This document shows positions 1-64,000 of a stretch of DNA of 64,000 nucleotides, in pieces. This DNA is from Candidatus Jordarchaeales archaeon (GTDB lineage: Archaea; Asgardarchaeota; Jordiarchaeia; Jordiarchaeales; Freyrarchaeaceae): contig JAWAHN010000003.1 of assembly GCA_038889235.1 (NCBI GenBank), positions 239,703-303,702 on the forward strand. Direction: 5' to 3'. The translations under genes were made by a program, and so were the position numbers. The notes below the pieces were generated by a model. It searched no databases, was not told where the DNA came from, and saw nothing but the letters and a program-made list of their open reading frames with translations. How positions within the stretch are numbered: the first letter of the stretch is position 1; every line of letters starts with the position of its first letter.

Positions 1-249
1 ACTTTTTCTCACCTCAACCTTGAACCTTAGATCTTTTTCTTTTTCAAGGTTTTCTGTTACGACCGCTATGTCTATGTCTGAAAGGGTTGGGTGGTAGTTT
101 CCTTCGACAGCTGACCCAAAAACGTATACTTCCGCCTGGCCGAAAAATTTGAGGGCGGCTTCCTTTATTTTTCTGGCATACTCTAAATAGTTCTCGAAGT
201 ACTTTCTTTTCTCTTCTTTTTCTTTTACAAGGTATTTTACGATATCCAT
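1..249 (-). CDS. MNT-type minimal nucleotidyltransferase (3' end outside window)
   Basis: Translating the minus strand from the ATG at 247-249 gives about 83 residues that run off the window edge. The protein has the minimal nucleotidyltransferase signature: FGSAVEG, then about ten residues on SDIDIAVV, i.e. GS-x10-DxD, which binds the nucleotide and metals. MNT proteins are known as partners of HEPN proteins; some AMPylate the HEPN toxin and so neutralise it. The start overlaps the last 13 bases of the upstream HEPN gene, so the two are almost certainly co-translated. The C-terminal part cannot be seen. That this is a working antitoxin is inferred from family and context. Confidence 0.85.
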   Translation of the reverse strand, partial: MDIVKYLVKEKEEKRKYFENYLEYARKIKEAALKFFGQAEVYVFGSAVEGNYHPTLSDIDIAVVTENLEKEKDLRFKVEVRKS

Positions 250-617
250 TCTCTGAACTTCTCCTTGAACTTTTTCAGAGTGTTAAGCATTGCTTCGACT
301 TCTCTTTTCGAGTAGTCTCTTGGAAAGTATCTAGAGAGGATGTATGCGTCTTCTATATCTCTAAGAATTATCTCGTTGTCTTCGAAGAATGCTTGAAAGT
401 CGTTGTTTAAATTTGCCAGCTCTGAGAATAGCTTGGAGAGCTTATTTGTCCTCGGGAAGTACCCAAGTTCCTTCGCTAAAATGTACTTCAAGTAGAGTTG
501 AAGGGACTGCTCAATATGAAAGGCGGACAGGTCGTACACGCCCTTATTGAAGAGCTCCACTGCTTCCTCTTCGAACTTCCTTGCCCTCTCGAGGAAAACC
601 AAGATCTCTTCTCTCAT
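237..617 (-). CDS. HEPN domain protein, partner of the MNT gene
   Basis: The protein is 126 residues from the ATG at 615-617. A longer reading to 683 adds an unlikely aromatic-rich leader, so I prefer the shorter start. The all-helical sequence with an AFHIEQSLQLYLK segment near residue 35 matches HEPN domain proteins. The C-terminal half has the RYFPRDYSKREVE pattern common in this group. I do not see the R-x4-6-H motif that marks catalytically active HEPN ribonucleases, so toxicity is uncertain and the pair may have another role. It forms an overlapping two-gene unit with the downstream nucleotidyltransferase. Confidence 0.8.
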   Translation of the reverse strand: MREEILVFLERARKFEEEAVELFNKGVYDLSAFHIEQSLQLYLKYILAKELGYFPRTNKLSKLFSELANLNNDFQAFFEDNEIILRDIEDAYILSRYFPRDYSKREVEAMLNTLKKFKEKFREWIS

Positions 618-1076
618 GAAGAAGAATTCCCTCCAAAAAAGGTAAGAAGCCCAGAATATCCCATGAAAGTAGGGATTTTTCATTTATACTCGTTTTGTAG
701 TACGAGGTACTGGGAAACAGGTGGTAGACGGACCGCGATGCGCAACCCACCTTTAGCCGAGATCTCAGGACCCACCTCGCAGGGAAGGCAGTTGGGAGGA
801 ATGAGGCAGCTTAATGACAGACGGCAAGTTATACGCATCACTCTGTACTAGTAAGGGGCCGTTAGCAGAAATTTATTTTTTGTCAAATGTTTAGCTTGCA
901 AGGTTGTTCGTTGCACTCTTAACGCATACCCCCACGCTTAAGCGTCTTGAATGATCACAGGTTGCCCTTCTCACAGAGGACATTCATTAACGTACCGTCG
1001 AAACAACTTATGTCTAGACCCCTCCACACCCCCTTTAACTCAGTTTCTCGACACTTGCTGAGGCACCCTTTGGGCT

Positions 1077-1295
1077 TTAAGTTTCATCTCTTTGCCTGCT
1101 ATTCTTATTGGTGGTTTTTCTTTTTTCGGGTTGTCCTTTGAAGATTATTATGTCGCTTATTGTTGGTAGTTTTCTGGCTATTGTGTCTAGTGTGTTTAGT
1201 ATGGTGTCTGCGGCCTTCTTCGGCATCTTGCCGAGCAGCTTCCCCCAATGTGGAAAGCTCCAGAAGAGGGATAACAAGTCGTAGTGGCCTGCTTT
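1077..1295 (-). pseudogene. 3' fragment of a class I methyltransferase gene
   Basis: On the minus strand this encodes only the last ~45 residues of a protein matching the C-terminus of the methyltransferase at 36720-37538. Positions 1112-1268 are identical at DNA level to 36752-36908. Upstream of the identical block, homology continues only as protein: KAGHYDLLSLFW here against KANHIEGLSLFW in the full gene. A stop codon then ends the frame, and nothing like the SAM-binding domain is present. The last ~10 residues also differ from the intact gene. This is a dead gene end, either a duplicated fragment or the remains of a paralogue whose 3' end was converted. Confidence 0.8.
1112..1268. repeat. 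157-bp exact direct repeat, copy 1
   Basis: All 157 bases match positions 36752-36908 in the same orientation, 35.6 kb away. Identity begins and ends abruptly, with short diverged homology beyond the 1268 end. It covers the 3' coding end of a methyltransferase gene. Confidence 0.95.
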
Positions 1296-1658
1296 TCAAA
1301 GAAGTTCGTTTTTGCCAGCTACTGTTCAGTCCTTATAAATGTGGCGGCGACACATGTAGCGACGTCTTCGCCCTCGTTTCCATAAGTTTTCGCCCACGTG
1401 ACCCCGGAGAGTTTTTCTGTCTTTGAACTACTAGTTGTGGAGGCGTAATTATTATTGCTGTACCACTACCATGGGTAGCATAAACGCTAGCACAACCGTT
1501 ACGGTAGAAACCGTCGCCGAGTATTCTTCTATGTTTAACCTTAAGGTTTCATCCCTTATTGAATTATTGTGCTACTGGACGGTTGTGCAGTGGTCGTTGC
1601 ATTTTGACGCAAGTTTTATTTTTAACCATGGCTGGGAGTAAGTGGTGTGGTGGTTGTA

Positions 1659-2324
1659 ATGAGTGAGGCTGTGGAGAAACGCTGGCTTCTTATTTGCGGT
1701 GGCAGCATAGTTGCTTCGGCGCTCACCGGACTTCTGACGCTAGTCCTCGCAGTGGCCCTCTACACTTCTTCTCCCATAATGCCTGTATATCCGAAGTTCC
1801 TCCCTGTGGGTCTGACTTTTCCATGCATCAACGTCGGCTATAGTCCAACCTGGCAGTACATCAGCGAACTTGGAATGGGGCCTACAGCGCCCATATTCAA
1901 CACCGGGATGATCGCCGCGGGCTTGCTGGCTTTGCCAGCGTTCGTCGTCGCCCGTAAGGTGATAGGAAGCTCGCTCACGGCCACCCTAGGAATCCTGTTC
2001 GGGCTAGTGGGGTCCCTTTGCCTTGTCGGGGTTGGGGTTTTCCCCATGTCTCCAGCGTTCTTCATCGAGAACCCGCACCCACTCGTGTCCATAGGTTTCT
2101 TTTCAGGGATGTGCCTGTCCGCGGCTTTCATAGGCTACGCGATGACGAAGAACCCCATGTTCTCGAAGATTCACGGCTGGCTTGGAATGGTCGTTCTAGC
2201 CGTGGGCGTGATTCTAGGCTTTACGGGTGACCCATTGCCAGAATGGGCTGCAGCAGTAGCAATAATAACGTGGTTCTCAACGCTGGGGTTCTGGCTTCTA
2301 GTTAAGGCACCAGGAAAAACTTAG
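1659..2324 (+). CDS. DUF998-family integral membrane protein
   Basis: The protein is 221 residues from the ATG at 1659, which follows a GGTGG stretch. In-frame GTG codons from 1647 are weaker choices. About six hydrophobic segments span it, starting at residue ~12 with a run ending in LTLVLAVALY. The motif YISELGMGPTAPIFNTGM near residue 65 is the hallmark of DUF998 proteins, which are six- to seven-helix proteins of unknown function. It lies 40 bp upstream of the AsnB-like gene on the same strand, so the two could be co-transcribed. No biochemical role can be assigned. Confidence 0.8.
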   Translation: MSEAVEKRWLLICGGSIVASALTGLLTLVLAVALYTSSPIMPVYPKFLPVGLTFPCINVGYSPTWQYISELGMGPTAPIFNTGMIAAGLLALPAFVVARKVIGSSLTATLGILFGLVGSLCLVGVGVFPMSPAFFIENPHPLVSIGFFSGMCLSAAFIGYAMTKNPMFSKIHGWLGMVVLAVGVILGFTGDPLPEWAAAVAIITWFSTLGFWLLVKAPGKT

Positions 2325-2364
2325 AGTCCGCACTTCCCTTTTTCTTTTAAAGAGAGGGGGTCTT

Positions 2365-3333
2365 ATGGGCGAAGTGGAGCGCTTCGCGGCACTCGTACGC
2401 GTGTGTGTTGAGGACGCTGTGGAGCGCAATGCGGCTAAGGGAGTTTTACTGTCTGGCGGACTTGACACGTCCATACTTGTTGCACTGGTTTCGAGGACAC
2501 GTAAGTTGACTGCTTTCACAGTAGCCCTTGAGGGGGCGCCCTCCCCCGACGTCCACTATGCCAGACTGGTGGCGGAGAAGTTCGGCGTCAGACACGTTGT
2601 ACGCTTCTTCAGTTTCGAAGAGGCTTTGAAAGCTGCCTACGAAGTGGTGCGTGTGCTCGGAGTCTTCGACCCCATGGAGGTGCGCAACAGCATACCGATC
2701 TATATTGCTCTGATAGAGGCGTCAAAACACGTTGAATGCGTAATGACGGGCGACGGGGCGGACGAGCTGTTCGCAGGCTACAGCTTCCTTTTCGAGCTAG
2801 GCGAAGAGGAGCTTGAGCGTAAGCTTAGGTCCATGTGGAGTGTAATGAGCTTCTCGTCGAAGCCCTTGGGAGCCTGTCTCGGCGTCGGCGTCTCACTACC
2901 ATACCTAGACCCGGTAGTCGTAGACTGCGCCTCAAAGGTTCCGGCAAGGCTCAAGGTTAGACAAGACGGGGAAACCGTCTGGGGAAAGTGGATTCTAAGG
3001 AAAGCCTTCGAAGACGTCTTGCCACACGAGGTAGCTTGGAGAACCAAGACACCCATAGAAGTGGGCTGTGGAACGTGCACCTTGCCAAAAATACTCGGAG
3101 AAAAGGTTGGGGACGAAGAGTTCAGCGAAAAAAGGAAGTATTACCTCGAAAAAGACGGCGTGGAGCTTCGCGACAAGGAACACTTGACATACTACGAGGT
3201 ATACAGGGATATATTCGGCCCCCCAAGGGAAGCGGTGAAATCGCCGGAGGGGAAAACATGCCCGCACTGCAAAGCGTCAATCCCAGTAAACGCTACCTAT
3301 TGCAAGATTTGCGGCGGCTACCCCATCCCCTAG
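2365..3333 (+). CDS. AsnB-like ATP-PPi synthetase domain with C-terminal zinc ribbon
   Basis: This 322-residue protein begins at ATG 2365, 40 bp after the DUF998 gene. It has the PP-loop SGGLDTS at residues ~29-35 and a second ATP-site motif TGDGADELFAGY near residue 131, both typical of the synthetase domain of asparagine synthase B. The N-terminal glutamine amidotransferase domain of AsnB is absent, so it must use free ammonia, a partner, or a different substrate. The last ~30 residues form a C4 zinc ribbon (CPHC, then CKIC), which is not part of standard AsnB. The family adenylates a carboxylate and forms an amide; the substrate here is unknown. Confidence 0.85.
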   Translation: MGEVERFAALVRVCVEDAVERNAAKGVLLSGGLDTSILVALVSRTRKLTAFTVALEGAPSPDVHYARLVAEKFGVRHVVRFFSFEEALKAAYEVVRVLGVFDPMEVRNSIPIYIALIEASKHVECVMTGDGADELFAGYSFLFELGEEELERKLRSMWSVMSFSSKPLGACLGVGVSLPYLDPVVVDCASKVPARLKVRQDGETVWGKWILRKAFEDVLPHEVAWRTKTPIEVGCGTCTLPKILGEKVGDEEFSEKRKYYLEKDGVELRDKEHLTYYEVYRDIFGPPREAVKSPEGKTCPHCKASIPVNATYCKICGGYPIP

Positions 3334-3573
3334 AAGGAAAGGCCTCGAGAACAAAGATTTACGCCTGCCTCTGGAGCCACTACTTTCTCCGAATCTTCCT
3401 TTTCCTTCCCCCTTGACTCCATGCGACTGTTATGGTTTGAGATTGCTTGGCACAAACCGAGGAAGCTTTACTCACTATACTATTGTAAAGCGATAAGTCT
3501 CTCATTGCTCCTAAGTAAAATTTTTAAGTTTGATGAAAGAAAGAATTTGAAAGCCTAGGAGGGGGCTAAGAGG

Positions 3574-3993
3574 ATGGCTTCTAAAAAACTGCTAGATATG
3601 CTTAACGAAGCCATAGCAAGGGAAATCCAGGTCTCAATCCAGTACATGTGGCAGCACGTCCAGTGGAGCGGGGTTAAAGGGTTCGCTGTTAAAGATGAGC
3701 TGAAGAAGATAGCCATAACCGAAATGAAGCATGCTGAAGCGATCGCGGAGAGGCTAGTCTACCTGGGGGGAACACCAACAACGAAGCCCACAGAAATATT
3801 TGTCGGAAAAACACTTAAAGAGATGCTGCAACGCGACGTAAAAGACGAGGAGAACGCGATTAACCTGTACAAAGAAATAATAGCGCAGGCGCGTGCAGAA
3901 AAAGATGAAACAACAGCGGTCCTATTCGAAGGAATACTGAAGGATGAAGAAGAACACCATGACACGTTCACCACTCTGCTGGAAGACCTATGA
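3574..3993 (+). CDS. Bacterioferritin/ferritin-like di-iron protein
   Basis: The protein is 139 residues from the ATG at 3574, with an AGGAGGGGG ribosome-binding site about 10 bases upstream. It is a four-helix bundle. The iron-ligand pattern is visible: glutamate in AREIQVSIQY (helix A), ExxH in ITEMKHAEAI (helix B), and a pair in KDEENAINLY and KDEEEHHDTF (helices C and D). Ferritin-like proteins oxidise and store iron or detoxify peroxide. The length is short against bacterioferritin (~155), which fits archaeal ferritin-like proteins. It stands alone, with an AT-rich promoter region upstream (near 3510-3540). Confidence 0.85.
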   Translation: MASKKLLDMLNEAIAREIQVSIQYMWQHVQWSGVKGFAVKDELKKIAITEMKHAEAIAERLVYLGGTPTTKPTEIFVGKTLKEMLQRDVKDEENAINLYKEIIAQARAEKDETTAVLFEGILKDEEEHHDTFTTLLEDL

Positions 3994-4108
3994 ACACTCG
4001 CTGGGAGTGACAGTTAACGCTACCAGTTAAGTCCGCCACTATACTTCAAACTTCATTTATTTTTGTTTGTCCTCCATGTGGGTTAAGCGGTGGACGCAGT
4101 GCGCTACT

Positions 4109-5059
4109 CTATAGGCCCAGTAGCTTGCTCGCGTTTTCTTTTAAGAGTTTACGTACTTCCTCATCGGTGAATTCTACCCCGTACTCCTTCCCCTTTTGGG
4201 GCAGGGACTTTATGAAATTGACCCAGGCATCGTCACCCATCACCGAGACCAGGTAAGGCCAGTCGGTGCCGAACATTATCCTGTCTTTTAATGGTCGCCC
4301 TAATATGGCTGGTGTGTTGAGCACATCCCGGATGAGGCTGAGCCAGTAGCGCGTCATTCCCCTAGCACCCAGCTGGTGCCCCGAGATTTCAGCGTAAACG
4401 TTTGGCCGGACAGCCATTATCTCCACACACTTAAGTAGCCACGTCAACCCGCCGAAATGGACGAGAACTATTTTCAGGTCAGGGAACTTCGCTGCGACAC
4501 TGTCTATGTATATCGGGTCGGCATACTTTGACTCCATGGGAGCTGATATCAATGCTGCCGTGTGGGAGTGCAGAGGCACTCCCAGCTCGACGCACTTCTC
4601 GTAGAGGGGATAGAAGGCAGGATCGTCTGGATAATACCCCGCTGTTGGGTGAAACTTTACCCCCTTCGCCCCCCATTCCTCCACAGCCTTCTCGACGAGC
4701 TTGACAGCTCTTTCACCCCTCCTAGGGTCAACTGCACATAGAGGAACTAGCTTGTCCGGATACTCATTAGCTTGGTCGGCAACCCATTTATTCATCTCCT
4801 CAACAGACCACTTGGCCTCGCCTGTCTCAGGCATAAGCCCAAAGTCAACTCCTGTGACTATTGCCTTATCGATCCCCGCTGCATCCATAACCCTGACGAG
4901 AACATCTGCATTAGAAGCCCAGAACTGTGGAAGTAACTGTTCCATCACAATCTCTCTAGGCAGTCCGAGTGTCTTAGCATACCCATCTGCAGTGAACCTC
5001 CAAAAAGCATCAGACCACATATCTTTGTGCGCTAAATGTGCATGTACGTTAATAACCAT
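4109..5059 (-). CDS. Amidohydrolase-superfamily (amidohydrolase_2) metal-dependent hydrolase
   Basis: This 316-residue TIM-barrel protein starts NVHAHLAH, the HxH metal motif at the end of strand 1. Other metal-site pieces are visible: KFHPTAG (~residue 138), PLHSHTA (~165), VLVHFGG (~199) and the late aspartate in GTDWPY (~268). The arrangement matches the amidohydrolase_2/ACMSD-like group, which hydrolyses or decarboxylates small carboxylates. The substrate cannot be told from sequence. It is monocistronic and has an AT-rich region upstream of 5059. Confidence 0.85.
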   Translation of the reverse strand: MVINVHAHLAHKDMWSDAFWRFTADGYAKTLGLPREIVMEQLLPQFWASNADVLVRVMDAAGIDKAIVTGVDFGLMPETGEAKWSVEEMNKWVADQANEYPDKLVPLCAVDPRRGERAVKLVEKAVEEWGAKGVKFHPTAGYYPDDPAFYPLYEKCVELGVPLHSHTAALISAPMESKYADPIYIDSVAAKFPDLKIVLVHFGGLTWLLKCVEIMAVRPNVYAEISGHQLGARGMTRYWLSLIRDVLNTPAILGRPLKDRIMFGTDWPYLVSVMGDDAWVNFIKSLPQKGKEYGVEFTDEEVRKLLKENASKLLGL

Positions 5060-5349
5060 CGAACCTCCCCCCTCAACTCTTACAAGTCATTCAGTTGTTT
5101 TTAAATAAAAAGATTCTGGTAAAGAGACTGAAAAATGTTAGACGACAAATGGAGAAATGTGTTTTAGGTATGCAAAACAGACGTTAACTTCAGCCTTCAA
5201 AGTCACCTAGCAAGTCTCCTAGCAACCCCAGATGCATGCTAAAGTCCACATTTAAGCCGCTGTCTTTCAGTTTTAGGCTGGAGTTCTTTGATCTCAATAG
5301 GCTGCACAGTGAAGTTGCTGAGTGAAGTTCTGGTGGTTGGGCCTTCATT

Positions 5350-5841
5350 TTACCGGCTGGAAGTTTTGGAGAGTTTTAGGGTTAGTTCGGCGAAGCTGCG
5401 CCCGAACTCCCTGCACAACTCCTTGTCTTCCTCGCTCTCCGGCGCTTCTACGACAGCCAGCCCGTAGTGCTTGTCCCTCGGGTTACCCTTAACTATCATA
5501 CCGTGGATTAACATGGCTTGAATTATTGATAGCAGCGTTGTTTCAGCACCTGTCGCCGTGCCACCAGACGTGGTGAAAGCCCCTCCAACCTTACCCTCAA
5601 GCCTGCCGTGGATGGCGATACTCCTGTCAATCAGGTCCTTCACCTTGGCGCTCACCCCACCATAGTACGTCGGCGACCCTATCAATATTCCGTCAGCGCT
5701 CAGTAAATCCTCCAGCTTAACATCGTCAACCCTTTTAACCACACAGTTCACACCTTTAACGCTCTTCACACCCTCAGCTATGAGAAAAGCCGCTTTTTCA
5801 GTGTTCCCCGTCCTCGAATCATAAACCACTAACACGCTCAC
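5350..5841 (-). CDS. Flavodoxin-fold NAD(P)H oxidoreductase (WrbA-like)
   Basis: I place the start at the GTG of 5839-5841 (TTG at 5844 is possible): a GGAGG site lies about 10 bases upstream and the protein then begins SVLVVYDSRTGNT, the FMN phosphate-binding loop of flavodoxins. The product is 163 residues. A second FMN-contact segment, IGSPTYYGGVS, lies near residue 60, and FTTSGGTATGAET near residue 90 is typical of WrbA/NAD(P)H:quinone reductase-like proteins. The likely role is one- or two-electron transfer to quinones or iron centres. It is not clearly in an operon. Confidence 0.85.
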   Translation of the reverse strand: MSVLVVYDSRTGNTEKAAFLIAEGVKSVKGVNCVVKRVDDVKLEDLLSADGILIGSPTYYGGVSAKVKDLIDRSIAIHGRLEGKVGGAFTTSGGTATGAETTLLSIIQAMLIHGMIVKGNPRDKHYGLAVVEAPESEEDKELCREFGRSFAELTLKLSKTSSR

Positions 5842-6167
5842 CAAGATTAAAACCTCCACGAACACTTAAACCTCCAATAGTAAAAAACCCTAATATAAGC
5901 TTCCACCAGACGATTTAAATTCCCGCACCAAACCCTCTGCAAACGATAACTTATCGGAAAAGTAAATAAAATATTTAAAAAACAGCCATCTTTATTGAAT
6001 TTTTCGCAATATTATGGCTCTTATATTGTAAATAATTCAATATTTTTTTACCATTAATCAGGTTTTTATAACATCTAATAAGAAAATTTTATTAAAATAG
6101 AAGGCAGTAAAACATTGTGGGGAAAATATTCTGAATTAACAATTAGTAGGAGAATGGAGGTGAAAAG
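5842..6167. other. AT-rich divergent intergenic region
   Basis: The ~325 bp between the flavodoxin gene (minus) and the Cys-rich gene (plus) is much richer in A+T than its neighbours, especially 5950-6110. It probably holds promoters for both genes. A GGAGGTG site ends it just before the TTG start at 6168. I see no gene. Confidence 0.5.
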
Positions 6168-6884
6168 TTGACTGGTTTTAACCGGTCTGAGTTTAAAATG
6201 TTTGAGAAAGCCCCCTACGAGACAATTGATGAAAGGACTGAAATGGAGTTAATTACTAGTAGCACTAAGGAATTAGAAAAAATTTATGGTAAAGTTTTTA
6301 CAGTTAAAATTATAGAGTATGCGTTGCGCACAGTAGAGAGGTTTACTGGTGAGAGGCCGAGCGTGGAGATTAACAGTTTGGACGAGCTTAAGGACTACCT
6401 TCTCTTAATTTCAAACAAGCTACCTGTGCCGAGTTACTACGTGATGTTCTGGGCGCAATATGTGACGGAAAAGAAGTTTGAGGGAGGTCTTGGAGTAGGG
6501 TACCAGATCAGCCACAGTGAACTTGCGAAGAAGGCAATTAGCTCGGATGGCATAAAGCCCGAGCAGGCAGCTAACATTGAGGAGGCACTTGCACTACTCC
6601 GCAAGCTGGCTGTTAACATGAAGATAGCGCCCATAGAGTTTGGCTACAAGATAGATGAAGACGGAAACTTATACCTTTACCACGGGGGGTGCGCATTCCT
6701 TAAGGGGTGTAAGATGTCCATGGAGAAAGGAGTGCTGCACAGGCCGGACGGGAGAGTTTCGTGCGGCGTCACGATTTTCGTGTGCCAGTTCCTTAAGTCG
6801 GCTACTAAGCAAGAGTGGGATCACACACTTCTAGAGTTCAACGAGAAGGAAAAGTACTGTATAGTGAAGTGCACCCCGATTTAG
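6168..6884 (+). CDS. Cys-rich protein of unknown function, paralogue of 18499-19188
   Basis: The protein is 238 residues. The TTG start at 6168 is set by a GGAGGT site six bases upstream. It is clearly paralogous to the product of 18499-19188: both share EKIYG, a central GALGVG/GGLGVG stretch, the IAPIEFGY/IAPIEMGY block and a C-terminal third with six conserved cysteines. Those cysteines are in GGCAFLKGC, VSCG, FVCQF and YCIVKC, separated by MSMEKG and RPDGR. The pattern suggests a bound metal, Fe-S centre or tetrapyrrole. There is no signal peptide or membrane segment. I do not recognise the family; a distant link to V4R-type ligand-binding domains is possible but unproven. Confidence 0.7.
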   Translation: MTGFNRSEFKMFEKAPYETIDERTEMELITSSTKELEKIYGKVFTVKIIEYALRTVERFTGERPSVEINSLDELKDYLLLISNKLPVPSYYVMFWAQYVTEKKFEGGLGVGYQISHSELAKKAISSDGIKPEQAANIEEALALLRKLAVNMKIAPIEFGYKIDEDGNLYLYHGGCAFLKGCKMSMEKGVLHRPDGRVSCGVTIFVCQFLKSATKQEWDHTLLEFNEKEKYCIVKCTPI

Positions 6885-7091
6885 AGGGCGAAGTGTGGGG
6901 GAATTTAGGGCGCTTAAACATGAGTAATTGAAGGTGGTGATAAAGACATTAATGCCGCTCTTTTGTCTGTCTTTTGTTGCTTTTGAGATCTAGGGCGAAC
7001 GTTTTTAAAGTAAGTATTGACTCCTAGTTTTAAAGGCACTTCTAGATAGGTATGCATAGAGTTCGTTGAGTGGGAAAAGAGGCTGGTTGCT

Positions 7092-8282
7092 TTGAAGTAC
7101 GTCGTTATAGTAGGGGATGGTATGGCTGACTATCCCCTCGACGAACTGGGCGGTAAGACTCCTTTGCAGATTGCCCGTAAGCCAAACATGGACATGGTCG
7201 CCTGTAGGGGTAAATGCGGCTTGCTGAAGGCTATTCCTGAAGGGTTGCCAGCTGGATCCGACGTGGCCATCTTGTCCATTCTGGGTTATGACCCGGAGAA
7301 GTATTACACTGGGCGTGGGCCGATAGAGGCCGCCGCCTTGGGTGTGGAGCTCCGGGATGGAGACGTTGCCTTCCGCTGCAACCTGGTGACTTTGGAGGGA
7401 GGTGTGATGGCGGATTACAGTGCGGGGCACATTAGTAGCGGCGAGGCGAGGGAGCTCATCAACGCTCTCAACGAGGAGATTGGAAGCGGCTCCGTGAGGT
7501 TTTACAGCGGTGTGAGTTACAGGAATATCCTAGTCATTTCTGGTGGGAGGTTTGAGGGGTTAGAGTGCACCCCTCCTCACGACATAACGGGTATGAGAGT
7601 GGAGGAATACCTTCCGAGGGGGGAGGGGAGCGAGCTGCTACTGGAGCTAATGAGGGCTGCGCAGAGGGTGCTTGAAGAGCACCCGGTTAACGTTAGGAGG
7701 GTTAGAGAGGGGAAGAGGCCGGCGAACTCTATATGGCCGTGGGGTTACGGGGTGAAGCCTAGGCTGCAGCGCTTCGAGGAGAGATTTGGGGTTCGCGGGG
7801 CCATAATTTCGGCTGTAGACTTGGTTAGGGGGCTTGGAGTGCTCACTGGACTGAGGGTTGTTAACGTCCCCGGTGCCACAGGGTACTACGACACGAACTA
7901 CGCTGGGAAGGGCGAGTACGCGTTAAAAGCTCTAGAAGACGTGGATTTCGTGCTCGTTCACGTTGAGGCGCCGGATGAGGCGGGGCACGCTGGAGACATA
8001 GAGAACAAGGTGAAAGCCATAGAGAGAATAGATAGCGAAATTCTTGGGAGGGTGTTGAGGGAAATAGACACCATTAGCAGCGACTACAGGGTGGCGGTGT
8101 TAGCCGACCACCCGACCCCCATAGTCAAGAGGACGCACACGCGTGACCCGTCGCCCGTGGCTGTTCTTTCAAGCAACGAAGATGGGGACGAGGTTGAAGG
8201 CTTCGACGAGTTCTCCGTCAGGAGGGGGAGTCTAGGGTTGATAAGGGGACATGATTTCATGAGCCGCTTCATAGGACGCTGA
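7092..8282 (+). CDS. apgM: 2,3-bisphosphoglycerate-independent phosphoglycerate mutase, archaeal type
   Basis: The protein is 396 residues from the TTG at 7092. It opens KYVVIVGDGMADYPLDELGG, the metal-binding N-terminus of the alkaline-phosphatase-superfamily archaeal mutase. The PAGSDVAILSILGYDP block carries the phosphorylated serine. Late metal ligands are in HVEAPDEAGHAGD (~residue 298) and LADHPTP (~339). It interconverts 3- and 2-phosphoglycerate in glycolysis and gluconeogenesis. Its 3' end overlaps the end of the convergent cobY gene by 14 bp. Confidence 0.93.
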   Translation: MKYVVIVGDGMADYPLDELGGKTPLQIARKPNMDMVACRGKCGLLKAIPEGLPAGSDVAILSILGYDPEKYYTGRGPIEAAALGVELRDGDVAFRCNLVTLEGGVMADYSAGHISSGEARELINALNEEIGSGSVRFYSGVSYRNILVISGGRFEGLECTPPHDITGMRVEEYLPRGEGSELLLELMRAAQRVLEEHPVNVRRVREGKRPANSIWPWGYGVKPRLQRFEERFGVRGAIISAVDLVRGLGVLTGLRVVNVPGATGYYDTNYAGKGEYALKALEDVDFVLVHVEAPDEAGHAGDIENKVKAIERIDSEILGRVLREIDTISSDYRVAVLADHPTPIVKRTHTRDPSPVAVLSSNEDGDEVEGFDEFSVRRGSLGLIRGHDFMSRFIGR

Positions 8283-8907
8283 GCGACACCTGTGTTTCGA
8301 GGAGCTTCTCGGCAACCTCTAACTCCTCCCTGGTATTCACGTTTACCGCAAACTCCTTGAAGCTTGACTTGAAATAGCACTCTTCAAGCACCCCCCCAGA
8401 CGCCAACTTTACGCCGTCGACCACGTTAACCCCGGATGGAACGAAGTCCTCTCCGTCTATTTTCATGACCAAGGTGGGCTTCAATCCTAAGCTAACTACG
8501 AGCTGTAGGGGGACGACCGCTACAAGCGACGACTTACCACATGTAAAGAAGTAGTCGACTACAGCGTCGAGCAGCGCCTCTCTGAGCAGGGGCATGTCTG
8601 CCGGGCACACTAGTATAACCTGAGACTTTATCTGAGCGGCAGCATACCTGAGGTCTTCAACGTATCCAGCCCCCGGGGTTTGCACAAGCTGGACAGACCC
8701 CCTCCAAGCTTCCTCCAAGTGGCGTTTGGTGTTCGGAGTGTGGGGGCTCACCGCAACGTAAACTCTTTTCACCGAGACCGCTTGCCTCACGGCTGTCACC
8801 ACGTAGTCTATCATGGGTCGCCCCTTAAGCCGAGCCATGGGCTTCTCCGCCACGCCAAACCTCGACCCAATTCCTCCAGCCATTATTAACCCGTCGACTT
8901 TACGCAA
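8269..8907 (-). CDS. cobY: Adenosylcobinamide-phosphate guanylyltransferase, archaeal CobY
   Basis: The protein is 212 residues from a TTG that overlaps the cobS stop region, with a GGTGG site upstream. The N-terminus LIMAGGIGSRFG is the nucleotide-binding loop of the NTP-transferase fold, followed by EKPMARLKGRPM. CPADMPLL near residue 100 carries the metal-binding aspartate. CobY is the non-orthologous archaeal replacement of bacterial CobU and makes adenosylcobinamide-GDP. It is the last gene of the btu/cob operon, so context makes CobY much more likely than a molybdopterin MobA-type enzyme. Confidence 0.88.
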   Translation of the reverse strand: MRKVDGLIMAGGIGSRFGVAEKPMARLKGRPMIDYVVTAVRQAVSVKRVYVAVSPHTPNTKRHLEEAWRGSVQLVQTPGAGYVEDLRYAAAQIKSQVILVCPADMPLLREALLDAVVDYFFTCGKSSLVAVVPLQLVVSLGLKPTLVMKIDGEDFVPSGVNVVDGVKLASGGVLEECYFKSSFKEFAVNVNTREELEVAEKLLETQVSLSVL

Positions 8908-9685
8908 GTGTAACCACCAACACCGTTATGAGTAGGGGGATTCTCGAAAGCTCACGGCAAGCCCCCAGAGCGTCTCCGGTCACGCAGCCGAAAACCCTGT
9001 TCGACAGATATGCCACAGCCAGCCCCACCGCAACGCTCACCGCAAGCGAGAGGGGTATGAGGGGGGCGAGCTCGTATGATGTGGAAAGGCTCAAAAGGTG
9101 CGCCGACGCGGCGAAGAGAAGGGATGCTAGTGCTACTGAGATGGCTAGGGAGGCTAACAGATCCTTCCAGCTGACGTTTTCAGCGAAAAAGCTTCCAAGA
9201 CCCGATCCACTGGGCTTCCCCGCGCATGCGCAAGCGAGCATCGAGTTCGTGCAAGCCAGCTCGACAATGAACGCTGAAAGCAAAGCGTAAACCCACGGTA
9301 TACTACTATAGAGTGCAAGGGAGGACACGGTGACCAGTAGGGCTACAGCTACTCCGCCCGCACCCACATGCACGTCCTTCATCGCTCTCAGCTTCTCCTC
9401 CCTGCCTCCGACAGCCGTTAACCCGTCTCCGAAGTCGACAAGACCATCCATGTGCAAGAACCCGTTGAAGACATTTACAACCAGGAGTGTCAGGGCGGCT
9501 GAGGGCAGAGGGGGGAGCAGAAGACCGGTAACTGTTAATGTTGCGCCGGCTAGGAGACCGTAAAAGGCTCCAACCACAGAGGTTAAGGCGAGGTAGCCGG
9601 CCGCCTTATCAAGCGAGCCCGTGTGCTTCAGAGGGATTACGGTGAAGAAGGAGAAGAGTAGTTTTAGGGAGTTCCAGGCGCCCAT
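8900..9685 (-). CDS. cobS: Adenosylcobinamide-GDP ribazoletransferase (cobalamin synthase)
   Basis: About 261 residues from the ATG at 9685 (an in-frame GTG at 9694 is the alternative). It is a multi-spanning membrane protein. The segment NGFLHMDGLVDFGDGLTAVGG near residue 75 carries the acidic metal-binding residues of the CobS family. CobS joins adenosylcobinamide-GDP to alpha-ribazole or its phosphate, the last step of B12 assembly. The gene starts just after cbiS and overlaps cobY by 8 bp. Confidence 0.92.
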   Translation of the reverse strand: MGAWNSLKLLFSFFTVIPLKHTGSLDKAAGYLALTSVVGAFYGLLAGATLTVTGLLLPPLPSAALTLLVVNVFNGFLHMDGLVDFGDGLTAVGGREEKLRAMKDVHVGAGGVAVALLVTVSSLALYSSIPWVYALLSAFIVELACTNSMLACACAGKPSGSGLGSFFAENVSWKDLLASLAISVALASLLFAASAHLLSLSTSYELAPLIPLSLAVSVAVGLAVAYLSNRVFGCVTGDALGACRELSRIPLLITVLVVTLA

Positions 9686-9695
9686 GCGATGCACC

Positions 9696-10778
9696 TTACC
9701 TCTCAGAGTATATTTTCGACATCACACCGCCGACGAGAGACGCCACCACGTCGTCTAGGAACGGGCCTAGCAACGAGATAATGCCGGGCTTCTTTCTGTC
9801 ATACCTAACGTAGTTGAAAACCCCCCTAGCCCCTGCGATGTAGTCTGCTATGGCCATTCCTATCATCTCGTCCGCTAAAAGGTGCACGGCGTCCCTTCTA
9901 AACTCTTCAGCGCTCAATCCGTGTATCAGCCCACTACCTCCCAAGTCTTCTAAGTGGACAGCCGAGGCGACCAGAGCGTTAATGTTCACGTCTCCGGCCA
10001 GCTTGCCCAGCTCTTCCACGAACCGCTTCCTCACCTCTTCAGTGCTCATCTCGGAGTGGGGGACGTGGAGGGCGAGCGCGGCTTCAGCCATGTCCTCCAC
10101 TGTCACCCCACGCTCCCTCAACTTTTCTATGAAACTCCTACTTCTCACCTCTCCAGCCTTAAGAAGAGACTCTGTTAAGGCGTCCCTGACAGCACGGGAT
10201 ATCAAGGCGCCGGCGGTGGTCGCGGTTCCAGTGTACCTTAACCCGTTGCTTCTGTCGGGGCACGCGACTACAACAGCGTCCGTCGAGGTTCCCCCTGCGT
10301 CGAAGCCGAGGCTCCTTAGGGCGAGGCATTTGGCTTCCGTCACCGTGATAACTGCGTTGACGAGGCCCTCGTCGGTAAGCGCACTGTTAATGAAGACGAC
10401 GATGTTAATCGTTCCAGCCGCTTGAGCACTACTTCTAGCGGGGGGGCTGCCGGCTACCAGGGCGTTTGAGGTTCCAGCGGTCACAACAGCGGTCACGCTC
10501 AAACCGTTAGCGGAGTAGTTTTTAACAGTGAGTACCTCTTTCACTTTCGCCGCGGTCATTAAGCCGGCAAGCCTACCCTTCAAGTTCAACTTTCTGATTG
10601 CGGCGCGCAAGTCTTCCTCCGGCGTTTCGGAGGAGTAGTCAATGGGAACCTGAACTATTAGTGCTCCATTGATCCTCGTTATTCCAGGTTCGAGGACCGC
10701 GGAGCTTATAGCCCTACTCTCCTCCGGGAAAACTATCAAGGCGCACTTTTCGTCCGGGAAGCTCACACTCAAATCCAC
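9696..10778 (-). CDS. cbiS: CbiS: adenosylcobinamide amidohydrolase (CbiZ) fused to alpha-ribazole-phosphate phosphatase (CobZ)
   Basis: The 360-residue protein has two domains. Residues ~1-205 are CbiZ-like: TAGTSNALVAG, AGTINIVVFIN, VTEAKCLAL and the GTSTDAVVVA segment. CbiZ cleaves the aminopropanol arm of adenosylcobinamide, giving cobyric acid for re-use. Residues ~210-360 resemble the PgpA-like CobZ phosphatase, with ADYIAGARGVFNYVRYD and LLGPFLDDVVASLVGG as the conserved end. CobZ dephosphorylates alpha-ribazole phosphate. A two-domain enzyme of this composition, CbiS, is known from Methanopyrus kandleri. The GTG start has a GAGGTGAGA site. The gene lies 4 bp after cbiB. Confidence 0.87.
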   Translation of the reverse strand: MDLSVSFPDEKCALIVFPEESRAISSAVLEPGITRINGALIVQVPIDYSSETPEEDLRAAIRKLNLKGRLAGLMTAAKVKEVLTVKNYSANGLSVTAVVTAGTSNALVAGSPPARSSAQAAGTINIVVFINSALTDEGLVNAVITVTEAKCLALRSLGFDAGGTSTDAVVVACPDRSNGLRYTGTATTAGALISRAVRDALTESLLKAGEVRSRSFIEKLRERGVTVEDMAEAALALHVPHSEMSTEEVRKRFVEELGKLAGDVNINALVASAVHLEDLGGSGLIHGLSAEEFRRDAVHLLADEMIGMAIADYIAGARGVFNYVRYDRKKPGIISLLGPFLDDVVASLVGGVMSKIYSER

Positions 10779-10782
10779 TCTC

Positions 10783-11784
10783 TCACCTCAGCAAGCTTAT
10801 GAGCATAACCACGAGGCTCTCCAAATAGCCCTGCACGGCGAAACCAGCGGCCAGCGATATGGGGGATAAGGTGAAGTAGAAGAGGATGCATGCGAGACGC
10901 ATTATCTTCACTGATGTCAACGCTTCCTTTACCCCAGGGTACTGGTACTCCGCTCCTAGGACGTGTTTCCCCCTCTTCTCCAATCGGACTCTAAGCGCTC
11001 CGGCTACCGCGGACATAGGCCACCCACCGTTGGGGCTCTCGGTCTTACCGTGATCTCTCAGAGCGATTCTAACACAGTTCCTCCAATCGGCTTTGAGGAG
11101 CATGGATGCAAGGACTATGAAGGGCAGGGAGATCCTCGCTGGCACAAAGTTTAGCGCGTCGTCAAGCCTAGCAGAAGCCCACCCGACGTTTATGTGAAAG
11201 TCGTCTTTGTACCCGACCGTGGAGTCGAGGGTGTTTACCACCCTGTAGAACACCGCTCCTGGGACACCTGCCAAAACAAAGAAGAAGACCGGGGCGCAGA
11301 ACCCGTCAACTATGCTTTCAGAAGTACTTTCGACCGCGGCTGAAAGGATGAGGGGGCCGTCAAGGTTGCTCACGTCGCGTCCAACTATTCGCGAAACGTA
11401 AAACCTTGCTCCCGGGATGTCGCCCTCCGCCACCTTCAATATCACCGGTTTAGCGTGTTGCTCCATGTCCCTTATCGCGAACGAGAGTTTTAGAATATAG
11501 GCCGAGGCTAGAACCCAGGCAGCCTTACCTAGAAGTGACTTCACAAGTGAGAGGAGTAGCACGGTGAGAGATGAGAAGAGGAGTGGCAGGAGAAGCGCTA
11601 GGGCGGCGCCTGCAAGCCTTTCGACGGAACGGTTTCCCCTAGGTATTCTGGCGTCAATCCACGAAGCTAGGACGCCTGCCCAGTGCGTTGGGTGTATGGC
11701 CCTGGGTGGCTCGCCGAAAAACAAGTCGATCACCAAGGCTAAAGCTACTATGGATGCGAGGTAGAAGCATTCTGGCGGCTCCAC
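10783..11784 (-). CDS. cbiB: Adenosylcobinamide-phosphate synthase (CbiB)
   Basis: The protein is 333 residues and starts at GTG behind a GGAGG site. It is a membrane protein; DLFFGEPPRAIHPTHWAG at residues ~20-37 is the CbiB family signature. VNTLDSTVGYKDD (~185), ESPNGGWPMSAVAGAL (~255) and GAEYQYPGVKEA are further family blocks. CbiB joins (R)-1-amino-2-propanol phosphate, made by CobD, to cobyric acid. It sits between cobD and cbiS in the salvage operon. Confidence 0.93.
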   Translation of the reverse strand: MEPPECFYLASIVALALVIDLFFGEPPRAIHPTHWAGVLASWIDARIPRGNRSVERLAGAALALLLPLLFSSLTVLLLSLVKSLLGKAAWVLASAYILKLSFAIRDMEQHAKPVILKVAEGDIPGARFYVSRIVGRDVSNLDGPLILSAAVESTSESIVDGFCAPVFFFVLAGVPGAVFYRVVNTLDSTVGYKDDFHINVGWASARLDDALNFVPARISLPFIVLASMLLKADWRNCVRIALRDHGKTESPNGGWPMSAVAGALRVRLEKRGKHVLGAEYQYPGVKEALTSVKIMRLACILFYFTLSPISLAAGFAVQGYLESLVVMLISLLR

Positions 11785-11801
11785 GCCTAGAACGCCTCCA
11801 G

Positions 11802-12947
11802 CTAAGCTGTCTCCACCTTAAACGCAGCCGCCTGCCTCCGTATACCGTCAGACAGGTTTTTTAAGGCTTCTATGAGAGCGTCGTTCGCCTCTCTCTCCTT
11901 GACGCCAACCCTGATGAACCAAGAGTACTCCTCGCCGAAGGAGCTGCAGTCCCTGACCAGTATCTTGTTTTTAAGCAGCATCGCTTTAACTGTCGTCGCA
12001 TTGACACCCAACTCCTTCACCTTGACAAACAGGAAGTTTGCATCGGGCCTGAAAACAGTGTAGCCGGGAATCTTTGAAACACACTGGTAGAGTCTGTTCT
12101 TCTCACACTCGACGACGCTCACAGTTCTCTCCAGGTACGAGTCACAGTTCCTAAGGAGTTCGACTGCCACAAGCTGCTCGATCACCCCAACCCCCCACGA
12201 GATGCGGAACCTGTCTATGTAGTCTATGAGGCTGCGCCCGCCCACCCCATAACCCACCCTGAGCCCAGGTATGCTAAAGATCTTCGTCAAAGAGCGGGCG
12301 ACGAAAAGGTTTTCGTGTCCTTCCACTTCGTGGAGGCAGGTTGAACGCCTCCCCTCTCTTAGAAAGTCCATGAACGCCTCATCAATGAACACAAGGATTC
12401 CCTTCGCCTCGCACTCCTCCACTACTTCGAGGACCTTCTTTTTCGGCTCAAGCCTGCTCGTCGGGTTATTAGGGTTGCAGAGGAAAACCGCCCTAACATC
12501 TGAGCCGAGCCGCTCGAAAAGAGCGTCAGTGTCAAGAGCGAACTCGTGCTCCTCGCTGAGCGGAACTTCTTCGACGACGCCTCCAGCGAGACGGCAGTAA
12601 TATGCGTACTCGCTGTACGTCGGTTGCTCAACCAACACGCGGTCACCCGGCTCCAAGAACGCTTCTGCGAAAGCTTTTATGAGCTCAGTTGAGCCGCAGC
12701 CGACCGCGATAAGGTCCTCGGCGACACCAATGAAGAGTGAAAGCTCAGATTTTAGGAGACTGCACGAGTCGTCGGGGTAACAGGAAATCTTGTCCAAGCT
12801 GTTCATAACAGCCTTCACGACGTCCACAGGGGGACCCAGAGGGTTAAGGCTGCAGCTGAAATCGAGCACGTCGCCACCATACCTCCAAGCGTCTCCTCCG
12901 TGGCGCGGCCTCTCTATGCCAGCCAGCCACTTTTTGGCGTAAGTCAG
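11802..12947 (-). CDS. cobD: L-threonine-O-3-phosphate decarboxylase CobD (aminotransferase fold), probable CTG start
   Basis: This is a fold-type I PLP protein. The Schiff-base lysine is in VARSLTKIFSIPGLRVGYG, with FLCNPNNPTSRLEP and FIDEAFMDF before it. The first ATG/GTG/TTG in frame is the GTG at 12869, but the conserved N-terminal motif RPRHGGDAWRYGG lies upstream of it in the same frame. The open frame reaches a CTG at 12945-12947 that overlaps the btuD stop as CTGA, with a GGTGAG site five bases before it. I therefore annotate 381 residues from CTG. CobD supplies aminopropanol phosphate for CbiB. Histidinol-phosphate aminotransferase is the usual misannotation; operon context favours CobD. 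Confidence 0.85.
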   Translation of the reverse strand: MTYAKKWLAGIERPRHGGDAWRYGGDVLDFSCSLNPLGPPVDVVKAVMNSLDKISCYPDDSCSLLKSELSLFIGVAEDLIAVGCGSTELIKAFAEAFLEPGDRVLVEQPTYSEYAYYCRLAGGVVEEVPLSEEHEFALDTDALFERLGSDVRAVFLCNPNNPTSRLEPKKKVLEVVEECEAKGILVFIDEAFMDFLREGRRSTCLHEVEGHENLFVARSLTKIFSIPGLRVGYGVGGRSLIDYIDRFRISWGVGVIEQLVAVELLRNCDSYLERTVSVVECEKNRLYQCVSKIPGYTVFRPDANFLFVKVKELGVNATTVKAMLLKNKILVRDCSSFGEEYSWFIRVGVKEREANDALIEALKNLSDGIRRQAAAFKVETA

Positions 12948-13765
12948 CCGTCCTCACCCCTGTCAACGGTGGCCACGGGGATGACGACCAACCCAACGCC
13001 GGGAACCTTTTGGACGAAAGCCCTCACACCGTAGACGTCCTCTATGAGCTCCTCGCTGATAACCTCTTCGGGGCTGCCGCAAGCCACAATTCTCCCCTTC
13101 TTTAACACGACGAGTTTGTCGCAGTACCTCGCCGCTAAGCTGAGCTGGTGCATGGCGGCTATTATAGTCACCCCTTCGTCGGCCAGCTTTCTAAGCATCT
13201 CCATTATTTCGAGCTGGAACCCTATGTCGAGGTATGCTACGGGCTCGTCCACCAGCAGTATTCTAGCCTCCTGGGCAAGCGCTCTGGCGAGCATTACGCG
13301 CTGTTTCTCGCCACTGCTCAGCTCCTCAAGCTTTCTGTTAGCGAAGCGCGAGACTTTCATGCGCTCCATCGCCTTCACTGCGACCTCCTCGTCGCGCTCG
13401 TCCTCCCACCAAACCCCACTAACGTGGGGGTGTCTCCCGAGCAGTACGACGTCCACAACGGGGAGACTTACGTTCGCCGGAAACTCGGATGGGACGAAAG
13501 CACAGACGCGTGCAACATCCAAGGGGGACATTTTGCGCATTTCGCGCCCCTCAAGCATTATGACGCCGCCATGCGGGGTGAGAACCCGGCTGAGGCACTT
13601 TAGCAGGGTGGTTTTACCGGATCCGTTCGGGCCGACGAGCCCGACGAACTCTCCCCTTCTAACCTCGAATGTCAACCCGTCAAGCGCGCTCACAGAATTA
13701 TACCTGTACGAGAGGCCCTCAACGCTTATGACGACTTTTGGTTCACAATTTACCTCACATTCCAT
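12944..13765 (-). CDS. btuD: Corrinoid ABC transporter ATP-binding protein
   Basis: The protein is 273 residues. Walker A is GPNGSGKTT (~residue 43), the Q-loop region follows, the ABC signature is ELSSGEKQR (~146), Walker B is RILLVDEPVAYLD (~167), and the switch histidine is in AAMHQLSL. It belongs to the iron-siderophore/B12 importer subfamily. It overlaps the start of the permease gene upstream by 11 bp and ends in a CTGA overlap with cobD. Surrounding B12 genes mark corrinoid as the substrate, not siderophore. Confidence 0.92.
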   Translation of the reverse strand: MECEVNCEPKVVISVEGLSYRYNSVSALDGLTFEVRRGEFVGLVGPNGSGKTTLLKCLSRVLTPHGGVIMLEGREMRKMSPLDVARVCAFVPSEFPANVSLPVVDVVLLGRHPHVSGVWWEDERDEEVAVKAMERMKVSRFANRKLEELSSGEKQRVMLARALAQEARILLVDEPVAYLDIGFQLEIMEMLRKLADEGVTIIAAMHQLSLAARYCDKLVVLKKGRIVACGSPEEVISEELIEDVYGVRAFVQKVPGVGLVVIPVATVDRGEDG

Positions 13766-14819
13766 ATTTTCTCCCCTTCTTTATTAAGAGATAAGCGAAA
13801 AAAGGTATTCCGACGAAGGAGGTTATCACGCCTATAGGCAGCTCAACGGGCTTCATGGCAACCCTCGCAAGTATATCTGCGGCCAAGAGGAGGTTTGCCC
13901 CAGAAATGGAAGATAGGGGGAGGAGGAGTCTGTGGTCGTTTCCCAAGGACAGCCTTATCATGTGGGGGATGACGAGGCCCACGAAGCCTATTATCCCGGT
14001 GAAGGCTACGCACACGCTCGCCAGTAGGGCTGCGACGACCATCATCCCCCTTCTGAAGAGCTTAACGTTGACGCCCATCTGCGCCGCTTGCTCGTCCCCA
14101 AGCATGAAGACATTGAAGGTCCTCGCCAGCAGTAAGCAGACGAGTATGAGGGAAACTACTGTGGGGGCGAGAACATATACTTCATCCCACTTCGTGTACG
14201 CGACGCTCCCATAAATCCAGAAGAGAACACCGTGAAGCTCCTTATCACTTGTAACTATTATCAGCGTGGTCATCGATGAGAATGCAACCCCAACTATAAC
14301 TCCGCCAAGGACGAAGCTCAGCGGCGTCTCGCCTGAAGCCCTATAGATGAGGAAGGTGATCGTGAAAGCTGTCAGGCCGCCGGCGAAAGCGGCAACAGAG
14401 AGGGAGACAGACTGGGCGACACCCGTAAGCCACGAGGTCAGCAGGAAGAGAACGGCGCCGAAGGCAGCGCCAGACGAAACCCCACTAATGTAGGGGTCGA
14501 CGAGCGGGTTCCTCACAAGAGCCTGCATTATCGTTCCAGAAACAGCCAAGCCGGAGCCGACGAGAATAGCCGTGATAGTCCTCGGGATCCTAGAATAGTA
14601 TAGTATGGAGTCAAGGGATAGGTCTACGCCGGGCGGCAACAAGCTGCCACTAATAGGTCCACCGAAAATAATAAGCCGGTGGAGAGAGGCGAGAACATCC
14701 CACAGGCTGGCCTCCTTCAACCCAAAAACAAGGGACGAAAGAGAGAGAACGAAAAGGACGACCAAGGAGATAACAGACAACACGATGAGAAGGAGAATCT
14801 TACGCCTAACAACACTCAA
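13755..14819 (-). CDS. btuC: Corrinoid ABC transporter permease (BtuC/FecCD family)
   Basis: The 354-residue protein has about ten hydrophobic segments. Family blocks include RIPRTITAILVGSGLAVSG near residue 75, VRNPLVDPYISGVSSGAAFG just after, and FVGLVIPHMIRLSLGNDHR near residue 285, the loop that couples to the ATPase. It forms the membrane channel for corrinoid import. It lies 12 bp after btuF and overlaps btuD. Confidence 0.92.
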   Translation of the reverse strand: MSVVRRKILLLIVLSVISLVVLFVLSLSSLVFGLKEASLWDVLASLHRLIIFGGPISGSLLPPGVDLSLDSILYYSRIPRTITAILVGSGLAVSGTIMQALVRNPLVDPYISGVSSGAAFGAVLFLLTSWLTGVAQSVSLSVAAFAGGLTAFTITFLIYRASGETPLSFVLGGVIVGVAFSSMTTLIIVTSDKELHGVLFWIYGSVAYTKWDEVYVLAPTVVSLILVCLLLARTFNVFMLGDEQAAQMGVNVKLFRRGMMVVAALLASVCVAFTGIIGFVGLVIPHMIRLSLGNDHRLLLPLSSISGANLLLAADILARVAMKPVELPIGVITSFVGIPFFAYLLIKKGRKYGM

Positions 14820-14831
14820 ATAGCAACCCTC

Positions 14832-16007
14832 CTATACGAAAAAAGAAAAAAAGAGGGGATGGCGGGCGAGACTCATAGCAGGAACAAAGCTCGGTAAACA
14901 AACGTTCTGCGAAACACAACTCGGGCAAGAAGCAGACGACGACTCCAGTATTAGCGAGGAAATGTAGTTTCTGTAGTTGCCGTCATCTATAACATGTGGA
15001 TCTGGGAATGACGCGTTGAAGATTTCTGGGAACAGTATGTGGGCTAGGAGCTCAACGGCTTCAGCAACCCTAGGCCCGGGCCTAGCGAACAGGTTGTCGG
15101 CTTGACCACGGAGGAAGAATATCTTGTTATTCTGGTAGGCTGGAGTGTTGGCGAGAGGAGTGTTAGCCATCTTATTTAGAACCTCACGGGGGTTTAGCAA
15201 CCCGTGGTGGTCCAGTATCACTATTACTTCTGGGTCACTGTAGGCTGCCTTTTCCAGATTCAGATTGTCGCTAATCCACGCTTGATTAATATTGTTGTAT
15301 ATGTTGATGCCGCCTGCCCGCGTTATGATCTCGTTAAGGAAAGTCGGGCTGCCAGTCGTCCAAAGATATCCTCCGTCGATGTCGAGCCAGACGCAGACGA
15401 GCACTTTAACTTGTTGTTGCCCTGAAATTTTTTCATTAACATAGTTTATTTTTTCTCTCATGGCGTTCACGAGTCTCTGGGCTGCTTCCACGCTTCTAGA
15501 GTTTGTGGCGGAGGCGAAGAACGAGCCGAGCTGGTGTATTGTTGACTCTATTTGCTCAAATGACTCGCCGCGGCTGAGTAGGAGGAAGGGTATCCCCTGT
15601 TCTAGGAGTTTCTCCGCTATCTTGAGTTGTGCAGACACGCCTGCGTCCAATAAGACCAAGGTTGGTTTGAGAACTATTATTGATTCTAGGCTGGGGTTCC
15701 ACCAACTTATGTTATTATAGACTTTTCCTGAGGCGATCATTGACTGAAGTTTTGGCGGGTAGTCGCAGTACTTCGTGCAGCCTACTAGGTAGTCTTCGAG
15801 CCCTAAGCCGAAGACTATCTCGGTTATAGAGGGGGCCATGGAGACGACTCTCAGTCCCGTTGGGAAGCCGGTGAACATCAGGTAGGTTGCGGTTATGGTG
15901 TTCAACTGGTTGGCTCTTTGGATGTTCAGCAACATGTATGTTGAGGTAGCGGTCATGCCGACTATGATCACTGCAATCAACAGCGCTGCTACCGAGCGGG
16001 TGTTCAC
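14832..16007 (-). CDS. btuF: Corrinoid-binding lipoprotein-like substrate-binding protein
   Basis: The 391-residue protein starts at GTG behind GGAGGAGG. Residues ~6-28 are a hydrophobic N-terminal segment that would anchor it outside the membrane. The body is a class III periplasmic-binding fold with RVVSMAPSITEIVFGLGL near residue 53, typical of BtuF. The C-terminus has a Cys-bearing stretch (SCPSCVSQNVC) that is unusual for the family, then a hydrophobic end that could be a second anchor. It is the first gene of the operon. The interrupted palindrome at 16033-16070 lies directly upstream. Confidence 0.88.
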   Translation of the reverse strand: MNTRSVAALLIAVIIVGMTATSTYMLLNIQRANQLNTITATYLMFTGFPTGLRVVSMAPSITEIVFGLGLEDYLVGCTKYCDYPPKLQSMIASGKVYNNISWWNPSLESIIVLKPTLVLLDAGVSAQLKIAEKLLEQGIPFLLLSRGESFEQIESTIHQLGSFFASATNSRSVEAAQRLVNAMREKINYVNEKISGQQQVKVLVCVWLDIDGGYLWTTGSPTFLNEIITRAGGINIYNNINQAWISDNLNLEKAAYSDPEVIVILDHHGLLNPREVLNKMANTPLANTPAYQNNKIFFLRGQADNLFARPGPRVAEAVELLAHILFPEIFNASFPDPHVIDDGNYRNYISSLILESSSASCPSCVSQNVCLPSFVPAMSLARHPLFFSFFV

Positions 16008-16032
16008 TTTAATCCTCCTCCAATAGGTTTAT

Positions 16033-16070
16033 ATAGGATAAACTATCACTTGTGGGATAAATTATCCTAT
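16033..16070. promoter_or_regulatory. 38-bp interrupted palindrome, probable operator of the B12 genes
   Basis: The outer arms ATAGGATAA (16033-16041) and TTATCCTAT (16062-16070) are perfect inverted repeats. Inside them TATC (16044-16047) and GATA (16056-16059) mirror around the same centre, 16051.5. The nested symmetry looks like a site for a dimer or tetramer of a DNA-binding protein. It lies in the ~127 bp between the divergent btuF and CobT-like genes and overlaps a plausible TATA element for btuF (ATAATTTATCC on the minus strand). A TTTAAAT at about 16093-16099 could serve the plus-strand gene. I see no cobalamin riboswitch. Confidence 0.65.
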
Positions 16071-16134
16071 TAAGGCTCGAAGACTACTTGTATTTAAATG
16101 TTGCGCGTCGAAGTGGAAGCTCCGGGTGATAAAG

Positions 16135-17241
16135 ATGGCTTGGGAAAAGGAGGTTTTGCTGGTTCATAATGAGACGGGTGCGAGGAAGTTTCTCCGAGAG
16201 CTGGAAGGTGAAGAGCCTGTTTTCGTTTGCGTTATAGGGAACACTGAGACGGCGAAGATTCCCGGGATCTCTGCCGCTGGAAGGAATCCGGAGTTGACTG
16301 ATTACACGCCCGCCGCTGACGTCGAACTTCTTTTCTATGGAGAGTGTAAGTGCATTGACGGGGTTCCGGTAACGCCTGAAGGGATTCCGACCCCAGCGCT
16401 CATCACTAGGGCGGCTTTAACTCTTTCCCAGGTGCCGGTCTTCGTCGTTAACGGTGGGGTTAGGGTTAAGCCGCTCGTCCCCTTCATTGAGCTTGGGGGT
16501 AGCCCGGGTGAGGACATAAGGACTGGGCGGGCTGTTAGAGACGCGGGGAGGGTTATTGAGAGGGCTGAGATAGCTGGGCGGAGTTTTTCGAAGGTCGCGG
16601 ACTACATTGTTGTTGGTGAAAGCGTTCCTGGAGGGACTACGACCGCTCTCGGAGTGCTGCTCGCGATGGGTGTCGACGCTAGGGGTATGGTCAGCAGCAG
16701 CATGTCTGAGAACCCCCATGGGTTGAAGGAGCGAGTCGTCGAGGAGGGGTTAAGGGCTGCCGGGGTTAAGCCGGGCGACTTGAAGGATGACCCTGTAGCG
16801 GCTGTCTCGGCTGTGGGTGACCCTATGATGGCTGCTTTTGCCGGCTTCGTAGTTGGAGCGGCGTTGAACAGGCCTGTGCTTATGGCTGGTGGTACGCAGA
16901 TGGCTGCCGTGCTCTCGGTTGTTAGGGGGCTGAAGCCCGAGGTTTTGGACAATGTAGCTATAGGAACCACTAGGTGGATAGCTCAGGATAGGACCTCGAA
17001 CATAAGGAGATTGGTGTCCCAGATATGGGATGTGCCGGTGGTTGCCGCCAACCTAGACTTCTCGGCCTCGGAGATAGAGGGGCTGAGGGCTTACGAGAAG
17101 GGAGTGGTTAAGGAGGGCGTAGGTGCAGGGGGCGCGACTATAAGCGCAGTACTCAAGACGGAGGGGAAAGTCACGTGTGACGAAGTCAGGAAGATGGTTG
17201 AAAAAGAGTACAGAAGACTGGTCGGAGGACGCGTAAAATAG
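16135..17241 (+). CDS. cobT: CobT-like nicotinate-nucleotide-dimethylbenzimidazole phosphoribosyltransferase, archaeal type
   Basis: I choose the ATG at 16135, seven bases after GGTGAT; GTG at 16126 is possible. The ~368-residue protein matches the archaeal CobT-like family: IPGISAAGRNPELTDYTPAAD near residue 43, VVGESVPGGTTTALGVLLAMG near 160, and RPVLMAGGTQMAAV near 245, which corresponds to the glycine-rich phosphate-binding region. It activates the lower-ligand base as an alpha-riboside phosphate, feeding the CobZ domain of CbiS and CobS. It is divergent from the btu/cob operon and shares the palindrome region with it. Confidence 0.88.
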   Translation: MAWEKEVLLVHNETGARKFLRELEGEEPVFVCVIGNTETAKIPGISAAGRNPELTDYTPAADVELLFYGECKCIDGVPVTPEGIPTPALITRAALTLSQVPVFVVNGGVRVKPLVPFIELGGSPGEDIRTGRAVRDAGRVIERAEIAGRSFSKVADYIVVGESVPGGTTTALGVLLAMGVDARGMVSSSMSENPHGLKERVVEEGLRAAGVKPGDLKDDPVAAVSAVGDPMMAAFAGFVVGAALNRPVLMAGGTQMAAVLSVVRGLKPEVLDNVAIGTTRWIAQDRTSNIRRLVSQIWDVPVVAANLDFSASEIEGLRAYEKGVVKEGVGAGGATISAVLKTEGKVTCDEVRKMVEKEYRRLVGGRVK

Positions 17242-17291
17242 GTGGGGTGCGAGAGGGGCTTAGAAGTCGCCGGCCTGCATGGTAAAAGGTG

Positions 17292-18119
17292 TTAGAGGTG
17301 TTTTTCGAGCCATTCTTCGAGGTCGCTTAGGGGTTTTTCTTTCCCAATTTCGTTGTATACTTCGTGGCGGTATCCTTCGTAGACTTTGAGCGTCTTATCC
17401 TTGGATGGGATAATCTCGTAGAGGTCTTTAGCGCTTCCAGGTTCGAACGCGATGTCGGCGCTTCCAACCTGTATGAGGCATGGTACGTTTATTTTCGTTG
17501 CTTCCTTCGCTGCTCTAAAAGTGCTGTAGTAGACTTCTGCTAGCAGGCGCGCGCTCGCCTTCTTCGAAACCAGCGGGTCGTTCACGTACGCTTCAACAAC
17601 TTTCTCATCCCTGCTTATGAACGATGGATCCCATGGAAGAGCGAACTTAGCTTTTGGCGCGGCTCTCGCTATTAAGGCTAAGAGCGCTTTCACCAGGGGT
17701 GAAACTTTCCCGGGACGTGCCCCCGTTCCTGAAAGTATCAGGCCAGCTATCCCCTCTGGGTATTTTGCCATGTAGAGCATAGCTATTAGGCTCCCCATGG
17801 AGTGTCCAAGCATGAAGATCTTTTTCCTCCTCTCTTTCTCCCGGACGAGGCTGACGAACAGCTTTAGGTCTTCGACGAACTCTTCGAAGCGCTTCACGTG
17901 CGCCCTCTCACCTTCGGATTTCCCGTGCCCTCTATGGTCTAGAGCGTAGACCGCGTAGCCCTTAGGTACAAGCTGGTTGACGACGTTCATGTACCTTCCA
18001 GAGTGCTCGACGAGGCCATGGACAACGACGACCACAGCCTTGCTCGCCCCATCGGGCTTCCAAACCTGGTAATAAAGCTTGGTTTTATCATACCCCTCGA
18101 AAAATCCCTCTTCATGCTT
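17292..18119 (-). CDS. Alpha/beta hydrolase, monoacylglycerol-lipase-like
   Basis: I set the start at the GTG of 18117-18119 because a GGAGGAGGG site lies six to eight bases upstream; an ATG at 18164 would add 15 residues. The ~275-residue protein has VVVHGLVEHSGRY (oxyanion loop), ALDHRGHGKSEG, the nucleophile elbow GHSMGS near residue 105, an aspartate in VGSADIAF and the catalytic histidine in GYRHEVYNE. These are hallmarks of the monoglyceride lipase/lysophospholipase group. There is no signal peptide, so it is cytosolic. The natural ester substrate in an ether-lipid archaeon is unclear. Confidence 0.87.
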   Translation of the reverse strand, partial: KHEEGFFEGYDKTKLYYQVWKPDGASKAVVVVVHGLVEHSGRYMNVVNQLVPKGYAVYALDHRGHGKSEGERAHVKRFEEFVEDLKLFVSLVREKERRKKIFMLGHSMGSLIAMLYMAKYPEGIAGLILSGTGARPGKVSPLVKALLALIARAAPKAKFALPWDPSFISRDEKVVEAYVNDPLVSKKASARLLAEVYYSTFRAAKEATKINVPCLIQVGSADIAFEPGSAKDLYEIIPSKDKTLKVYEGYRHEVYNEIGKEKPLSDLEEWLEKHL

Positions 18120-18498
18120 CACGAAAAACCCTCCTCCGGGTATCCTAAAAGGCAGACTTCTCATAATTAAGAGGGAGCGTCAATTTAAGATTTTTGTTCA
18201 AAAACACTTAACCCTTGAAGCCTCCTTTCCCGAAAAAGGGAGAAGGGGCTGCTGGCTTTGCAGTCCCTTAAAACGCCGAGGGCGAATGGTGGAACTGAGG
18301 GCGCAAAATTTCAGCCGAACACTTTTCCTAAAACAGGCTAAGCACTTCTCTTAGTTAACGAGAAATTTGCCGGGTAGGCGTTCGCCGTCTCAGATTTAAG
18401 ACGGTTTTGTAAGTAGTTCTGGTGAACACCTGTTTTCCTTAATTGTTAGCTGAGGGAACTTATATAGCCTTTTTAGTTGGATGGCCCAAGAAAGTAGT
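18120..18498. other. Intergenic region between convergent-facing transcription units
   Basis: Both neighbours are on the minus strand. The segment near the hydrolase start is AT-rich and probably holds its promoter (TTAAATT on the minus strand near 18183). I see no gene or RNA. Confidence 0.4.
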
Positions 18499-19188
18499 TT
18501 AGACTTTGAAGCACCGGACTATGCACAAAGGCTTTTCGAAAAATGTGACTGTGTAATCCCACTTTTCTCCCGACGCTTTCTCGAAAAGCTTGCAGATGCA
18601 CGCCGAGAAACCGCACACCATTCTTCCGTCAGCCCTTTTTGAAAGACCCTTTTCTAGGGACATTCGGCATCCGTCTTGAAGGTAACAGTTCCTGTATGCG
18701 AGGTCAACGCTTCCGTCATCGTTTTTCCGATAACCCATTTCAATTGGGGCAATTTTTATTTTAAGCATTATTTCGCGAGCAGCCGAGATGACGGAGTCAA
18801 CGTCGAGTCCCACAAGCTGGTTCCCCATTTTATCGATTACGTACTTAGAGATGCCCATGTCCAACATGTGTTCTCCAACGCCTAGAGCTCCTTCCAACTT
18901 GTTTACCGTCACGAAGTGGGCCCATATGATTATGTAGTCTGGGCGTATCCTGCCGGACTTCGAAAGCAGGTAGGCTGCCGCATCATCCAACGTTCTAATC
19001 TCCTCAACGGGAGATTCGCCCGTCAGCTTCGTAACAGCCCTTTGAACATACTTAATAACCATGCGAGTTAAAACATCCCCGTAGATTTTCTCCTCCTCTT
19101 TTAAACCACTAACGAACACGTCGAGGAAGGATTTCATATCAGGTAGCTCACTTTCCCCCTTCTCAAGCATTATAAAGCCTGATTCCAA
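18499..19188 (-). CDS. Cys-rich protein of unknown function, paralogue of 6168-6884
   Basis: I prefer the TTG at 19188 because the GGAGGT box ends seven bases before it (GTG at 19191 and TTG at 19203 are alternatives). The ~229-residue protein parallels 6168-6884 over its whole length: EKIYGDVLTRMVIKYVQRAV, a GALGVG stretch, IAPIEMGY and then the cysteine set NCYLQDGC, MVCG, CICKL and LCIVRC. All six cysteines of the pair are kept although overall identity is modest, so they are probably ligands. No membrane segment is visible. The upstream region is AT-rich, as for the paralogue. Function unknown. Confidence 0.7.
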   Translation of the reverse strand: MESGFIMLEKGESELPDMKSFLDVFVSGLKEEEKIYGDVLTRMVIKYVQRAVTKLTGESPVEEIRTLDDAAAYLLSKSGRIRPDYIIIWAHFVTVNKLEGALGVGEHMLDMGISKYVIDKMGNQLVGLDVDSVISAAREIMLKIKIAPIEMGYRKNDDGSVDLAYRNCYLQDGCRMSLEKGLSKRADGRMVCGFSACICKLFEKASGEKWDYTVTFFEKPLCIVRCFKV

Positions 19189-19565
19189 CACCGGCACCTC
19201 CAAAAACTATTTTCAGAAAAAAAGAGATATAGTTTTTGCAACGACAAGTTAAACCAATTGTCTAAAAACGAACATGCTTCACAATAATCACAATTTGAAA
19301 ATTCCTTTTAAAGAAAAATTCATACATTACGTTATTTTATTCAACAAAACGATAAGTGTAAAGTTTCTTTTATGAGAAAACGAGTGAGCTTGGCTCTTTA
19401 CACAAACGGTACACTCTTATTTCCGCATGTTTTTTCATCTGCACAATTTTTCCCATCTATTAGCCTGCTGAGTCTCTTTGAGAACTAGTAACTGAAATAA
19501 GAAACAGTGACTTTAACACACTCAGCATTATGACATTTACAGCATTATAAAAAAGGAGGAGGGGG
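19189..19565. other. AT-rich intergenic region
   Basis: The ~375 bp are AT-rich and hold the promoter for the Cys-rich gene. CACAA repeats with 9-bp spacing lie at 19280-19293, resembling weakly the motif at 44340 and 47133. I see no gene. Confidence 0.4.
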
Positions 19566-20147
19566 TTAGTTAGCCCATGCTATGAGGTATGTGTCGGCGT
19601 CATCGAATATTTCTTGTGGAGCGACCCCGTAAGCGTATGTCCATGACCATCCGGGGTTGGCGTCTATGTCAGGTCCGCCAACAGCTAAGTAAGATGCCCA
19701 TGCTAGTTCGCTGCAGTAATAGCTGCTTCCGTAGACTTGTTTTGTCACCCATACGACGTCGTATGGTTTACCCAGTTGGGCGAGCGCGAAGTTCACGGCG
19801 GCTTGCTTGATCGCATTAGACGTTGCGACTCTCAAAATGCATGCTTCATCGTTGTTGTGTATCTCTGTAGCTGGAGTGAGCTTCACTTCCCACGAGGTTG
19901 CCTCAATAGTCCAGCCGTTTCCTATGTATATCATTGTGTGCGTCCAGTAGCCAGGAATAATGTAGTCGAATTTGCTTCCTCTAGTCAGTATTATGTCTCC
20001 AACCTCTAAAAGGCTTAAGTTCAAGTTGTTCTGTCCATCACCCTTTGTGAGAGCTGCAACATTGGCGGTCATCCCAGCCACGGCCAATGCGAAAAACATC
20101 GATAGAATCACTAGAAATAGCAAGACTGCAGAACATCTCCTCCTCAG
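19566..20147 (-). CDS. Secreted permuted papain-like (YiiX/NlpC-P60-type) protein, probable CTG start
   Basis: The protein carries GDIILTRGSK, a catalytic histidine in WTHTMIYIGNG, and a catalytic cysteine in YYCSELAWASYL. This His-before-Cys order is that of the permuted NlpC/P60 (YiiX/DUF830) group of amidases or acyl-hydrolases. The first standard start, TTG at 20123, lies inside the hydrophobic signal segment and has no ribosome-binding site. Eight codons upstream a CTG at 20145-20147 is preceded by GGAGGAG and adds RRRCSAV, a basic n-region ahead of the hydrophobic core. I therefore annotate 193 residues from CTG. The protein is probably exported and acts outside the cell. Its substrate is unknown. 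Confidence 0.78.
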   Translation of the reverse strand: MRRRCSAVLLFLVILSMFFALAVAGMTANVAALTKGDGQNNLNLSLLEVGDIILTRGSKFDYIIPGYWTHTMIYIGNGWTIEATSWEVKLTPATEIHNNDEACILRVATSNAIKQAAVNFALAQLGKPYDVVWVTKQVYGSSYYCSELAWASYLAVGGPDIDANPGWSWTYAYGVAPQEIFDDADTYLIAWAN

Positions 20148-20679
20148 GCCACACTCCTCCCAGGTATTTCTCCGAAACGGTTTATAGTTAACTGCGATGA
20201 AACAATTATTTAAATTCTAACATTTATTTTGACTTATATGTCAATTATATGTTTGTAATATTTTATGATCCATAGTATTAATGTGTATTAATAGTTTGTT
20301 TCTTGATGAAGGGTATTTAACGTTGTTGCCTATTTTGATTAGAGGTTGTAATTAGAAGGTTGGTTTGTTTCAAACAGATGGCGCGTGTTGCAGGTTTCGG
20401 CTTTTTGTGTTGTAGAAAGCCGGCTTTGTTAAACTGTTTTTTATGGGGCTGTCTTTAGAACCCTCTTTGAGCTACTTAGTCACAGCCTAAGAAGTTGTCA
20501 AGCTAGTCGTTTAGCTTAATACGATGCAAACTGAAATTTTAAAACAGGCGTGAGTTCAAAAGTAGGCGGCGTAGTCCTCTCCTAAACTATGCGGTTTTGT
20601 TTTTCCAAAAACTTAGGAACATAGGATGGCGTCGGGTTAGGCGAAAAAGGGTGATGGGTTTTGGTGGAGGCCACCACTT
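20148..20679. other. AT-rich intergenic region without genes
   Basis: About 530 bp upstream of the papain-like gene and downstream of the pst remnant. A TATA-like CTATAAA on the minus strand at about 20183-20189 could serve the papain-like gene. The rest shows no supported gene. Confidence 0.45.
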
Positions 20680-21570
20680 TTCTCTTTCTTGTGCTTTATG
20701 TCTTATGTATATGTGGCTGTTATGGTGAATATTAGGACGAAGAGTAGTAGGGTTAAGGGCTATCCCGTGTCGTATGCTGAGTGTTTCAGAGGAATAGGGG
20801 GTGTGGATTGTCATGTAGTATATGCGTCATGGCTGAGTCAAATACTGTTTTAGGGTAGAAGCCAGTTTGAATCGCCGCGGCGGCTGTAAATAGAATCGCT
20901 ACGGTTTCACCTATTATTCTGCCTATTCCGAGTATAATTCCTGTCGCGATTCCGGGCGAAGCTACGGGTATGGTTACTATGGATTGCCATTTAGTGGCGC
21001 CCAGTGATAGGCTTGCCTCCCTGAAGGACTTTGGTACGCTAAGTAGAGCTACATTGGTGCTTTTGACTATTATTGGAAGAGCCATGAAGCCGAGAACCGA
21101 CCAGCCGACGACCAGGCTTGGCCCGGCACCCGAGATTGGGTCTGCTCCTATCCTGAGTTCTTTGATGAAGAGTGAGAGGCCGAAAAGCCCGAAATATTAT
21201 TGATGGAACCCCAGCTAGATTGTTTATGACTTGGTTGAGAAACTACTTCACTTCTCCTTTGGTAAGGTACTCGGTGAAGTATATTTGAGGCCATGACTCC
21301 CGGTGGGACGGCTATCGCCATTGCCCCGGTGATCAATGCAAATGTTCCGAAGATCATTGGGGCTATTTCTCTGGCTCGCATGTTGAGGTACGGGTCGGAC
21401 AGCAGGAAAGACGGGAAATTGGAGGCGAAAGCATCCCAGCCGTAGTACACTACGACGGCCAGGATTAATGTGAAGACTGCTAATGCTAGGAGAGTTGGTA
21501 TCGCTATGAGAACGTTTCCGAGTGAGCTCAGCAGGCTTCCATGGTTTGTGGTTGACGCCTTTTCACCCAA
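20680..21570 (-). pseudogene. pstA: Phosphate ABC permease PstA, frameshifted
   Basis: Pieces of one PstA-like protein lie in different frames of the minus strand. The N-terminal part (21148-21570) has a helix ending in VVYYGWDAF and the block AIAVPPGVMAS. The frame then collapses near 21200-21290, where the Q-loop-contact region should be. The C-terminal part resumes at 21085 with MALPIIVKSTNVALLSVP and GATKWQSIVTIPVASPGI. The last helix, LTLLLFVLIFTITATY, lies in yet another frame near 20700-20760. At least three frameshifts are needed, so the gene is dead. Confidence 0.85.
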
Positions 21571-21573
21571 TGT

Positions 21574-21900
21574 TTAGGACCTCCTAACCTCCAATTTTGA
21601 GAAGCGAAAAATGATGTACTCCGCCGTCGAGTTGATCAGATAAGTCATCACGAAGAGGACGAAGCCTATTCCGAGCAGAGACTGGTAGTGCATGCTGTTC
21701 CATGAGGACTCTCCAACCTCTAGGGCTATGAGGGCCATCATCAAGTAGACGGAACCCAGAAATACCTCTTTCAAATAGTGGAAAGCTTTCTCCGGGCCGC
21801 CGTAAAGCGCGAATTCTAGTGAAATGTCAAGCAGGAGTGAGAGTGTTGCCGTAGTTAGTGGTTTTGGGGCATATGGGTTTAAGTGTGGGTTGACTGCTTT
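21574..21900 (-). pseudogene. pstC: Phosphate ABC permease PstC, 3' remnant
   Basis: The frame ending at 21574 encodes LLGIGFVLFVMTYLINSTAEY, the last helix of a PstC-like permease. It can be followed upstream to about 21870 (LTTATLSLLLDISLEFALYG). No 5' part, no PstS and no PstB are found nearby. The remnant sits 3 bp from the decayed pstA, as in a normal pstCA order. Confidence 0.7.
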
Positions 21901-22715
21901 GTTCTTGGTGGGCGTCTAGTAGCCCGGCTAAGTCAATCTAAAACCCAGTCTGCTCTGGGGCTTCATATCCCGGTCAGGATGATGAAGCACGGAGAGTGCG
22001 GACTAGCAATGGTAGGAAGGTTGCAGCTGTTTTGAGCCTTCAGACGCGGGGAGTTGGCCCCCCCAAAGGAGCCCTCAAAGGGTTAATCGAGAGGGAAAGG
22101 TTATAGGAACGAAAACAACCCACTAAACATACCCACTTAACTTAGAACCCACAAAGATAGCTTTCAAGTTAAAGGATGCTGGGAGCATAGGGACGACGTT
22201 AATAACCCACTTTATGAAACATCCGCTGAGAACAAATGCTCCTCCTCACAATGGACGAAGAATTTAATTTTGTTGAAAACAACTTCAAAGCAGACAACTT
22301 AATTGATCACAGGAGACTTCTGAAGAGACTAAGATGAGTAACAGTACTGAAGTAGTGGAGATTGTGAAACGCTTGGTTCGGGAATCGAGTTTAAAGTATA
22401 AATAGCGATGGTGTCTTCCCCTCATTAAAGATCCAGCAAATATAGCAGAAGTTTCCTATCGAACACGTACATCATGAGCTTGGATATGGGAAGCATAAGT
22501 GGTCTCATGCTTTCGGGATCTTAATTGAAAGTTTCGATTACCATTAACTAGCTTTCTCAATAGTTCCAACGACACCACTTATCCTGGTCTTGATCTTTAT
22601 CTCACATGCTCCTGAAATAGAAGTGAAACGTCTGTAAGACACCACATAACACGTGGCCTCAACGATTGCTATAAAAAAGAGGGGAGAAGTTACTTTCTTA
22701 GAAAGGTGGTCAATG
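21901..22715. other. Gene-free stretch, probably decayed
   Basis: No open frame of useful length or recognisable domain covers these ~815 bp. A 28-codon frame at about 22252-22338 on the plus strand has no known motif. The stretch probably held the missing pst genes or a mobile element and has lost them. Confidence 0.5.
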
Positions 22716-24002
22716 CTATTCTGGTAAGATATGTTTGCTTAAATGTTCCCATAAAAGATCGGTTGCATCAATAACGTATGTTTGACGACCTACAGTCCCG
22801 ATGGTAACGTACTGGTCTCCGCCAGGCCAAACGTGTCCCCCCTCCCATATAACGTAAGCTATCACTTCAACACCATTGACTCCTCCACTCCACCGCCATC
22901 TGGTAACGCTTGTGGGGTAATGCGTTGCAATAGTGAGGGCGTCTTCACGGGAGACCCTGTAAGGAAGGCAATCTAAGTCTAAGTGAGTTGAGGGCCACTT
23001 GGTCACTTCAGGCTCTGGATTACATTTATAGTGTTGTGCGAGAAGCTTAGCAGACTCAAGCATCTCTGAGGCAAAGTCCCACCATGGTGGACCTAAGATT
23101 GACTCTTTGGTCCCAGCGAACATGACTATAGTTCTCGGTTTAGGTGGGAACTCGCCACGTTTCAATCGGAGGTTTAAGAAATCTACGCCTCCGATTAACG
23201 GTAGCAATTGCTTAATTCGTTCGTAGGGTGGGGTGGCGCTTACTATTCCGACACCAGCTATCCTGTCTGGAATGTTGTAAAGCAAGTATGTCGCTAGTAC
23301 ACCACCTCCCGAAACGCCCCACGCGTAAATTCGTCTGGTATCTATGTTAAACTGCAACTTCATTCTATCTATGATAGCATTGATGAAGGCAACATCATCC
23401 TCAAACCGCATGGTCTCGAAAAGGTTTGGAGCTACAGAGATGAAGCCCTTTCTTTCAGCATATCGGTCAGAGCGAGTACCAACCCATTGAGCTAAACCGC
23501 TACACCATCCTCCGTGTAGGTCGAAAACCAATGGCATGGGTTTGCTACCATCGTACGTGCTAGGGACATAGTAGTAGTACGTCCGCTCCGCACCATTAAC
23601 GACTATAGTCTCCTCCTTGTAAGTACCAGGCTGATTGAAGCCTTCCCAGTTTATGCTTATAGGATTGCCGAACCAACCGGGTCCTGGTTCTACTCTAATG
23701 ATCGTGTTTACTCGTTGAGGTATTGGAGGATCAAGTTGACGTACATTCTCAGGTAACTCAAAAGTGCCCACAGCTACGTAATTTCCAAAGGCGTAGGGGA
23801 AATAGTGGTAGGTGGTTTCCCAATGCAGAGTGACAGGTAGTGTTGAACCATCGCTAAGAAGAATTGTAGTGGTCTTCGGCAAAATCTTTAATACTTCTTC
23901 CCAAGGAGTCATGAACGGTACTGTGAATAGTGGCTGAACTGGTGTTACTCCAACGATGTGGATGGGGGAAGGATAAGCATAGGCAGACTTTCTTTTTTCC
24001 AT
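22716..24002 (-). CDS. Esterase of the polyhydroxybutyrate-depolymerase (LpqC-like) family with N-terminal Ig-like domain
   Basis: I set the ATG at 24002, behind GGGAGGGG; a longer frame begins at 24053. The ~428-residue protein has an Ig-like segment at residues ~40-95 (TTILLSDGSTLPVTLHW ... VAVGTFELP), then the catalytic domain. This has FDLHGGWCSG (oxyanion region), the nucleophile elbow WGVSGGGVLA near residue 245, and the catalytic histidine in WEGGHVWPGG near the end. These fit the PHB depolymerase/feruloyl-esterase-like group. No signal peptide is visible, which is odd because relatives are usually secreted. The natural substrate is unknown. Confidence 0.8.
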   Translation of the reverse strand: MEKRKSAYAYPSPIHIVGVTPVQPLFTVPFMTPWEEVLKILPKTTTILLSDGSTLPVTLHWETTYHYFPYAFGNYVAVGTFELPENVRQLDPPIPQRVNTIIRVEPGPGWFGNPISINWEGFNQPGTYKEETIVVNGAERTYYYYVPSTYDGSKPMPLVFDLHGGWCSGLAQWVGTRSDRYAERKGFISVAPNLFETMRFEDDVAFINAIIDRMKLQFNIDTRRIYAWGVSGGGVLATYLLYNIPDRIAGVGIVSATPPYERIKQLLPLIGGVDFLNLRLKRGEFPPKPRTIVMFAGTKESILGPPWWDFASEMLESAKLLAQHYKCNPEPEVTKWPSTHLDLDCLPYRVSREDALTIATHYPTSVTRWRWSGGVNGVEVIAYVIWEGGHVWPGGDQYVTIGTVGRQTYVIDATDLLWEHLSKHILPE

Positions 24003-24468
24003 CAATTCACCCCTCCCAATCAACTCCTCCCCAAAATTAAAGAGGGAGGTCACTCACTTTTAAAAATATAGGTGAGAAAAAGGGTGTTTCATGCGAATTT
24101 GTCATTCACCACTATTTAAAATAAGATTTAAGAGGGAAGCGGTAAGTGAGACGTTGTGGAGGTATTTTGTGTGATTGTTTATGCTTCTTTTGAATTAATC
24201 TCCTAGTCAACGCGTGCAAAAATTTAAAATTTGTAAATGAAAGATGACTTAAAAAGCTCGGATGAAAGATATGCTAGCTGGTGTTAAAAACCTTGAAAGT
24301 TCATTACATGACGTCGTAGACGAGATGATATAAGAAGCCATAATACAGAAAGCCGAGGGTGCTTTTTTTAAGTAGTTTACAGCTTTCTTTCCCAAGATTG
24401 TTTAACTCGTTACGTGTAAGGCGCGTTTGGAAATGTTTCCAGTTTTTCGACATAGTAAAAAGAAAAGA
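24003..24468. other. Intergenic region with promoter of the esterase gene
   Basis: A TATA-like element on the minus strand near 24058-24068 (CTATATTTTTA) fits the esterase promoter. A frame at ~24264-24332 (MKDMLAGVKNLESSLHD...) is too short to support and its continuation is out of frame, so it may be a remnant. Confidence 0.45.
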
Positions 24469-26142
24469 TTATAGGAGGTATCCTGCTCCTTCCGATGTCG
24501 GCTTAACCATTTTCGAGTACACGCTTAGGACCCCCCTCTTGAATTTTGGTTCGGGTGGCTTCCACTTTTTCAGCCTGCTTTCAAGCTCTTCCCTTGAAAT
24601 CTTTACGTCCAACCTGCGCTCGGGTATGTCTATTGATATTACGTCCCCGTCCTTAACTACAGCTATCGGGCCGCCGCTCATGGCTTCTGGGTCTACGTGT
24701 CCTATGCAGGGGCCTCTCGTTGCCCCCGAGAATCTTCCATCTGTGACTAGTGCTACTTTGTCTCCGAGCCCTGTGCCTATGAGGGCTGCTGTCGGCTTAA
24801 GCATCTCGCGCATCCCTGGACCACCGCGCGGCCCCTCATACCTTATGACGACCACCTCTCCGGGGTTGATCTCTTTTCCCGTGATCGCTTTCAACGCGTC
24901 CTCCTCTGAGTCGAAGACCCTCGCCTCACCCTCGAACCTAAGCATTTTCGGGTCGACCGCGGACTGCTTGACCACCGCACCGTTTGGGGCTAGATTCCCC
25001 TTTAGTATGGCTATTCCTCCCTCCTTGTGCACCGGGTTGTCCCGCGGCCTTATGACGCTCCTATCGAGCACCGCGGCGTCCTTTATGTTCTCTCCAAGAG
25101 TTTTCCCTGTGACGGTCAGCACGTCCTTGTGGATGAGCTCGCCAAGCTCTTTCAACACCGCCGGTATACCCCCCGCATCGTCCAGATCCTGAACAGTGTA
25201 AGGACCGCTGGGATCCAGGTCGCACAGGTGCGGTGTCTCCCTGCTAAGCGTGTCAAACAAGTCCAACGTGAGCTTGATGCCCAGCTGCGACGCTATCGCA
25301 GGGAGGTGTAGAACAGTGTTCGTCGAGCCTCCGAGGGCCATGTCAACCCTAATAGCGTTCTCGAACGATTCATATGTCATGACGTCGCTCGGCTTGATCC
25401 CTTCTTCTACGAGCTTCACCGCCCGCATACCGGACTCCTTGGCAGCCCTCAGCCTCCTCGCGTCGACAGCCGGTATTGTTGCCAAGCCTGGGAGGGCCAT
25501 TCCAAGTGCTTCAGCCAGGCAGCACATGGTGTTAGCAGTATACATCCCCTGGCATGAGCCACAGCCGGGGAGAACGCGCTCCGAAAGTGCTCGCGCCCCC
25601 CTCTCTAGCTCCTCCGAGGGGAACATCATGCGGAGAAACTGCATTTCTAGGGCCCTCCTCCCCGTCACCTTCTCCCCCATGAATCTGCCTGGAAGCATGG
25701 GTCCGCCGTTAACGAAAATTGCCGGTATGTCTAGGAGAGCCGCAGCCATGAGCATGCCTGGGACTATTTTGTCGCAGGAGCCTATGAGCACCATGCCGTC
25801 GAGCTGGTGAGCGTTAACCATCATCTCTATGGATGCAGCTATGAGGTCCCTGCTTGGGAGGGAGTAGTGCATGCCTTCATGCCCCATCGCTATCCCGTCG
25901 CATATCGCTATTGTATGGAATTGGAGGGGGGTGCCCCCCGCCATTCTTATTCCGGCCTCCACGGCTTCGGCGATGAGGTTTAGGTGGACGTGTCCCGGCA
26001 CGAGGTTCGTCCAACTGTTGACCACGGCTATGAGCGGTCTATCTAGCTCTTCATCTGTGAAGCCGCATGCTTTCAGCAGGGTTCTCCCCATGTATCCTTC
26101 AATGGAGCCGTAAACTTTCCTACTTCTTAACCCGGTAACCAT
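24469..26142 (-). CDS. ilvD: Dihydroxy-acid dehydratase
   Basis: The protein is 557 residues from the ATG at 26142. It is IlvD/Edd family: GSCDKIVPGM near residue 120 and GCGSCQGMYTANTM near residue 190 hold cysteines of the Fe-S cluster, and GRFSGATRGPCIGHV near residue 480 is the C-terminal hallmark. It dehydrates 2,3-dihydroxy acids in valine, isoleucine and pantothenate synthesis. The length is normal (~555). In archaea some homologues also act on sugar acids, so a sugar-acid role is the alternative. No other branched-chain genes are beside it. Confidence 0.92.
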   Translation of the reverse strand: MVTGLRSRKVYGSIEGYMGRTLLKACGFTDEELDRPLIAVVNSWTNLVPGHVHLNLIAEAVEAGIRMAGGTPLQFHTIAICDGIAMGHEGMHYSLPSRDLIAASIEMMVNAHQLDGMVLIGSCDKIVPGMLMAAALLDIPAIFVNGGPMLPGRFMGEKVTGRRALEMQFLRMMFPSEELERGARALSERVLPGCGSCQGMYTANTMCCLAEALGMALPGLATIPAVDARRLRAAKESGMRAVKLVEEGIKPSDVMTYESFENAIRVDMALGGSTNTVLHLPAIASQLGIKLTLDLFDTLSRETPHLCDLDPSGPYTVQDLDDAGGIPAVLKELGELIHKDVLTVTGKTLGENIKDAAVLDRSVIRPRDNPVHKEGGIAILKGNLAPNGAVVKQSAVDPKMLRFEGEARVFDSEEDALKAITGKEINPGEVVVIRYEGPRGGPGMREMLKPTAALIGTGLGDKVALVTDGRFSGATRGPCIGHVDPEAMSGGPIAVVKDGDVISIDIPERRLDVKISREELESRLKKWKPPEPKFKRGVLSVYSKMVKPTSEGAGYLL

Positions 26143-26299
26143 CACGAGACCCTCTGAGACGCGTTTAATCAGTTCTACTTAGTTCCGCCGGACAACAAGA
26201 ATTTTTCGTTTAAGTGTGGTGGGGCTCGTTATGGGTTAAGGTTAATTTGCGGTTGACGGTAAAGGAATTGTTGGATAAGAGGAAAGGTGGTGATCGGGT

Positions 26300-27253
26300 T
26301 TGAAGCACTTGGAGCTCTTGGAGGGAGCTGTGTCTGCTTGCAGACAGAACCTTGCGGTTAAGGAAGGCGAGAACGTTGTGGTTGTCGCAGACCCAGATAT
26401 GGTTGTTTACGGTGAGTCCTTCGCATACGCCGCTGAGGTGTTGGGCGCTGAGGTGACGCTCGTCTTGATGAAGGATAGGGGGAGACATGGCGCCGAGCCT
26501 CCTAGGCCCGTTGCGGCAGCCATAGAGGCGGCTGACGTCTTCATACTGACGACCACACACTCTCTGAGCCACACTGAGGCTAGGAGGAGGGCTACCGAGA
26601 GGGGTGGTAGGGGGGCTAGTCTTCCCGGGGTTACGAAGCAGATGTTCCTCGAGCCCATGATGGCGGACTACGGCTACGTTAAGAGGTTAACAGAGGTAGT
26701 TGCGTCGCTGCTTGATAAGGGTAAAGAGGTCAGACTGACTTCTCCTTCCGGAACAGACTTGACCCTCAACTTGGAGGGTAGGATCGCTATGAGGGATGAC
26801 GGGGACTACACCCGTCCAGGGCTCTGGGGGAACCTCCCAGCGGGGGAGGCGTGTATAGCTCCCGTGGAGTCTGAGGGGGAGGGGGTTATCGTGCTGGACT
26901 CCGTTCTCGGGTCTTTCGACGGGTCGAAGATCACTGTTAAGAGTGGTAGGGCTGTTAGTTTTAAGGGAGATGGGGCTAAGCGCATTGAGAACAAGCTTAG
27001 AGAGGTAGGGGACTGCGCTTTTCAGGTTGCCGAGCTTGGAGTAGGCACGAATCCCAAGGCTAGGCTTGTGGGGAATATTTTGGAGGACGAGAAGGTTATG
27101 GGAACGGTTCACGTGGCATTCGGCGACAACACAAGCTTCCCCGGGGGAAGGAACAAGTGCGCGGTCCACATAGATTTAATAATACTTAAGCCAACCCTCA
27201 CAATCGACGGAGAAACCGTGATGAAGGACGGTGTACTCCTGGTTAACGTTTGA
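26300..27253 (+). CDS. Aminopeptidase-T/NicX-like metalloprotein (M29-like)
   Basis: The 317-residue protein begins at TTG 26300 behind GGTGGTGAT. It matches the leucyl-aminopeptidase-like family that includes NicX, 2,5-dihydroxypyridine dioxygenase. The C-terminal metal pattern is visible: a histidine in GTVHVAFGDN and an HxD pair in AVHIDLI. An acidic GEACIAPVE segment lies near residue 185. Archaeal members are usually annotated as aminopeptidases without direct proof. The gene is divergent from ilvD and 24 bp upstream of the HEAT-repeat gene, which probably shares its transcript. Confidence 0.72.
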   Translation: MKHLELLEGAVSACRQNLAVKEGENVVVVADPDMVVYGESFAYAAEVLGAEVTLVLMKDRGRHGAEPPRPVAAAIEAADVFILTTTHSLSHTEARRRATERGGRGASLPGVTKQMFLEPMMADYGYVKRLTEVVASLLDKGKEVRLTSPSGTDLTLNLEGRIAMRDDGDYTRPGLWGNLPAGEACIAPVESEGEGVIVLDSVLGSFDGSKITVKSGRAVSFKGDGAKRIENKLREVGDCAFQVAELGVGTNPKARLVGNILEDEKVMGTVHVAFGDNTSFPGGRNKCAVHIDLIILKPTLTIDGETVMKDGVLLVNV

Positions 27254-27277
27254 CTGCCGTTCGAAAGGTGTTAGGGA

Positions 27278-28267
27278 ATGGGTTCTAGGCCGGTGGTTGA
27301 GCTGCTCGAGGAGCTTAAGGAGGGTGACCCCTCAAAGCTCCCGTCGACACTAAGCGAGCTATGCTCGTACGCTGAGCAGGGTGTCTACGATCCGGACGTC
27401 CTCCCACTGTTGAGGAAAGTGATTGAGCCACAACAGGATAGCGGGGTTCTTGTTTGCGCGCTACGCCTCGCCTCCCTCTACTGCTCGGAGGGCTTATTTC
27501 ACCGCGAAGTAGCTGAAAGCGTGCCCCCCCTCCTGAACCACGAGAGTGACAGCGTTAAGGCTCACGCGCTGTACTTCCTCGCAACCTGCGCCCGCAGAGG
27601 GGTAGTCTGGGAGGAGGTGTTCGAGAGAATGGTTGAACTTATCCGCTCTGACGCTGTTGAAGTCGCACTTATGGCCATCGAGGCACTCATAGCTTACGCT
27701 GAGGAGGGGGTGACTTTTCCAGGCGTTCTAGAAGCGGCGATAGACGTGCTTGAGTGGGGTGACAGCAACCTCCAGGCGTCAGCGTTGAGCTTGTTGAGTG
27801 TCTACGCAGAGAGGGAGATGCTCAACGAAAGGTTCCTTAAGTACGCTCCCTCGCTGCTGAGCTCAGAGGACGAGGCTGTTCGACTGGAGGCGGCGTTATG
27901 CCTTTGGAGGTACGCTGTAAGGGGTTTGGTGAGCGATACGGCTGTGGGGCCCTTGCTAAGGATGCTCGGAAGCGACTCTTTCAGCGTCCAGTCAGCGGCG
28001 GCACGCGCACTCTGGAGGTACGCTAAGTTTGGTGTCGGGGGGCGCAAGGCGGCTGACGAGTTAGCGCTTCTGCTCAGCTCGGAGAACACGTTTGTGAGGA
28101 GGGCTGCAGTCTACGCTTTGCTCCTCTATGCTCAGAGTGGGGTTTTATCTCCCGCCGCCGCGAGCGTCTTTCCATCCCTGCTGGGGGACAAAGATGAGGG
28201 CGTCAGGAGGGTGGCACTCCAAGTAATAGAAGAGTACGAGAAGAGGGGTGGAGGAGTGCTTGACTAA
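27278..28267 (+). CDS. HEAT-repeat protein
   Basis: The 329-residue protein is almost all alpha-helical and built of about seven HEAT-like repeats of ~37 residues. Each has the pattern of a repeated A-L-Y-A/C segment, for example VKAHALYFLATCARRG, LQASALSLLSVYAERE, VQSAAARALWRYAKFG and VRRAAVYALLLYAQSG. Such repeats are protein-binding scaffolds. There is no membrane segment. It follows the NicX-like gene closely and converges on ileS with 8 bp between stops. The partner is unknown. Confidence 0.85.
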   Translation: MGSRPVVELLEELKEGDPSKLPSTLSELCSYAEQGVYDPDVLPLLRKVIEPQQDSGVLVCALRLASLYCSEGLFHREVAESVPPLLNHESDSVKAHALYFLATCARRGVVWEEVFERMVELIRSDAVEVALMAIEALIAYAEEGVTFPGVLEAAIDVLEWGDSNLQASALSLLSVYAEREMLNERFLKYAPSLLSSEDEAVRLEAALCLWRYAVRGLVSDTAVGPLLRMLGSDSFSVQSAAARALWRYAKFGVGGRKAADELALLLSSENTFVRRAAVYALLLYAQSGVLSPAAASVFPSLLGDKDEGVRRVALQVIEEYEKRGGGVLD

Positions 28268-28275
28268 CCGGTTTT

Positions 28276-31200
28276 TCACTTCTTCCTGACGGTTATCGTC
28301 ATCTTAACGTCGTCGATCTCCCACTCCTTGCTGTAGCCTTCGCCTTCGCCGCGCACTATTTTGTCTGCTAGGGTTTCGCCTTTAATATAGTCCATGTATG
28401 CTTCGATGTCCCTGAATACGGAGTCGTCGCACTTTATCGCCACCTCTATCCGCTGCATGAAGTCAAGGTTCATTTCCTTTCTCATCGCTTGAATTCTTCT
28501 GACGACTTCCCTAGCCAGCGCCTCCCTTCTCAGCTCCTCGGTGACCTCGACGTTTACCAGCACGTAGACTTGCGTCCTCTTCCCGTCCTTGACGTAGGTC
28601 ACCGGTTCTCCCACACCATACCCTTCCTTTGCCTCAACGCAGATCTCGACGTCCTCCTTCGTTACAACGAAAGTTTTCCCGTCAATGTTCAAAGCGTAGT
28701 CTCCTTCCTCGAGGGCAGCTACAAGCTTCTCGGGGTCCTCTTTGGATAGCTGGTCGGCAACCTTCTTCGCCTCACCCTTAAACTTCGGGCCAAGGAACTT
28801 GAAGTTTGGCTTCACCGAGAAAGACAGGTAGTCTTTCGGGTTCGTCGAGTAGTTGACCTCTTTTACGTTCAGCTCGTCCCTGAGGTACTCTTCGAGAGGA
28901 GCTATGTCGCGTATGACCTCTTCTCGGGCCACTACCACTGCCTCCTTCAATGGGTGCCTAAGCTTTATCCCCTTGCTAGCTCTAGCCGACCTTCCGGAAG
29001 CTGCAAGCCTTATGACTAAGTCCATTTTTCTCTCGAGGTCTGGGTCAATCTCGTCTTCGACCGGCATGGGGAAGTCTGTGAGGTGGACGCTTTCAACCGC
29101 CTTCTCGTCCCCCCTTGAAAGGTTCTGGTACATGGCTTCAGCGGTGAATGGTATGAAAGGCGCGAGGAGCCTTGTCAGCGTCTCCAGCGTCCTGTAGAGG
29201 GCGAAGTAGGCGCTCCTCTTGTCCTCGTCCATCTCGTTTCTCCAGAAGCGCCTGCGGGAGCGGCGCAGGTACCAGTTGCTGAGCTCCTCGACGACGAATT
29301 CGTCGAGCAGCCTGGCAGCCTTGTGAACCATGTAGTTCTCCATCTCCCTTCTAACGGTCTTAGTGACAGTTGACAACCTGCTGAGGAGCCACCTGTCAAG
29401 CTCACTGGTAACCTTCGGCCTCCCGCCCACATGAGGGTTGAACTCGTCTATGTTGGCGTTCGTGACATAGAAGAAGTACACGTTCCAAAGGGTGTTGAGA
29501 AACCTGTTCCTCGTCTCGACGACCATCTTCTCGCTAAACCGTTTCGGAACCCACGGCGGGCTTGAAACGAAGAAGTACCACCTCATGGCGTCGGCGCCCA
29601 CGTTCCTGAATATCACGTTCGGGTCGACGACGTTCCCACGCGACTTGCTCATCTTCCTGCCATGCTCGTCTAAGACGTGGCCCAGGGAGAGAACGTTTTC
29701 GTATGCGTGGCTTCCGAAGACCGCCGTCGCGACGGCGTGTAGCGTGTAGAACCAGCCTCTACACTGGTCCACGGCCTCAGTTATGAAGGTCACTGGGAAC
29801 GTTTCCTTGAACAGCTCAACGTTCTCGAACGGGTAGTGGTACTGGGCGAACGGGGCGGCGCCGGAGTCGTACCAGCAGTCTATGACGTAGGGCTCCCTTT
29901 TCATAGTCTCCCCGCACTCGGGGCACGGGAAGGTTATCGAGTCAATCTGCGGCTTGTGTGGGTCGAAGTTCTCCGGAAGCTTGCCGGCGTATCTTTCAAG
30001 CTCCTCGTAGCTCCCGACGCACACGTGGTGACCTTTTGTACATGTCCATATTGGGAGCGGGGTCCCCCAGAACCTGTTCCTGCTGAGGGCCCAGTCCTTC
30101 GCCTCCTCTATGAACTTCCCAAACCGCCCCCTCTTCAAGTATGGTGGGTACCAGTTTATCTTGTTGTTGTTTTCTACAAGCTTGTCCCTCAACGCGCTCA
30201 TCTTGATGTACCATGTTTCTATGGCGTAGTATAGGAGTGGGGTGTCGCACCGCCAGCAGTGGGGGTATGGGTGGACTATGGTTCCAGACTTGTAGATGAG
30301 ACCCCTCCTCTTAAGGTCCTTTATTATCTCTTTGTCGGCGTCCTTTATGTAGAGTCCTTTGAACGGGGCTGCTTCTTCTTTCACGCGGCCTGCCTCGTCC
30401 ACCAGCTGGATTATCGGCAGCTTGTACTTCTTGGCGACCTCGAAGTCTTCCGGGCCAAAGGCTGGGGCGATGTGCACTATCCCTGTCCCCTCGGTCTCGG
30501 TCACGAAGTCGCCGAGCACGACGTACCACGCCTTCTTGTCGGGCTTCACGAAAGAGTAGAGTGGCTCGTATTCGAGCCCTTCAAGCTCCCTCCCCTTGAA
30601 GGTCTTCAGCACTTTGTAGTTCCCTTCGAGGAGCATTTGGAGCGCCTTCGCGACAATGTACCTTTCGCCCCCTTGCTCCACTAGTATGTACTCGAGGTCT
30701 GGGTGTACTGCGAGCGCAACGTTTGAGAGGAGCGTCCACGGTGTAGTAGTCCAGACGAGGAAGTAGGTGTTCTCCTCGCCTTTAACCTTGAACTTTACGT
30801 GTATAGACGGGTCTGCGGTGTCCTTGTACCCGCCGAGGGCGACCTCGTGGGAGCTGAGAGGAGTCCCACACCTCGGACAGTAAAGGACAACGTAGTAGTC
30901 CTTGTAGAGCATCCTCCCCCTTTCGCCGTCCTTCTCCCACGTCTTCTCCCATAACTGCTTCAGAGACCACCACACGGATTCAATGTACTCCTTGCTCATG
31001 GTCACATATGGGCGATCCATGTCGAGCCACGTACCCACACGCTCGGTCATCTTAACCCATTCACGCTCATACTTGAAGACGCTCATTCTGCACATCTCGT
31101 TGAAGCGCTCAACACCGAAAACCTCGATGTCACGCTTACTGTTAAGCCTAAGCTCCTTCTCAACCTCTATCTCCACGGGCAACCCATGGCAGTCCCAGCC

Positions 31201-31458
31201 CGCGATGCGGGGGACAACATCTTCCCCTATCATTGTCCTAAACCTGAGAAAAACGTCCTTCATGCACCTCGTCAACACGTGGCCGACGTGCGGCAAACCG
31301 TTAGCGGTCGGCGGCCCCTCAAGAAAGACAAACTTGCGTTTTCCCTTCCTCAACTTCCTCACTTTGCCGAATATGTCGCGCTCCTTCCAGAAGCGAAGTA
31401 TCTCCTCTTCCAGCCTAGGAAAGTCTGGAGTGGTCTCAACACTACTGTATAGCCCCAA
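28276..31458 (-). CDS. ileS: Isoleucyl-tRNA synthetase
   Basis: The protein is 1060 residues from TTG 31458, behind GGTGGTGAG. It is a class I synthetase: HVGH at residues 57-60 (HIGH box) after GPPTANGLP, and KMSKS at about residue 600 in DEHGRKMSKSRGN. Between them lies the CP1 editing domain (VWTTTPWTLLSNVALAV). RFWGTPLPIW near residue 455 is typical of IleRS. The C-terminal domain of ~200 residues is of the eukaryotic/archaeal type. It charges tRNA-Ile and edits valine. Length and motifs are complete. Confidence 0.96.
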   Translation of the reverse strand: MGLYSSVETTPDFPRLEEEILRFWKERDIFGKVRKLRKGKRKFVFLEGPPTANGLPHVGHVLTRCMKDVFLRFRTMIGEDVVPRIAGWDCHGLPVEIEVEKELRLNSKRDIEVFGVERFNEMCRMSVFKYEREWVKMTERVGTWLDMDRPYVTMSKEYIESVWWSLKQLWEKTWEKDGERGRMLYKDYYVVLYCPRCGTPLSSHEVALGGYKDTADPSIHVKFKVKGEENTYFLVWTTTPWTLLSNVALAVHPDLEYILVEQGGERYIVAKALQMLLEGNYKVLKTFKGRELEGLEYEPLYSFVKPDKKAWYVVLGDFVTETEGTGIVHIAPAFGPEDFEVAKKYKLPIIQLVDEAGRVKEEAAPFKGLYIKDADKEIIKDLKRRGLIYKSGTIVHPYPHCWRCDTPLLYYAIETWYIKMSALRDKLVENNNKINWYPPYLKRGRFGKFIEEAKDWALSRNRFWGTPLPIWTCTKGHHVCVGSYEELERYAGKLPENFDPHKPQIDSITFPCPECGETMKREPYVIDCWYDSGAAPFAQYHYPFENVELFKETFPVTFITEAVDQCRGWFYTLHAVATAVFGSHAYENVLSLGHVLDEHGRKMSKSRGNVVDPNVIFRNVGADAMRWYFFVSSPPWVPKRFSEKMVVETRNRFLNTLWNVYFFYVTNANIDEFNPHVGGRPKVTSELDRWLLSRLSTVTKTVRREMENYMVHKAARLLDEFVVEELSNWYLRRSRRRFWRNEMDEDKRSAYFALYRTLETLTRLLAPFIPFTAEAMYQNLSRGDEKAVESVHLTDFPMPVEDEIDPDLERKMDLVIRLAASGRSARASKGIKLRHPLKEAVVVAREEVIRDIAPLEEYLRDELNVKEVNYSTNPKDYLSFSVKPNFKFLGPKFKGEAKKVADQLSKEDPEKLVAALEEGDYALNIDGKTFVVTKEDVEICVEAKEGYGVGEPVTYVKDGKRTQVYVLVNVEVTEELRREALAREVVRRIQAMRKEMNLDFMQRIEVAIKCDDSVFRDIEAYMDYIKGETLADKIVRGEGEGYSKEWEIDDVKMTITVRKK

Positions 31459-31890
31459 AGCTCACCACCTTCAAAACATGGTCAAATACCAGGAGGGGAG
31501 AATAAGCCTTCAAGGGCGAGTGCAGGGACATTAAATTTGGCGCTCGGTCAACCCTGCAACCTCCATCAGCAAAAACGATAGAGAAAAAAGTATTTTTTAA
31601 ATTTTCTCTCGAAAACGCGACGGACACATGACAACAAAGGCTGTTACACTACGCCACAGACAAACCCTTTAAAAGACAAAAAAATCGGGGAACTAGCAGT
31701 CTTCCTATGCTCTAACGGTGTTGGTGTGGACGCAACAAAAATTCGAGTTGGTAGGAGCACGGGTGCTAAAGCATGGGTTGACATGTGTACGCATTTTCAA
31801 CAAACATCCAGCAGAACGTAGACTGGGCGGATTGTTTGAAGTGTACGTGAGAGAAAAAGTTGGGGTTAGTGGGTGCTATTTCTGTTCTCC
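31459..31890. other. Intergenic region upstream of ileS
   Basis: About 430 bp between the 3' end of the surface-protein gene and ileS. An AT-rich tract near 31590-31605 may be the ileS promoter. I see no gene or RNA. Confidence 0.4.
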
Positions 31891-34800
31891 TCAGGTGTCC
31901 TCTTCCTTCTTTTCCTCCGCTCTGACTTCTCCTCCCTCATCAATCTTGGCAGCTTCTTCTTTTTGCTCTTCTCCCCCAGTCTCTTCTTTCTCCGCCTCTT
32001 CTTCTTTCACTTCCTTCTTTGAAAGCGTTCGCTCCTCTTCTTTTTCTAATTCTTGCAGTATTGCTGCCGATATGTCTGGTGGAACTCCAAGAGTTTCGAG
32101 AAGCTTTTCCCTATCTGTCGGCGAAGCCGCTCTCAGTTCTGCTAGTATTACACGCGCCTCACTTTCGCTCTTACCTATCTCGACCAGCAACGGGACAAGC
32201 TTGTCCATAACCTCCGGAGTGACGTAAGTAGGCGGTTTAGGTTCAACTCCTATAAGCGACAATTCCTCCGCGAGTATTGCTGTTATGACGCTTTCCCTCG
32301 TCTTAGGTTTGCCGACCTCAACGGGCAGCCCCTTGTATATTCTATCAATCAAGTAGTCTATCCTTCTAATTATTGGCGGTATCCTAGCTCTCTGCAAGTA
32401 GACATGGAAGGCGAAAGCTGAAGATGGCAAAAGTATGCTTGCAAGAAGCGCTAGGAAGAACTTGTAAGGCAAGTTTACCAGTGGAACGCTCCACTCTTTC
32501 ACGTTAAGCAAGATGACGGTTGAAGCAGACTGGTAGTATGCCTTTTCGGCTTTGACTGACAGTGGAAACGCGACGTCGGAAAGCCCTGAAACAGGGATCA
32601 ACGTGAGGTAGACGCCGGGTGAAACCTCCCACACAGGTAAGCTGAGAAGCGTAATGTTCGCTCCCGTCACAGGTCTTCCCAAATCGTCTTTGAGCGTGAA
32701 GATTAGAGGCACAAAGGGAACGTTGCTCTCAGCCATGATGTATTGCCCGACGATAAACTTGCTCGATAAAGGCAACGTAATGGGCGTAAACGTGACTGGA
32801 ATCCCTGAAATGGAGAGAGACAGCGTAATCTCCTGGAATTGGTAGTTCTGCTTGGAGGCAATTACATGCAGGACATAGAGCCCGGGCTCTGGAGATCCTA
32901 AAGATAATTCGCTGAGATTTAAAGCCGCCACGTAAACTCCACTATCTTTCTCAACCATATTCCCTGAGTACTCTGTCCCGCCAATGAACCAAACGACCGT
33001 AGCGCCAGTAACAGGATTACCTCCTACATCTCTTAGTTCAACAGAGAACGTTAAAGTCCTATTGTAGATCACTAACACATACCCGTCATGGAGGAGCTCG
33101 GAGGAGAATCTGGCAGAAGTTGGAACGGGGTTTATCACCAGCGTAATCTTAACTGGGTTAATAGAGTAGTTCTGCGCTATAGGAGCAACCTCGATAGTAT
33201 AAACTCCACTAGTTAAGTTGCTCAGTACATCAACTGGAACCGCATAGTATCCTCCCCCGACATTGTTCATGATTCCACTATATGGCGTGCCCAGGATCGA
33301 GTAGCTCACAACAGCGTTCTCAACGGGCATGTTGCGCCTCGTATCATTCAAGTACACGCTGATATTGAACGACGGAGGCGAGCTCCAAGTGACATTTATG
33401 AAGGACTCGTAGCCTACGGTCACCGGCAACTCCTTCACAACCAAGTACACGGTTACAGGCACAGGGTAAGCATAGCTGTCAGTGTCCAATGGCTCCCCGT
33501 AAAATGTAACAAGATATATGTATCCTCCAACGAGTCCCGTAGTGTTTAGCGTAACGTACCATTGCCCGATGGCCGACGTGTTTTCAGTCATTACTGTTTG
33601 CGGCACGACCACCGTACCATTAAGGTGTGATATCGTGTAGTTGACCCATGAAGCGTTTATGCCTACGTTTGGCCCAATCCGCTCTATCCACACCGAGAAG
33701 TTTACCTCGTCACTCCAGTATACGGTGAAGAAGCTGCCGCCCTCGCACCTAAGTTGAGTTTGCCTCAAGTATAATGTGCGGTCAAGCTCTACACGAATAT
33801 TCGCCGGTCCATTCAGAGTAAGAGGCTGGCTGAGCACGCTACCATCACTCATATTGTAAAGTTTAATTTGCTCATTCGGGTAAGCTTGCGTTGAAATGTT
33901 CACATAGAAACTTGCGCCAACCTTAACGTAAAGGCAAATATTAGCATAGTACGGATCAACCGACTGGTTAACGATGTTCTGTGGGAAACCAGACGTGTAG
34001 TTTATAGTAACGTTAGCATTCTGGACGCGGCTACCCAGCTTATCGTAAACTTCAATATAAAGCCTCGTAGCGTTAAGCACTATTGTTACTGACGACGAGT
34101 TCACCCCCGGCGTCCACCTCCCTGTCCGATTTACGTACTGGTCTCCGGGTGGAAGGTATGGTAGGGATAGGTTAGCTTGCAGGTAGTAGCCTCCTTCACA
34201 ATAGTAGAGGAAGAATGTGCACTTTCCATTCTCGTCTGTCAACTTGGACACATTAAGTTGAGTGTAGTCTTCATCGTTGAATATGCTGACGTTAGCGCCC
34301 GGTATCGGGGCTCCTGAAGGATCTGTCACCGTTACTTCCAGCTTGTAGAAGACGTCTTCAGGTGTCCCCACGCTCACCGTGAGGCTTGCCTTCATGCCCT
34401 CAGCGAACGCCTGGAAAGGAGCATACCCTCGGGATCCGTCCCAAATGTATACTGCAAACTTCTCGTAAATCCACCCGCCAGCACTAAAGTCGACTATACC
34501 CCAGTACCTGTCCCAGAACTCGTAGTAGGAAGTTACATACCAAAACACGCGGTAGTACCAGTAGCCTTGCCTAACTGTGGCGCCGCTCACCTGTGGGGAG
34601 ACAAGGTCGAATGTGCCAACAGCTTCGCGATCACCTTGATCCCACAAGCAGAACCATAATACATTGCTGTACAAGTTTTCTTGCCGACTGGTTTCGCCGA
34701 AAGTCACCGTGGTTGGCGTCCCATATTGATATCTGTAGGTTAAATTGCGCATTATCCCTGGGTTAAAAACCCATTCATTATTTCTGTATACTTGTCCACT

Positions 34801-35662
34801 CGCCGAGCTGTTGAACGTGGAGTTTGTTTCGCATATCCATCCCCACCTGAAGAATCTATAGGTGATGTTGCAGTAAGCGTTATAGTCTCCGTGCTTGGCT
34901 AGCGTGGTGTAAGTTATGAAAAGCGGCCCGGACTCAATCACTTGATGAGCCAATGGAGCATATCTAGACGTGGTTCCGGTGTTATATGCGTAGTCTGGGT
35001 TCCAGTGGAAGCCCCAGTTCCCCAGGGGGGTCGTTTATTGTTCTACTCGTCCAGTATGTTCCGGATATTTTGTTGTAACAATCCTCTATTTTTCCGCCTC
35101 TAGCTGTGGTCGAGCAGTTGGCCCTGTAAATGCTGCTCTCGAAAGTGTAGTGTGTCCCGTTGAAGCTCCACCACACCTCGTTCGTGTATGTTTCGACTCC
35201 ACTATCTGTGTCGTTGTAGTAGACGTAGTAAGTTTTCGTGGAATTAGCGTTGAGGTTGATGTAGAAGGTTAGTGTGAGGGATTTGTAGTAACTTGTCCCA
35301 TCCCAGTATGTTTCGTTCCAAACTTGGCATGGTACTAGTTGCCAGCTGTTTCCATCGTAGTACCGTACTCTTATGCTGTTATTGTAGCATGTTCCACTGC
35401 TAAAAGTGAGGTAGACGTCTACGGGTTGATCCACGTGGTCTACGTTTGATGTGTCCGTGAAGTTGATTTGGAGCCTATACCTGAAGGAATAGTTCCATCA
35501 TGGTGGGTTGAACTGTTTGGCTGTAATTGCTTGTTCGCCGGCGTTTGATGGAGGAGGGAATGGAAAGGCTGGCTGGGGGGAGGGGGTTACCGCTGCAACT
35601 AGTGGAAGAATTACTGTTACTAGTAGTAAGACACTTAGAAGGTGCTTGAGGCGCACGCCCAT
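31891..35662 (-). pseudogene. Giant surface protein (DUF2341-like + Ig-like domains + membrane anchor), broken by TGA and a frameshift
   Basis: Three frame segments form one protein of ~1250 residues. From ATG 35662 there is a signal peptide (HLLSVLLLVTVILPLVAA) and a proline-rich stretch, then an in-frame TGA at 35498-35500. The same frame goes on as WNYSFRYRLQINFTD and a DUF2341/lectin-like domain (...VRYYDGNSWQLV...VYYNDTDSG). A frameshift near 35019-35033, in a C6/G4 run, moves it to the frame of 31891-34953. That 1020-codon frame is intact: several Ig-like or carboxypeptidase-regulatory-type repeats (e.g. DPSGAPIPGANVSIFND), a membrane helix at about residue 830 (KFFLALLASILL), and a Glu/Lys-rich cytoplasmic tail. 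It is probably an S-layer-associated or sensor-like surface protein. Breaks may be real or sequencing errors. Confidence 0.8.
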
Positions 35663-36719
35663 TTTCGATTACTCTCCCAGAAACTTGTTGACGCTCACTT
35701 TTTCTGGGAAAAGTTGTAAGATTAACATTTACTTATTAATTTTTTCGTAAAATGCTACCAAAATATGACGAAAATATATTGTTGTTTATTGATTTTCCGT
35801 TAAGGTAATTTTTTAGTTTTGAAACTATCGCTTTATGCAGCTGAAATTAGAAGTTACGTCTTGCCTTAGTTTTCGGTAATTCCCGGGTTTTTGGCATTCT
35901 GGTTTTAGTGCTTGGATTCTGGAGGAGTACTCTTGCGTTTCGCTTGTGTTTCAATGTTAGACCTCAATGTTCCTTTTAGATTTTGGTTTGGCCACCTTTA
36001 CGCACGCCGGCTCTAAAATCCAGCACAAACAAGTGTTGCAAGTAATTCTTACGCCAAGCACGTCTACACCAATCTGGTAAGGAGACACACTAAACCCGGG
36101 AAACGGTGCGATCCTGCTAGGGGGTTTTGGAGGAATTCTGGGATTTATGTGTCTTAATAAGTGTGTTGTTCTAGAGGAATTCGTATCTTGACGCGTGCTG
36201 GATGCTTAACGTTCTGTTTTGATAGCTTTTAGTTCACGTTATTTGAGCCCACCGAGGACTTGTTTCTCTAACCTCCTAGGATTCCATGGTCGTATTGCAC
36301 TTCAACCCTTACCTGACTCCTCCGCTATTTCATTAGTTTAACTTACGAACAAAGCCCCGGCTTACCCTAAGTGCCTAGAATGTTTTTGACAGTTTTCCGA
36401 TACTTTAGGCTTAATCCCCCTTTGATCTTTTTGTTTTACCGAAGCTTCCTGGGTGAGGCTTAGCAATCTGATAGAGTTCTTTTCTCTTGCCGCTTCGGAG
36501 CTTAATTGGAGTGTAAGCATTTCTGTGTGTTTCTTGGCTTTAGTGGTTTCAGTGACTTTATGCGGTTAAGAGGGGGTGCGTGTAGCTGGCAGGTGTTCAG
36601 TACACCTATTCTTAGAGATTGTTGAAAGGAGGTGACTGCTGGGGTTTTGCTTCTTCGGGAGAAAGTTTGACTTGTTATTTTTTGAGCAGGAATGGTGCAT
36701 TGGATTAGTGAAGGGTGGT
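35663..36719. other. Gene-free kilobase upstream of the surface-protein gene
   Basis: The part next to 35662 is AT-rich (35700-35830) and probably holds the promoter. The remainder to 36719 has no frame with a known domain; 36502-36723 (minus) is open but looks random. It lies beside copy 2 of the 157-bp repeat. Confidence 0.5.
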
Positions 36720-37538
36720 TCAAGTTTTAGCGGCTGGTGACGAAGGGTTTATGGTTTTTCTTTTTTCGGGTTGTCCTTTGAAGATTATTATGTCGCTTAT
36801 TGTTGGTAGTTTTCTGGCTATTGTGTCTAGTGTGTTTAGTATGGTGTCTGCGGCCTTCTTCGGCATCTTGCCGAGCAGCTTCCCCCAATGTGGAAAGCTC
36901 CAGAAGAGAGATAGCCCTTCGATGTGGTTGGCTTTTAACGCGCCTTGCGTGTATGCTTTGAGGGTTTTGTAGTCGACTCTCAGTGTGTGGTCCTCTGGCA
37001 TGTCCCAGGGTCTCCTCTCGCCCTCTCTCAGCCCCGAGAGTCCTAAGGCGTCTACTAGTCTCGCTAGCTTGAAGCCTAGGCTCTCCATGTTCGCGACAGA
37101 TATCACCGCTCTTCCTTCCGGTTTGAGGACACGGGCGAATTCGAGTATCGAGCGGCGCGGGTAGTGGAAGTGGTCTAGGGCACCTTTGCATATGAGCGCG
37201 TCGACCGCGTTATCCCTGAATGGCAAGCATTCGCTGGCACCCTGAACTATGTCCGCCTCGACGCCACATCCAGCCACATAGCGCTTAGCCTTCATAACCA
37301 TTATTTTTGAAACGTCCACTCCAACCACCCTGGCGCCCTGCTTAGCCATTCCGACCACTTCTATTCCCAGTCCGCAGGCGACGTCGAGCACTACGTCTCT
37401 GGGTGAGAGTGAGAGGGCTTTTATCGTCCTCGGCCCCATCATCCTAAAAACGAAGTCCGAGTCGGCGTTCCACTCGGGGGGTATAGCTCCCTCGTCACAC
37501 CACTCGACAACCTTCTTCCTCTCATATGTGTGCTTCAA
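36720..37538 (-). CDS. Class I SAM-dependent methyltransferase
   Basis: The 272-residue protein has motif I VLDVACGLGIEVVGMA at residues ~48-63, motif II with the ribose-binding acid in VVGVDVSKIMV, LPFRDNAVDALICKGALDHF and RVLKPEGRAVISVANM. This matches the methyltransf_11 (UbiE-like) group; the acceptor is unknown. The 3' end (36752-36908) is duplicated exactly at 1112-1268. It is the last gene of a minus-strand run of glycosyltransferase, methyltransferase and radical SAM genes, so a surface glycan or lipid is the likely target. Confidence 0.85.
   Translation of the reverse strand: MKHTYERKKVVEWCDEGAIPPEWNADSDFVFRMMGPRTIKALSLSPRDVVLDVACGLGIEVVGMAKQGARVVGVDVSKIMVMKAKRYVAGCGVEADIVQGASECLPFRDNAVDALICKGALDHFHYPRRSILEFARVLKPEGRAVISVANMESLGFKLARLVDALGLSGLREGERRPWDMPEDHTLRVDYKTLKAYTQGALKANHIEGLSLFWSFPHWGKLLGKMPKKAADTILNTLDTIARKLPTISDIIIFKGQPEKRKTINPSSPAAKT
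36752..36908. repeat. 157-bp exact direct repeat, copy 2
   Basis: Identical to 1112-1268. This copy lies within the intact methyltransferase gene and encodes its residues ~210-262, so it is the parental or donor context. Confidence 0.95.
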
Positions 37539-37587
37539 GGTGAGCCCACCTGAGAGTGCTGCAAGGCGTTAATAAAAGAAAAAGATA

Positions 37588-38334
37588 TTATTTTTTCCTG
37601 CGCGAAGTCAGAGGCTTCCTAAACACCGCGGTTATGTTCATCCCGACATAAGATGAAACACGGGATTCCTCCACTTTTGCCCAGTTTTTCTCGAAGAGTT
37701 TTAGTAAGCCTTCGGGTATGCGGAGCCAGCGGAGCTTCTTGATACCGGTTGCAGATATAGGCCACGAGCCCCACCCGGTTGTCTTCACGAGTTCTAGGTT
37801 GTAGCGCTTGGCGATCCTCTTCATGTCGAACACGCTGCAGCTCCGCTCCCATCCCATGGGCCAGCAGCCCAACGCCACTAAGAACGATTTGTAGATGTGG
37901 TAGAGGGAATACTTTTGGGGGGCGTCGATCACTATGAAGCCTCCACGCCTGGTGACGCGGATCTTCTCGCGAAGCAAGTTGTCCGGGTTTTTGAAGTGTT
38001 CTATTAGACCTTGGGAGAAAACCACGTCGAAGGACTCGTCTCTAAATGGGAGCAATTCACCGTCAGCCTGTTGGACATCTACCTCACTCCACTTGGATGC
38101 TATGATGTTTGAGGTCGCGTAGTCGACGGCGCATACGCGTGCGCCAAGCCTGGCAAGGTAGCCGCTGTCAACTCCGCTTCCGGCTCCAACCTCGAGCACC
38201 CTTAATCCCTTCAACTTGTAGTTGAAGAGTGGCAGTATTTGCCTTAAAATGTGGGTGTGCGGCTTGTCATTTGGCTTAGCAAGTAGGAAGAAAAAATGCC
38301 CAGTAGTCTTTGAGGCGGCGCCTGTAGCTTAGTT
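37588..38334 (-). CDS. Class I SAM-dependent methyltransferase with probable N-terminal frameshift
   Basis: The clear part starts LRVLEVGAGSGVDSGYLA (motif I), with AVDYATSNI, LPFRDESFDVVFSQGLIEHF and RRGGFIVIDAPQK after it. No good start codon precedes motif I closely: the TTG at 38214 is weak. Upstream in the same frame lie FFFLLAKPNDKPHTHILRQ and ILPLFNYK, which read like a genuine N-terminus. At the T6 run (38291-38296 on the plus strand) the sense jumps frame: the other frame gives SYRRRLKDYWAF, overlapping the 3' end of the radical SAM gene. I infer one missing or extra base there. Target probably the same glycan or lipid as its neighbours. Confidence 0.75.
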
Positions 38335-39948
38335 GTGCTTGTTCTTCTGCGCCTCTACTAGTGGGGCATACTTTCTCCTCAGTTCCTCGTTGGAGGCCCA
38401 ATTCCAGACTGCCACCCCGTTTTCTAACTTATAGCCTAGCAGACCCATGTCCATGTAGTATTTTATAAACGAGTGTACGAGCTCTAGCGGGATCTTCCCC
38501 TCTAGTCGGGCGACATCGAAGATCCTTTCCGCTAGGCGGAGCGCTGGGTCTGTTCCGTCATATTGTATTCGTCCGTAGCGCTCGATTAGGTCCCATTTGA
38601 GGAGGTGCCATGCAAGCTTCTGTTTGCGTCTTACTTTGAGCGCCTCCACTTCTTCTGGTGGTAGGAGCCCTTGGTCTGCCATCCTAAACCTCTTTTTCAG
38701 CTCCTGCATTATCGCCTTGTTGAACTCTCTGACCACCTTGTTCAGGTACTCCGCGCTTACCGCTTGTGTGTGCGCCACAGCCCTGTTAGCATCGTACTTT
38801 AACCAATTGTCTGTGAGTATGATTATTCCAAGCTCGTTCGCCCTCTCCCTCACCTCTGTCCCGGGGAATGGTGCTAAGAGGTGGAAGCCGTAGAACGGCC
38901 CGAGCTCTTCGGCGAACTTCATTGTCTGAGCTATGGTTTCCTTTGTTTCGCCGGGTAGCCCGAGTATGAACGAGGAGAGCACACCTATTCCGAGCTCCTT
39001 CGTCATCTTTACGGCTTCCCTGATCTCCTCCACGGTTATCCTCTTCTTGCACTTATCGAGGATGTCTTGGTTTCCGCTCTCGGTGCCGAACATTATGAAG
39101 TGACACCCGGCTTCCTTCATCTTCTCCAGTAGCTCCCTTGTCACTGTGTCGACTCTGGCGTTAGCACACCACTTGAACTTGAGACCCCTACTGATTATCT
39201 CGTCGCATATGGCGAAGGCGTGCTTGTGATTCAAAGTGAACGTGTCGTCCTCGAAAATTATCTCGTTAAACCCGTAGCCTAAAACCTCCTCTATCTCGTC
39301 TACGACGAGCTTCGGGTTCCTGAGCCTAACCCTTCTCCCCATCATCTTGGAGCCAACGCAGAATATGCACCTGTGGGGGCATCCTCTCCCGGTGATGAGA
39401 CTGCAGCCAGAGTGGTACGCGATGTACTTTGAGAGGGGGAGGAGGTGGCGTGCCGGGAACGGGAGCTCGTCTAGGTTCTCTATAAGCTTCCTGTCTCTGT
39501 TCCTCACTATTTCGCCATCCTCTCTGTAGGTTATCCCGTCGATGTCCTTGAAATCCCTCCCCTTAACTATGTCTAGCATGGTGTACTCTCCCTCTCCCCT
39601 AACCACGACGTCTATCCACGGCGACTCCTCAAGCGTTCGGACGTCGCTAAAAGTCACGTGCGGGCCGCCTATAACCGTTATAATGTCCTCGTTTACCTTC
39701 TTCACTAGCTTGAGTATTTTGGAGGCTATGGGGTAGTTCATTGTGACGGAATTGACGCCGACAACCTCCGGCTTGTATTCCTCGACCTTCCGGGTGACTT
39801 TATCATCAGAATACATTGAGACAAGGAGGTCTAGCACTTCAACCTCAAACCCGTTCTTCTCGATGACGGCGGCAATGTAAGTTAATCCCAGGGGGATTGT
39901 TGGGCACTCGGAGAACTTGTAAGGAGTGTTTATTAGTAGAGTTCTCAT
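38329..39948 (-). CDS. B12-binding radical SAM protein
   Basis: I start at the ATG of 39948 (RTLLINTPYKF), the normal N-terminus of the B12-binding domain; a longer frame begins at 39987. The ~539-residue protein has a cobalamin-binding domain in residues 1-135 (PEVVGVNSVTMNYP, VIGGPHVTF) and a radical SAM domain with GCPHRCIFC near residue 198, the CxxxCxxC cluster motif, followed by EIIFEDDTF and MFGTESGNQDIL. Such class B enzymes methylate unactivated carbon or phosphorus, or form rings and bonds in lipids. It sits among methyltransferases and glycosyltransferases. It would depend on the corrinoid pathway at 8.3-17.2 kb. Confidence 0.88.
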   Translation of the reverse strand: MRTLLINTPYKFSECPTIPLGLTYIAAVIEKNGFEVEVLDLLVSMYSDDKVTRKVEEYKPEVVGVNSVTMNYPIASKILKLVKKVNEDIITVIGGPHVTFSDVRTLEESPWIDVVVRGEGEYTMLDIVKGRDFKDIDGITYREDGEIVRNRDRKLIENLDELPFPARHLLPLSKYIAYHSGCSLITGRGCPHRCIFCVGSKMMGRRVRLRNPKLVVDEIEEVLGYGFNEIIFEDDTFTLNHKHAFAICDEIISRGLKFKWCANARVDTVTRELLEKMKEAGCHFIMFGTESGNQDILDKCKKRITVEEIREAVKMTKELGIGVLSSFILGLPGETKETIAQTMKFAEELGPFYGFHLLAPFPGTEVRERANELGIIILTDNWLKYDANRAVAHTQAVSAEYLNKVVREFNKAIMQELKKRFRMADQGLLPPEEVEALKVRRKQKLAWHLLKWDLIERYGRIQYDGTDPALRLAERIFDVARLEGKIPLELVHSFIKYYMDMGLLGYKLENGVAVWNWASNEELRRKYAPLVEAQKNKHN

Positions 39949-39994
39949 CAGACCACCCTTATCACTATTAAGGTCTCTTTTTCCCACATTTCAC

Positions 39995-40717
39995 TTAAAA
40001 TGTTTGCTGTCCATTGCCCCGTATTTTTTTGAGATAAAAGACCACGCTTTTCGGAAAAACATGGTTGAAAAGCTTTTCTATGAGCCTCAGCGGCTTAACA
40101 TGCGGGGAGTATATGAGGAGCACCCTCCAAAGGGAGGGGATTAATGCCTTCTCGTTGTCGAGCCCTGCCAAGCATCTTAGCAGCCAGTACACTGTGTGGA
40201 GAGCGTGCTCGTAGCACTTCCTTGCGAGGCTCAGCCCTCCATCCTCAAGTTTCTCCAGCAACCTCTCCTCCCTGTATATCTTTATGTGTCCTCCTGGGCT
40301 CCTAAAGTACTTCGCCGATAGTCTGCCGTACAGCCTTTCAGACGACCTCGTGGGCACGCTTACGGCGACTATCCCCTTGTCATCTAAAACGCGCACAAGC
40401 TCACGTATAGCCTCCCTGTCCTCCCTTATGTGCTCCAGCACCTCCGTGCATATCACCTTGGTGAAGGACTGCTCCTTGAACGGTAGCTTGCGCACGTCAC
40501 CCCGCACTATGTCCGCGTGCGCCCTCAGCTCCCCTTTATGATTCATTAGTTTCACGACGAAAAGTACTTTCAACAAGTCTATGCGTGAGACGTCCAGAGC
40601 AACTATGCGGCACGGCATCTTGGCTATTGAGAGAGTGTGCCTCCCGTCTCCGCAGCCGGCGTCGAGCACAGTGTCCTTCTCTCTTATCCTGAATATGTTA
40701 AGGTCTATGGTCAGCAT
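39995..40717 (-). CDS. Class I SAM-dependent methyltransferase
   Basis: The 240-residue protein has motif I TVLDAGCGDGRHTLSIA at ~residue 15, IVALDVSRIDLL, LPFKEQSFTKVICTEVLEHI and DDKGIVAVSVPTRSS. It is of the methyltransf_11 type. The start overlaps the 3' end of the upstream glycosyltransferase gene by 20 bp, so they are one transcript. It probably modifies the glycan or lipid made by the same cluster. Confidence 0.85.
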   Translation of the reverse strand: MLTIDLNIFRIREKDTVLDAGCGDGRHTLSIAKMPCRIVALDVSRIDLLKVLFVVKLMNHKGELRAHADIVRGDVRKLPFKEQSFTKVICTEVLEHIREDREAIRELVRVLDDKGIVAVSVPTRSSERLYGRLSAKYFRSPGGHIKIYREERLLEKLEDGGLSLARKCYEHALHTVYWLLRCLAGLDNEKALIPSLWRVLLIYSPHVKPLRLIEKLFNHVFPKSVVFYLKKIRGNGQQTF

Positions 40718-41942
40718 CTAGAACCTCCATGTAGACTTTCTCCAGCTCTTTAGCTGCTTTCTCCCATGTGAAGAGGCGCTCAACTCTCTCCCTTCCCTTC
40801 GCGCCCATGCGTGCCCTCAGCTCCTCGTCTTCTAGGAGCCGAGCAGCGGCTTCAGCTAGCTTCTTCCAGTTTCCCGGCTCCACGAGTATCCCGGTAACAC
40901 CGTCCTCGACGACTTCAGGGAGCGCGCCCACCCTGAAGCCTACGACCGGCTTCCCGCAAGCCATTGCCTCGACCGCTACAAAGCAGAATCCTTCGAACAT
41001 CGATGACAGCATGACGAGGTCTGAGCTGGCGTACTGCCGGGCTAGCTCCTCTATCGTGAGGAAGCCTGTGAAGGAAACGTCATCCTGCAAGCCGTACTCT
41101 TTTATGAATGGAGGGGCGATCCCTTCCTCCTTGAACTTGTCGACAATGGTGAGCTTCACGTTGAGCCCCAGCTCTTCCTTCATATACTTGACAGCTCTCA
41201 GCAGGAGTCCTATGCCCTTAACCCTGTTGTCTGTGTTCCCCACGAAGAGCAACTTGTAGTAGTCTCCGTCCCTGCTACCTCCATCCATTGGCCTGAAAAC
41301 GTTTACGTCTACACCGTTGTATATGACCTTTATCTTTCTCTCTGGAACCTTGAAGTACTTTGTGATGCTTCTCGCCGACGTCTTAGAGACGGTTATCACT
41401 TTGTCCATGAAGTTGGCGACTATCGTCTGCATGAACATCGGGTAGAATATGATCTGCTTGAATCGCTCCTTAGTCGTCCTTGCAAGTCTCATCGCCATTA
41501 TCCTGTCTATGGGCAGGGGGTGGTGGATTGTCGCGAGCACCGGGGTGTTTAGAGCCTTCATGAGGATCAAGCCGTACCCAAGGCACTGGTTGTCGTGTAT
41601 TAAGTCAAACTTTTCCTTCCTTATCAGCTCCTTAACCTTGAAGAACGACCTTATGCTGAAGCTGAACATCTCAGGGAATATACCTATTCTAGCCAGCGTG
41701 TACTCGTAAGCTGAGAGAAGAGAGAAGTTTTCCGTGGTCAGCCGCTCCCCGCTGAACTCGCTAAACTGTGGAGTCTTGATTTTGTGCACCACGGCCCAGT
41801 CCATCTCGAACGGGTAGGGTGGGCCGACAATCACGTGAACTTCGTGTCCAAGCCTTGCAAGCTCGCGGGAAACGTAGTAGAGGTATACTCCCTGCCCGCC
41901 GCAGCTCATACTACCCCTGTAGCTCAGGAGGCAGATCTTCAT
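40698..41942 (-). CDS. GT4-family glycosyltransferase
   Basis: The 414-residue protein has two Rossmann halves. The N-terminus is KICLLSYRGSMSCGGQGVYL, with the glycine-rich acceptor loop. The C-terminal half has VIYNGVDVNVFRP, LLFVGN and the nucleotide-sugar EX7E motif in SSMFEGFCFVAVEAMACGKP. It is a retaining GT-B enzyme that transfers a hexose-type sugar from NDP-sugar. Its ATG overlaps the stop of the upstream GT gene (ATGA). Confidence 0.9.
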   Translation of the reverse strand: MKICLLSYRGSMSCGGQGVYLYYVSRELARLGHEVHVIVGPPYPFEMDWAVVHKIKTPQFSEFSGERLTTENFSLLSAYEYTLARIGIFPEMFSFSIRSFFKVKELIRKEKFDLIHDNQCLGYGLILMKALNTPVLATIHHPLPIDRIMAMRLARTTKERFKQIIFYPMFMQTIVANFMDKVITVSKTSARSITKYFKVPERKIKVIYNGVDVNVFRPMDGGSRDGDYYKLLFVGNTDNRVKGIGLLLRAVKYMKEELGLNVKLTIVDKFKEEGIAPPFIKEYGLQDDVSFTGFLTIEELARQYASSDLVMLSSMFEGFCFVAVEAMACGKPVVGFRVGALPEVVEDGVTGILVEPGNWKKLAEAAARLLEDEELRARMGAKGRERVERLFTWEKAAKELEKVYMEVLDADHRP

Positions 41943-43207
41943 TTTCGCCTCTCCATAGCCTCTTTAAAGATGTTTAGGTACTTTTTCACAGCTATCTTGA
42001 CATTAAACTTTTCCTCCGCGATTCTCCTGGCTGCGAGCCCCATGCGGCTTCTGAGCGCCTTGTTTGACAAGAGGCGTATTATCCTGTCTGCGAACGCCTC
42101 TACGTCACCGGGCGGGACCAGAAACCCGTTAACACCGTCCTCTATTTGGACGCTGACCCCGCCGACGTTATAGGCGACGACCGGTCTCCCGGAGGCCATG
42201 GCTTCTGTTATGGCCAGCCCGAAGCCCTCCATCTTCGACGGTAAAACCACCACGTCAGCCATCTTGTACGCTTTAGGGAGCAGCTCGGGCGGCAGGTATC
42301 CTGTGAATATGACGTCCTCCTTCAACCCCAACTCCTCAACGAGATTGAAAATCTTCTCTTTGCGTTCATCCCTAATGCCTAGCACGTTCTCGCTCAGGGA
42401 GCCGTTGCCGACGCATACTAGGTTAGCCCACCTCCTCGCCTCCTTGACTATGGTGAAGGCTTTTAGGAGGTCGTCGTGGCTCTTGACGGGGTCTATGCGG
42501 GCGACGCAGAGCACGACCTCGCCGTCGGCGGGTATTCCCAGTTCCTCCTTGAACTTTTCGCCCTCAGAGTTCGGGATGTTGAAGCGGTCGACGTCAACGA
42601 AAGGGTGAATGCATTTTATCTTCCTTCTCGGAACTCCGAGTCTTTCGGCGTGCTTAACGTAGGCTTGCGTCGAAAACACTACGGCGTCACACTTGCTCAG
42701 CCGCTTGGCCACCATCGACCCCAGTTTTTCCCCCATTTTTTCGGTGAAGGGCACATGCCACGTGTAGACGAGGGGGGCGCCTGCCTGAAGGAAGTCAGGG
42801 ACGAAGAAGACCTGCCAGTCGTGAACGTTGATCACGTCGAACGGATCCAGTTCGTGGAGCTCGTCAATCTTAGAGGCGATAAGCTTAGAGAAGGACTGGA
42901 ATACGTCAAACCCCTCCCAGCTCCACTCCCCCTCAGTTTTCAAGCCGTGAATCTGTTCGTAAAGGTTCTCTTTAAAAAAAGCATACTTTTCCCATTCGGC
43001 GGCTTTATCAAAACCCACCCTGTAAACCTTAATACCCTCGATAACTTCAAAGCTTGGGATGGGGGGTTTTCCCAAGTGTACTTCGGTCACATCAACACCA
43101 TACTTTAAGAGCTCACGTGTGAGGTAGTAAAGGTAGTAGGAGACACCGCCGGCAAAGGGGTAAAACGACTGGCTGCCAATACATATTCTAAGTGCTCCGT
43201 CCAACAT
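41939..43207 (-). CDS. GT4-family glycosyltransferase
   Basis: I set the start at the ATG of 43207 behind GGATGGAGAG; an upstream frame to 43252 adds residues unlike the family. The ~422-residue protein begins near RICIGSQSFYPFAGGVSYYL, a GT4 acceptor loop. FDVINVHDWQVFF lies near residue 120 and the C-terminal EX7E site is in SKMEGFGLAITEAMASGRP. It is the first gene of the six-gene glycan/methylation operon that runs down to 36720. Confidence 0.9.
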   Translation of the reverse strand: MLDGALRICIGSQSFYPFAGGVSYYLYYLTRELLKYGVDVTEVHLGKPPIPSFEVIEGIKVYRVGFDKAAEWEKYAFFKENLYEQIHGLKTEGEWSWEGFDVFQSFSKLIASKIDELHELDPFDVINVHDWQVFFVPDFLQAGAPLVYTWHVPFTEKMGEKLGSMVAKRLSKCDAVVFSTQAYVKHAERLGVPRRKIKCIHPFVDVDRFNIPNSEGEKFKEELGIPADGEVVLCVARIDPVKSHDDLLKAFTIVKEARRWANLVCVGNGSLSENVLGIRDERKEKIFNLVEELGLKEDVIFTGYLPPELLPKAYKMADVVVLPSKMEGFGLAITEAMASGRPVVAYNVGGVSVQIEDGVNGFLVPPGDVEAFADRIIRLLSNKALRSRMGLAARRIAEEKFNVKIAVKKYLNIFKEAMERRK

Positions 43208-43594
43208 AAGCTCTCCATCCTTTTCCGCGACAACGGCAAAAATAAAATCCACTACCTTAAATTTAAGAATTACCGTTCCACAAAGTGCCCGGTCCCTCTG
43301 AGACTAGCGGCAGCTCTAGAGAAGGTGGCCAGTTAGGCTGCGTGAGACGTGAAAGCCAGCGCAGTTTCCTGAACAAGTTAAAGTGTAAGGGTGACCAGAG
43401 GAGATGGGAACTCACCGAGGGGCTTTGTCTAGACAAAGAGTAACTTTAAGTCGCTTGAAACAAGGAAGTTAAGACCGCTTCTGTAATTGGACGGGTACAA
43501 GGAAGTTGGCTTCCCGGTAGGGCTTCAGTGAAACTATCACTCGTTTAAAAATTTGAGAGAGCGGTGAAATTTTTCTCGTGTAGGGGTGGGATGC
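43208..43594. other. Divergent intergenic region, unexplained GC-rich part
   Basis: Positions ~43280-43440 are GC-rich and not coding, with a short hairpin-like GGTGA...TCACC at about 43391-43417. It could hold a small RNA, but no known tRNA, RNase P or SRP motif is present. 43545-43555 (TTTAAAAATTT) may be the TATA element for the endonuclease gene. Confidence 0.4.
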
Positions 43595-44254
43595 TTGAAC
43601 CAAGATGAGGTGAAGGGGGCTCTGGCGGCTATAGAGAGACTTTACGGCGGTCCTGAAGAGTGGTGGAGGGGGCTTTCAGCTTTCGAAATACTCGTCGCGA
43701 CGATAATATCGCAGAACACTAATAGCAAGAACACGAGCGCCGCCTTCAAAAGGCTTAGAGGACGCTTCAACGTGAGCCCGGAAGTGTTAGCAGTCGCCCC
43801 CCTTGAGGAGCTTGAGGAGTGCTTGAGGCCAGCTGGCCTCTATAAAGTGAAGGCTAAGAGGATTAAGGAGGTTTCAACACTTCTTTCAGCGAGGGAGGGG
43901 GGACTAGAGGCCATTCTAGAGAAGCCGCTGGATGAGGCTCGAAGAGAGCTTATGAGCCTACCGGGAGTTGGGTGGAAGACAGCAGACGTTGTCCTGAGCT
44001 TCGCTGCGGGTAGGGCGACCTTCCCAGTGGATACGCACATTGCAAGGATAGCGAAGAGGTGGGGGATTGTCAGCGAGAAAGCAGGCTACGAGGAGATAAG
44101 CGAAGCATTTAAGAAAGTCGTGGGTGAGGGAGAGAGGAAAAAGATCCACCTTATGCTGATAAGGTTCGGGAGAGAGTACTGTACAGCCAGATCCCCGAAG
44201 TGCGACAAGTGCCCCGTTAAGCCACCGTGCAAGGGCGTGGCAACAAGAGCATGA
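43595..44254 (+). CDS. nth: Endonuclease III-like DNA glycosylase/AP lyase with Fe-S cluster
   Basis: The TTG at 43595 follows GGGGTGGG; a GTG at 43586 is possible. About 219 residues. The helix-hairpin-helix is LPGVGWKTADVVLSF near residue 125, with the catalytic lysine in GWKTA, and the catalytic aspartate is in FPVDTHIARIAKRWG. The C-terminus has C-x6-C-x2-C-x5-C (YCTARSPKCDKCPVKPPC), the 4Fe-4S loop. It removes oxidised pyrimidines and nicks the strand in base-excision repair. It is complete. Confidence 0.93.
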   Translation: MNQDEVKGALAAIERLYGGPEEWWRGLSAFEILVATIISQNTNSKNTSAAFKRLRGRFNVSPEVLAVAPLEELEECLRPAGLYKVKAKRIKEVSTLLSAREGGLEAILEKPLDEARRELMSLPGVGWKTADVVLSFAAGRATFPVDTHIARIAKRWGIVSEKAGYEEISEAFKKVVGEGERKKIHLMLIRFGREYCTARSPKCDKCPVKPPCKGVATRA

Positions 44255-44339
44255 AGTCGCGAGAAATGACGAAAGCCAACTTAATGATGGCGAAAAGTTC
44301 AAACAAAACCCGTATCTTTTAACGTAGAACATAATTTAT

Positions 44340-44356
44340 ATTACAAAAAATACAAT
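44340..44356. promoter_or_regulatory. Shared 17-bp motif, copy A
   Basis: ATTACAAAAAATACAAT. It matches 47133-47149 at 16 of 17 bases and holds two TACAA units 9 bp apart. It lies upstream of the small Cys-bearing/roadblock pair, close to TATA-like AT-rich sequence. Confidence 0.5.
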
Positions 44357-44450
44357 TATCAATAAATATTTACCAAAAGATATATAACGAAGCATGCACT
44401 TGGTGTATTGCAACGCCCTAGGTGGGGCGTTAACACCGGCGGTGGATCTG

Positions 44451-44912
44451 ATGTCCCTAATAAACCCGCTTTACAATGCGATATGCTTTGGCACTCTCAT
44501 GAGCGCTATAGACAAGATAGGAATTCCACTCCCACTAGTGGCAAGGCAGGCTTCGGAGATACTAGCCCCGATAGTCAAAGACCTTGCAAAGACCATTTTG
44601 GGAAATGAAAAACTTCCGGAAAAATTGAGTGAGTTAATGAGTTTTGCAAAGGAAGTCTTGGAGCGCAACGGTGTAGCAGAAAAAATAGAAATGAGAATTA
44701 CTGAAAGCCAGGTTAAAATGAGAATTTTAAGGTGTATGTATCTTGACGTCGCCGGTTTCAGTAAGACTTTGGGTTATAGTGCATGTCCGATCTGCCTTTA
44801 CGTGTTAATGTTTGCTGCAGCTCTTAGCGCAATAAAACTGGCAGAAGTCTCTAAAGCAACGTTCGAAAATAACGGCAGCGAGTGCAACATAGAGCTAACC
44901 CTACTAGTTTGA
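44451..44912 (+). CDS. Small Cys-bearing protein, roadblock partner, function unknown
   Basis: I prefer the ATG at 44451, behind GGTGG, giving 153 residues; the frame is open from an ATG at 44394. The N-terminal ~100 residues are helical and amphipathic. The last ~70 hold LRCMYLDVAGF, SACPICLYV and ECNIELTLL: four cysteines, one CxxC. That layout resembles small ligand- or metal-sensing domains such as V4R, but I cannot confirm it. It lies 23 bp upstream of the roadblock gene and is probably co-transcribed with it. The upstream motif at 44340-44356 recurs before the winged-helix gene at 47115. Confidence 0.6.
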   Translation: MSLINPLYNAICFGTLMSAIDKIGIPLPLVARQASEILAPIVKDLAKTILGNEKLPEKLSELMSFAKEVLERNGVAEKIEMRITESQVKMRILRCMYLDVAGFSKTLGYSACPICLYVLMFAAALSAIKLAEVSKATFENNGSECNIELTLLV

Positions 44913-44935
44913 AAGTATCTTGGAGGTGGAGTGTT

Positions 44936-45316
44936 TTGTCTAAGAGGTGGCGTGAGGAGTTGGAGAAAATCCTTAAGGAGATGGAGGCGGGCGACCCGGA
45001 TGTTGAGGCTTCGGCTATTGTTAGGACTGATGGGCTCGTTATGGCTTCAGCCCTACCGAAGAGTGCAGACGAAGGACTAATAGCGGCGATGAGCGCAGCA
45101 ATACTAAACATAGGCTCAAGAGCACTAAGCGAACTAGCAAAAGGAGAACTAGAAAAAATAATCGTCAGCGGAAACAAAGGAGACATAACAATAATAGGAG
45201 TCGGAAAAGAGGCCGTTCTCTCGGCCATAACGAGGCCGGGGGCAAACATAGGACTACTGCTCGTCGAAATGGCGAGGGCAAAGGAGAAAGTGCAATCCTT
45301 ACTAAAATCAATGTAA
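44936..45316 (+). CDS. Roadblock/LC7-domain protein
   Basis: The TTG at 44936 sits six bases after GGAGGTGGA. The 126-residue protein has the roadblock fold: ELEKILKEMEAGDPDVEASAI, then VRTDGLVMASAL, AAILNIGSRALSELAKGELEKI, and GDITIIGVGKEAVLSAI. In archaea and bacteria such proteins regulate small Ras-like GTPases or act as dimeric adaptors. No GTPase lies next to it. The adjoining Cys-bearing protein may be its input domain. Confidence 0.85.
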   Translation: MSKRWREELEKILKEMEAGDPDVEASAIVRTDGLVMASALPKSADEGLIAAMSAAILNIGSRALSELAKGELEKIIVSGNKGDITIIGVGKEAVLSAITRPGANIGLLLVEMARAKEKVQSLLKSM

Positions 45317-45491
45317 GGCAGAAAGAGGGAGCCCGCAAACGTGTTCATTTCCCTTCAGCTTCTTTCCCTCTTTTTTAAATTAAAAAGTTGCTGCTGTTCT
45401 CTTTTTGTGCTGTAAGTGTCATGGTGCCCCCTGGGTTTTCCTCAACCTTTTTATTGTTGTTGTATGCCACTTGTAAGTGGGAGGTGGGTGC

Positions 45492-46136
45492 TTGGTTAGG
45501 GTTAAATGGTGGGGTCACGCGTGTTTCGAGATAAAGGGGAGTAGCGTCACTGTTGTCACTGACCCTCACGGTGGCACTGTTGGTTTACCTGAGCCTGAAG
45601 CTAAGGGCGACTTAGTTTTGGCCTCCCACGACCACTTCGACCACGCTACTGGGATAGACAGGGTGAAAGCAAAGGGGGGCGAGGCGCTCATAGGCTTCAC
45701 GGGGGAGAAAGTTGTTAAGGGTGTTCCCGTTAAGGGGATAGCTTCGTACCATGATCCCAGGAAGGGCTCCCTTAGGGGGAAGAACAGCATATATGTGTTT
45801 ACAGTTGACAATGTGCGTTTCTGCCACTTGGGAGACCTGGGACATGTGCCGACCGACGACCAGGTTAGGGAGATCGGCGAGGTGGACGTCCTATTTATAC
45901 CGGTTGGCGGCGTCTACACGATAGACGCTAAGGAGGCTAGTGAGACAATCAAGAAGGTGAAAGCAAAGGTTGTTGTGCCGATGCATTACAAGGTGCCGAA
46001 GCTCAACCTCAACATAGGAGGAGTCGAGGAGTTCATTAGGGACAAGAAGAACGTGAAGAGGATAGGCGGGCCCGAGTTCGAGGTTGAAGCCGGAAAACTG
46101 CCCGCGGAACAGGAGATATGGGTCTTAAGCTTCTAA
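45492..46136 (+). CDS. MBL-fold metal-dependent hydrolase (UPF0173-like)
   Basis: I set the TTG at 45492, behind GGGAGGTGG. The ~214-residue protein begins VKWWGHACFEIKG, the UPF0173 N-terminus. The metal motif HxHxDH is SHDHFDHATG near residue 48. Later ligands lie in CHLGDLGHVPT and VVPMHYKVP. It is a zinc-type hydrolase of unknown substrate, common in archaea. It stands alone between convergent units. Confidence 0.88.
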   Translation: MVRVKWWGHACFEIKGSSVTVVTDPHGGTVGLPEPEAKGDLVLASHDHFDHATGIDRVKAKGGEALIGFTGEKVVKGVPVKGIASYHDPRKGSLRGKNSIYVFTVDNVRFCHLGDLGHVPTDDQVREIGEVDVLFIPVGGVYTIDAKEASETIKKVKAKVVVPMHYKVPKLNLNIGGVEEFIRDKKNVKRIGGPEFEVEAGKLPAEQEIWVLSF

Positions 46137-46165
46137 ACCCCCCTTTTTCCGTGGGCTCATCTAGG

Positions 46166-46423
46166 CTATTTTGGTAGAAGTTTTTCGAGAACCGTTCTCC
46201 CCTTATTTGACAGGGTTATTTTTCCTTCGTCTTCCTCGACGAGCCCCAATTCCTTTAGCGTGTTAAACTTGGATTTAGCCACACGCTCGTTTAGGCCGGA
46301 GACTCTCACCACTTCCTCTATAGTCGTGGCGCCCATGTGTATTGCGATGAGCAGCTTGACGCCACCTTCTCCTATCAGGATTGCGGCTTCGACGCCATAC
46401 AGGCGTTTACCCATCAACATCAC
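46166..46423 (-). CDS. Small winged-helix regulator
   Basis: The 85-residue protein has an ATG start region with several Met codons (46423 to 46414). Its helix-turn-helix spans ATTIEEVVRVSGLNERVAKS and the wing is DEGKITLSNKG, as in ArsR/MarR-like transcription factors. It starts 2 bp after the stop of the larger winged-helix gene, so both come from one transcript. Confidence 0.8.
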   Translation of the reverse strand: MMLMGKRLYGVEAAILIGEGGVKLLIAIHMGATTIEEVVRVSGLNERVAKSKFNTLKELGLVEEDEGKITLSNKGRTVLEKLLPK

Positions 46424-46425
46424 TT

Positions 46426-47115
46426 CTACACGCGTATCTTCGAGAGGTCTATCGTGAGCACCCTTTCACTCTCATAGGGCCCTGTTGGTTTAAGCTTTAT
46501 CGTGAGGGAGCTTGCTTGGATCGATTTGAGTTCGGGGCTTAGCCTCTCACTGTGAAGCCTATCCATGAGAAAGTCGACAAAGCTGGGGGAGATCTTTTTA
46601 ACTTCGCCACTCACTATGGCTTCCCCGGCTTCGCCCAAGTAGTACTTGTTCCGCCTTCCCTCCTTTTTAACCTGGATTAAGCCCGCCTTAATCATTCTCT
46701 TAATATGCCACCTCATCGTGTCCTGGTGGAGGCCGAAACGCTCCACTATCTCCGACGGGCTTATCCCCGGGTTTGAAACCACGATGTCAAATATCCTTCG
46801 GACGTTTTCGTTCCTTAGAAGAAGGAGGGCTTTCTCTATCTTAGCGCTTCTAAGGTGCTTGGGGAAGAATATGACTCGGCCCCCGAACTTCACTTTCTCG
46901 AGAAGCCCTTCAGCCTCTAGTACTCTGAGATGCCAGGTGAGCGTCCCTGTCGGGATCGAGAGGGCGTTGGCGATCTCGAAGAAGTACGCTCCGGGGTTTT
47001 CGCAAATCCAACGGTAGACCTCTTGCCTCACCGGATGTTCAAGGCACCCGAACCGTTTACTAAGCAGCGTTAAACCCTCCCGCAAACATTTCTTAATAAT
47101 ATTTGGGAAGTTCAA
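46426..47115 (-). CDS. Tandem winged-helix transcription regulator
   Basis: The ~229-residue protein holds two similar winged-helix domains. The first is at residues ~25-85 (HPVRQEVYRWICENPGA ... LTWHLRVLEAEGLLEKV). The second is at ~100-165 (NENVRRIFDIVVSNPGISPSEI ... TMRWHIKRMIKAGLIQVKKEG). A C-terminal ~65-residue domain has no known match. The TTG at 47115 has no ribosome-binding site, so the mRNA may be leaderless or the start may lie a few codons inside. A 17-bp motif upstream (47133-47149) also occurs before the roadblock pair, suggesting a shared operator. Confidence 0.82.
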   Translation of the reverse strand: MNFPNIIKKCLREGLTLLSKRFGCLEHPVRQEVYRWICENPGAYFFEIANALSIPTGTLTWHLRVLEAEGLLEKVKFGGRVIFFPKHLRSAKIEKALLLLRNENVRRIFDIVVSNPGISPSEIVERFGLHQDTMRWHIKRMIKAGLIQVKKEGRRNKYYLGEAGEAIVSGEVKKISPSFVDFLMDRLHSERLSPELKSIQASSLTIKLKPTGPYESERVLTIDLSKIRV

Positions 47116-47132
47116 AATTAAAAGATTTATGC

Positions 47133-47149
47133 ATTACAAAAAGTACAAT
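47133..47149. promoter_or_regulatory. Shared 17-bp motif, copy B
   Basis: ATTACAAAAAGTACAAT. It matches 44340-44356 at 16 of 17 bases, with two TACAA units 9 bp apart. It lies 18 bp upstream of the tandem winged-helix gene. Confidence 0.5.
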
Positions 47150-47287
47150 CAATGGTTCCAGAGTGGGCAACCTGCTCGAGATTGTTTCGGTCGGATGGTT
47201 GAAAAGGGGCCCAGCGGGGTAAAGATTTATAGTTGCTGGTCGACTTAAATGCTATCGGCTTTCCTCTCTCGAGGAAGGGTGTGCGGG

Positions 47288-48208
47288 ATGCGGTCGGTGT
47301 CCGTTGTCATATGCACATTTAACCGCAGGGACGACGCCATTAAGTGCCTTGAAAGCGTTTTGGCACAAGACTACCAGAACTTCGACGTTTGGGTGATCGA
47401 CGACGCGTCTACCGATGGGACTTACGAAGCCATACTGGACTACTTTGGGAGGGAAAAGAGACTTCACGTTTTGAGGAATGAGGTTGAGCTGGGAAACACC
47501 GCGTCTAGGAATATCGCCATGCGCATGTCTAAGGGTGAGATCATAGCATCCACAGACGACGACTGTGTCGTAGCTGAGGATTGGCTTTCAAACCTCGTGA
47601 GGGTGTTCGACGAAGGGGAGGATATAGGTCTGGTGACGGGCAGGGTTCTGCCGATATTCTACACTCCTATGCCGAAGTGGCTTAAGCCCCCCATATACCC
47701 GATCATAGCGGTGAGAACGGAGAAGGAGAGGGCGGAGCACCTTCCACCTCACGGCTGCAACATGGCTGTGAGGAGGGACGTCATGGAAAAGGTGAACTAT
47801 CTCAACGAGAACATAACGAGAAAGTACGGTTCACTTTACTCCGGGGAGGACACCGACCTTGGAAGGCGTGTGAGAGCGGCAGGGTACAGAGTGGTGTACA
47901 CTCCCGACGCCGTGGTCTGGCACAGAGTGTACCCGTACAGGCTTACGAGGAGACACTTCATCAGGAGAGCTCTCTATTTTGGAATGTCCGAGGTGATCTT
48001 CTCTGGTAAGACGACGTGGGGTATTCTTGACGCGGCGGCAAACATAACAGCGTACTTCGTAAGGTACATTATTAGGCCAAGATTCTACAACCTGACGCTC
48101 ATAGCTTATAAGCTTGGATGGCTGATTAAGGCGCTCGGGGGAGGAGAGGAGGAGGCCGCGAAGGCCGAGGAGTGGTTCATGAGATTTGCTCAAAAAGCAA
48201 AGGAGTAG
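47288..48208 (+). CDS. GT2-family glycosyltransferase
   Basis: I set the ATG at 47288; the frame is open from 47249. The ~306-residue protein begins SVSVVICTFNRRDDAIKCLE, a GT-A fold. The metal-binding acidic motif is TDDDCVVAEDW near residue 90, and the catalytic-base region is SGEDTDLGRRVRAAGYRVVY near residue 190. It is an inverting enzyme adding a sugar to a polymer or lipid carrier. It is followed 18 bp later by the small gene at 48227. Confidence 0.9.
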   Translation: MRSVSVVICTFNRRDDAIKCLESVLAQDYQNFDVWVIDDASTDGTYEAILDYFGREKRLHVLRNEVELGNTASRNIAMRMSKGEIIASTDDDCVVAEDWLSNLVRVFDEGEDIGLVTGRVLPIFYTPMPKWLKPPIYPIIAVRTEKERAEHLPPHGCNMAVRRDVMEKVNYLNENITRKYGSLYSGEDTDLGRRVRAAGYRVVYTPDAVVWHRVYPYRLTRRHFIRRALYFGMSEVIFSGKTTWGILDAAANITAYFVRYIIRPRFYNLTLIAYKLGWLIKALGGGEEEAAKAEEWFMRFAQKAKE

Positions 48209-48226
48209 ATATTGGAGGAGTAAAGG

Positions 48227-48583
48227 ATGATGAGGGATGTAAACAAGTACTGCGCATCGGAGAAAATGAAGACGCTCTTAATGCTCTCGTCGTCGGCGAT
48301 AATATGGTATCATTCTTGTTCTCAAAGTGGGAAGGAGCCAGACGGGAGAGAGGTGCTCAACTGGTTGATGGACTACATAAGGAGCGAAGCGGACTTGATA
48401 TCGTCTACGAGTAACTCCACCCTTCTAAAGCACGCACTGTGTATTTTTGGGGAGGCCAGCGAGAACGTAGCTGCAGGGAGGCTAGAGGACGCTGTGAGGA
48501 GAATATCTGAGGCGTTGTGCAAGGTAACAACCCAGGCAGACTACTCGATGAGAAGACTTGAAAAAAAGGGTAGTGATAGTTGA
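48227..48583 (+). CDS. Small hypothetical protein
   Basis: The 118-residue protein starts at ATG 48227 behind GGAGGAG, 18 bp after the GT2 gene. It is helical, with LLMLSSSAIIWYHSCSQ near the N-terminus and SEALCKVTTQADYSMRRLEKK at the end. There is no recognisable domain and no clear membrane anchor. The good ribosome-binding site and tight spacing support a real gene. Function unknown. Confidence 0.6.
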   Translation: MMRDVNKYCASEKMKTLLMLSSSAIIWYHSCSQSGKEPDGREVLNWLMDYIRSEADLISSTSNSTLLKHALCIFGEASENVAAGRLEDAVRRISEALCKVTTQADYSMRRLEKKGSDS

Positions 48584-48584
48584 G

Positions 48585-49103
48585 TTACAAGGCTGTAGCC
48601 TTGACACTATAGATTAAGATCATACGGAAGTCTTGGTTGAAGGTTACGGCGTAAGGCATCGACGTAGTATCATCGAAACTTGGAACCATGCCAAAGCATT
48701 GGTCGACTATTCTCCAACCGCTCGGCCAAACGTTCTTCAGAAGGAAAGCGGCTACTATGAGGTAGCCTTTACCCTCAACGTTAATACTGGCCACGGGGTT
48801 AAAGTAGTCTTGGGTTACCGCTGAGGATCCTGCGAAGTGCCACCCCGTTGTCCCATTGCCGAAAGTCACCGCCGCCTTCACGCCAGCTGAATCTACAGCC
48901 AAGAAAACAAACAGTATGACGTCCCCACTCTCCTGAACATAGTAAATTGGAACTGCCAGGTTTAACTTGTAGCTAGGTCTCTGCTCAGCTTCAACGTTCC
49001 CAGCGGCTGTGGGAGACGCCGGCAGCGCTAGAGACGCGGCTGGCAGAAGCGAGGCCAACAGTATCACTAGGATTATTGAAAATGTAACCGCCAGACTTCT
49101 CAA
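48585..49103 (-). CDS. Secreted or anchored hypothetical protein
   Basis: The 172-residue protein has a signal-like segment at residues ~5-28 (VTFSIILVILLASLLPAAS). The rest is beta-rich with VPIYYVQESGDVILFVFLAV and WHFAGSSAVTQDYF. There is no cysteine-rich or catalytic motif I can name. The start (TTG 49103) has only a weak ribosome-binding site. Its stop lies 1 bp from the stop of the convergent small gene. Confidence 0.65.
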   Translation of the reverse strand: MRSLAVTFSIILVILLASLLPAASLALPASPTAAGNVEAEQRPSYKLNLAVPIYYVQESGDVILFVFLAVDSAGVKAAVTFGNGTTGWHFAGSSAVTQDYFNPVASINVEGKGYLIVAAFLLKNVWPSGWRIVDQCFGMVPSFDDTTSMPYAVTFNQDFRMILIYSVKATAL

Positions 49104-49178
49104 GGTTTCCGAATCCCTCCACTTACAGCTTGTTTGGGTAAAAGGGAAAGGGCTACTAATATAAATCTTAACGTGCAG

Positions 49179-49775
49179 TCAAAGCGGCCTTAGAGCGCAA
49201 GATGGGCGACGCCTGCCAGTAGCTCCCCTCCTGACGGCTTCCATGAAACGCTTTTTGATTTTATGTGGTGAGAGGGGTATTATTGGGACGTCCGCGTTCC
49301 CCTTCTCCACCTTTGCAACTATGACCGTCGTCCTCCCCTCCGATTCCCTAAACGCCTTTTTAAGCTCCTCGCACGTGCTCACTTCGAAGACGTTTTCCAC
49401 TCCAGCCGCCTTCGCCAACTTCGCCAAGCTCGTTTTACCAGCGGTATAGCTTGGCTGCCCACCAGTCGTGGAGTAGGACTCGTTGTCCAAGACTATGAGC
49501 GTCAGGTTTGGAGGGGACTGGTTTGCTATGGTAACTAGCGAGCCAAGATTCATGAGCAGTGAGCCGTCGCCGTCGAACACTACAACTCTCTTACTAGTTG
49601 AGAGAGCCAAGCCTAAACCGATGGAGGAAGCTAGCCCCATTGAACCCAACATGTAGAAGTTTTCGTCCCTATCTCTGACACTGTAAAGCTCACGCGACGG
49701 GTAACCTATGTTGCAGACGACCAGCTCGCCGTCGAGCTCTTCAACCACGCATTTTATTGCCTCAATCCTCTTCAC
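49179..49775 (-). CDS. comE: Sulfopyruvate/phosphonopyruvate decarboxylase, TPP-binding beta subunit (ComE-like)
   Basis: The 198-residue protein contains GDGSLLMNLGSLVTIAN near residue 70, the TPP/magnesium motif. SRELYSVRDRDENFYMLGSM near residue 27 and a C-terminal KKRFMEAVRR are typical of ComE. It pairs with the alpha subunit encoded just upstream (14-bp overlap). ComDE decarboxylates sulfopyruvate to sulfoacetaldehyde for coenzyme M; the same fold decarboxylates phosphonopyruvate. Sequence alone does not decide. The coupled nucleotidyltransferase and CDP-alcohol phosphotransferase favour a head-group role. Confidence 0.8.
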   Translation of the reverse strand: MKRIEAIKCVVEELDGELVVCNIGYPSRELYSVRDRDENFYMLGSMGLASSIGLGLALSTSKRVVVFDGDGSLLMNLGSLVTIANQSPPNLTLIVLDNESYSTTGGQPSYTAGKTSLAKLAKAAGVENVFEVSTCEELKKAFRESEGRTTVIVAKVEKGNADVPIIPLSPHKIKKRFMEAVRRGATGRRRPSCALRPL

Positions 49776-50262
49776 AGAGCTCCCTCCTTAATATGACAGC
49801 GACTGGAAGTTCATCCTTCCACGAGCGCTCAGCCGCTTCAACAATATGGCTCTCAAGCTGCTGAAGGGACTCTGGAACATAGAACGGTATGCAGGCAGCC
49901 TTTAGAATTGGGATCGTGGCCTCACCCATAGGTATCTGGGCAACTATCTTTTCCCCCCTACCCCCCCTCTGAGATATGAGCATTAACAATGGTATGCCGA
50001 AAGTCTTGTTAAGTGAAAGCAGGGCATTCAGGCAGTTGCCTAGGCCACTGTTTTGCATCAATATTACGGGCCTCCTCCCACCCAGGTAGGCTCCAGCGGC
50101 GACTCCAACACCCTCCTCCTCCCTGGTAACTGGGATGTGCGTTATTCCGACGCTCTCAAGCTTCTCGAGCACCTCTGCAAACAAGGCGTCGGGAACGGAG
50201 ACTGCGAAATCGATTCTAGCCTTAAGGAGGGATTGAAGTATCGTCCAAGTCAGGGGTTTCAT
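49762..50262 (-). CDS. comD: Sulfopyruvate/phosphonopyruvate decarboxylase, alpha subunit (ComD-like)
   Basis: The 166-residue protein from ATG 50262 has HIPVTREEEGVGVAAGAYLGG near residue 40, which carries the conserved glutamate that activates TPP, and VILMQNSGLGNCLNALLSL after it. VAQIPMG lies near residue 108. It is the PYR-domain half of a split ThDP enzyme. It starts 10 bp after the CDP-alcohol phosphotransferase gene and overlaps the beta subunit by 14 bp. Confidence 0.82.
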   Translation of the reverse strand: MKPLTWTILQSLLKARIDFAVSVPDALFAEVLEKLESVGITHIPVTREEEGVGVAAGAYLGGRRPVILMQNSGLGNCLNALLSLNKTFGIPLLMLISQRGGRGEKIVAQIPMGEATIPILKAACIPFYVPESLQQLESHIVEAAERSWKDELPVAVILRRELCEED

Positions 50263-50272
50263 GCTTCAGCCC

Positions 50273-50896
50273 TCAGCTAACATCACAAGTAGGTGCGCTT
50301 TTTAACTTGACGAGGCCAACGGCAACCCTGTAGGCGGCTGTAAGGTGAGAGGCAACGCAACACACGACTAGCCCAACCATGGGGGTGTAAGGGTGAACCG
50401 GGTAGAGGAGTGAGGAGATCGAAAGAATGAGGAGTCTCTCGGACCTCGCAGCTAAACCGACGTCAAGCTGCACCCCCTCAACCTCACCCCTAGCCCTAAC
50501 ATAGCTCACCATTAGGAAGCCGGCGGCGGCCAGCACAGCCCAGACGTCAGTTGGAAGCACCAAGTGGAAGCCGTCAGCCTCGCGCCAGAAAACGAAGCCT
50601 ATCACAGCTACTACGTCCGAGTACCTGTCTGCCAGTGAGTCGAAGAGGCCGCCGAAGATCGTGACTTTCCCCGTCAGCCGGGCAAGGGCCCCGTCAACTC
50701 CATCCAAGAAACCCGAGAGGAAAACAAGTAAACCGTAGACAACCGGGTGCCCTAATGCCAGCAGAAGCGATGCGAGGAGGGACGAGAGCAGAGATGCGAG
50801 AGTCACTTGGTTTGGGCTCAGCCCGGCGTTGGCGCACACGCCCGCTACCCAGTAGACGGCGGGCCGAAAAAACCTCCTAACTCTATACTTGCTCAA
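50273..50896 (-). CDS. CDP-alcohol phosphotransferase (CDP-alcohol phosphatidyltransferase family)
   Basis: I set the TTG at 50896, which overlaps the upstream stop as TTGA and follows GAGGTG by nine bases. The ~207-residue membrane protein has the family motif DGVDGALAR, about eight residues, then GGLFDSLADRYSD, i.e. Dx2DGx2ARx8Gx3Dx3D, near residues 65-90. Such enzymes move a phospho-alcohol from CDP-alcohol to a hydroxyl, as in archaetidyl-inositol phosphate or di-myo-inositol phosphate synthesis. The donor and acceptor are unknown here. Confidence 0.88.
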   Translation of the reverse strand: MSKYRVRRFFRPAVYWVAGVCANAGLSPNQVTLASLLSSLLASLLLALGHPVVYGLLVFLSGFLDGVDGALARLTGKVTIFGGLFDSLADRYSDVVAVIGFVFWREADGFHLVLPTDVWAVLAAAGFLMVSYVRARGEVEGVQLDVGLAARSERLLILSISSLLYPVHPYTPMVGLVVCCVASHLTAAYRVAVGLVKLKSAPTCDVS

Positions 50897-51882
50897 TGCC
50901 CAACACACCTCGCCGGGAACTGTACGCCGCCGAAAACTGCAACGTCCTTCGCGACGCCAGTGACCTCTCCGCCGCCGAACACAACAGCGTTGGACACCAC
51001 AGCCCTCTTACACTTGACACCGCCTGAGAGCGAGACGTTTGGCCCAAGCATAGAGCTCTCAACCTGGTTCTCTAATCCAACTAGGACGGGGCCTACTAGG
51101 AGCGAGCCTCGTATGTTCTTTTCCATGCTCCGCGAAACCTCACCCGGGGGAACATATATGCCTCCCTTAGCTAAGCCGGCGTTCAAGATGTACCTGTTCG
51201 CGTCTAGGACGTCTGGAAGCGTATCGACGTCAAACCACACTTTGCCGGGGAAGTCGACGAAGCCCAACGTGTTTCCCTCGTCGACGTAAAGCCTCAAAGC
51301 CGAAACAACGCTTCCTTCCCCCCTAGCCAGCGACCTCTTCAAGTATGTGAAGAACGAGGAGTCGAGGGCTACTACGCCTATGCACACCCTTCCACCAGCA
51401 CCTCCGCCTATCTGGATCACTTCTCCACACTTGTCGCCCTCAGCTAAGACGGCAGTTCCACCCCTGCTGCTCCTCCCGGTTGCAATGACTGGAGCTCCGA
51501 GCTTCCTCATACCCTTCACCGTGCCTATGACAACCTCGTGGTCTGTTATGAGGTCGGCTGGGCACAGTATGAAGCTCCCTGGAACATGCTCCTCGGCTGC
51601 GAGGAGCGAGTAGCCTGCACCCTTAAAGTAGTCCTTTGCTTGGACGCATTGGACGTCTAGCGTGCTCCATGTGGCTTCAACGTGCCGCCTAACTTCCTCC
51701 CCCTTGTAGCCCACGACGACAACAAGGCGGCTGACCCCTGCCTTCGAGAGAGAGTCAATCACCCAGTCGATGAGAGACTTACATGCTACTGGTATGAGTG
51801 GTTTAGGGCAGAGGTGGGAGAGGGGGGCCATGCGTTTTCCCATGCCGGCAGCCAGAACCACTGCATCCATCAACTTGACCAC
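50893..51882 (-). CDS. Sugar/alcohol-phosphate nucleotidyltransferase with left-handed beta-helix
   Basis: The ATG at 51870 is the likely start; the frame is open to 51882. The ~325-residue protein begins AVVLAAGMGKRMAPL, the NTP-binding loop, then CPKPLIPV. The acidic metal site CPADLITDHE lies near residue 102 and WFDVDTLPDVL near 214. The last ~80 residues are hexapeptide-like repeats. It resembles inositol-1-phosphate cytidylyltransferase or phosphonate cytidylyltransferases as well as GlmU-type enzymes. It is the first gene of the four-gene run, so it probably makes the NDP- or CDP-alcohol used by the next gene. Confidence 0.82.
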   Translation of the reverse strand: MVKLMDAVVLAAGMGKRMAPLSHLCPKPLIPVACKSLIDWVIDSLSKAGVSRLVVVVGYKGEEVRRHVEATWSTLDVQCVQAKDYFKGAGYSLLAAEEHVPGSFILCPADLITDHEVVIGTVKGMRKLGAPVIATGRSSRGGTAVLAEGDKCGEVIQIGGGAGGRVCIGVVALDSSFFTYLKRSLARGEGSVVSALRLYVDEGNTLGFVDFPGKVWFDVDTLPDVLDANRYILNAGLAKGGIYVPPGEVSRSMEKNIRGSLLVGPVLVGLENQVESSMLGPNVSLSGGVKCKRAVVSNAVVFGGGEVTGVAKDVAVFGGVQFPARCVGH

Positions 51883-51961
51883 ACACGGGGAACCTATCGA
51901 GAAACAAAGTTTAAAAACTTACTTCCCTTACAAGCTCTAGAGACCTCCTTGGTGAAGGACC

Positions 51962-52597
51962 TTGAGGGGTGTGAGGGTCATCAGGGTCACCCGGGAGAAC
52001 ATTGCTGACGTGGCGAGGGAGGCTGCTGAGGTAATACTTGGAGGGGGGGTTGTTGCTTACCCTACGGACACACTTTACGGCCTCGGAGTAAACCCGTTCG
52101 TCAGAGAGTGCGTTGATAAACTTTTGCAAGTAAAGCGGAGGCCCGTGGAAAAGGGCATCCCGCTGCTCGTCGGAAGCTTAGAGGACGCTGAAAGACTGGT
52201 TTATTTCACCCCGGAGGCGCGGATCCTAGCTAAAACGTTCTGGCCTGGCCCCTTAACCATCGTGCTCGTCCAGCGTGCATATTTGCCGGACGAGATTTCG
52301 GGGGGTAGGGGGATCGTTGGTGTAAGGTTACCCGACCACCCCCTTCCCCAGCAGATTGCCAAGATAACTGGTGGAGCTATAACGGGAACTAGCGCGAACA
52401 TTTCTGGGCGTGAGCCTGCGAGAACCGCGAGGGAAGTGGTTGAGCAGTTAGGGGACGGAGTGGACCTGGTGCTTGATGGCGGTGAGACCGGTGGAACTCC
52501 GTCCACAGTTATAGACTTGACGCAAAAACCGCCAGTCATAATTAGAGAGGGGGTCATTCCCAGGGAAAAGATATTCAGAGTTCTCGGCTTTACCTAG
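51962..52597 (+). CDS. tsaC: Threonylcarbamoyl-AMP synthase (Sua5/YrdC/TsaC family)
   Basis: The ~211-residue protein starts at TTG 51962 behind GGTGAAGG; GTG 51971 is an alternative. It has GGVVAYPTDTLYGLGVNPF near residue 30, the KRRPVEKGIPLLVGSLE block, FWPGPLTIVL, and TGTSANISGREPA near residue 141. These are the hallmarks of the YrdC domain that makes threonylcarbamoyl-AMP for the t6A base of tRNA. It lacks the extra C-terminal Sua5 domain. It converges on a KEOPS gene of the same pathway. Confidence 0.93.
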   Translation: MRGVRVIRVTRENIADVAREAAEVILGGGVVAYPTDTLYGLGVNPFVRECVDKLLQVKRRPVEKGIPLLVGSLEDAERLVYFTPEARILAKTFWPGPLTIVLVQRAYLPDEISGGRGIVGVRLPDHPLPQQIAKITGGAITGTSANISGREPARTAREVVEQLGDGVDLVLDGGETGGTPSTVIDLTQKPPVIIREGVIPREKIFRVLGFT

Positions 52598-52612
52598 CTG
52601 GCCCCTTCGATG

Positions 52613-53173
52613 TTAGGATTCCAGTGTTAGGAGCGCGCCTCTTTCTATGCAGCATTTAACAAGTGCTTCGAACTCGTCTCTAGCTTGCACGGATTCCAGC
52701 TCAACGCTTTCTATGCCGAAAGCCTTCTTTATTCGCTCAGCCTTTTCGCCGTCAAGCTCGAGGACGCCGTCGTCTTCCAGTGCGCCGAGCGCTTCAATAA
52801 CGTAGCGGGCTGCCTCCTCAACCCTGCCCCCCTTCGCGCCGACAGCCACGAGGCCGAGCCTCTCGCACCCTTCCTTCACCCCGAACATTTCGAGGGCCAC
52901 ATTTATCTGCCTTTGCCCCGAAAGCCTGACCAGGATTTCCATTCCGAGACTTCGGGCTATGCGCCTTCCGGCATCACTAGCCTTGACCGCGTTCAGCGTG
53001 CTGAAAAAGACGTGTTCCCACGTAGCGACAAGCGACGCGTCGAAGATCTGCACGACAACCCCGAACTTCGCTTCGGCCTCCCGGGTGAGATGCAAGGCTT
53101 CTTCGATGCCGACAAGACCCCTTAAACCGCATATGCATGCGACGCGGTCACCGTTCAGCTCGACAACCTTCAC
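52613..53173 (-). CDS. cgi121: KEOPS complex Cgi121-like subunit
   Basis: The 186-residue protein includes VQIFDASLVATWEHVFFSTLNAV near residue 37 and VRLSGQRQINVALEMFGVKEG near 82, the latter matching the Cgi121 core. The N-terminal CICGLRG block also fits. Cgi121 helps KEOPS bind tRNA and transfer threonylcarbamoyl in t6A synthesis. It overlaps the upstream phosphoribosyltransferase gene by 26 bp. Confidence 0.85.
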   Translation of the reverse strand: MKVVELNGDRVACICGLRGLVGIEEALHLTREAEAKFGVVVQIFDASLVATWEHVFFSTLNAVKASDAGRRIARSLGMEILVRLSGQRQINVALEMFGVKEGCERLGLVAVGAKGGRVEEAARYVIEALGALEDDGVLELDGEKAERIKKAFGIESVELESVQARDEFEALVKCCIERGALLTLES

Positions 53174-53783
53174 CCATAACCCCCCTAAACTTCTCCCTCC
53201 ACTTGAGGAGGGGGTCTAGGTATTTAAGCGGGATCGGTATGTTTGCCAGGAACTGTTTTATCTCATGTTCCTCCCGCCCCTCAGCTTTAAGCCTCCCATA
53301 AACGCTCTCTATGCTCTCGAAAAGTTCCCAGGGGTAGATCACCCACGCGTCAGTGACCTCGCCGTAGTAGTCGGGGGTAACTATGCTCCACGGCTTAAAG
53401 TGCAGAGTGGCAACTTTGAGGAGGCTTGCCCCCCTCTCCCTAATGTGGCCGATGACGGCGCGCAGGCTGTGCCCGCTGTCTGCGACGTCGTCGCACAGGA
53501 GCACGCGCTTCCCGGAGACGTCGACTGATAGCGGCTGCGTTATCACGGGCTCCCTCATATGCCTCCCGACGTCAGAGTAAAATTCGACCACGACGGATCC
53601 AACGCATCTAACCGAGAGAAGGTCCGACATGATCCGCGCTACAACCCAGCCTCCGCGCGCGATACCAACTATGACGTCAAACGATAAACCGTCACGTAGG
53701 ATCATGTCGGCCACTTTCATGGCGAGAAAGTAGATTTCATCCCACGTTGGAGCAATAAACTTTAACGATGACGACAAACGCAA
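53148..53783 (-). CDS. Phosphoribosyltransferase (purine-type)
   Basis: The open frame extends up to 53936, but that part lies across the tRNA-Pro gene and cannot be real protein. I place the start at TTG 53783 (53777 possible), so the protein begins near SSSLKFIAPTWDEIY, as homologues do. About 211 residues. The family signature is VGSVVVEFYSDVG, then RVLLCDDVADSGHSL, the PRPP-binding loop. The likely substrate is hypoxanthine, guanine or xanthine. Its last 26 bp overlap cgi121. Confidence 0.85.
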   Translation of the reverse strand: MRLSSSLKFIAPTWDEIYFLAMKVADMILRDGLSFDVIVGIARGGWVVARIMSDLLSVRCVGSVVVEFYSDVGRHMREPVITQPLSVDVSGKRVLLCDDVADSGHSLRAVIGHIRERGASLLKVATLHFKPWSIVTPDYYGEVTDAWVIYPWELFESIESVYGRLKAEGREEHEIKQFLANIPIPLKYLDPLLKWREKFRGVMGEGCRAER

Positions 53784-53836
53784 ACCCCCAATCCACGAAG
53801 AGACAACAAGCCATGAAGAATTCAGGGAAGGGAGTA

Positions 53837-53993
53837 TGGTGGGCGGGCCAGGAGTCACACGCGCACACACGTGCATGCGCGCTTTGAACCCGGGGCCTCC
53901 GGCTCCCGAAGCCGGTTGCATGCGGTGAACCTTCATCGTTCACCGAGTCATACCATGTTCCCCGCTTCATCCGAAGCTCTAGACTACCCGCCC
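53837..53993 (-). tRNA. tRNA-Pro(CGG) with three apparent introns
   Basis: Read on the minus strand, GGGCGGG (53987-53993) pairs with CCCGCCC (53841-53847) as acceptor stem, followed by A and an encoded CCA. The anticodon arm is CCGGC, loop TTCGGGA, GCCGG, giving anticodon CGG (proline). The T arm is CCGGG and CCTGG with loop TTCAAA...T, and the variable loop is AGGCC. Three extra insertions remain: ~23 nt in the D-loop (with hairpin GCTTC-GAAGC), 30 nt between positions 26 and 27 (hairpin CGGTGAAC/GTTCACCG), and 29 nt in the T-loop (CGCGCA/TGCGCG). Removing them leaves a normal 75-nt tRNA. Exact splice sites are inferred; each insertion can form a bulge-helix-bulge-like stem. Confidence 0.87.
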
Positions 53994-54012
53994 TTTTCCT
54001 AGAGATAGCAAT

Positions 54013-54030
54013 TAAAAACGCTTAATTAAA
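54013..54030 (-). promoter_or_regulatory. Probable TATA element of tRNA-Pro
   Basis: An AT-rich TTTTTAATT on the minus strand lies about 25-30 bp upstream of the tRNA 5' end at 53993, the normal archaeal TBP site spacing. Confidence 0.5.
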
Positions 54031-54185
54031 TTTTCCCTCTAAAATGGGAAGGATTAAGTGACTCCAGCTAGCTTTTGCAACCCGAACACGGCGGCATCCA
54101 GCTGGTGGGGACACCTTTAACTTCGGGCAAGCATTTAATAATTAAGTGCCCGCGGTTTCGACTAGTGTGAAACGGATACATCAGT

Positions 54186-54938
54186 CTACCTGACAAATAT
54201 ATCCTTCGTCTTCTTTTCCATGTCTCTAAGTATGCCCTTGTCAAGACTCTTTGGGTTATAGTACTTGGCCCTCGAGCAGTCGGGAAGCCAGTTTTCAGGT
54301 ACTCTGAAGGTTTTTGCCTCGCTTTGCTGGGTTCTGGGTGACTCAAGGTAACCGTGGCTCTCCGGGGCCACAGGGGCAACCTGGCGTCTCTCGCGTGGAG
54401 TGACGGGAATTCTATCGCTTCTCATGTTTTCCAGCACGCTTGAAATCTGTAGGCGGAGGCTAGATTGAGGGGGTAAGTGGGATTGTGACGAGGGAGTGAG
54501 TGTTTCAATTTCGCTCAACTTTCTCAGGAAAGCTGAAGGTTTAACAAACTGTTCTTCAACTATTCCACCCCCCCTCCCTCCCCCCGCTTCCCGAGCACTT
54601 TTGGGACGCTCCTCGAACTGGGGTACTCGCCTTAAGGTTGGAGCAGGTTCTACCGCCATCTCCCTGTAACCTTGCAGGGTGACGCCGCCTACTCTAGGCT
54701 CATCGGTGCAGGCTTTTCCGCTGGCCGCCTCACCCACATTTTCCTCGCCGGTGAGCTCAACCATTTGAGGCCAGAAGTCCATTCTATCAATCCTACTTTC
54801 AAGCTCGGAGACTTTCTGGTTGATGAAAGCTATCTCCTGTCTTAAAGTATCGATGGAAGACTCAACGAAGAACATGACTTTTTGTATGCCTTCCTCCAGG
54901 TTCTTTATAGAATTCATTATTTCATCTATTTTCTTCAA
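54186..54938 (-). CDS. Coiled-coil protein of unknown function
   Basis: The 250-residue protein starts MKKIDEIMNSIKNLEEG. Residues ~1-55 form a coiled coil (SSIDTLRQEIAFINQKVSELE). The middle ~130 residues are low-complexity, rich in Pro, Ser and Arg, and probably disordered. The last ~40 residues, with ENWLPDCSRAKYYNP and DMEKKTKDIFVR, look more conserved and may be a docking segment. The gene lies alone and has an AT-rich upstream region. Function unknown. Confidence 0.6.
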   Translation of the reverse strand: MKKIDEIMNSIKNLEEGIQKVMFFVESSIDTLRQEIAFINQKVSELESRIDRMDFWPQMVELTGEENVGEAASGKACTDEPRVGGVTLQGYREMAVEPAPTLRRVPQFEERPKSAREAGGGRGGGIVEEQFVKPSAFLRKLSEIETLTPSSQSHLPPQSSLRLQISSVLENMRSDRIPVTPRERRQVAPVAPESHGYLESPRTQQSEAKTFRVPENWLPDCSRAKYYNPKSLDKGILRDMEKKTKDIFVR

Positions 54939-55155
54939 TAATCCTCCTCCCCACCTTGTAGCTCAATTTATTTGGGGAAGGAGGGAGAATAATAATTTTT
55001 CGTCTAACCACTTTTACTGAGAAAAAGCATGCTTGGATGAGCGTGCACTGCTGCAGTTTTAAGGACTTTTAGTGCCCCCGGCAAACTATGCTTTCGCGTA
55101 CATGAGACTGGGAGCGGTGTCAGGGTTAGGGTTAAATATGTGTGAGGGTTTGTTT

Positions 55156-56355
55156 TCAGAATAGCTCGTACTTTTTCTCGATAAACCCTTTCCATATTGT
55201 TGGCATTTCGTCCATTACTTCGCTCGCTATGTTCTCGGCTGTTGTTTTAATGACGTTGAGCGGCGCGTCCGTGTACACTTCTATGTTTATTGCTTGAGGC
55301 TGATTTATCGGTTTGCCTATCCTGCTGACTATGTAGCATGAGGCTTGCTCGACCGACGGCTCCTCCTTTATGAGTTGTTCGACTATTTTCCGCGCGGCAA
55401 TGTTGTAGGTTTTTCCTACGTGGCTGACCGGGTTCTTACCCGCGGTCGCCTCGAGCGTCATAGGCCTGTACGGTGTTATTAGCCCGTTCGCCCTGTTACC
55501 TCTTCCAACCTGCCCGTCGTCACCGTGCTCAGCCGAGGTTCCAGTCACTGTTAAGTAGTAGACGTTGTTTTCAGGGTCGTCGGCCGTGTTTACGTGGACT
55601 ACAACTTCTTTATCGGTTATATCGGAAGCGAGCTTGTAAACTACCTCCTTCACTTCCTCCTTGACGCTCATATAGTGGTCTGGGTCAGGTATTAGACTGG
55701 ATATCATGGCGCACGCTATGGTTAAGTCTATCTTGTCTTTCACCCTGACCCCCATCACTTTGATGTCTTCTCCGACCTCGGGGAGCTTCTTCTTAACCTC
55801 GGGTGAGTTAAGCTTCTTCTCAGTCATATAAACAAGCTTTTCCGTCTCGGTCAGCGGGGCGAAAGCCACACCGAAGCTGGTGTCGTTCGCCCTTGGGACG
55901 TCCACGCCGAGCTCGAACGTCTCTACCAGGTCCACGCTCCCCGGCTTTATCCTGTAATCTACGATTATGTCCGTTGAGGGGTTTAGGAAGCGAAACTCCT
56001 CGGAGAGCCAGTCCCTCGTCGTTTTGACGACAAGTTTACCTATCGGAACCCTCTCGCCCTTCGGGAGCGTGAGGGCGGCTCTGCCGACGAGCAGCAGGTA
56101 TATTGGCTCTATAACTTCTCCTCCCCCAAAGAACGCGTTGGACTGGCCTCCGACGAGCACGCATTTGTCAACGTTGTGGTGGAGTATCCTGCCAACCTTC
56201 TCCAAGTAATACTTACTGAGTGCCACGCTAAGCTCCTCGGCGGCCCTATCGCATATGACGTCAGGATGGCCTTTGCCTTTCCTTTCGACCATCTCCATGT
56301 TAAGTTTGCAGGTGGGGACTCCTAAACCTTTACACACTTCTATGTTTAAAACCAT
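55156..56355 (-). CDS. metK: S-adenosylmethionine synthetase, archaeal type
   Basis: I set the ATG at 56355, behind CGGAGG; the frame opens at 56391. The ~399-residue protein has [20 protein letters not shown] near residue 20 and [21 protein letters not shown] near residue 265, which with [19 protein letters not shown] marks the archaeal MAT family, distant from bacterial MetK. It makes SAM from ATP and methionine, feeding the radical SAM and methyltransferase genes in this window. Confidence 0.94.
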
Positions 56356-56539
56356 TGGAGTAACCTCCGACACGGCAGTACCGGGTTTCAATTATAGAAT
56401 GAGAGTGAGCTGTTCTTTTTTTAAGTCTTACTAAAGGGAAACAATTGTTCTAATTAATGAGAATCATATCTAAACGAATTTTAGTATTCGCTTTGAGGAA
56501 TAATTGAGGCTTTTCCGGGTAAGCCGGGGCCCCGGAAGG

Positions 56540-57337
56540 TCAAAGCTTTATTTTCATAGTGTCATATCCGACTAGGATCCTGTCCATTGACGGGTCCACT
56601 TTTCTCTGCAGCTCTTCGTGGGGTGGGTTTGCGTGCGACAAGTGAACTAGGATGGCTTTTCTCGCTTCAAGCTGTTCTGCGAGCAACACCGCCTCCTCGA
56701 CTGTCATGTGGTGGTCTAGGAAGTGCTTGGGGTAAGATACGAACGCGTCGACCACGAGGAGGTCTGGTTTACGGATAAGCTTAAACGATTCTTCTGGTAT
56801 GTTTATGCCCGTGTCACCTGTAATCGCCACCCTCACGTCTCCCAGCTTAAAGAGGTATCCTACTGGTTGGATGTTCAACCCGTCGTTTAGGTGGGGGTGG
56901 TAGACCGGGAACGCCGTGAACTCAAACGACTTGTACTTCACGCTTTCAAAAGGCCTAATGTATACCCTTTTGACCCTGACGAGGTTTCCGAAGCCCACCT
57001 TGTCGAGCACGTAGTCCACTGTCTCCTTAAGTCCGAAAACCGTCACCGTCGCCTGAACGCGGTAGAAGTCGTTGAAGCCGAGCACGTGGTCCCAGTGGTG
57101 GTGGGTGTAGCACACCGCTGATACTCTTTCGACTCCCTCCCTGATAAGTTGGAGGCGCATATCTGGCGAGGTGTCGACCAGTAAGTTCAAGCCCTTCTCC
57201 TCGTCCCTCAGCAGCACGGAGAACCTCGTCCTGGCATCAGGTATCCCTCGCTCCCTGGCAACAGTGCACGTCGGGCACTTGCATCCAATTTTCGGGACGC
57301 CTACAGTGTCACCGCTCCCCAGGATGACAAGCTCCAA
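56540..57337 (-). CDS. PhnP-like MBL-fold hydrolase
   Basis: The 265-residue protein begins ELVILGSGDTVGVPKIGCKCPTC; the cysteines C-x-C-x2-C match the extra zinc site of PhnP. The active-site motif is THHHWDHVLG near residue 77. Later ligands lie in VAITGDTGI and VDAFVSYP, and HHMTVEEA near residue 210. PhnP hydrolyses phosphoribosyl 1,2-cyclic phosphate in phosphonate breakdown, but this family is broad and no other phn gene is nearby, so I do not assign that reaction. Confidence 0.8.
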   Translation of the reverse strand: MELVILGSGDTVGVPKIGCKCPTCTVARERGIPDARTRFSVLLRDEEKGLNLLVDTSPDMRLQLIREGVERVSAVCYTHHHWDHVLGFNDFYRVQATVTVFGLKETVDYVLDKVGFGNLVRVKRVYIRPFESVKYKSFEFTAFPVYHPHLNDGLNIQPVGYLFKLGDVRVAITGDTGINIPEESFKLIRKPDLLVVDAFVSYPKHFLDHHMTVEEAVLLAEQLEARKAILVHLSHANPPHEELQRKVDPSMDRILVGYDTMKIKL

Positions 57338-57411
57338 CCAGCAACACCCACCACGTCTGTCGGCAACTGGAAATATATTAAAGAATGCGTTTTTAAAGGT
57401 GATTTCGGGAG

Positions 57412-57789
57412 GTGCAGCCGTTGCTTATTCTGCTTCACCAAACAATCTTCATATTCACCGTGTTTACATTCATCATTATGCTTGCTTTCACCATAATCTT
57501 CTTCGCGCTGGCATTCAAGTTATCCCTCGGAGACCTTTCATTCTACAAGAAGCCTAGGGAGTTCAGAGAGCCTGTGAGGTGGTCCCCGCCGGGGGCAGTA
57601 CTTAGACGGGGGCCAGCTGAGCGCCAGCTGGACGAGGCTATGGTTTACAAGGAGCTTGCAAATTACGTTAACCGCTTGTACCATGATGGACGCATCAGCC
57701 TAGAGGTGCGCAACAGGGTTTTAGGGGAGCTGGAGGATAAGCTGAGGCGCGTCGAGAGTGGTCAGGGGGATTCTAAGGCTTCCTCGTAG
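57412..57789 (+). CDS. Membrane-anchored hypothetical protein
   Basis: The ~125-residue protein has one strong N-terminal membrane segment (TIFIFTVFTFIIMLAFTI). The rest is a soluble charged tail with GRISLEVRNRVLGELEDKLRR. The start is GTG 57412 or TTG 57421; a GGGAGG site lies just upstream. Its 3' end overlaps the 3' end of the convergent GT4 gene by 28 bp. No domain recognised. Confidence 0.6.
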   Translation: MQPLLILLHQTIFIFTVFTFIIMLAFTIIFFALAFKLSLGDLSFYKKPREFREPVRWSPPGAVLRRGPAERQLDEAMVYKELANYVNRLYHDGRISLEVRNRVLGELEDKLRRVESGQGDSKASS

Positions 57790-58952
57790 ACTTTAAGCGT
57801 CTCCCTAGCAGTTTTCTCCCACGTGAACTCTTTTTCGACCGTTTTCCTCCCGTTCTCCGCTAGCCTGCGCCGGAGCTCCTCATCTTGGAGGAGGAGGGTG
57901 ATAGCGTAAGCCAGCTGGTCTGGGCTATGTGCGTCGACGAGTATGCCGTTCTCCATAGGCTTCACGAACTCCGGTATGCCTCCGGTGTACGTTGATACCA
58001 CTGCTGTTCCGCACGCCATCGCTTCAAGAAGAGTTATTCCAAAGGGTTCGCAGAGCGACGGGGAGACGAAGACTTCAGCCGCGGAGTAGAGTGCTGGGAG
58101 TTCTTTAGGCGGTATGTAGCCTGCGAAGACTACGTGGTCTTCTACTCCAAGTAGCTTGGCTAGGGCTGCCAGTGTCGGCTCAAGCCAACCTCGTCCAGCT
58201 ATGACTACTTTAGCATCGGGTTCCTCTTCTAGGATCATTGGGAGGGCTTTCAGTAGGTAGTCGAGGCCCTTCGACGGGTCAAGTCTCCCTAAGAAGAGGA
58301 CGAGCTTGCTGTTTTCGAGCCCGTACTTGCTTCTTATCTCCCTTTTCTCCTTCTCTGACGCGGGCTTAAACCTCTTGGAGTCGACGCCGTTGTAGACCAC
58401 TCTTATCTTCTCCGGATTTATGCCAATATTCACAAGTTCCTGTTTTATGTAGTTGCTCACAGTTATCACTCTGTCAGCTTTCTCGGCGCACATTTTCTCT
58501 AGTTCCTCTATAGGCCTGATGCCTCTGCCGCCCGATCTAACTGTCTCGGTGCTGTGAACGGTGAATACCAAGGGCTTTCCGAGAGCTTCCTTAACGGATA
58601 ACCCGGATATGGCTGAGAGCCAGTCGTGGACGTGGCATAAGTCGAAGGGCTTCTCTCTTTCGAGTTCAATGAACTTGGCTGTTGCGGCTATGTTGAACGC
58701 TAGGTTTGCCGAGAGGAAAGCCCTGAAATCGTTGAAAGGGATAGTCATCACAATCCTCTTCTCCGGGACACGGTAAACTCTTACCCCTTCCACCTTCTGG
58801 AAGGTTGGGTTGGAGACGGCGAACCTGGTTACAACGCTAACTTTACAACCGAGCCTGGCGAGAGCCCTAGAGTTTTCATATCCGTGGACGCCGAGGCCGC
58901 CTTGGAGCTGAGGCGGCCACTCCCACAGGAACATGCATACGTTTAGGCTCAT
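57762..58952 (-). CDS. GT4-family glycosyltransferase (glycogen synthase-like)
   Basis: The 396-residue protein begins NVCMFLWEWPPQLQGGLGVHGY, the acceptor loop of glycogen/trehalose synthase-like GT4 enzymes. FDLCHVHDWLSAI lies near residue 102, VVYNGVDSKRFKPA near 200, LFLGRLDPSKGLDYLL near 232, and the EX7E site in SLCEPFGITLLEAMACGTAV near 310. It likely polymerises or extends a glucose-type glycan from NDP-sugar. It starts 1 bp after the small helical gene and shares its transcript. Confidence 0.88.
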   Translation of the reverse strand: MSLNVCMFLWEWPPQLQGGLGVHGYENSRALARLGCKVSVVTRFAVSNPTFQKVEGVRVYRVPEKRIVMTIPFNDFRAFLSANLAFNIAATAKFIELEREKPFDLCHVHDWLSAISGLSVKEALGKPLVFTVHSTETVRSGGRGIRPIEELEKMCAEKADRVITVSNYIKQELVNIGINPEKIRVVYNGVDSKRFKPASEKEKREIRSKYGLENSKLVLFLGRLDPSKGLDYLLKALPMILEEEPDAKVVIAGRGWLEPTLAALAKLLGVEDHVVFAGYIPPKELPALYSAAEVFVSPSLCEPFGITLLEAMACGTAVVSTYTGGIPEFVKPMENGILVDAHSPDQLAYAITLLLQDEELRRRLAENGRKTVEKEFTWEKTARETLKVYEEALESP

Positions 58953-58953
58953 C

Positions 58954-59235
58954 TCACCTTTCTACTCCCACGTTTTCAAGCTGGCTGACCACCCACTCAG
59001 CGTATTTCCCCAAAGCATCTTTAACGCTTCTGAAGTCTTCTCTCTCCAAGAGTCTTTCTATTAGGGCGTGGAACTCGTCCCGGATAACGGAGACGACGTC
59101 GCCCTCGACATCTTCCCCTTTCACTTCGAGCAAGGGTCTGATAAGTCTCATTTCGTCTGAGAACGCGTGCTCGCTGTAAAACCTCGAGAAGTACGTTGGG
59201 AGCATGGAGCAGAGGCGCCTCACATCCAGCTTCAT
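58954..59235 (-). CDS. Small helical protein upstream of GT4
   Basis: From the ATG at 59235 the protein is ~93 residues: KLDVRRLCSMLPTYFSRFY, then REDFRSVKDALGKYAEWV. It is helical and charged, with no known domain. The frame is open to 59415, so the start is uncertain; a Met at 59355 would add 40 residues. It ends 1 bp before the GT4 gene. A partner role for that enzyme is possible. Confidence 0.55.
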   Translation of the reverse strand: MKLDVRRLCSMLPTYFSRFYSEHAFSDEMRLIRPLLEVKGEDVEGDVVSVIRDEFHALIERLLEREDFRSVKDALGKYAEWVVSQLENVGVER

Positions 59236-59450
59236 CGCTGAACCCTTCCAGCTACCCCTCCCTTCAGGAGTACACAGGGAACTTGAAAGGGGTTGACGGG
59301 AAATAAACTTTACTAGAGTTTCGTGTTCCGCCTTTGAACTATAGTCCTCGCTTGCCATGTTCAGACGGCGGCTAAGTGCTAGTTTCTTAGTAAGAGTTAA
59401 AAGACGAATTCTCAAATGTTAGGTTTAAGTGAGTGTTGAGAGGTGGGCTT

Positions 59451-60002
59451 TTGACTACCGAGGAGATTCTTAGGGAACGCGTGGAGGACACGTTGGACAA
59501 GATACGTAAGAACGTGGAGAAGGTGGATTACGCTATTCTAGCCAAGTTGAGAGAGGAGATCGCGAGGGCTGAAAGGATTTTCGTGGTTGGAAGAGGTCGG
59601 TCAGAGTTCGTTGGGAAAATATTCGCGATAAGGCTTCTAAATAGGGGTTACAGGGTTTACTTCGTTGGGCTCGACGTAATAGACTTGATCCCCCCTGTTG
59701 AGCGCAACGACTTGATTGTGGCGATTTCTGGCTCGGGGGAGACGTTGGAAGTCGTCTCCGCTGTTAAGACCGCTAAGGATATAGGGTGTAGGATTGTCGC
59801 TGTGACGTCTTACCCGAACTCGACTATCGGTAGATTGGCGGACCTCGTCTTGAAGATTGAGGGGCGTGAGGAGAGGACTGAAAAAAGTTTCCTTCAGAGG
59901 ACCGTTTTCGGGGAGCTTGAGCCTCCAGGAGGGCTTTTCGAGCTTTCAGCCATCATAGTGCTTGAGTCGCTAGCTAGCTCTCTTGAGGTCAAAGAACGCT
60001 AG
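59451..60002 (+). CDS. hxlB: 6-phospho-3-hexuloisomerase-like SIS protein
   Basis: I set the TTG at 59451, behind GAGGTGGG; the frame opens at 59433. The ~183-residue protein is a single SIS domain: IFVVGRGRSEFVGKIFAIRL near residue 42, DLIVAISGSGETLEVVSA near 95 and QRTVFGELEPPGGLFELSA near 150. These match hexuloisomerase (HxlB/MJ1247 type), which converts 6-phospho-3-hexulose to fructose 6-phosphate in the ribulose monophosphate route. No hexulose-phosphate synthase lies in the window. Its 3' end overlaps the convergent gene. Confidence 0.85.
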   Translation: MTTEEILRERVEDTLDKIRKNVEKVDYAILAKLREEIARAERIFVVGRGRSEFVGKIFAIRLLNRGYRVYFVGLDVIDLIPPVERNDLIVAISGSGETLEVVSAVKTAKDIGCRIVAVTSYPNSTIGRLADLVLKIEGREERTEKSFLQRTVFGELEPPGGLFELSAIIVLESLASSLEVKER

Positions 60003-62509
60003 GAGCTTTTCTTGATCTCATAAAGGATTTTCTCTATTTCTTTCACGTGGCTTTCGAGCAGTTCTTCAGCTTTATCCCTAGTTTTGGCTTCGGATAGCAC
60101 TTCGAGCATGGCTTCGTGGAATGATGGCCTAATGAGAACCCAGCCGTAATCGAAGTATATTTTAATGCCGTCTATGGTGTCGAAGACCATTCCCTGAGTT
60201 TCCTCCATGAGGCTTCTCATGACGGCGCCCCTGTACTCGAGCGGGCATTCAAGGGTCTTCTTAGCCATGTAGAACTCTGGAATCCTCTTGCGTAGCTCGG
60301 ATAATGGCTCCTCTTCTAAAGCTATGAACTCTAGCAGCTTAGCCGCCCCGACGAGACCGTCCCTGAACATGTGGACTTCGGGTATAACGTAGCCTCCGCT
60401 CTCGTCTCCCCCGAAGATCCCGTTGACCTCCTTGAGCTTCTCGATAAGTGGCCTGAAGCCGAGCTTAACCCTAACCACTTTACCGTTGTACCTTTGTGCG
60501 AGCTCTTCCACAACGTGGCTCGTCGTCACGGGGACTACTATGTTTCCCCCTTTGCTCTCCTCGAGCTTGCTCATCGCTAGGAGGGCTGTCGCCGCGTCAC
60601 CGCTTATCTCCTCGCCCTTCTCATCGACGAAGAGAACTTGGTCTCCGTCGTCGTCGAACGCTACGCCTATGTCCGCGTTAAGAGCTCTAACGGTTTTGGC
60701 GAGTTTCCCAACGGCGTCCGACAACGGGCGATGCTCCCTTTTCGGCACAGCTGCGCCTATGTTAGCGTTAAGCGTCACAACCTCGCATCCCAGCTCCCTG
60801 AACAGGAACGGGGCTGTTAGAGATGCGCATCCGTCCCCGCAGTCCAGTATGATTTTCATCTTCCTCTTCCTAACTTCTTCCACTCTAAGGGACTTGATTA
60901 TCTTCTCGAGGTAGCTTTCTACAGCCTCGTACGGGTACACTATGTCGCCGACCTTCCACGCTTCAATCCTCTTAAGGTCCTCTTTGAAGAATATCTCTTC
61001 CACTTTCTTCTGCTCGGAGCGCGAGAGGTCGAGCCCGTCGGAGTCGAAGAGCCTTATGCACACTCTTTTAGTGTCATCTTGGCTCATCGAAACGTAGACG
61101 CCGCCGTCCGCCTTGAAAGAGTGTATGGCGGCCTCGACTATGGGGACTGGCTGAACCCTCAGGTTGTAAACGTTAACCCCGGCCGATTGAAGGCCAGCTA
61201 CTATAGCCCTTTTCACCATGCGCGACGCTATGTGTGAGTCTCTGCCTACAACGACCGTGCACCCCTCACCGAGGTGCGTGGCAAACGCTGCTCCGAGCTT
61301 CGTAGCGAACTCTGGTGTAATCTCCAAGTTGACCAAGCCCTGTATCCCGTATTCTGTGAACAGGCTCTTTTTCCACATGACACCCCACTTGAGGTTCATG
61401 TTGACGACAGCGTTCTTCTCGATAACCTTGTCCGGCCAGATGTATATCTCGGGCATGACCTTAGCTCCCGGACCGAAAATGCAGTCGTCGCCCACAACCG
61501 CGCCCTCAAGTATCTGAACCCTCTCTCCTATTTCGCAGCGCGCTCCCACGACGCACCCTTTTAGCTCCGCCCCCCTGTGTATCGAGGTGTTCCCCCAAAC
61601 GATAGACCTAGAAACGAACGCCTTGGAAGCTATATAGCATCCACCACCTATAACGCTGAACCTGTCTATGACCGCACCTTCGTCAACCCTGCAGAACCTT
61701 CCTATGATCACTGGGGGGCGGATGTCGCACGCGCCTGGAAGCTCCGTTCCCTCTCCGACCCAGACGCCCTCCCTCACCTGCCTGTGCGGTATTTCAACGT
61801 GAACCTTACCTTTCAGCACGTCGTAGTTAGCTTGAATGTACTTTTGGGGGTTTCCTATGTCTATCCAGTACTCCTTCATCCGGTAACCGTAAATTTTTTC
61901 ACCTTTCTTCAAGAGGTGAGGGAAGAGGTCCTTGCTGAAATCGTACTCCTTGTTGCTCGGAATGTAGTCGAAAACCTCCGGATCCATGACGTACGTTCCA
62001 GTGTTGACTAGGTCGCTGAAGACCTCTCCCCATCCAGGCTTCTCCAGAAACCTTTGTATCCACCCGTTTTCGTCTAACAGCGCTATCCCGTAGGCCACCG
62101 GGTTGTCGACGCGCGTTAGAGCTATGGTGACCAGAGCCCCCCTCTCTTCGTGAGTCTTAACGAGGCGTGTCAGGTCTATGTCTGTCAAAACGTCGCCGCT
62201 CAGCACGAGAAATGTGTCGTCAAGGTGTTCCTCGAGAAGCTTGACGCCGCCGGCTGTCCCTAAGGGCTCTTCTTCGAACGAGTAGATTATCTCAACGCCG
62301 TACCTTCCACCGTCCCCGAAGAACTTCTCTATCTTGTCTCCAAGGTAGCTGACGGTTACAAGCACCTCTCTTACGCCATGCCTCCTTAACAAGTTTATCG
62401 TATGCTCCATCATGGGGACGTCAGCTATAGGGACTATCGGCTTAGGTATGTTGACTGTCAGAGGCCTAAGCCTTGTTCCTTTTCCCCCAGCCATTATTAC
62501 GGCCTTCAA
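59999..62509 (-). CDS. Sugar-phosphate nucleotidyltransferase fused to a phosphohexomutase-like domain
   Basis: The TTG at 62509 gives ~836 residues (frame opens at 62515). The N-terminal ~240 residues are a nucleotidyltransferase: VIMAGGKGTRLRPLTVNIPKP. Hexapeptide repeats fill ~250-375 (e.g. GVWVGEGTELPGACDIRPPV). From ~380 there is a phosphomannomutase-like domain: VVGRDSHIASRM, AFDDDGDQVLFVD near 620 and FGGDESGGYVIPE near 690. The usual phosphoserine loop (ASHNP) is replaced by SMSQDD near residue 475, and the metal loop DGDGDR by DDDGDQ. So mutase activity is doubtful. This fused type is known in archaea and bacteria, often called mannose-1-phosphate guanylyltransferase. Confidence 0.88.
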   Translation of the reverse strand: MKAVIMAGGKGTRLRPLTVNIPKPIVPIADVPMMEHTINLLRRHGVREVLVTVSYLGDKIEKFFGDGGRYGVEIIYSFEEEPLGTAGGVKLLEEHLDDTFLVLSGDVLTDIDLTRLVKTHEERGALVTIALTRVDNPVAYGIALLDENGWIQRFLEKPGWGEVFSDLVNTGTYVMDPEVFDYIPSNKEYDFSKDLFPHLLKKGEKIYGYRMKEYWIDIGNPQKYIQANYDVLKGKVHVEIPHRQVREGVWVGEGTELPGACDIRPPVIIGRFCRVDEGAVIDRFSVIGGGCYIASKAFVSRSIVWGNTSIHRGAELKGCVVGARCEIGERVQILEGAVVGDDCIFGPGAKVMPEIYIWPDKVIEKNAVVNMNLKWGVMWKKSLFTEYGIQGLVNLEITPEFATKLGAAFATHLGEGCTVVVGRDSHIASRMVKRAIVAGLQSAGVNVYNLRVQPVPIVEAAIHSFKADGGVYVSMSQDDTKRVCIRLFDSDGLDLSRSEQKKVEEIFFKEDLKRIEAWKVGDIVYPYEAVESYLEKIIKSLRVEEVRKRKMKIILDCGDGCASLTAPFLFRELGCEVVTLNANIGAAVPKREHRPLSDAVGKLAKTVRALNADIGVAFDDDGDQVLFVDEKGEEISGDAATALLAMSKLEESKGGNIVVPVTTSHVVEELAQRYNGKVVRVKLGFRPLIEKLKEVNGIFGGDESGGYVIPEVHMFRDGLVGAAKLLEFIALEEEPLSELRKRIPEFYMAKKTLECPLEYRGAVMRSLMEETQGMVFDTIDGIKIYFDYGWVLIRPSFHEAMLEVLSEAKTRDKAEELLESHVKEIEKILYEIKKSS

Positions 62510-62666
62510 GCACAAACAGGCCCCCTCTCAGAAAAAAGGAAACTAATATTTGAAAATAGAAGTTGAGAAATGCATTTAAAAAACTATCTTTCCCCGCCAC
62601 GTACGGGCTTCAGTAATTCGCTCTAGGCAAACATTAATAACCGTGCATTCCCCAGTTTACTGGGAG

Positions 62667-62675
62667 TTTAAAAAC
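62667..62675 (+). promoter_or_regulatory. TATA element, leaderless promoter of the zinc-ribbon gene
   Basis: TTTAAAAAC lies about 23 bp upstream of the ATG at 62694. No ribosome-binding site precedes that ATG, so transcription would start at or next to it. Confidence 0.5.
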
Positions 62676-62693
62676 TAAATTGGGGCTTTAAGA

Positions 62694-63023
62694 ATGGCGC
62701 GAGAAAACCGAGATAAGGAGATGCCGTCCAAGGTTTACGCCCCCCTAGGCACTAGGGGAAGAGAAGCCATCTCCATAAAAGAGTGCCTTAAATGTGGGAG
62801 CGCGGACTCCGTGGAGGTCATCGGGTTCAGCAGCAGCGACGAGACCTCAGGGGAAAACATACTTGAAACCATGGATTACACCGTGAAGTGCACGAAGTGC
62901 GGGGAGACGTACATCGTAAGGGTAAAGTCGATGTACCTTGAAAGCAAGGAAGAGGAGAACAGGCTTGTCTCTACGGTATTCATAGTGGAGAACGGAGAAG
63001 AGTACTGGCTTGGGATACTGTGA
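62694..63023 (+). CDS. Small C4 zinc-ribbon protein
   Basis: The 109-residue protein has ECLKCGSADSVEV near residue 30 and VKCTKCGETYIVRV near residue 65, two CxxC knuckles forming a zinc ribbon. The rest is beta-rich. It could be a nucleic-acid or protein adaptor; no enzyme motif is seen. It precedes the dehydratase gene by 70 bp on the same strand, so the two may be linked. Confidence 0.7.
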   Translation: MARENRDKEMPSKVYAPLGTRGREAISIKECLKCGSADSVEVIGFSSSDETSGENILETMDYTVKCTKCGETYIVRVKSMYLESKEEENRLVSTVFIVENGEEYWLGIL

Positions 63024-63093
63024 GACTGGTGGAACGCTGACACTTAGAAAAGCTTAATTAGCAATCCTTTAAATGGGTTGATGGGTGGGTGGA

Positions 63094-64000
63094 GTGAGGA
63101 GTCCAGAAGAGTATCGGGAAAGTCTTTTCAAAATGAAGCCTAACATATACCTTGAAGGTAGAAAGGTTGGTAGAGACGACCCGGCGCTTCAGGGAGGAAT
63201 AAACGTAATATCTAAGACGTTCGAGCTAGTCGACCACCCCGATTTCAGGGACCTGCTAGTGGCGACCTCCCACTTAACTGGGGAGAAGATAAACAGGTTT
63301 ACTCATATAAACCGCAGCCCTGAGGACCTCCTCAAGAAGCAGGAAATGATTAGGAAGCTCTGCCACTTGACAGGAGGGTGCATACAGAGGTGTATGGGTT
63401 GCGACGCCATAAATGCTCTCTCAGTTATAACGTACGAGGTGGACCGAGCGCTCGGAACAGACTACTATAAGCGCTTCACCAAGTACCTTGAATACTTCCA
63501 GAAAAACGACCTCGTGGCTGCCGGGGCGCAAACCGACGTTAAGGGGGACAGGAGCCTTAGACCGCACCAGCAGAAGGACCCAGACCTCTACGTGCGCGTA
63601 GTGAAGAAGACCGATGAGGGAATAGTTGTTAGGGGGGCTAAGAATCACATAACCATGGCGGCCTACGCCGACGAGATCATAGTGCTCCCGACGAGGATTA
63701 TGACGAAGGACGACGCAGACTGGTCAGTTTCCTTCGCCGTTCCGGCCGACGCCGACGGAGTTAAACTCATCACTAGGGCTTCGTCCTTTAGGCCACGTAA
63801 GAAGTTTAAGGCTCCACTAGCGGAAATAGGCTCCACAGACTCGTTTGTCATATTCGACGACGTCTTCGTCCCATGGGAGAGGGTCTTCCTGTGCGGCGAG
63901 TGGCAGTTCGCGGGGCTTCTCGCACACTTATTCGCGCTCTTCCACAGGCATAGTTACACCGGATGTAAGCCAGCTCTCTTCGACATAATAATGGGGGCAG
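63094..64000 (+). CDS. 4-hydroxybutyryl-CoA dehydratase-like protein (5' part)
   Basis: From GTG 63094 (behind GGGTGG) the frame is open to the window end, 302 codons. The protein matches the HpaB/4-hydroxybutyryl-CoA dehydratase family. It shows GGCIQRCMGCDA near residue 95, the C-x3-C pair that binds the 4Fe-4S cluster, and FHRHSYTGCKPA near residue 286, with His and Cys seven apart as in the dehydratase. The enzyme forms crotonyl-CoA from 4-hydroxybutyryl-CoA, in 3HP/4HB or DC/4HB carbon fixation or in amino-acid fermentation. The last ~200 residues lie outside. Its presence alone does not prove autotrophy. Confidence 0.88.
   Translation, partial: MRSPEEYRESLFKMKPNIYLEGRKVGRDDPALQGGINVISKTFELVDHPDFRDLLVATSHLTGEKINRFTHINRSPEDLLKKQEMIRKLCHLTGGCIQRCMGCDAINALSVITYEVDRALGTDYYKRFTKYLEYFQKNDLVAAGAQTDVKGDRSLRPHQQKDPDLYVRVVKKTDEGIVVRGAKNHITMAAYADEIIVLPTRIMTKDDADWSVSFAVPADADGVKLITRASSFRPRKKFKAPLAEIGSTDSFVIFDDVFVPWERVFLCGEWQFAGLLAHLFALFHRHSYTGCKPALFDIIMGA

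Follow-up and report, generated by a model that had tools for sequence, protein, structure and literature searches.

A three-intron tRNA-Pro(CGG) gene in a Jordarchaeum (Asgard) archaeon, with predicted junctions in the D-loop, at 25/26 and in the T-loop

Introduction

The locus considered here raises the question of whether a short piece of DNA that standard finders pass over can nevertheless be a working tRNA gene and, if so, where it would be cut and by what. It lies in a window of 64 000 nucleotides (the whole stretch of DNA that was analysed), part of contig C3 of a 2.14 Mb genome that is 95% complete. The host, a Jordarchaeum, belongs to the class Jordarchaeia of the kingdom Promethearchaeati, the Asgard archaea (NCBI); according to the account in PMC11291895, the class was first named Freyarchaeia. 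Left unspliced, the window yields no tRNA with ARAGORN or Rfam. Permissive intron settings of ARAGORN on the unspliced DNA return only noise, and a permissive Rfam scan only chance matches. A first-pass annotation had proposed a minus-strand tRNA-Pro with an encoded CCA, split by three introns.

Results and discussion

The spliced sequence

The gene, GGGCGGGTAGTCTAG...CCCGCCCACCA, runs along the minus strand from the acceptor 5′ strand, which begins at 53993, to the CCA end at 53837, exactly the coordinates and strand first proposed. Once three insertions are taken out (Table 1), ARAGORN recognises a tRNA-Pro(CGG), and it makes the same call for the spliced sequences of four out of four species, namely our genome (G000) and three others of the genus (G001, G002 and G003). 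The annotation had reckoned with the chance that no tRNA would be left after this removal; its identification of a tRNA-Pro(CGG) with three introns is instead supported, the sites being the D-loop, the junction between the D and anticodon stems, and the T-loop. The product is 77 nt long including CCA. Its D stem has three pairs only, U13–U22 being mismatched, and across seven sequences of the cloverleaf ten pairs have changed on both sides. Of the intron lengths first given (about 23, 30 and 29 nt), the last two are borne out, while the first is most likely 21 nt; the 75 nt originally expected for the mature tRNA becomes 77 nt with CCA as a consequence. Taken together, the sequence evidence makes it very probable that the Jordarchaeum archaeon has, at positions 53837–53993, a tRNA-Pro(CGG) gene that functions, with three introns that would be spliced by proteins to give the 77 nt tRNA.

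Table 1. Predicted parts of the tRNA-Pro(CGG) gene and the neighbouring gene (window coordinates)
Feature	Positions	Strand	Support
Exon 1: acceptor 5′ strand and D-stem 5′ strand, up to nt 15	53979–53993	−	Identical in four genomes
Intron 1: 21 nt, D-loop, position 15/16, relaxed BHB	53958–53978	−	BHB geometry and D-loops of uninterrupted relatives
Exon 2: CATGGTATGAC, remaining D arm up to nt 25	53947–53957	−	Identical in four genomes
Intron 2: 30 nt, position 25/26, canonical BHB	53917–53946	−	BHB geometry
Exon 3: nt 26, anticodon arm with CGG, variable loop, T arm up to nt 59	53883–53916	−	
Intron 3: 29 nt, T-loop, position 59/60, BHB with one central mismatch	53854–53882	−	BHB geometry
Exon 4: T-stem 3′ strand, acceptor 3′ strand, CCA end	53837–53853	−	Identical in four genomes
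Phosphoribosyltransferase gene, downstream, likely start TTG 53777; synteny marker outside the tRNA	53148–53777	−	Conserved in G001–G003

Conservation in the genus

The three other genomes of the genus all carry the tRNA-Pro(CGG) with all three insertions, upstream of the same phosphoribosyltransferase gene, whose closest named relatives are in Candidatus Jordarchaeum and Jordarchaeia MAGs (76–82% identity). A single base of the mature tRNA varies among the four genomes, nt 59, which differs in G001 only. The intron loops and the flanks diverge freely; intron 1 is strongly conserved in its 3′ part. The annotation had suspected that the tRNA gene was hidden under an over-long phosphoribosyltransferase frame. 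This open reading frame (53148–53936, minus strand) does start inside intron 2; since the relatives carry an in-frame stop between the tRNA and the phosphoribosyltransferase, its extension into the tRNA is an artefact.

Splice-site geometry

The bulge–helix–bulge (BHB) motifs that the annotation suggested looking for are predicted at all three junctions, in canonical form at 25/26 and in relaxed form at 15/16 and 59/60, and each insertion has its own hairpin, as had been claimed. We enumerated every succession of outer helix, 3 nt bulge, 4 bp helix, 3 nt bulge and inner helix in the four precursors. The T-loop and 25/26 junctions are the two best BHBs in G000, G002 and G003; in G001 the 25/26 junction ranks first and the T-loop junction third. 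Intron 2 (central helix TATG/CATG, cuts AC^T and CA^A) is a BHB in the strict sense of a 3 nt bulge, a 4 bp helix and a 3 nt bulge, with four of four central pairs in the four genomes. All 11 of its central and inner pairs counted hold in every genome (100% of cells, compared with 18–57% for slid-partner controls). Covariation in intron 2 taken alone, in four close genomes, is not above that of its own shuffles (113/500).

Introns 1 and 3 fall outside the strict definition, with three of four central pairs each, and fit only the relaxed BHB class (hBH/HBh′), which is conserved in 11 D-loop introns and, for intron 3, in the four genomes. The T stem serves as the outer helix of intron 3, whose central helix TTCA/TGTG has one mismatch and whose cuts are AA^G and AC^T; in G001 its inner helix is just 3 bp in a gap-free count. 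Intron 1 is devoid of an outer helix and also has one mismatch in its central helix (GTCT/GGGG, cuts AG^A and AA^C). With the junctions held fixed, shuffled introns reach the observed geometry in 11, 0 and 2 of 20 000 cases for introns 1, 2 and 3, respectively. The splice geometry at all three junctions is conserved across the four genomes.

The D-loop junction

The exact ends of intron 1 call for a comparison with genes in which the D-loop is uninterrupted. It reads TAG-CAT-GGTAT in G035 and G041 and TAG-ATT-GGTAT in G011, and removal of 21 nt from the window gene leaves exactly TAG-CAT-GGTAT. As the BHB-predicted junction thus gives the D-loop seen uninterrupted in G035 and G041, intron 1 is most likely 21 nt long. 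One may wonder whether the tRNA gene is real and the junction lies elsewhere, with 19 or 24 nt removed for example, given that the BHB of intron 1 is the weakest of the three and that the 19 nt alternative scores equally in the enumeration. We consider this unlikely: only the 21 nt junction leaves three bases between nt 15 and GG, the number seen in relatives with an uninterrupted D-loop, and 11 D-loop introns can be cut in the same way (used as a search pattern, the D-loop motif also matches many other places, possibly coding). The comparison with uninterrupted relatives also led us to replace a model in which removal of 24, 29 and 29 nt left a 75 nt product by one with introns of 21, 30 and 29 nt. 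In G035 and G041, which belong to another Asgard family, the tRNA-Pro(CGG) has an intact D-loop and a different set of introns, its large insertions being in the regions of the variable loop and the T-loop.

Alternatives considered: a pseudogene or insertions with a function

A gene that is invisible to standard finders could be a decaying pseudogene broken by insertions, with the real tRNA-Pro(CGG) elsewhere or with CCG codons read by tRNA-Pro(UGG) alone; the latter tRNA is present, and wobble pairing could in principle allow it to read CCG. The pattern of change is unlike that of a pseudogene, one base differing in the mature tRNA while introns and flanks diverge, and the splice geometry is kept at three out of three junctions. 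Moreover, a second intact tRNA-Pro(CGG), which the annotation would have taken as evidence against its reading, was found in the 95% complete genome neither by a BLAST query nor by an anticodon-arm pattern, which a copy interrupted inside the pattern could escape. We therefore regard a pseudogene as extremely improbable. The retention of the introns throughout the genus and the strong conservation of the 3′ part of intron 1 might also suggest that the insertions persist not as neutral introns but by virtue of some function, such as that of guide RNAs or of regulators of tRNA folding. The conserved intron letters are, however, those that the splice helix needs, while the loops vary freely, and no Rfam family matches them, so that such a role appears highly improbable. 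A functional gene with three introns removed by protein splicing remains the reading that we retain.

Splicing machinery

Protein splicing of an archaeal tRNA intron calls for EndA and RtcB in the same genome, and both are encoded here, EndA as two paralogues (PF01974 proteins). EndA alpha has the catalytic Tyr, His and Lys, and among solved structures it matches the Aeropyrum pernix enzyme best (PDB entry 3P1Z); in the alignment to this structure, its Lys51 falls on Lys44 of the Crenarchaea-specific loop. In crenarchaeal enzymes, the broad specificity for relaxed BHBs is reported to come from this loop lysine (PMC6379350). EndA beta is without the catalytic His. The sequences thus show the features of an (alpha-beta)2 EndA with a Crenarchaea-specific loop (full triad and loop lysine in alpha, incomplete triad in beta), and we infer that the enzyme is of this type. 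The A. pernix (alpha-beta)2 EndA has the catalytic triad and the loop lysine in common with Jordarchaeum alpha, but here the host is an Asgard archaeon and the assembly is predicted from sequence.

In the pathway that we propose, transcription of the gene would give a precursor no shorter than 157 nt, in which the introns at 15/16 (21 nt), 25/26 (30 nt) and 59/60 (29 nt) would each form a hairpin beside a canonical or relaxed BHB. A heterotetrameric (alpha-beta)2 EndA would cleave each bulge 3′ of its second base, and the exons would be joined by RtcB into the 77 nt tRNA. Transcription, cleavage, ligation and aminoacylation of tRNA-Pro(CGG) are steps that we infer from the genome sequence. Through the loop lysine, a link between the breadth of the endonuclease and the intron load becomes open to testing in those archaea that stand nearest to eukaryotes.

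Comparison with known interrupted tRNA genes

Heavily interrupted tRNA genes have already been reported for the Jordarchaeum lineage, and the window gene is a further instance. The 2024 account in PMC11291895 gives 92–95% of tRNA genes with introns in Freyarchaeia (the Jordarchaeia) and Atabeyarchaeia, and several introns in more than half of the genes; these multi-intron genes are from the same lineage as the window gene but from other species. The earlier remark that three introns in one tRNA are rare was therefore overstated: multiple noncanonical introns are described there as the rule in this lineage, and three are likewise present in the tRNA-Pro(UGG) of our genome. Positions 25/26 and 59/60 appear among the known noncanonical sites in PMC4090602. 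Position 15/16 is absent from its short list of sites, but since that list ends in ‘etc.’ we do not claim it as a new site. The tRNA-Pro(UGG) of Pyrobaculum islandicum (Sugahara et al., 2007, as cited in PMC4090602) resembles the window gene in that a tRNA-Pro is interrupted three times, with an intron at 25/26 and another in the T-loop. It differs in that its introns besides that at 25/26 are at 37/38 and 56/57, whereas the window gene is without an anticodon-loop intron and has one in the D-loop at 15/16. Among interrupted Asgard tRNA genes, the tRNA-Pro(CGG) is a well supported case with exact predicted junctions, missed by the finders used.

Distribution and history of the introns

A D-loop intron is the sole intron of tRNA-Pro(CGG) in three genomes of another family of the same order (G005, G006 and G007) and in three of a further Asgard family (G020, G027 and G034). 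In all six, its site and its relaxed BHB coincide with those of intron 1 in the window gene; unlike the window gene, these six have neither the 25/26 nor the 59/60 intron. Because it stands alone in these two families, the D-loop intron is probably the oldest of the three, coming from an ancestor common to other Asgard families, and those at 25/26 and 59/60 would probably have been gained later in the Jordarchaeum line. This staged distribution, with the D-loop intron alone in two families and three introns in Jordarchaeum, allows intron gain to be placed on a tree.

The relaxed D-loop geometry is also found in two other tRNAs of our genome, tRNA-Pro(UGG) and a probable tRNA-Lys(UUU), the latter with the same GGGGAA^C 3′ junction. 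One could tentatively imagine, although we think it rather doubtful, that 15/16 introns form a recurrent class inherited in Asgard archaea, in which, across several isotypes, the 3′ part (GGR-AA^C type) forms a helix with the D-stem 5′ strand, always including a G–purine mismatch, and is cut by an Asgard EndA with a loop of the Crenarchaea-specific type. If true, these would be among the oldest traceable tRNA introns in the closest archaeal relatives of eukaryotes.

Other tRNA genes of the genome

The tRNA-Pro(UGG) lies at about 741601–741750 of contig C1, with introns in the D-loop (19 nt), at 25/26 (20 nt) and in the T-loop (about 29 nt, near 58/59); its spliced form is called tRNA-Pro(TGG) by ARAGORN. 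The probable tRNA-Lys(UUU), on the same contig, has several insertions, including a D-loop intron of 17 nt (D-loop at 1043396–1043419, reverse complement). A tRNA-Pro(GGG) was not located in the genome. A general tRNA model finds 12 tRNAs in this genome, 5–19 in the other genomes of its order and up to 41 in other Asgard genomes, though some of these assemblies are incomplete and weak matches escape the scan; a low count would be expected if most tRNA genes are interrupted. Finally, the short contig C6 (5713 bases) carries a tRNA-Arg(CCG) free of introns as well as another sequence resembling a tRNA and, given how intron-rich the genome is, may be a contaminant or a mobile element.
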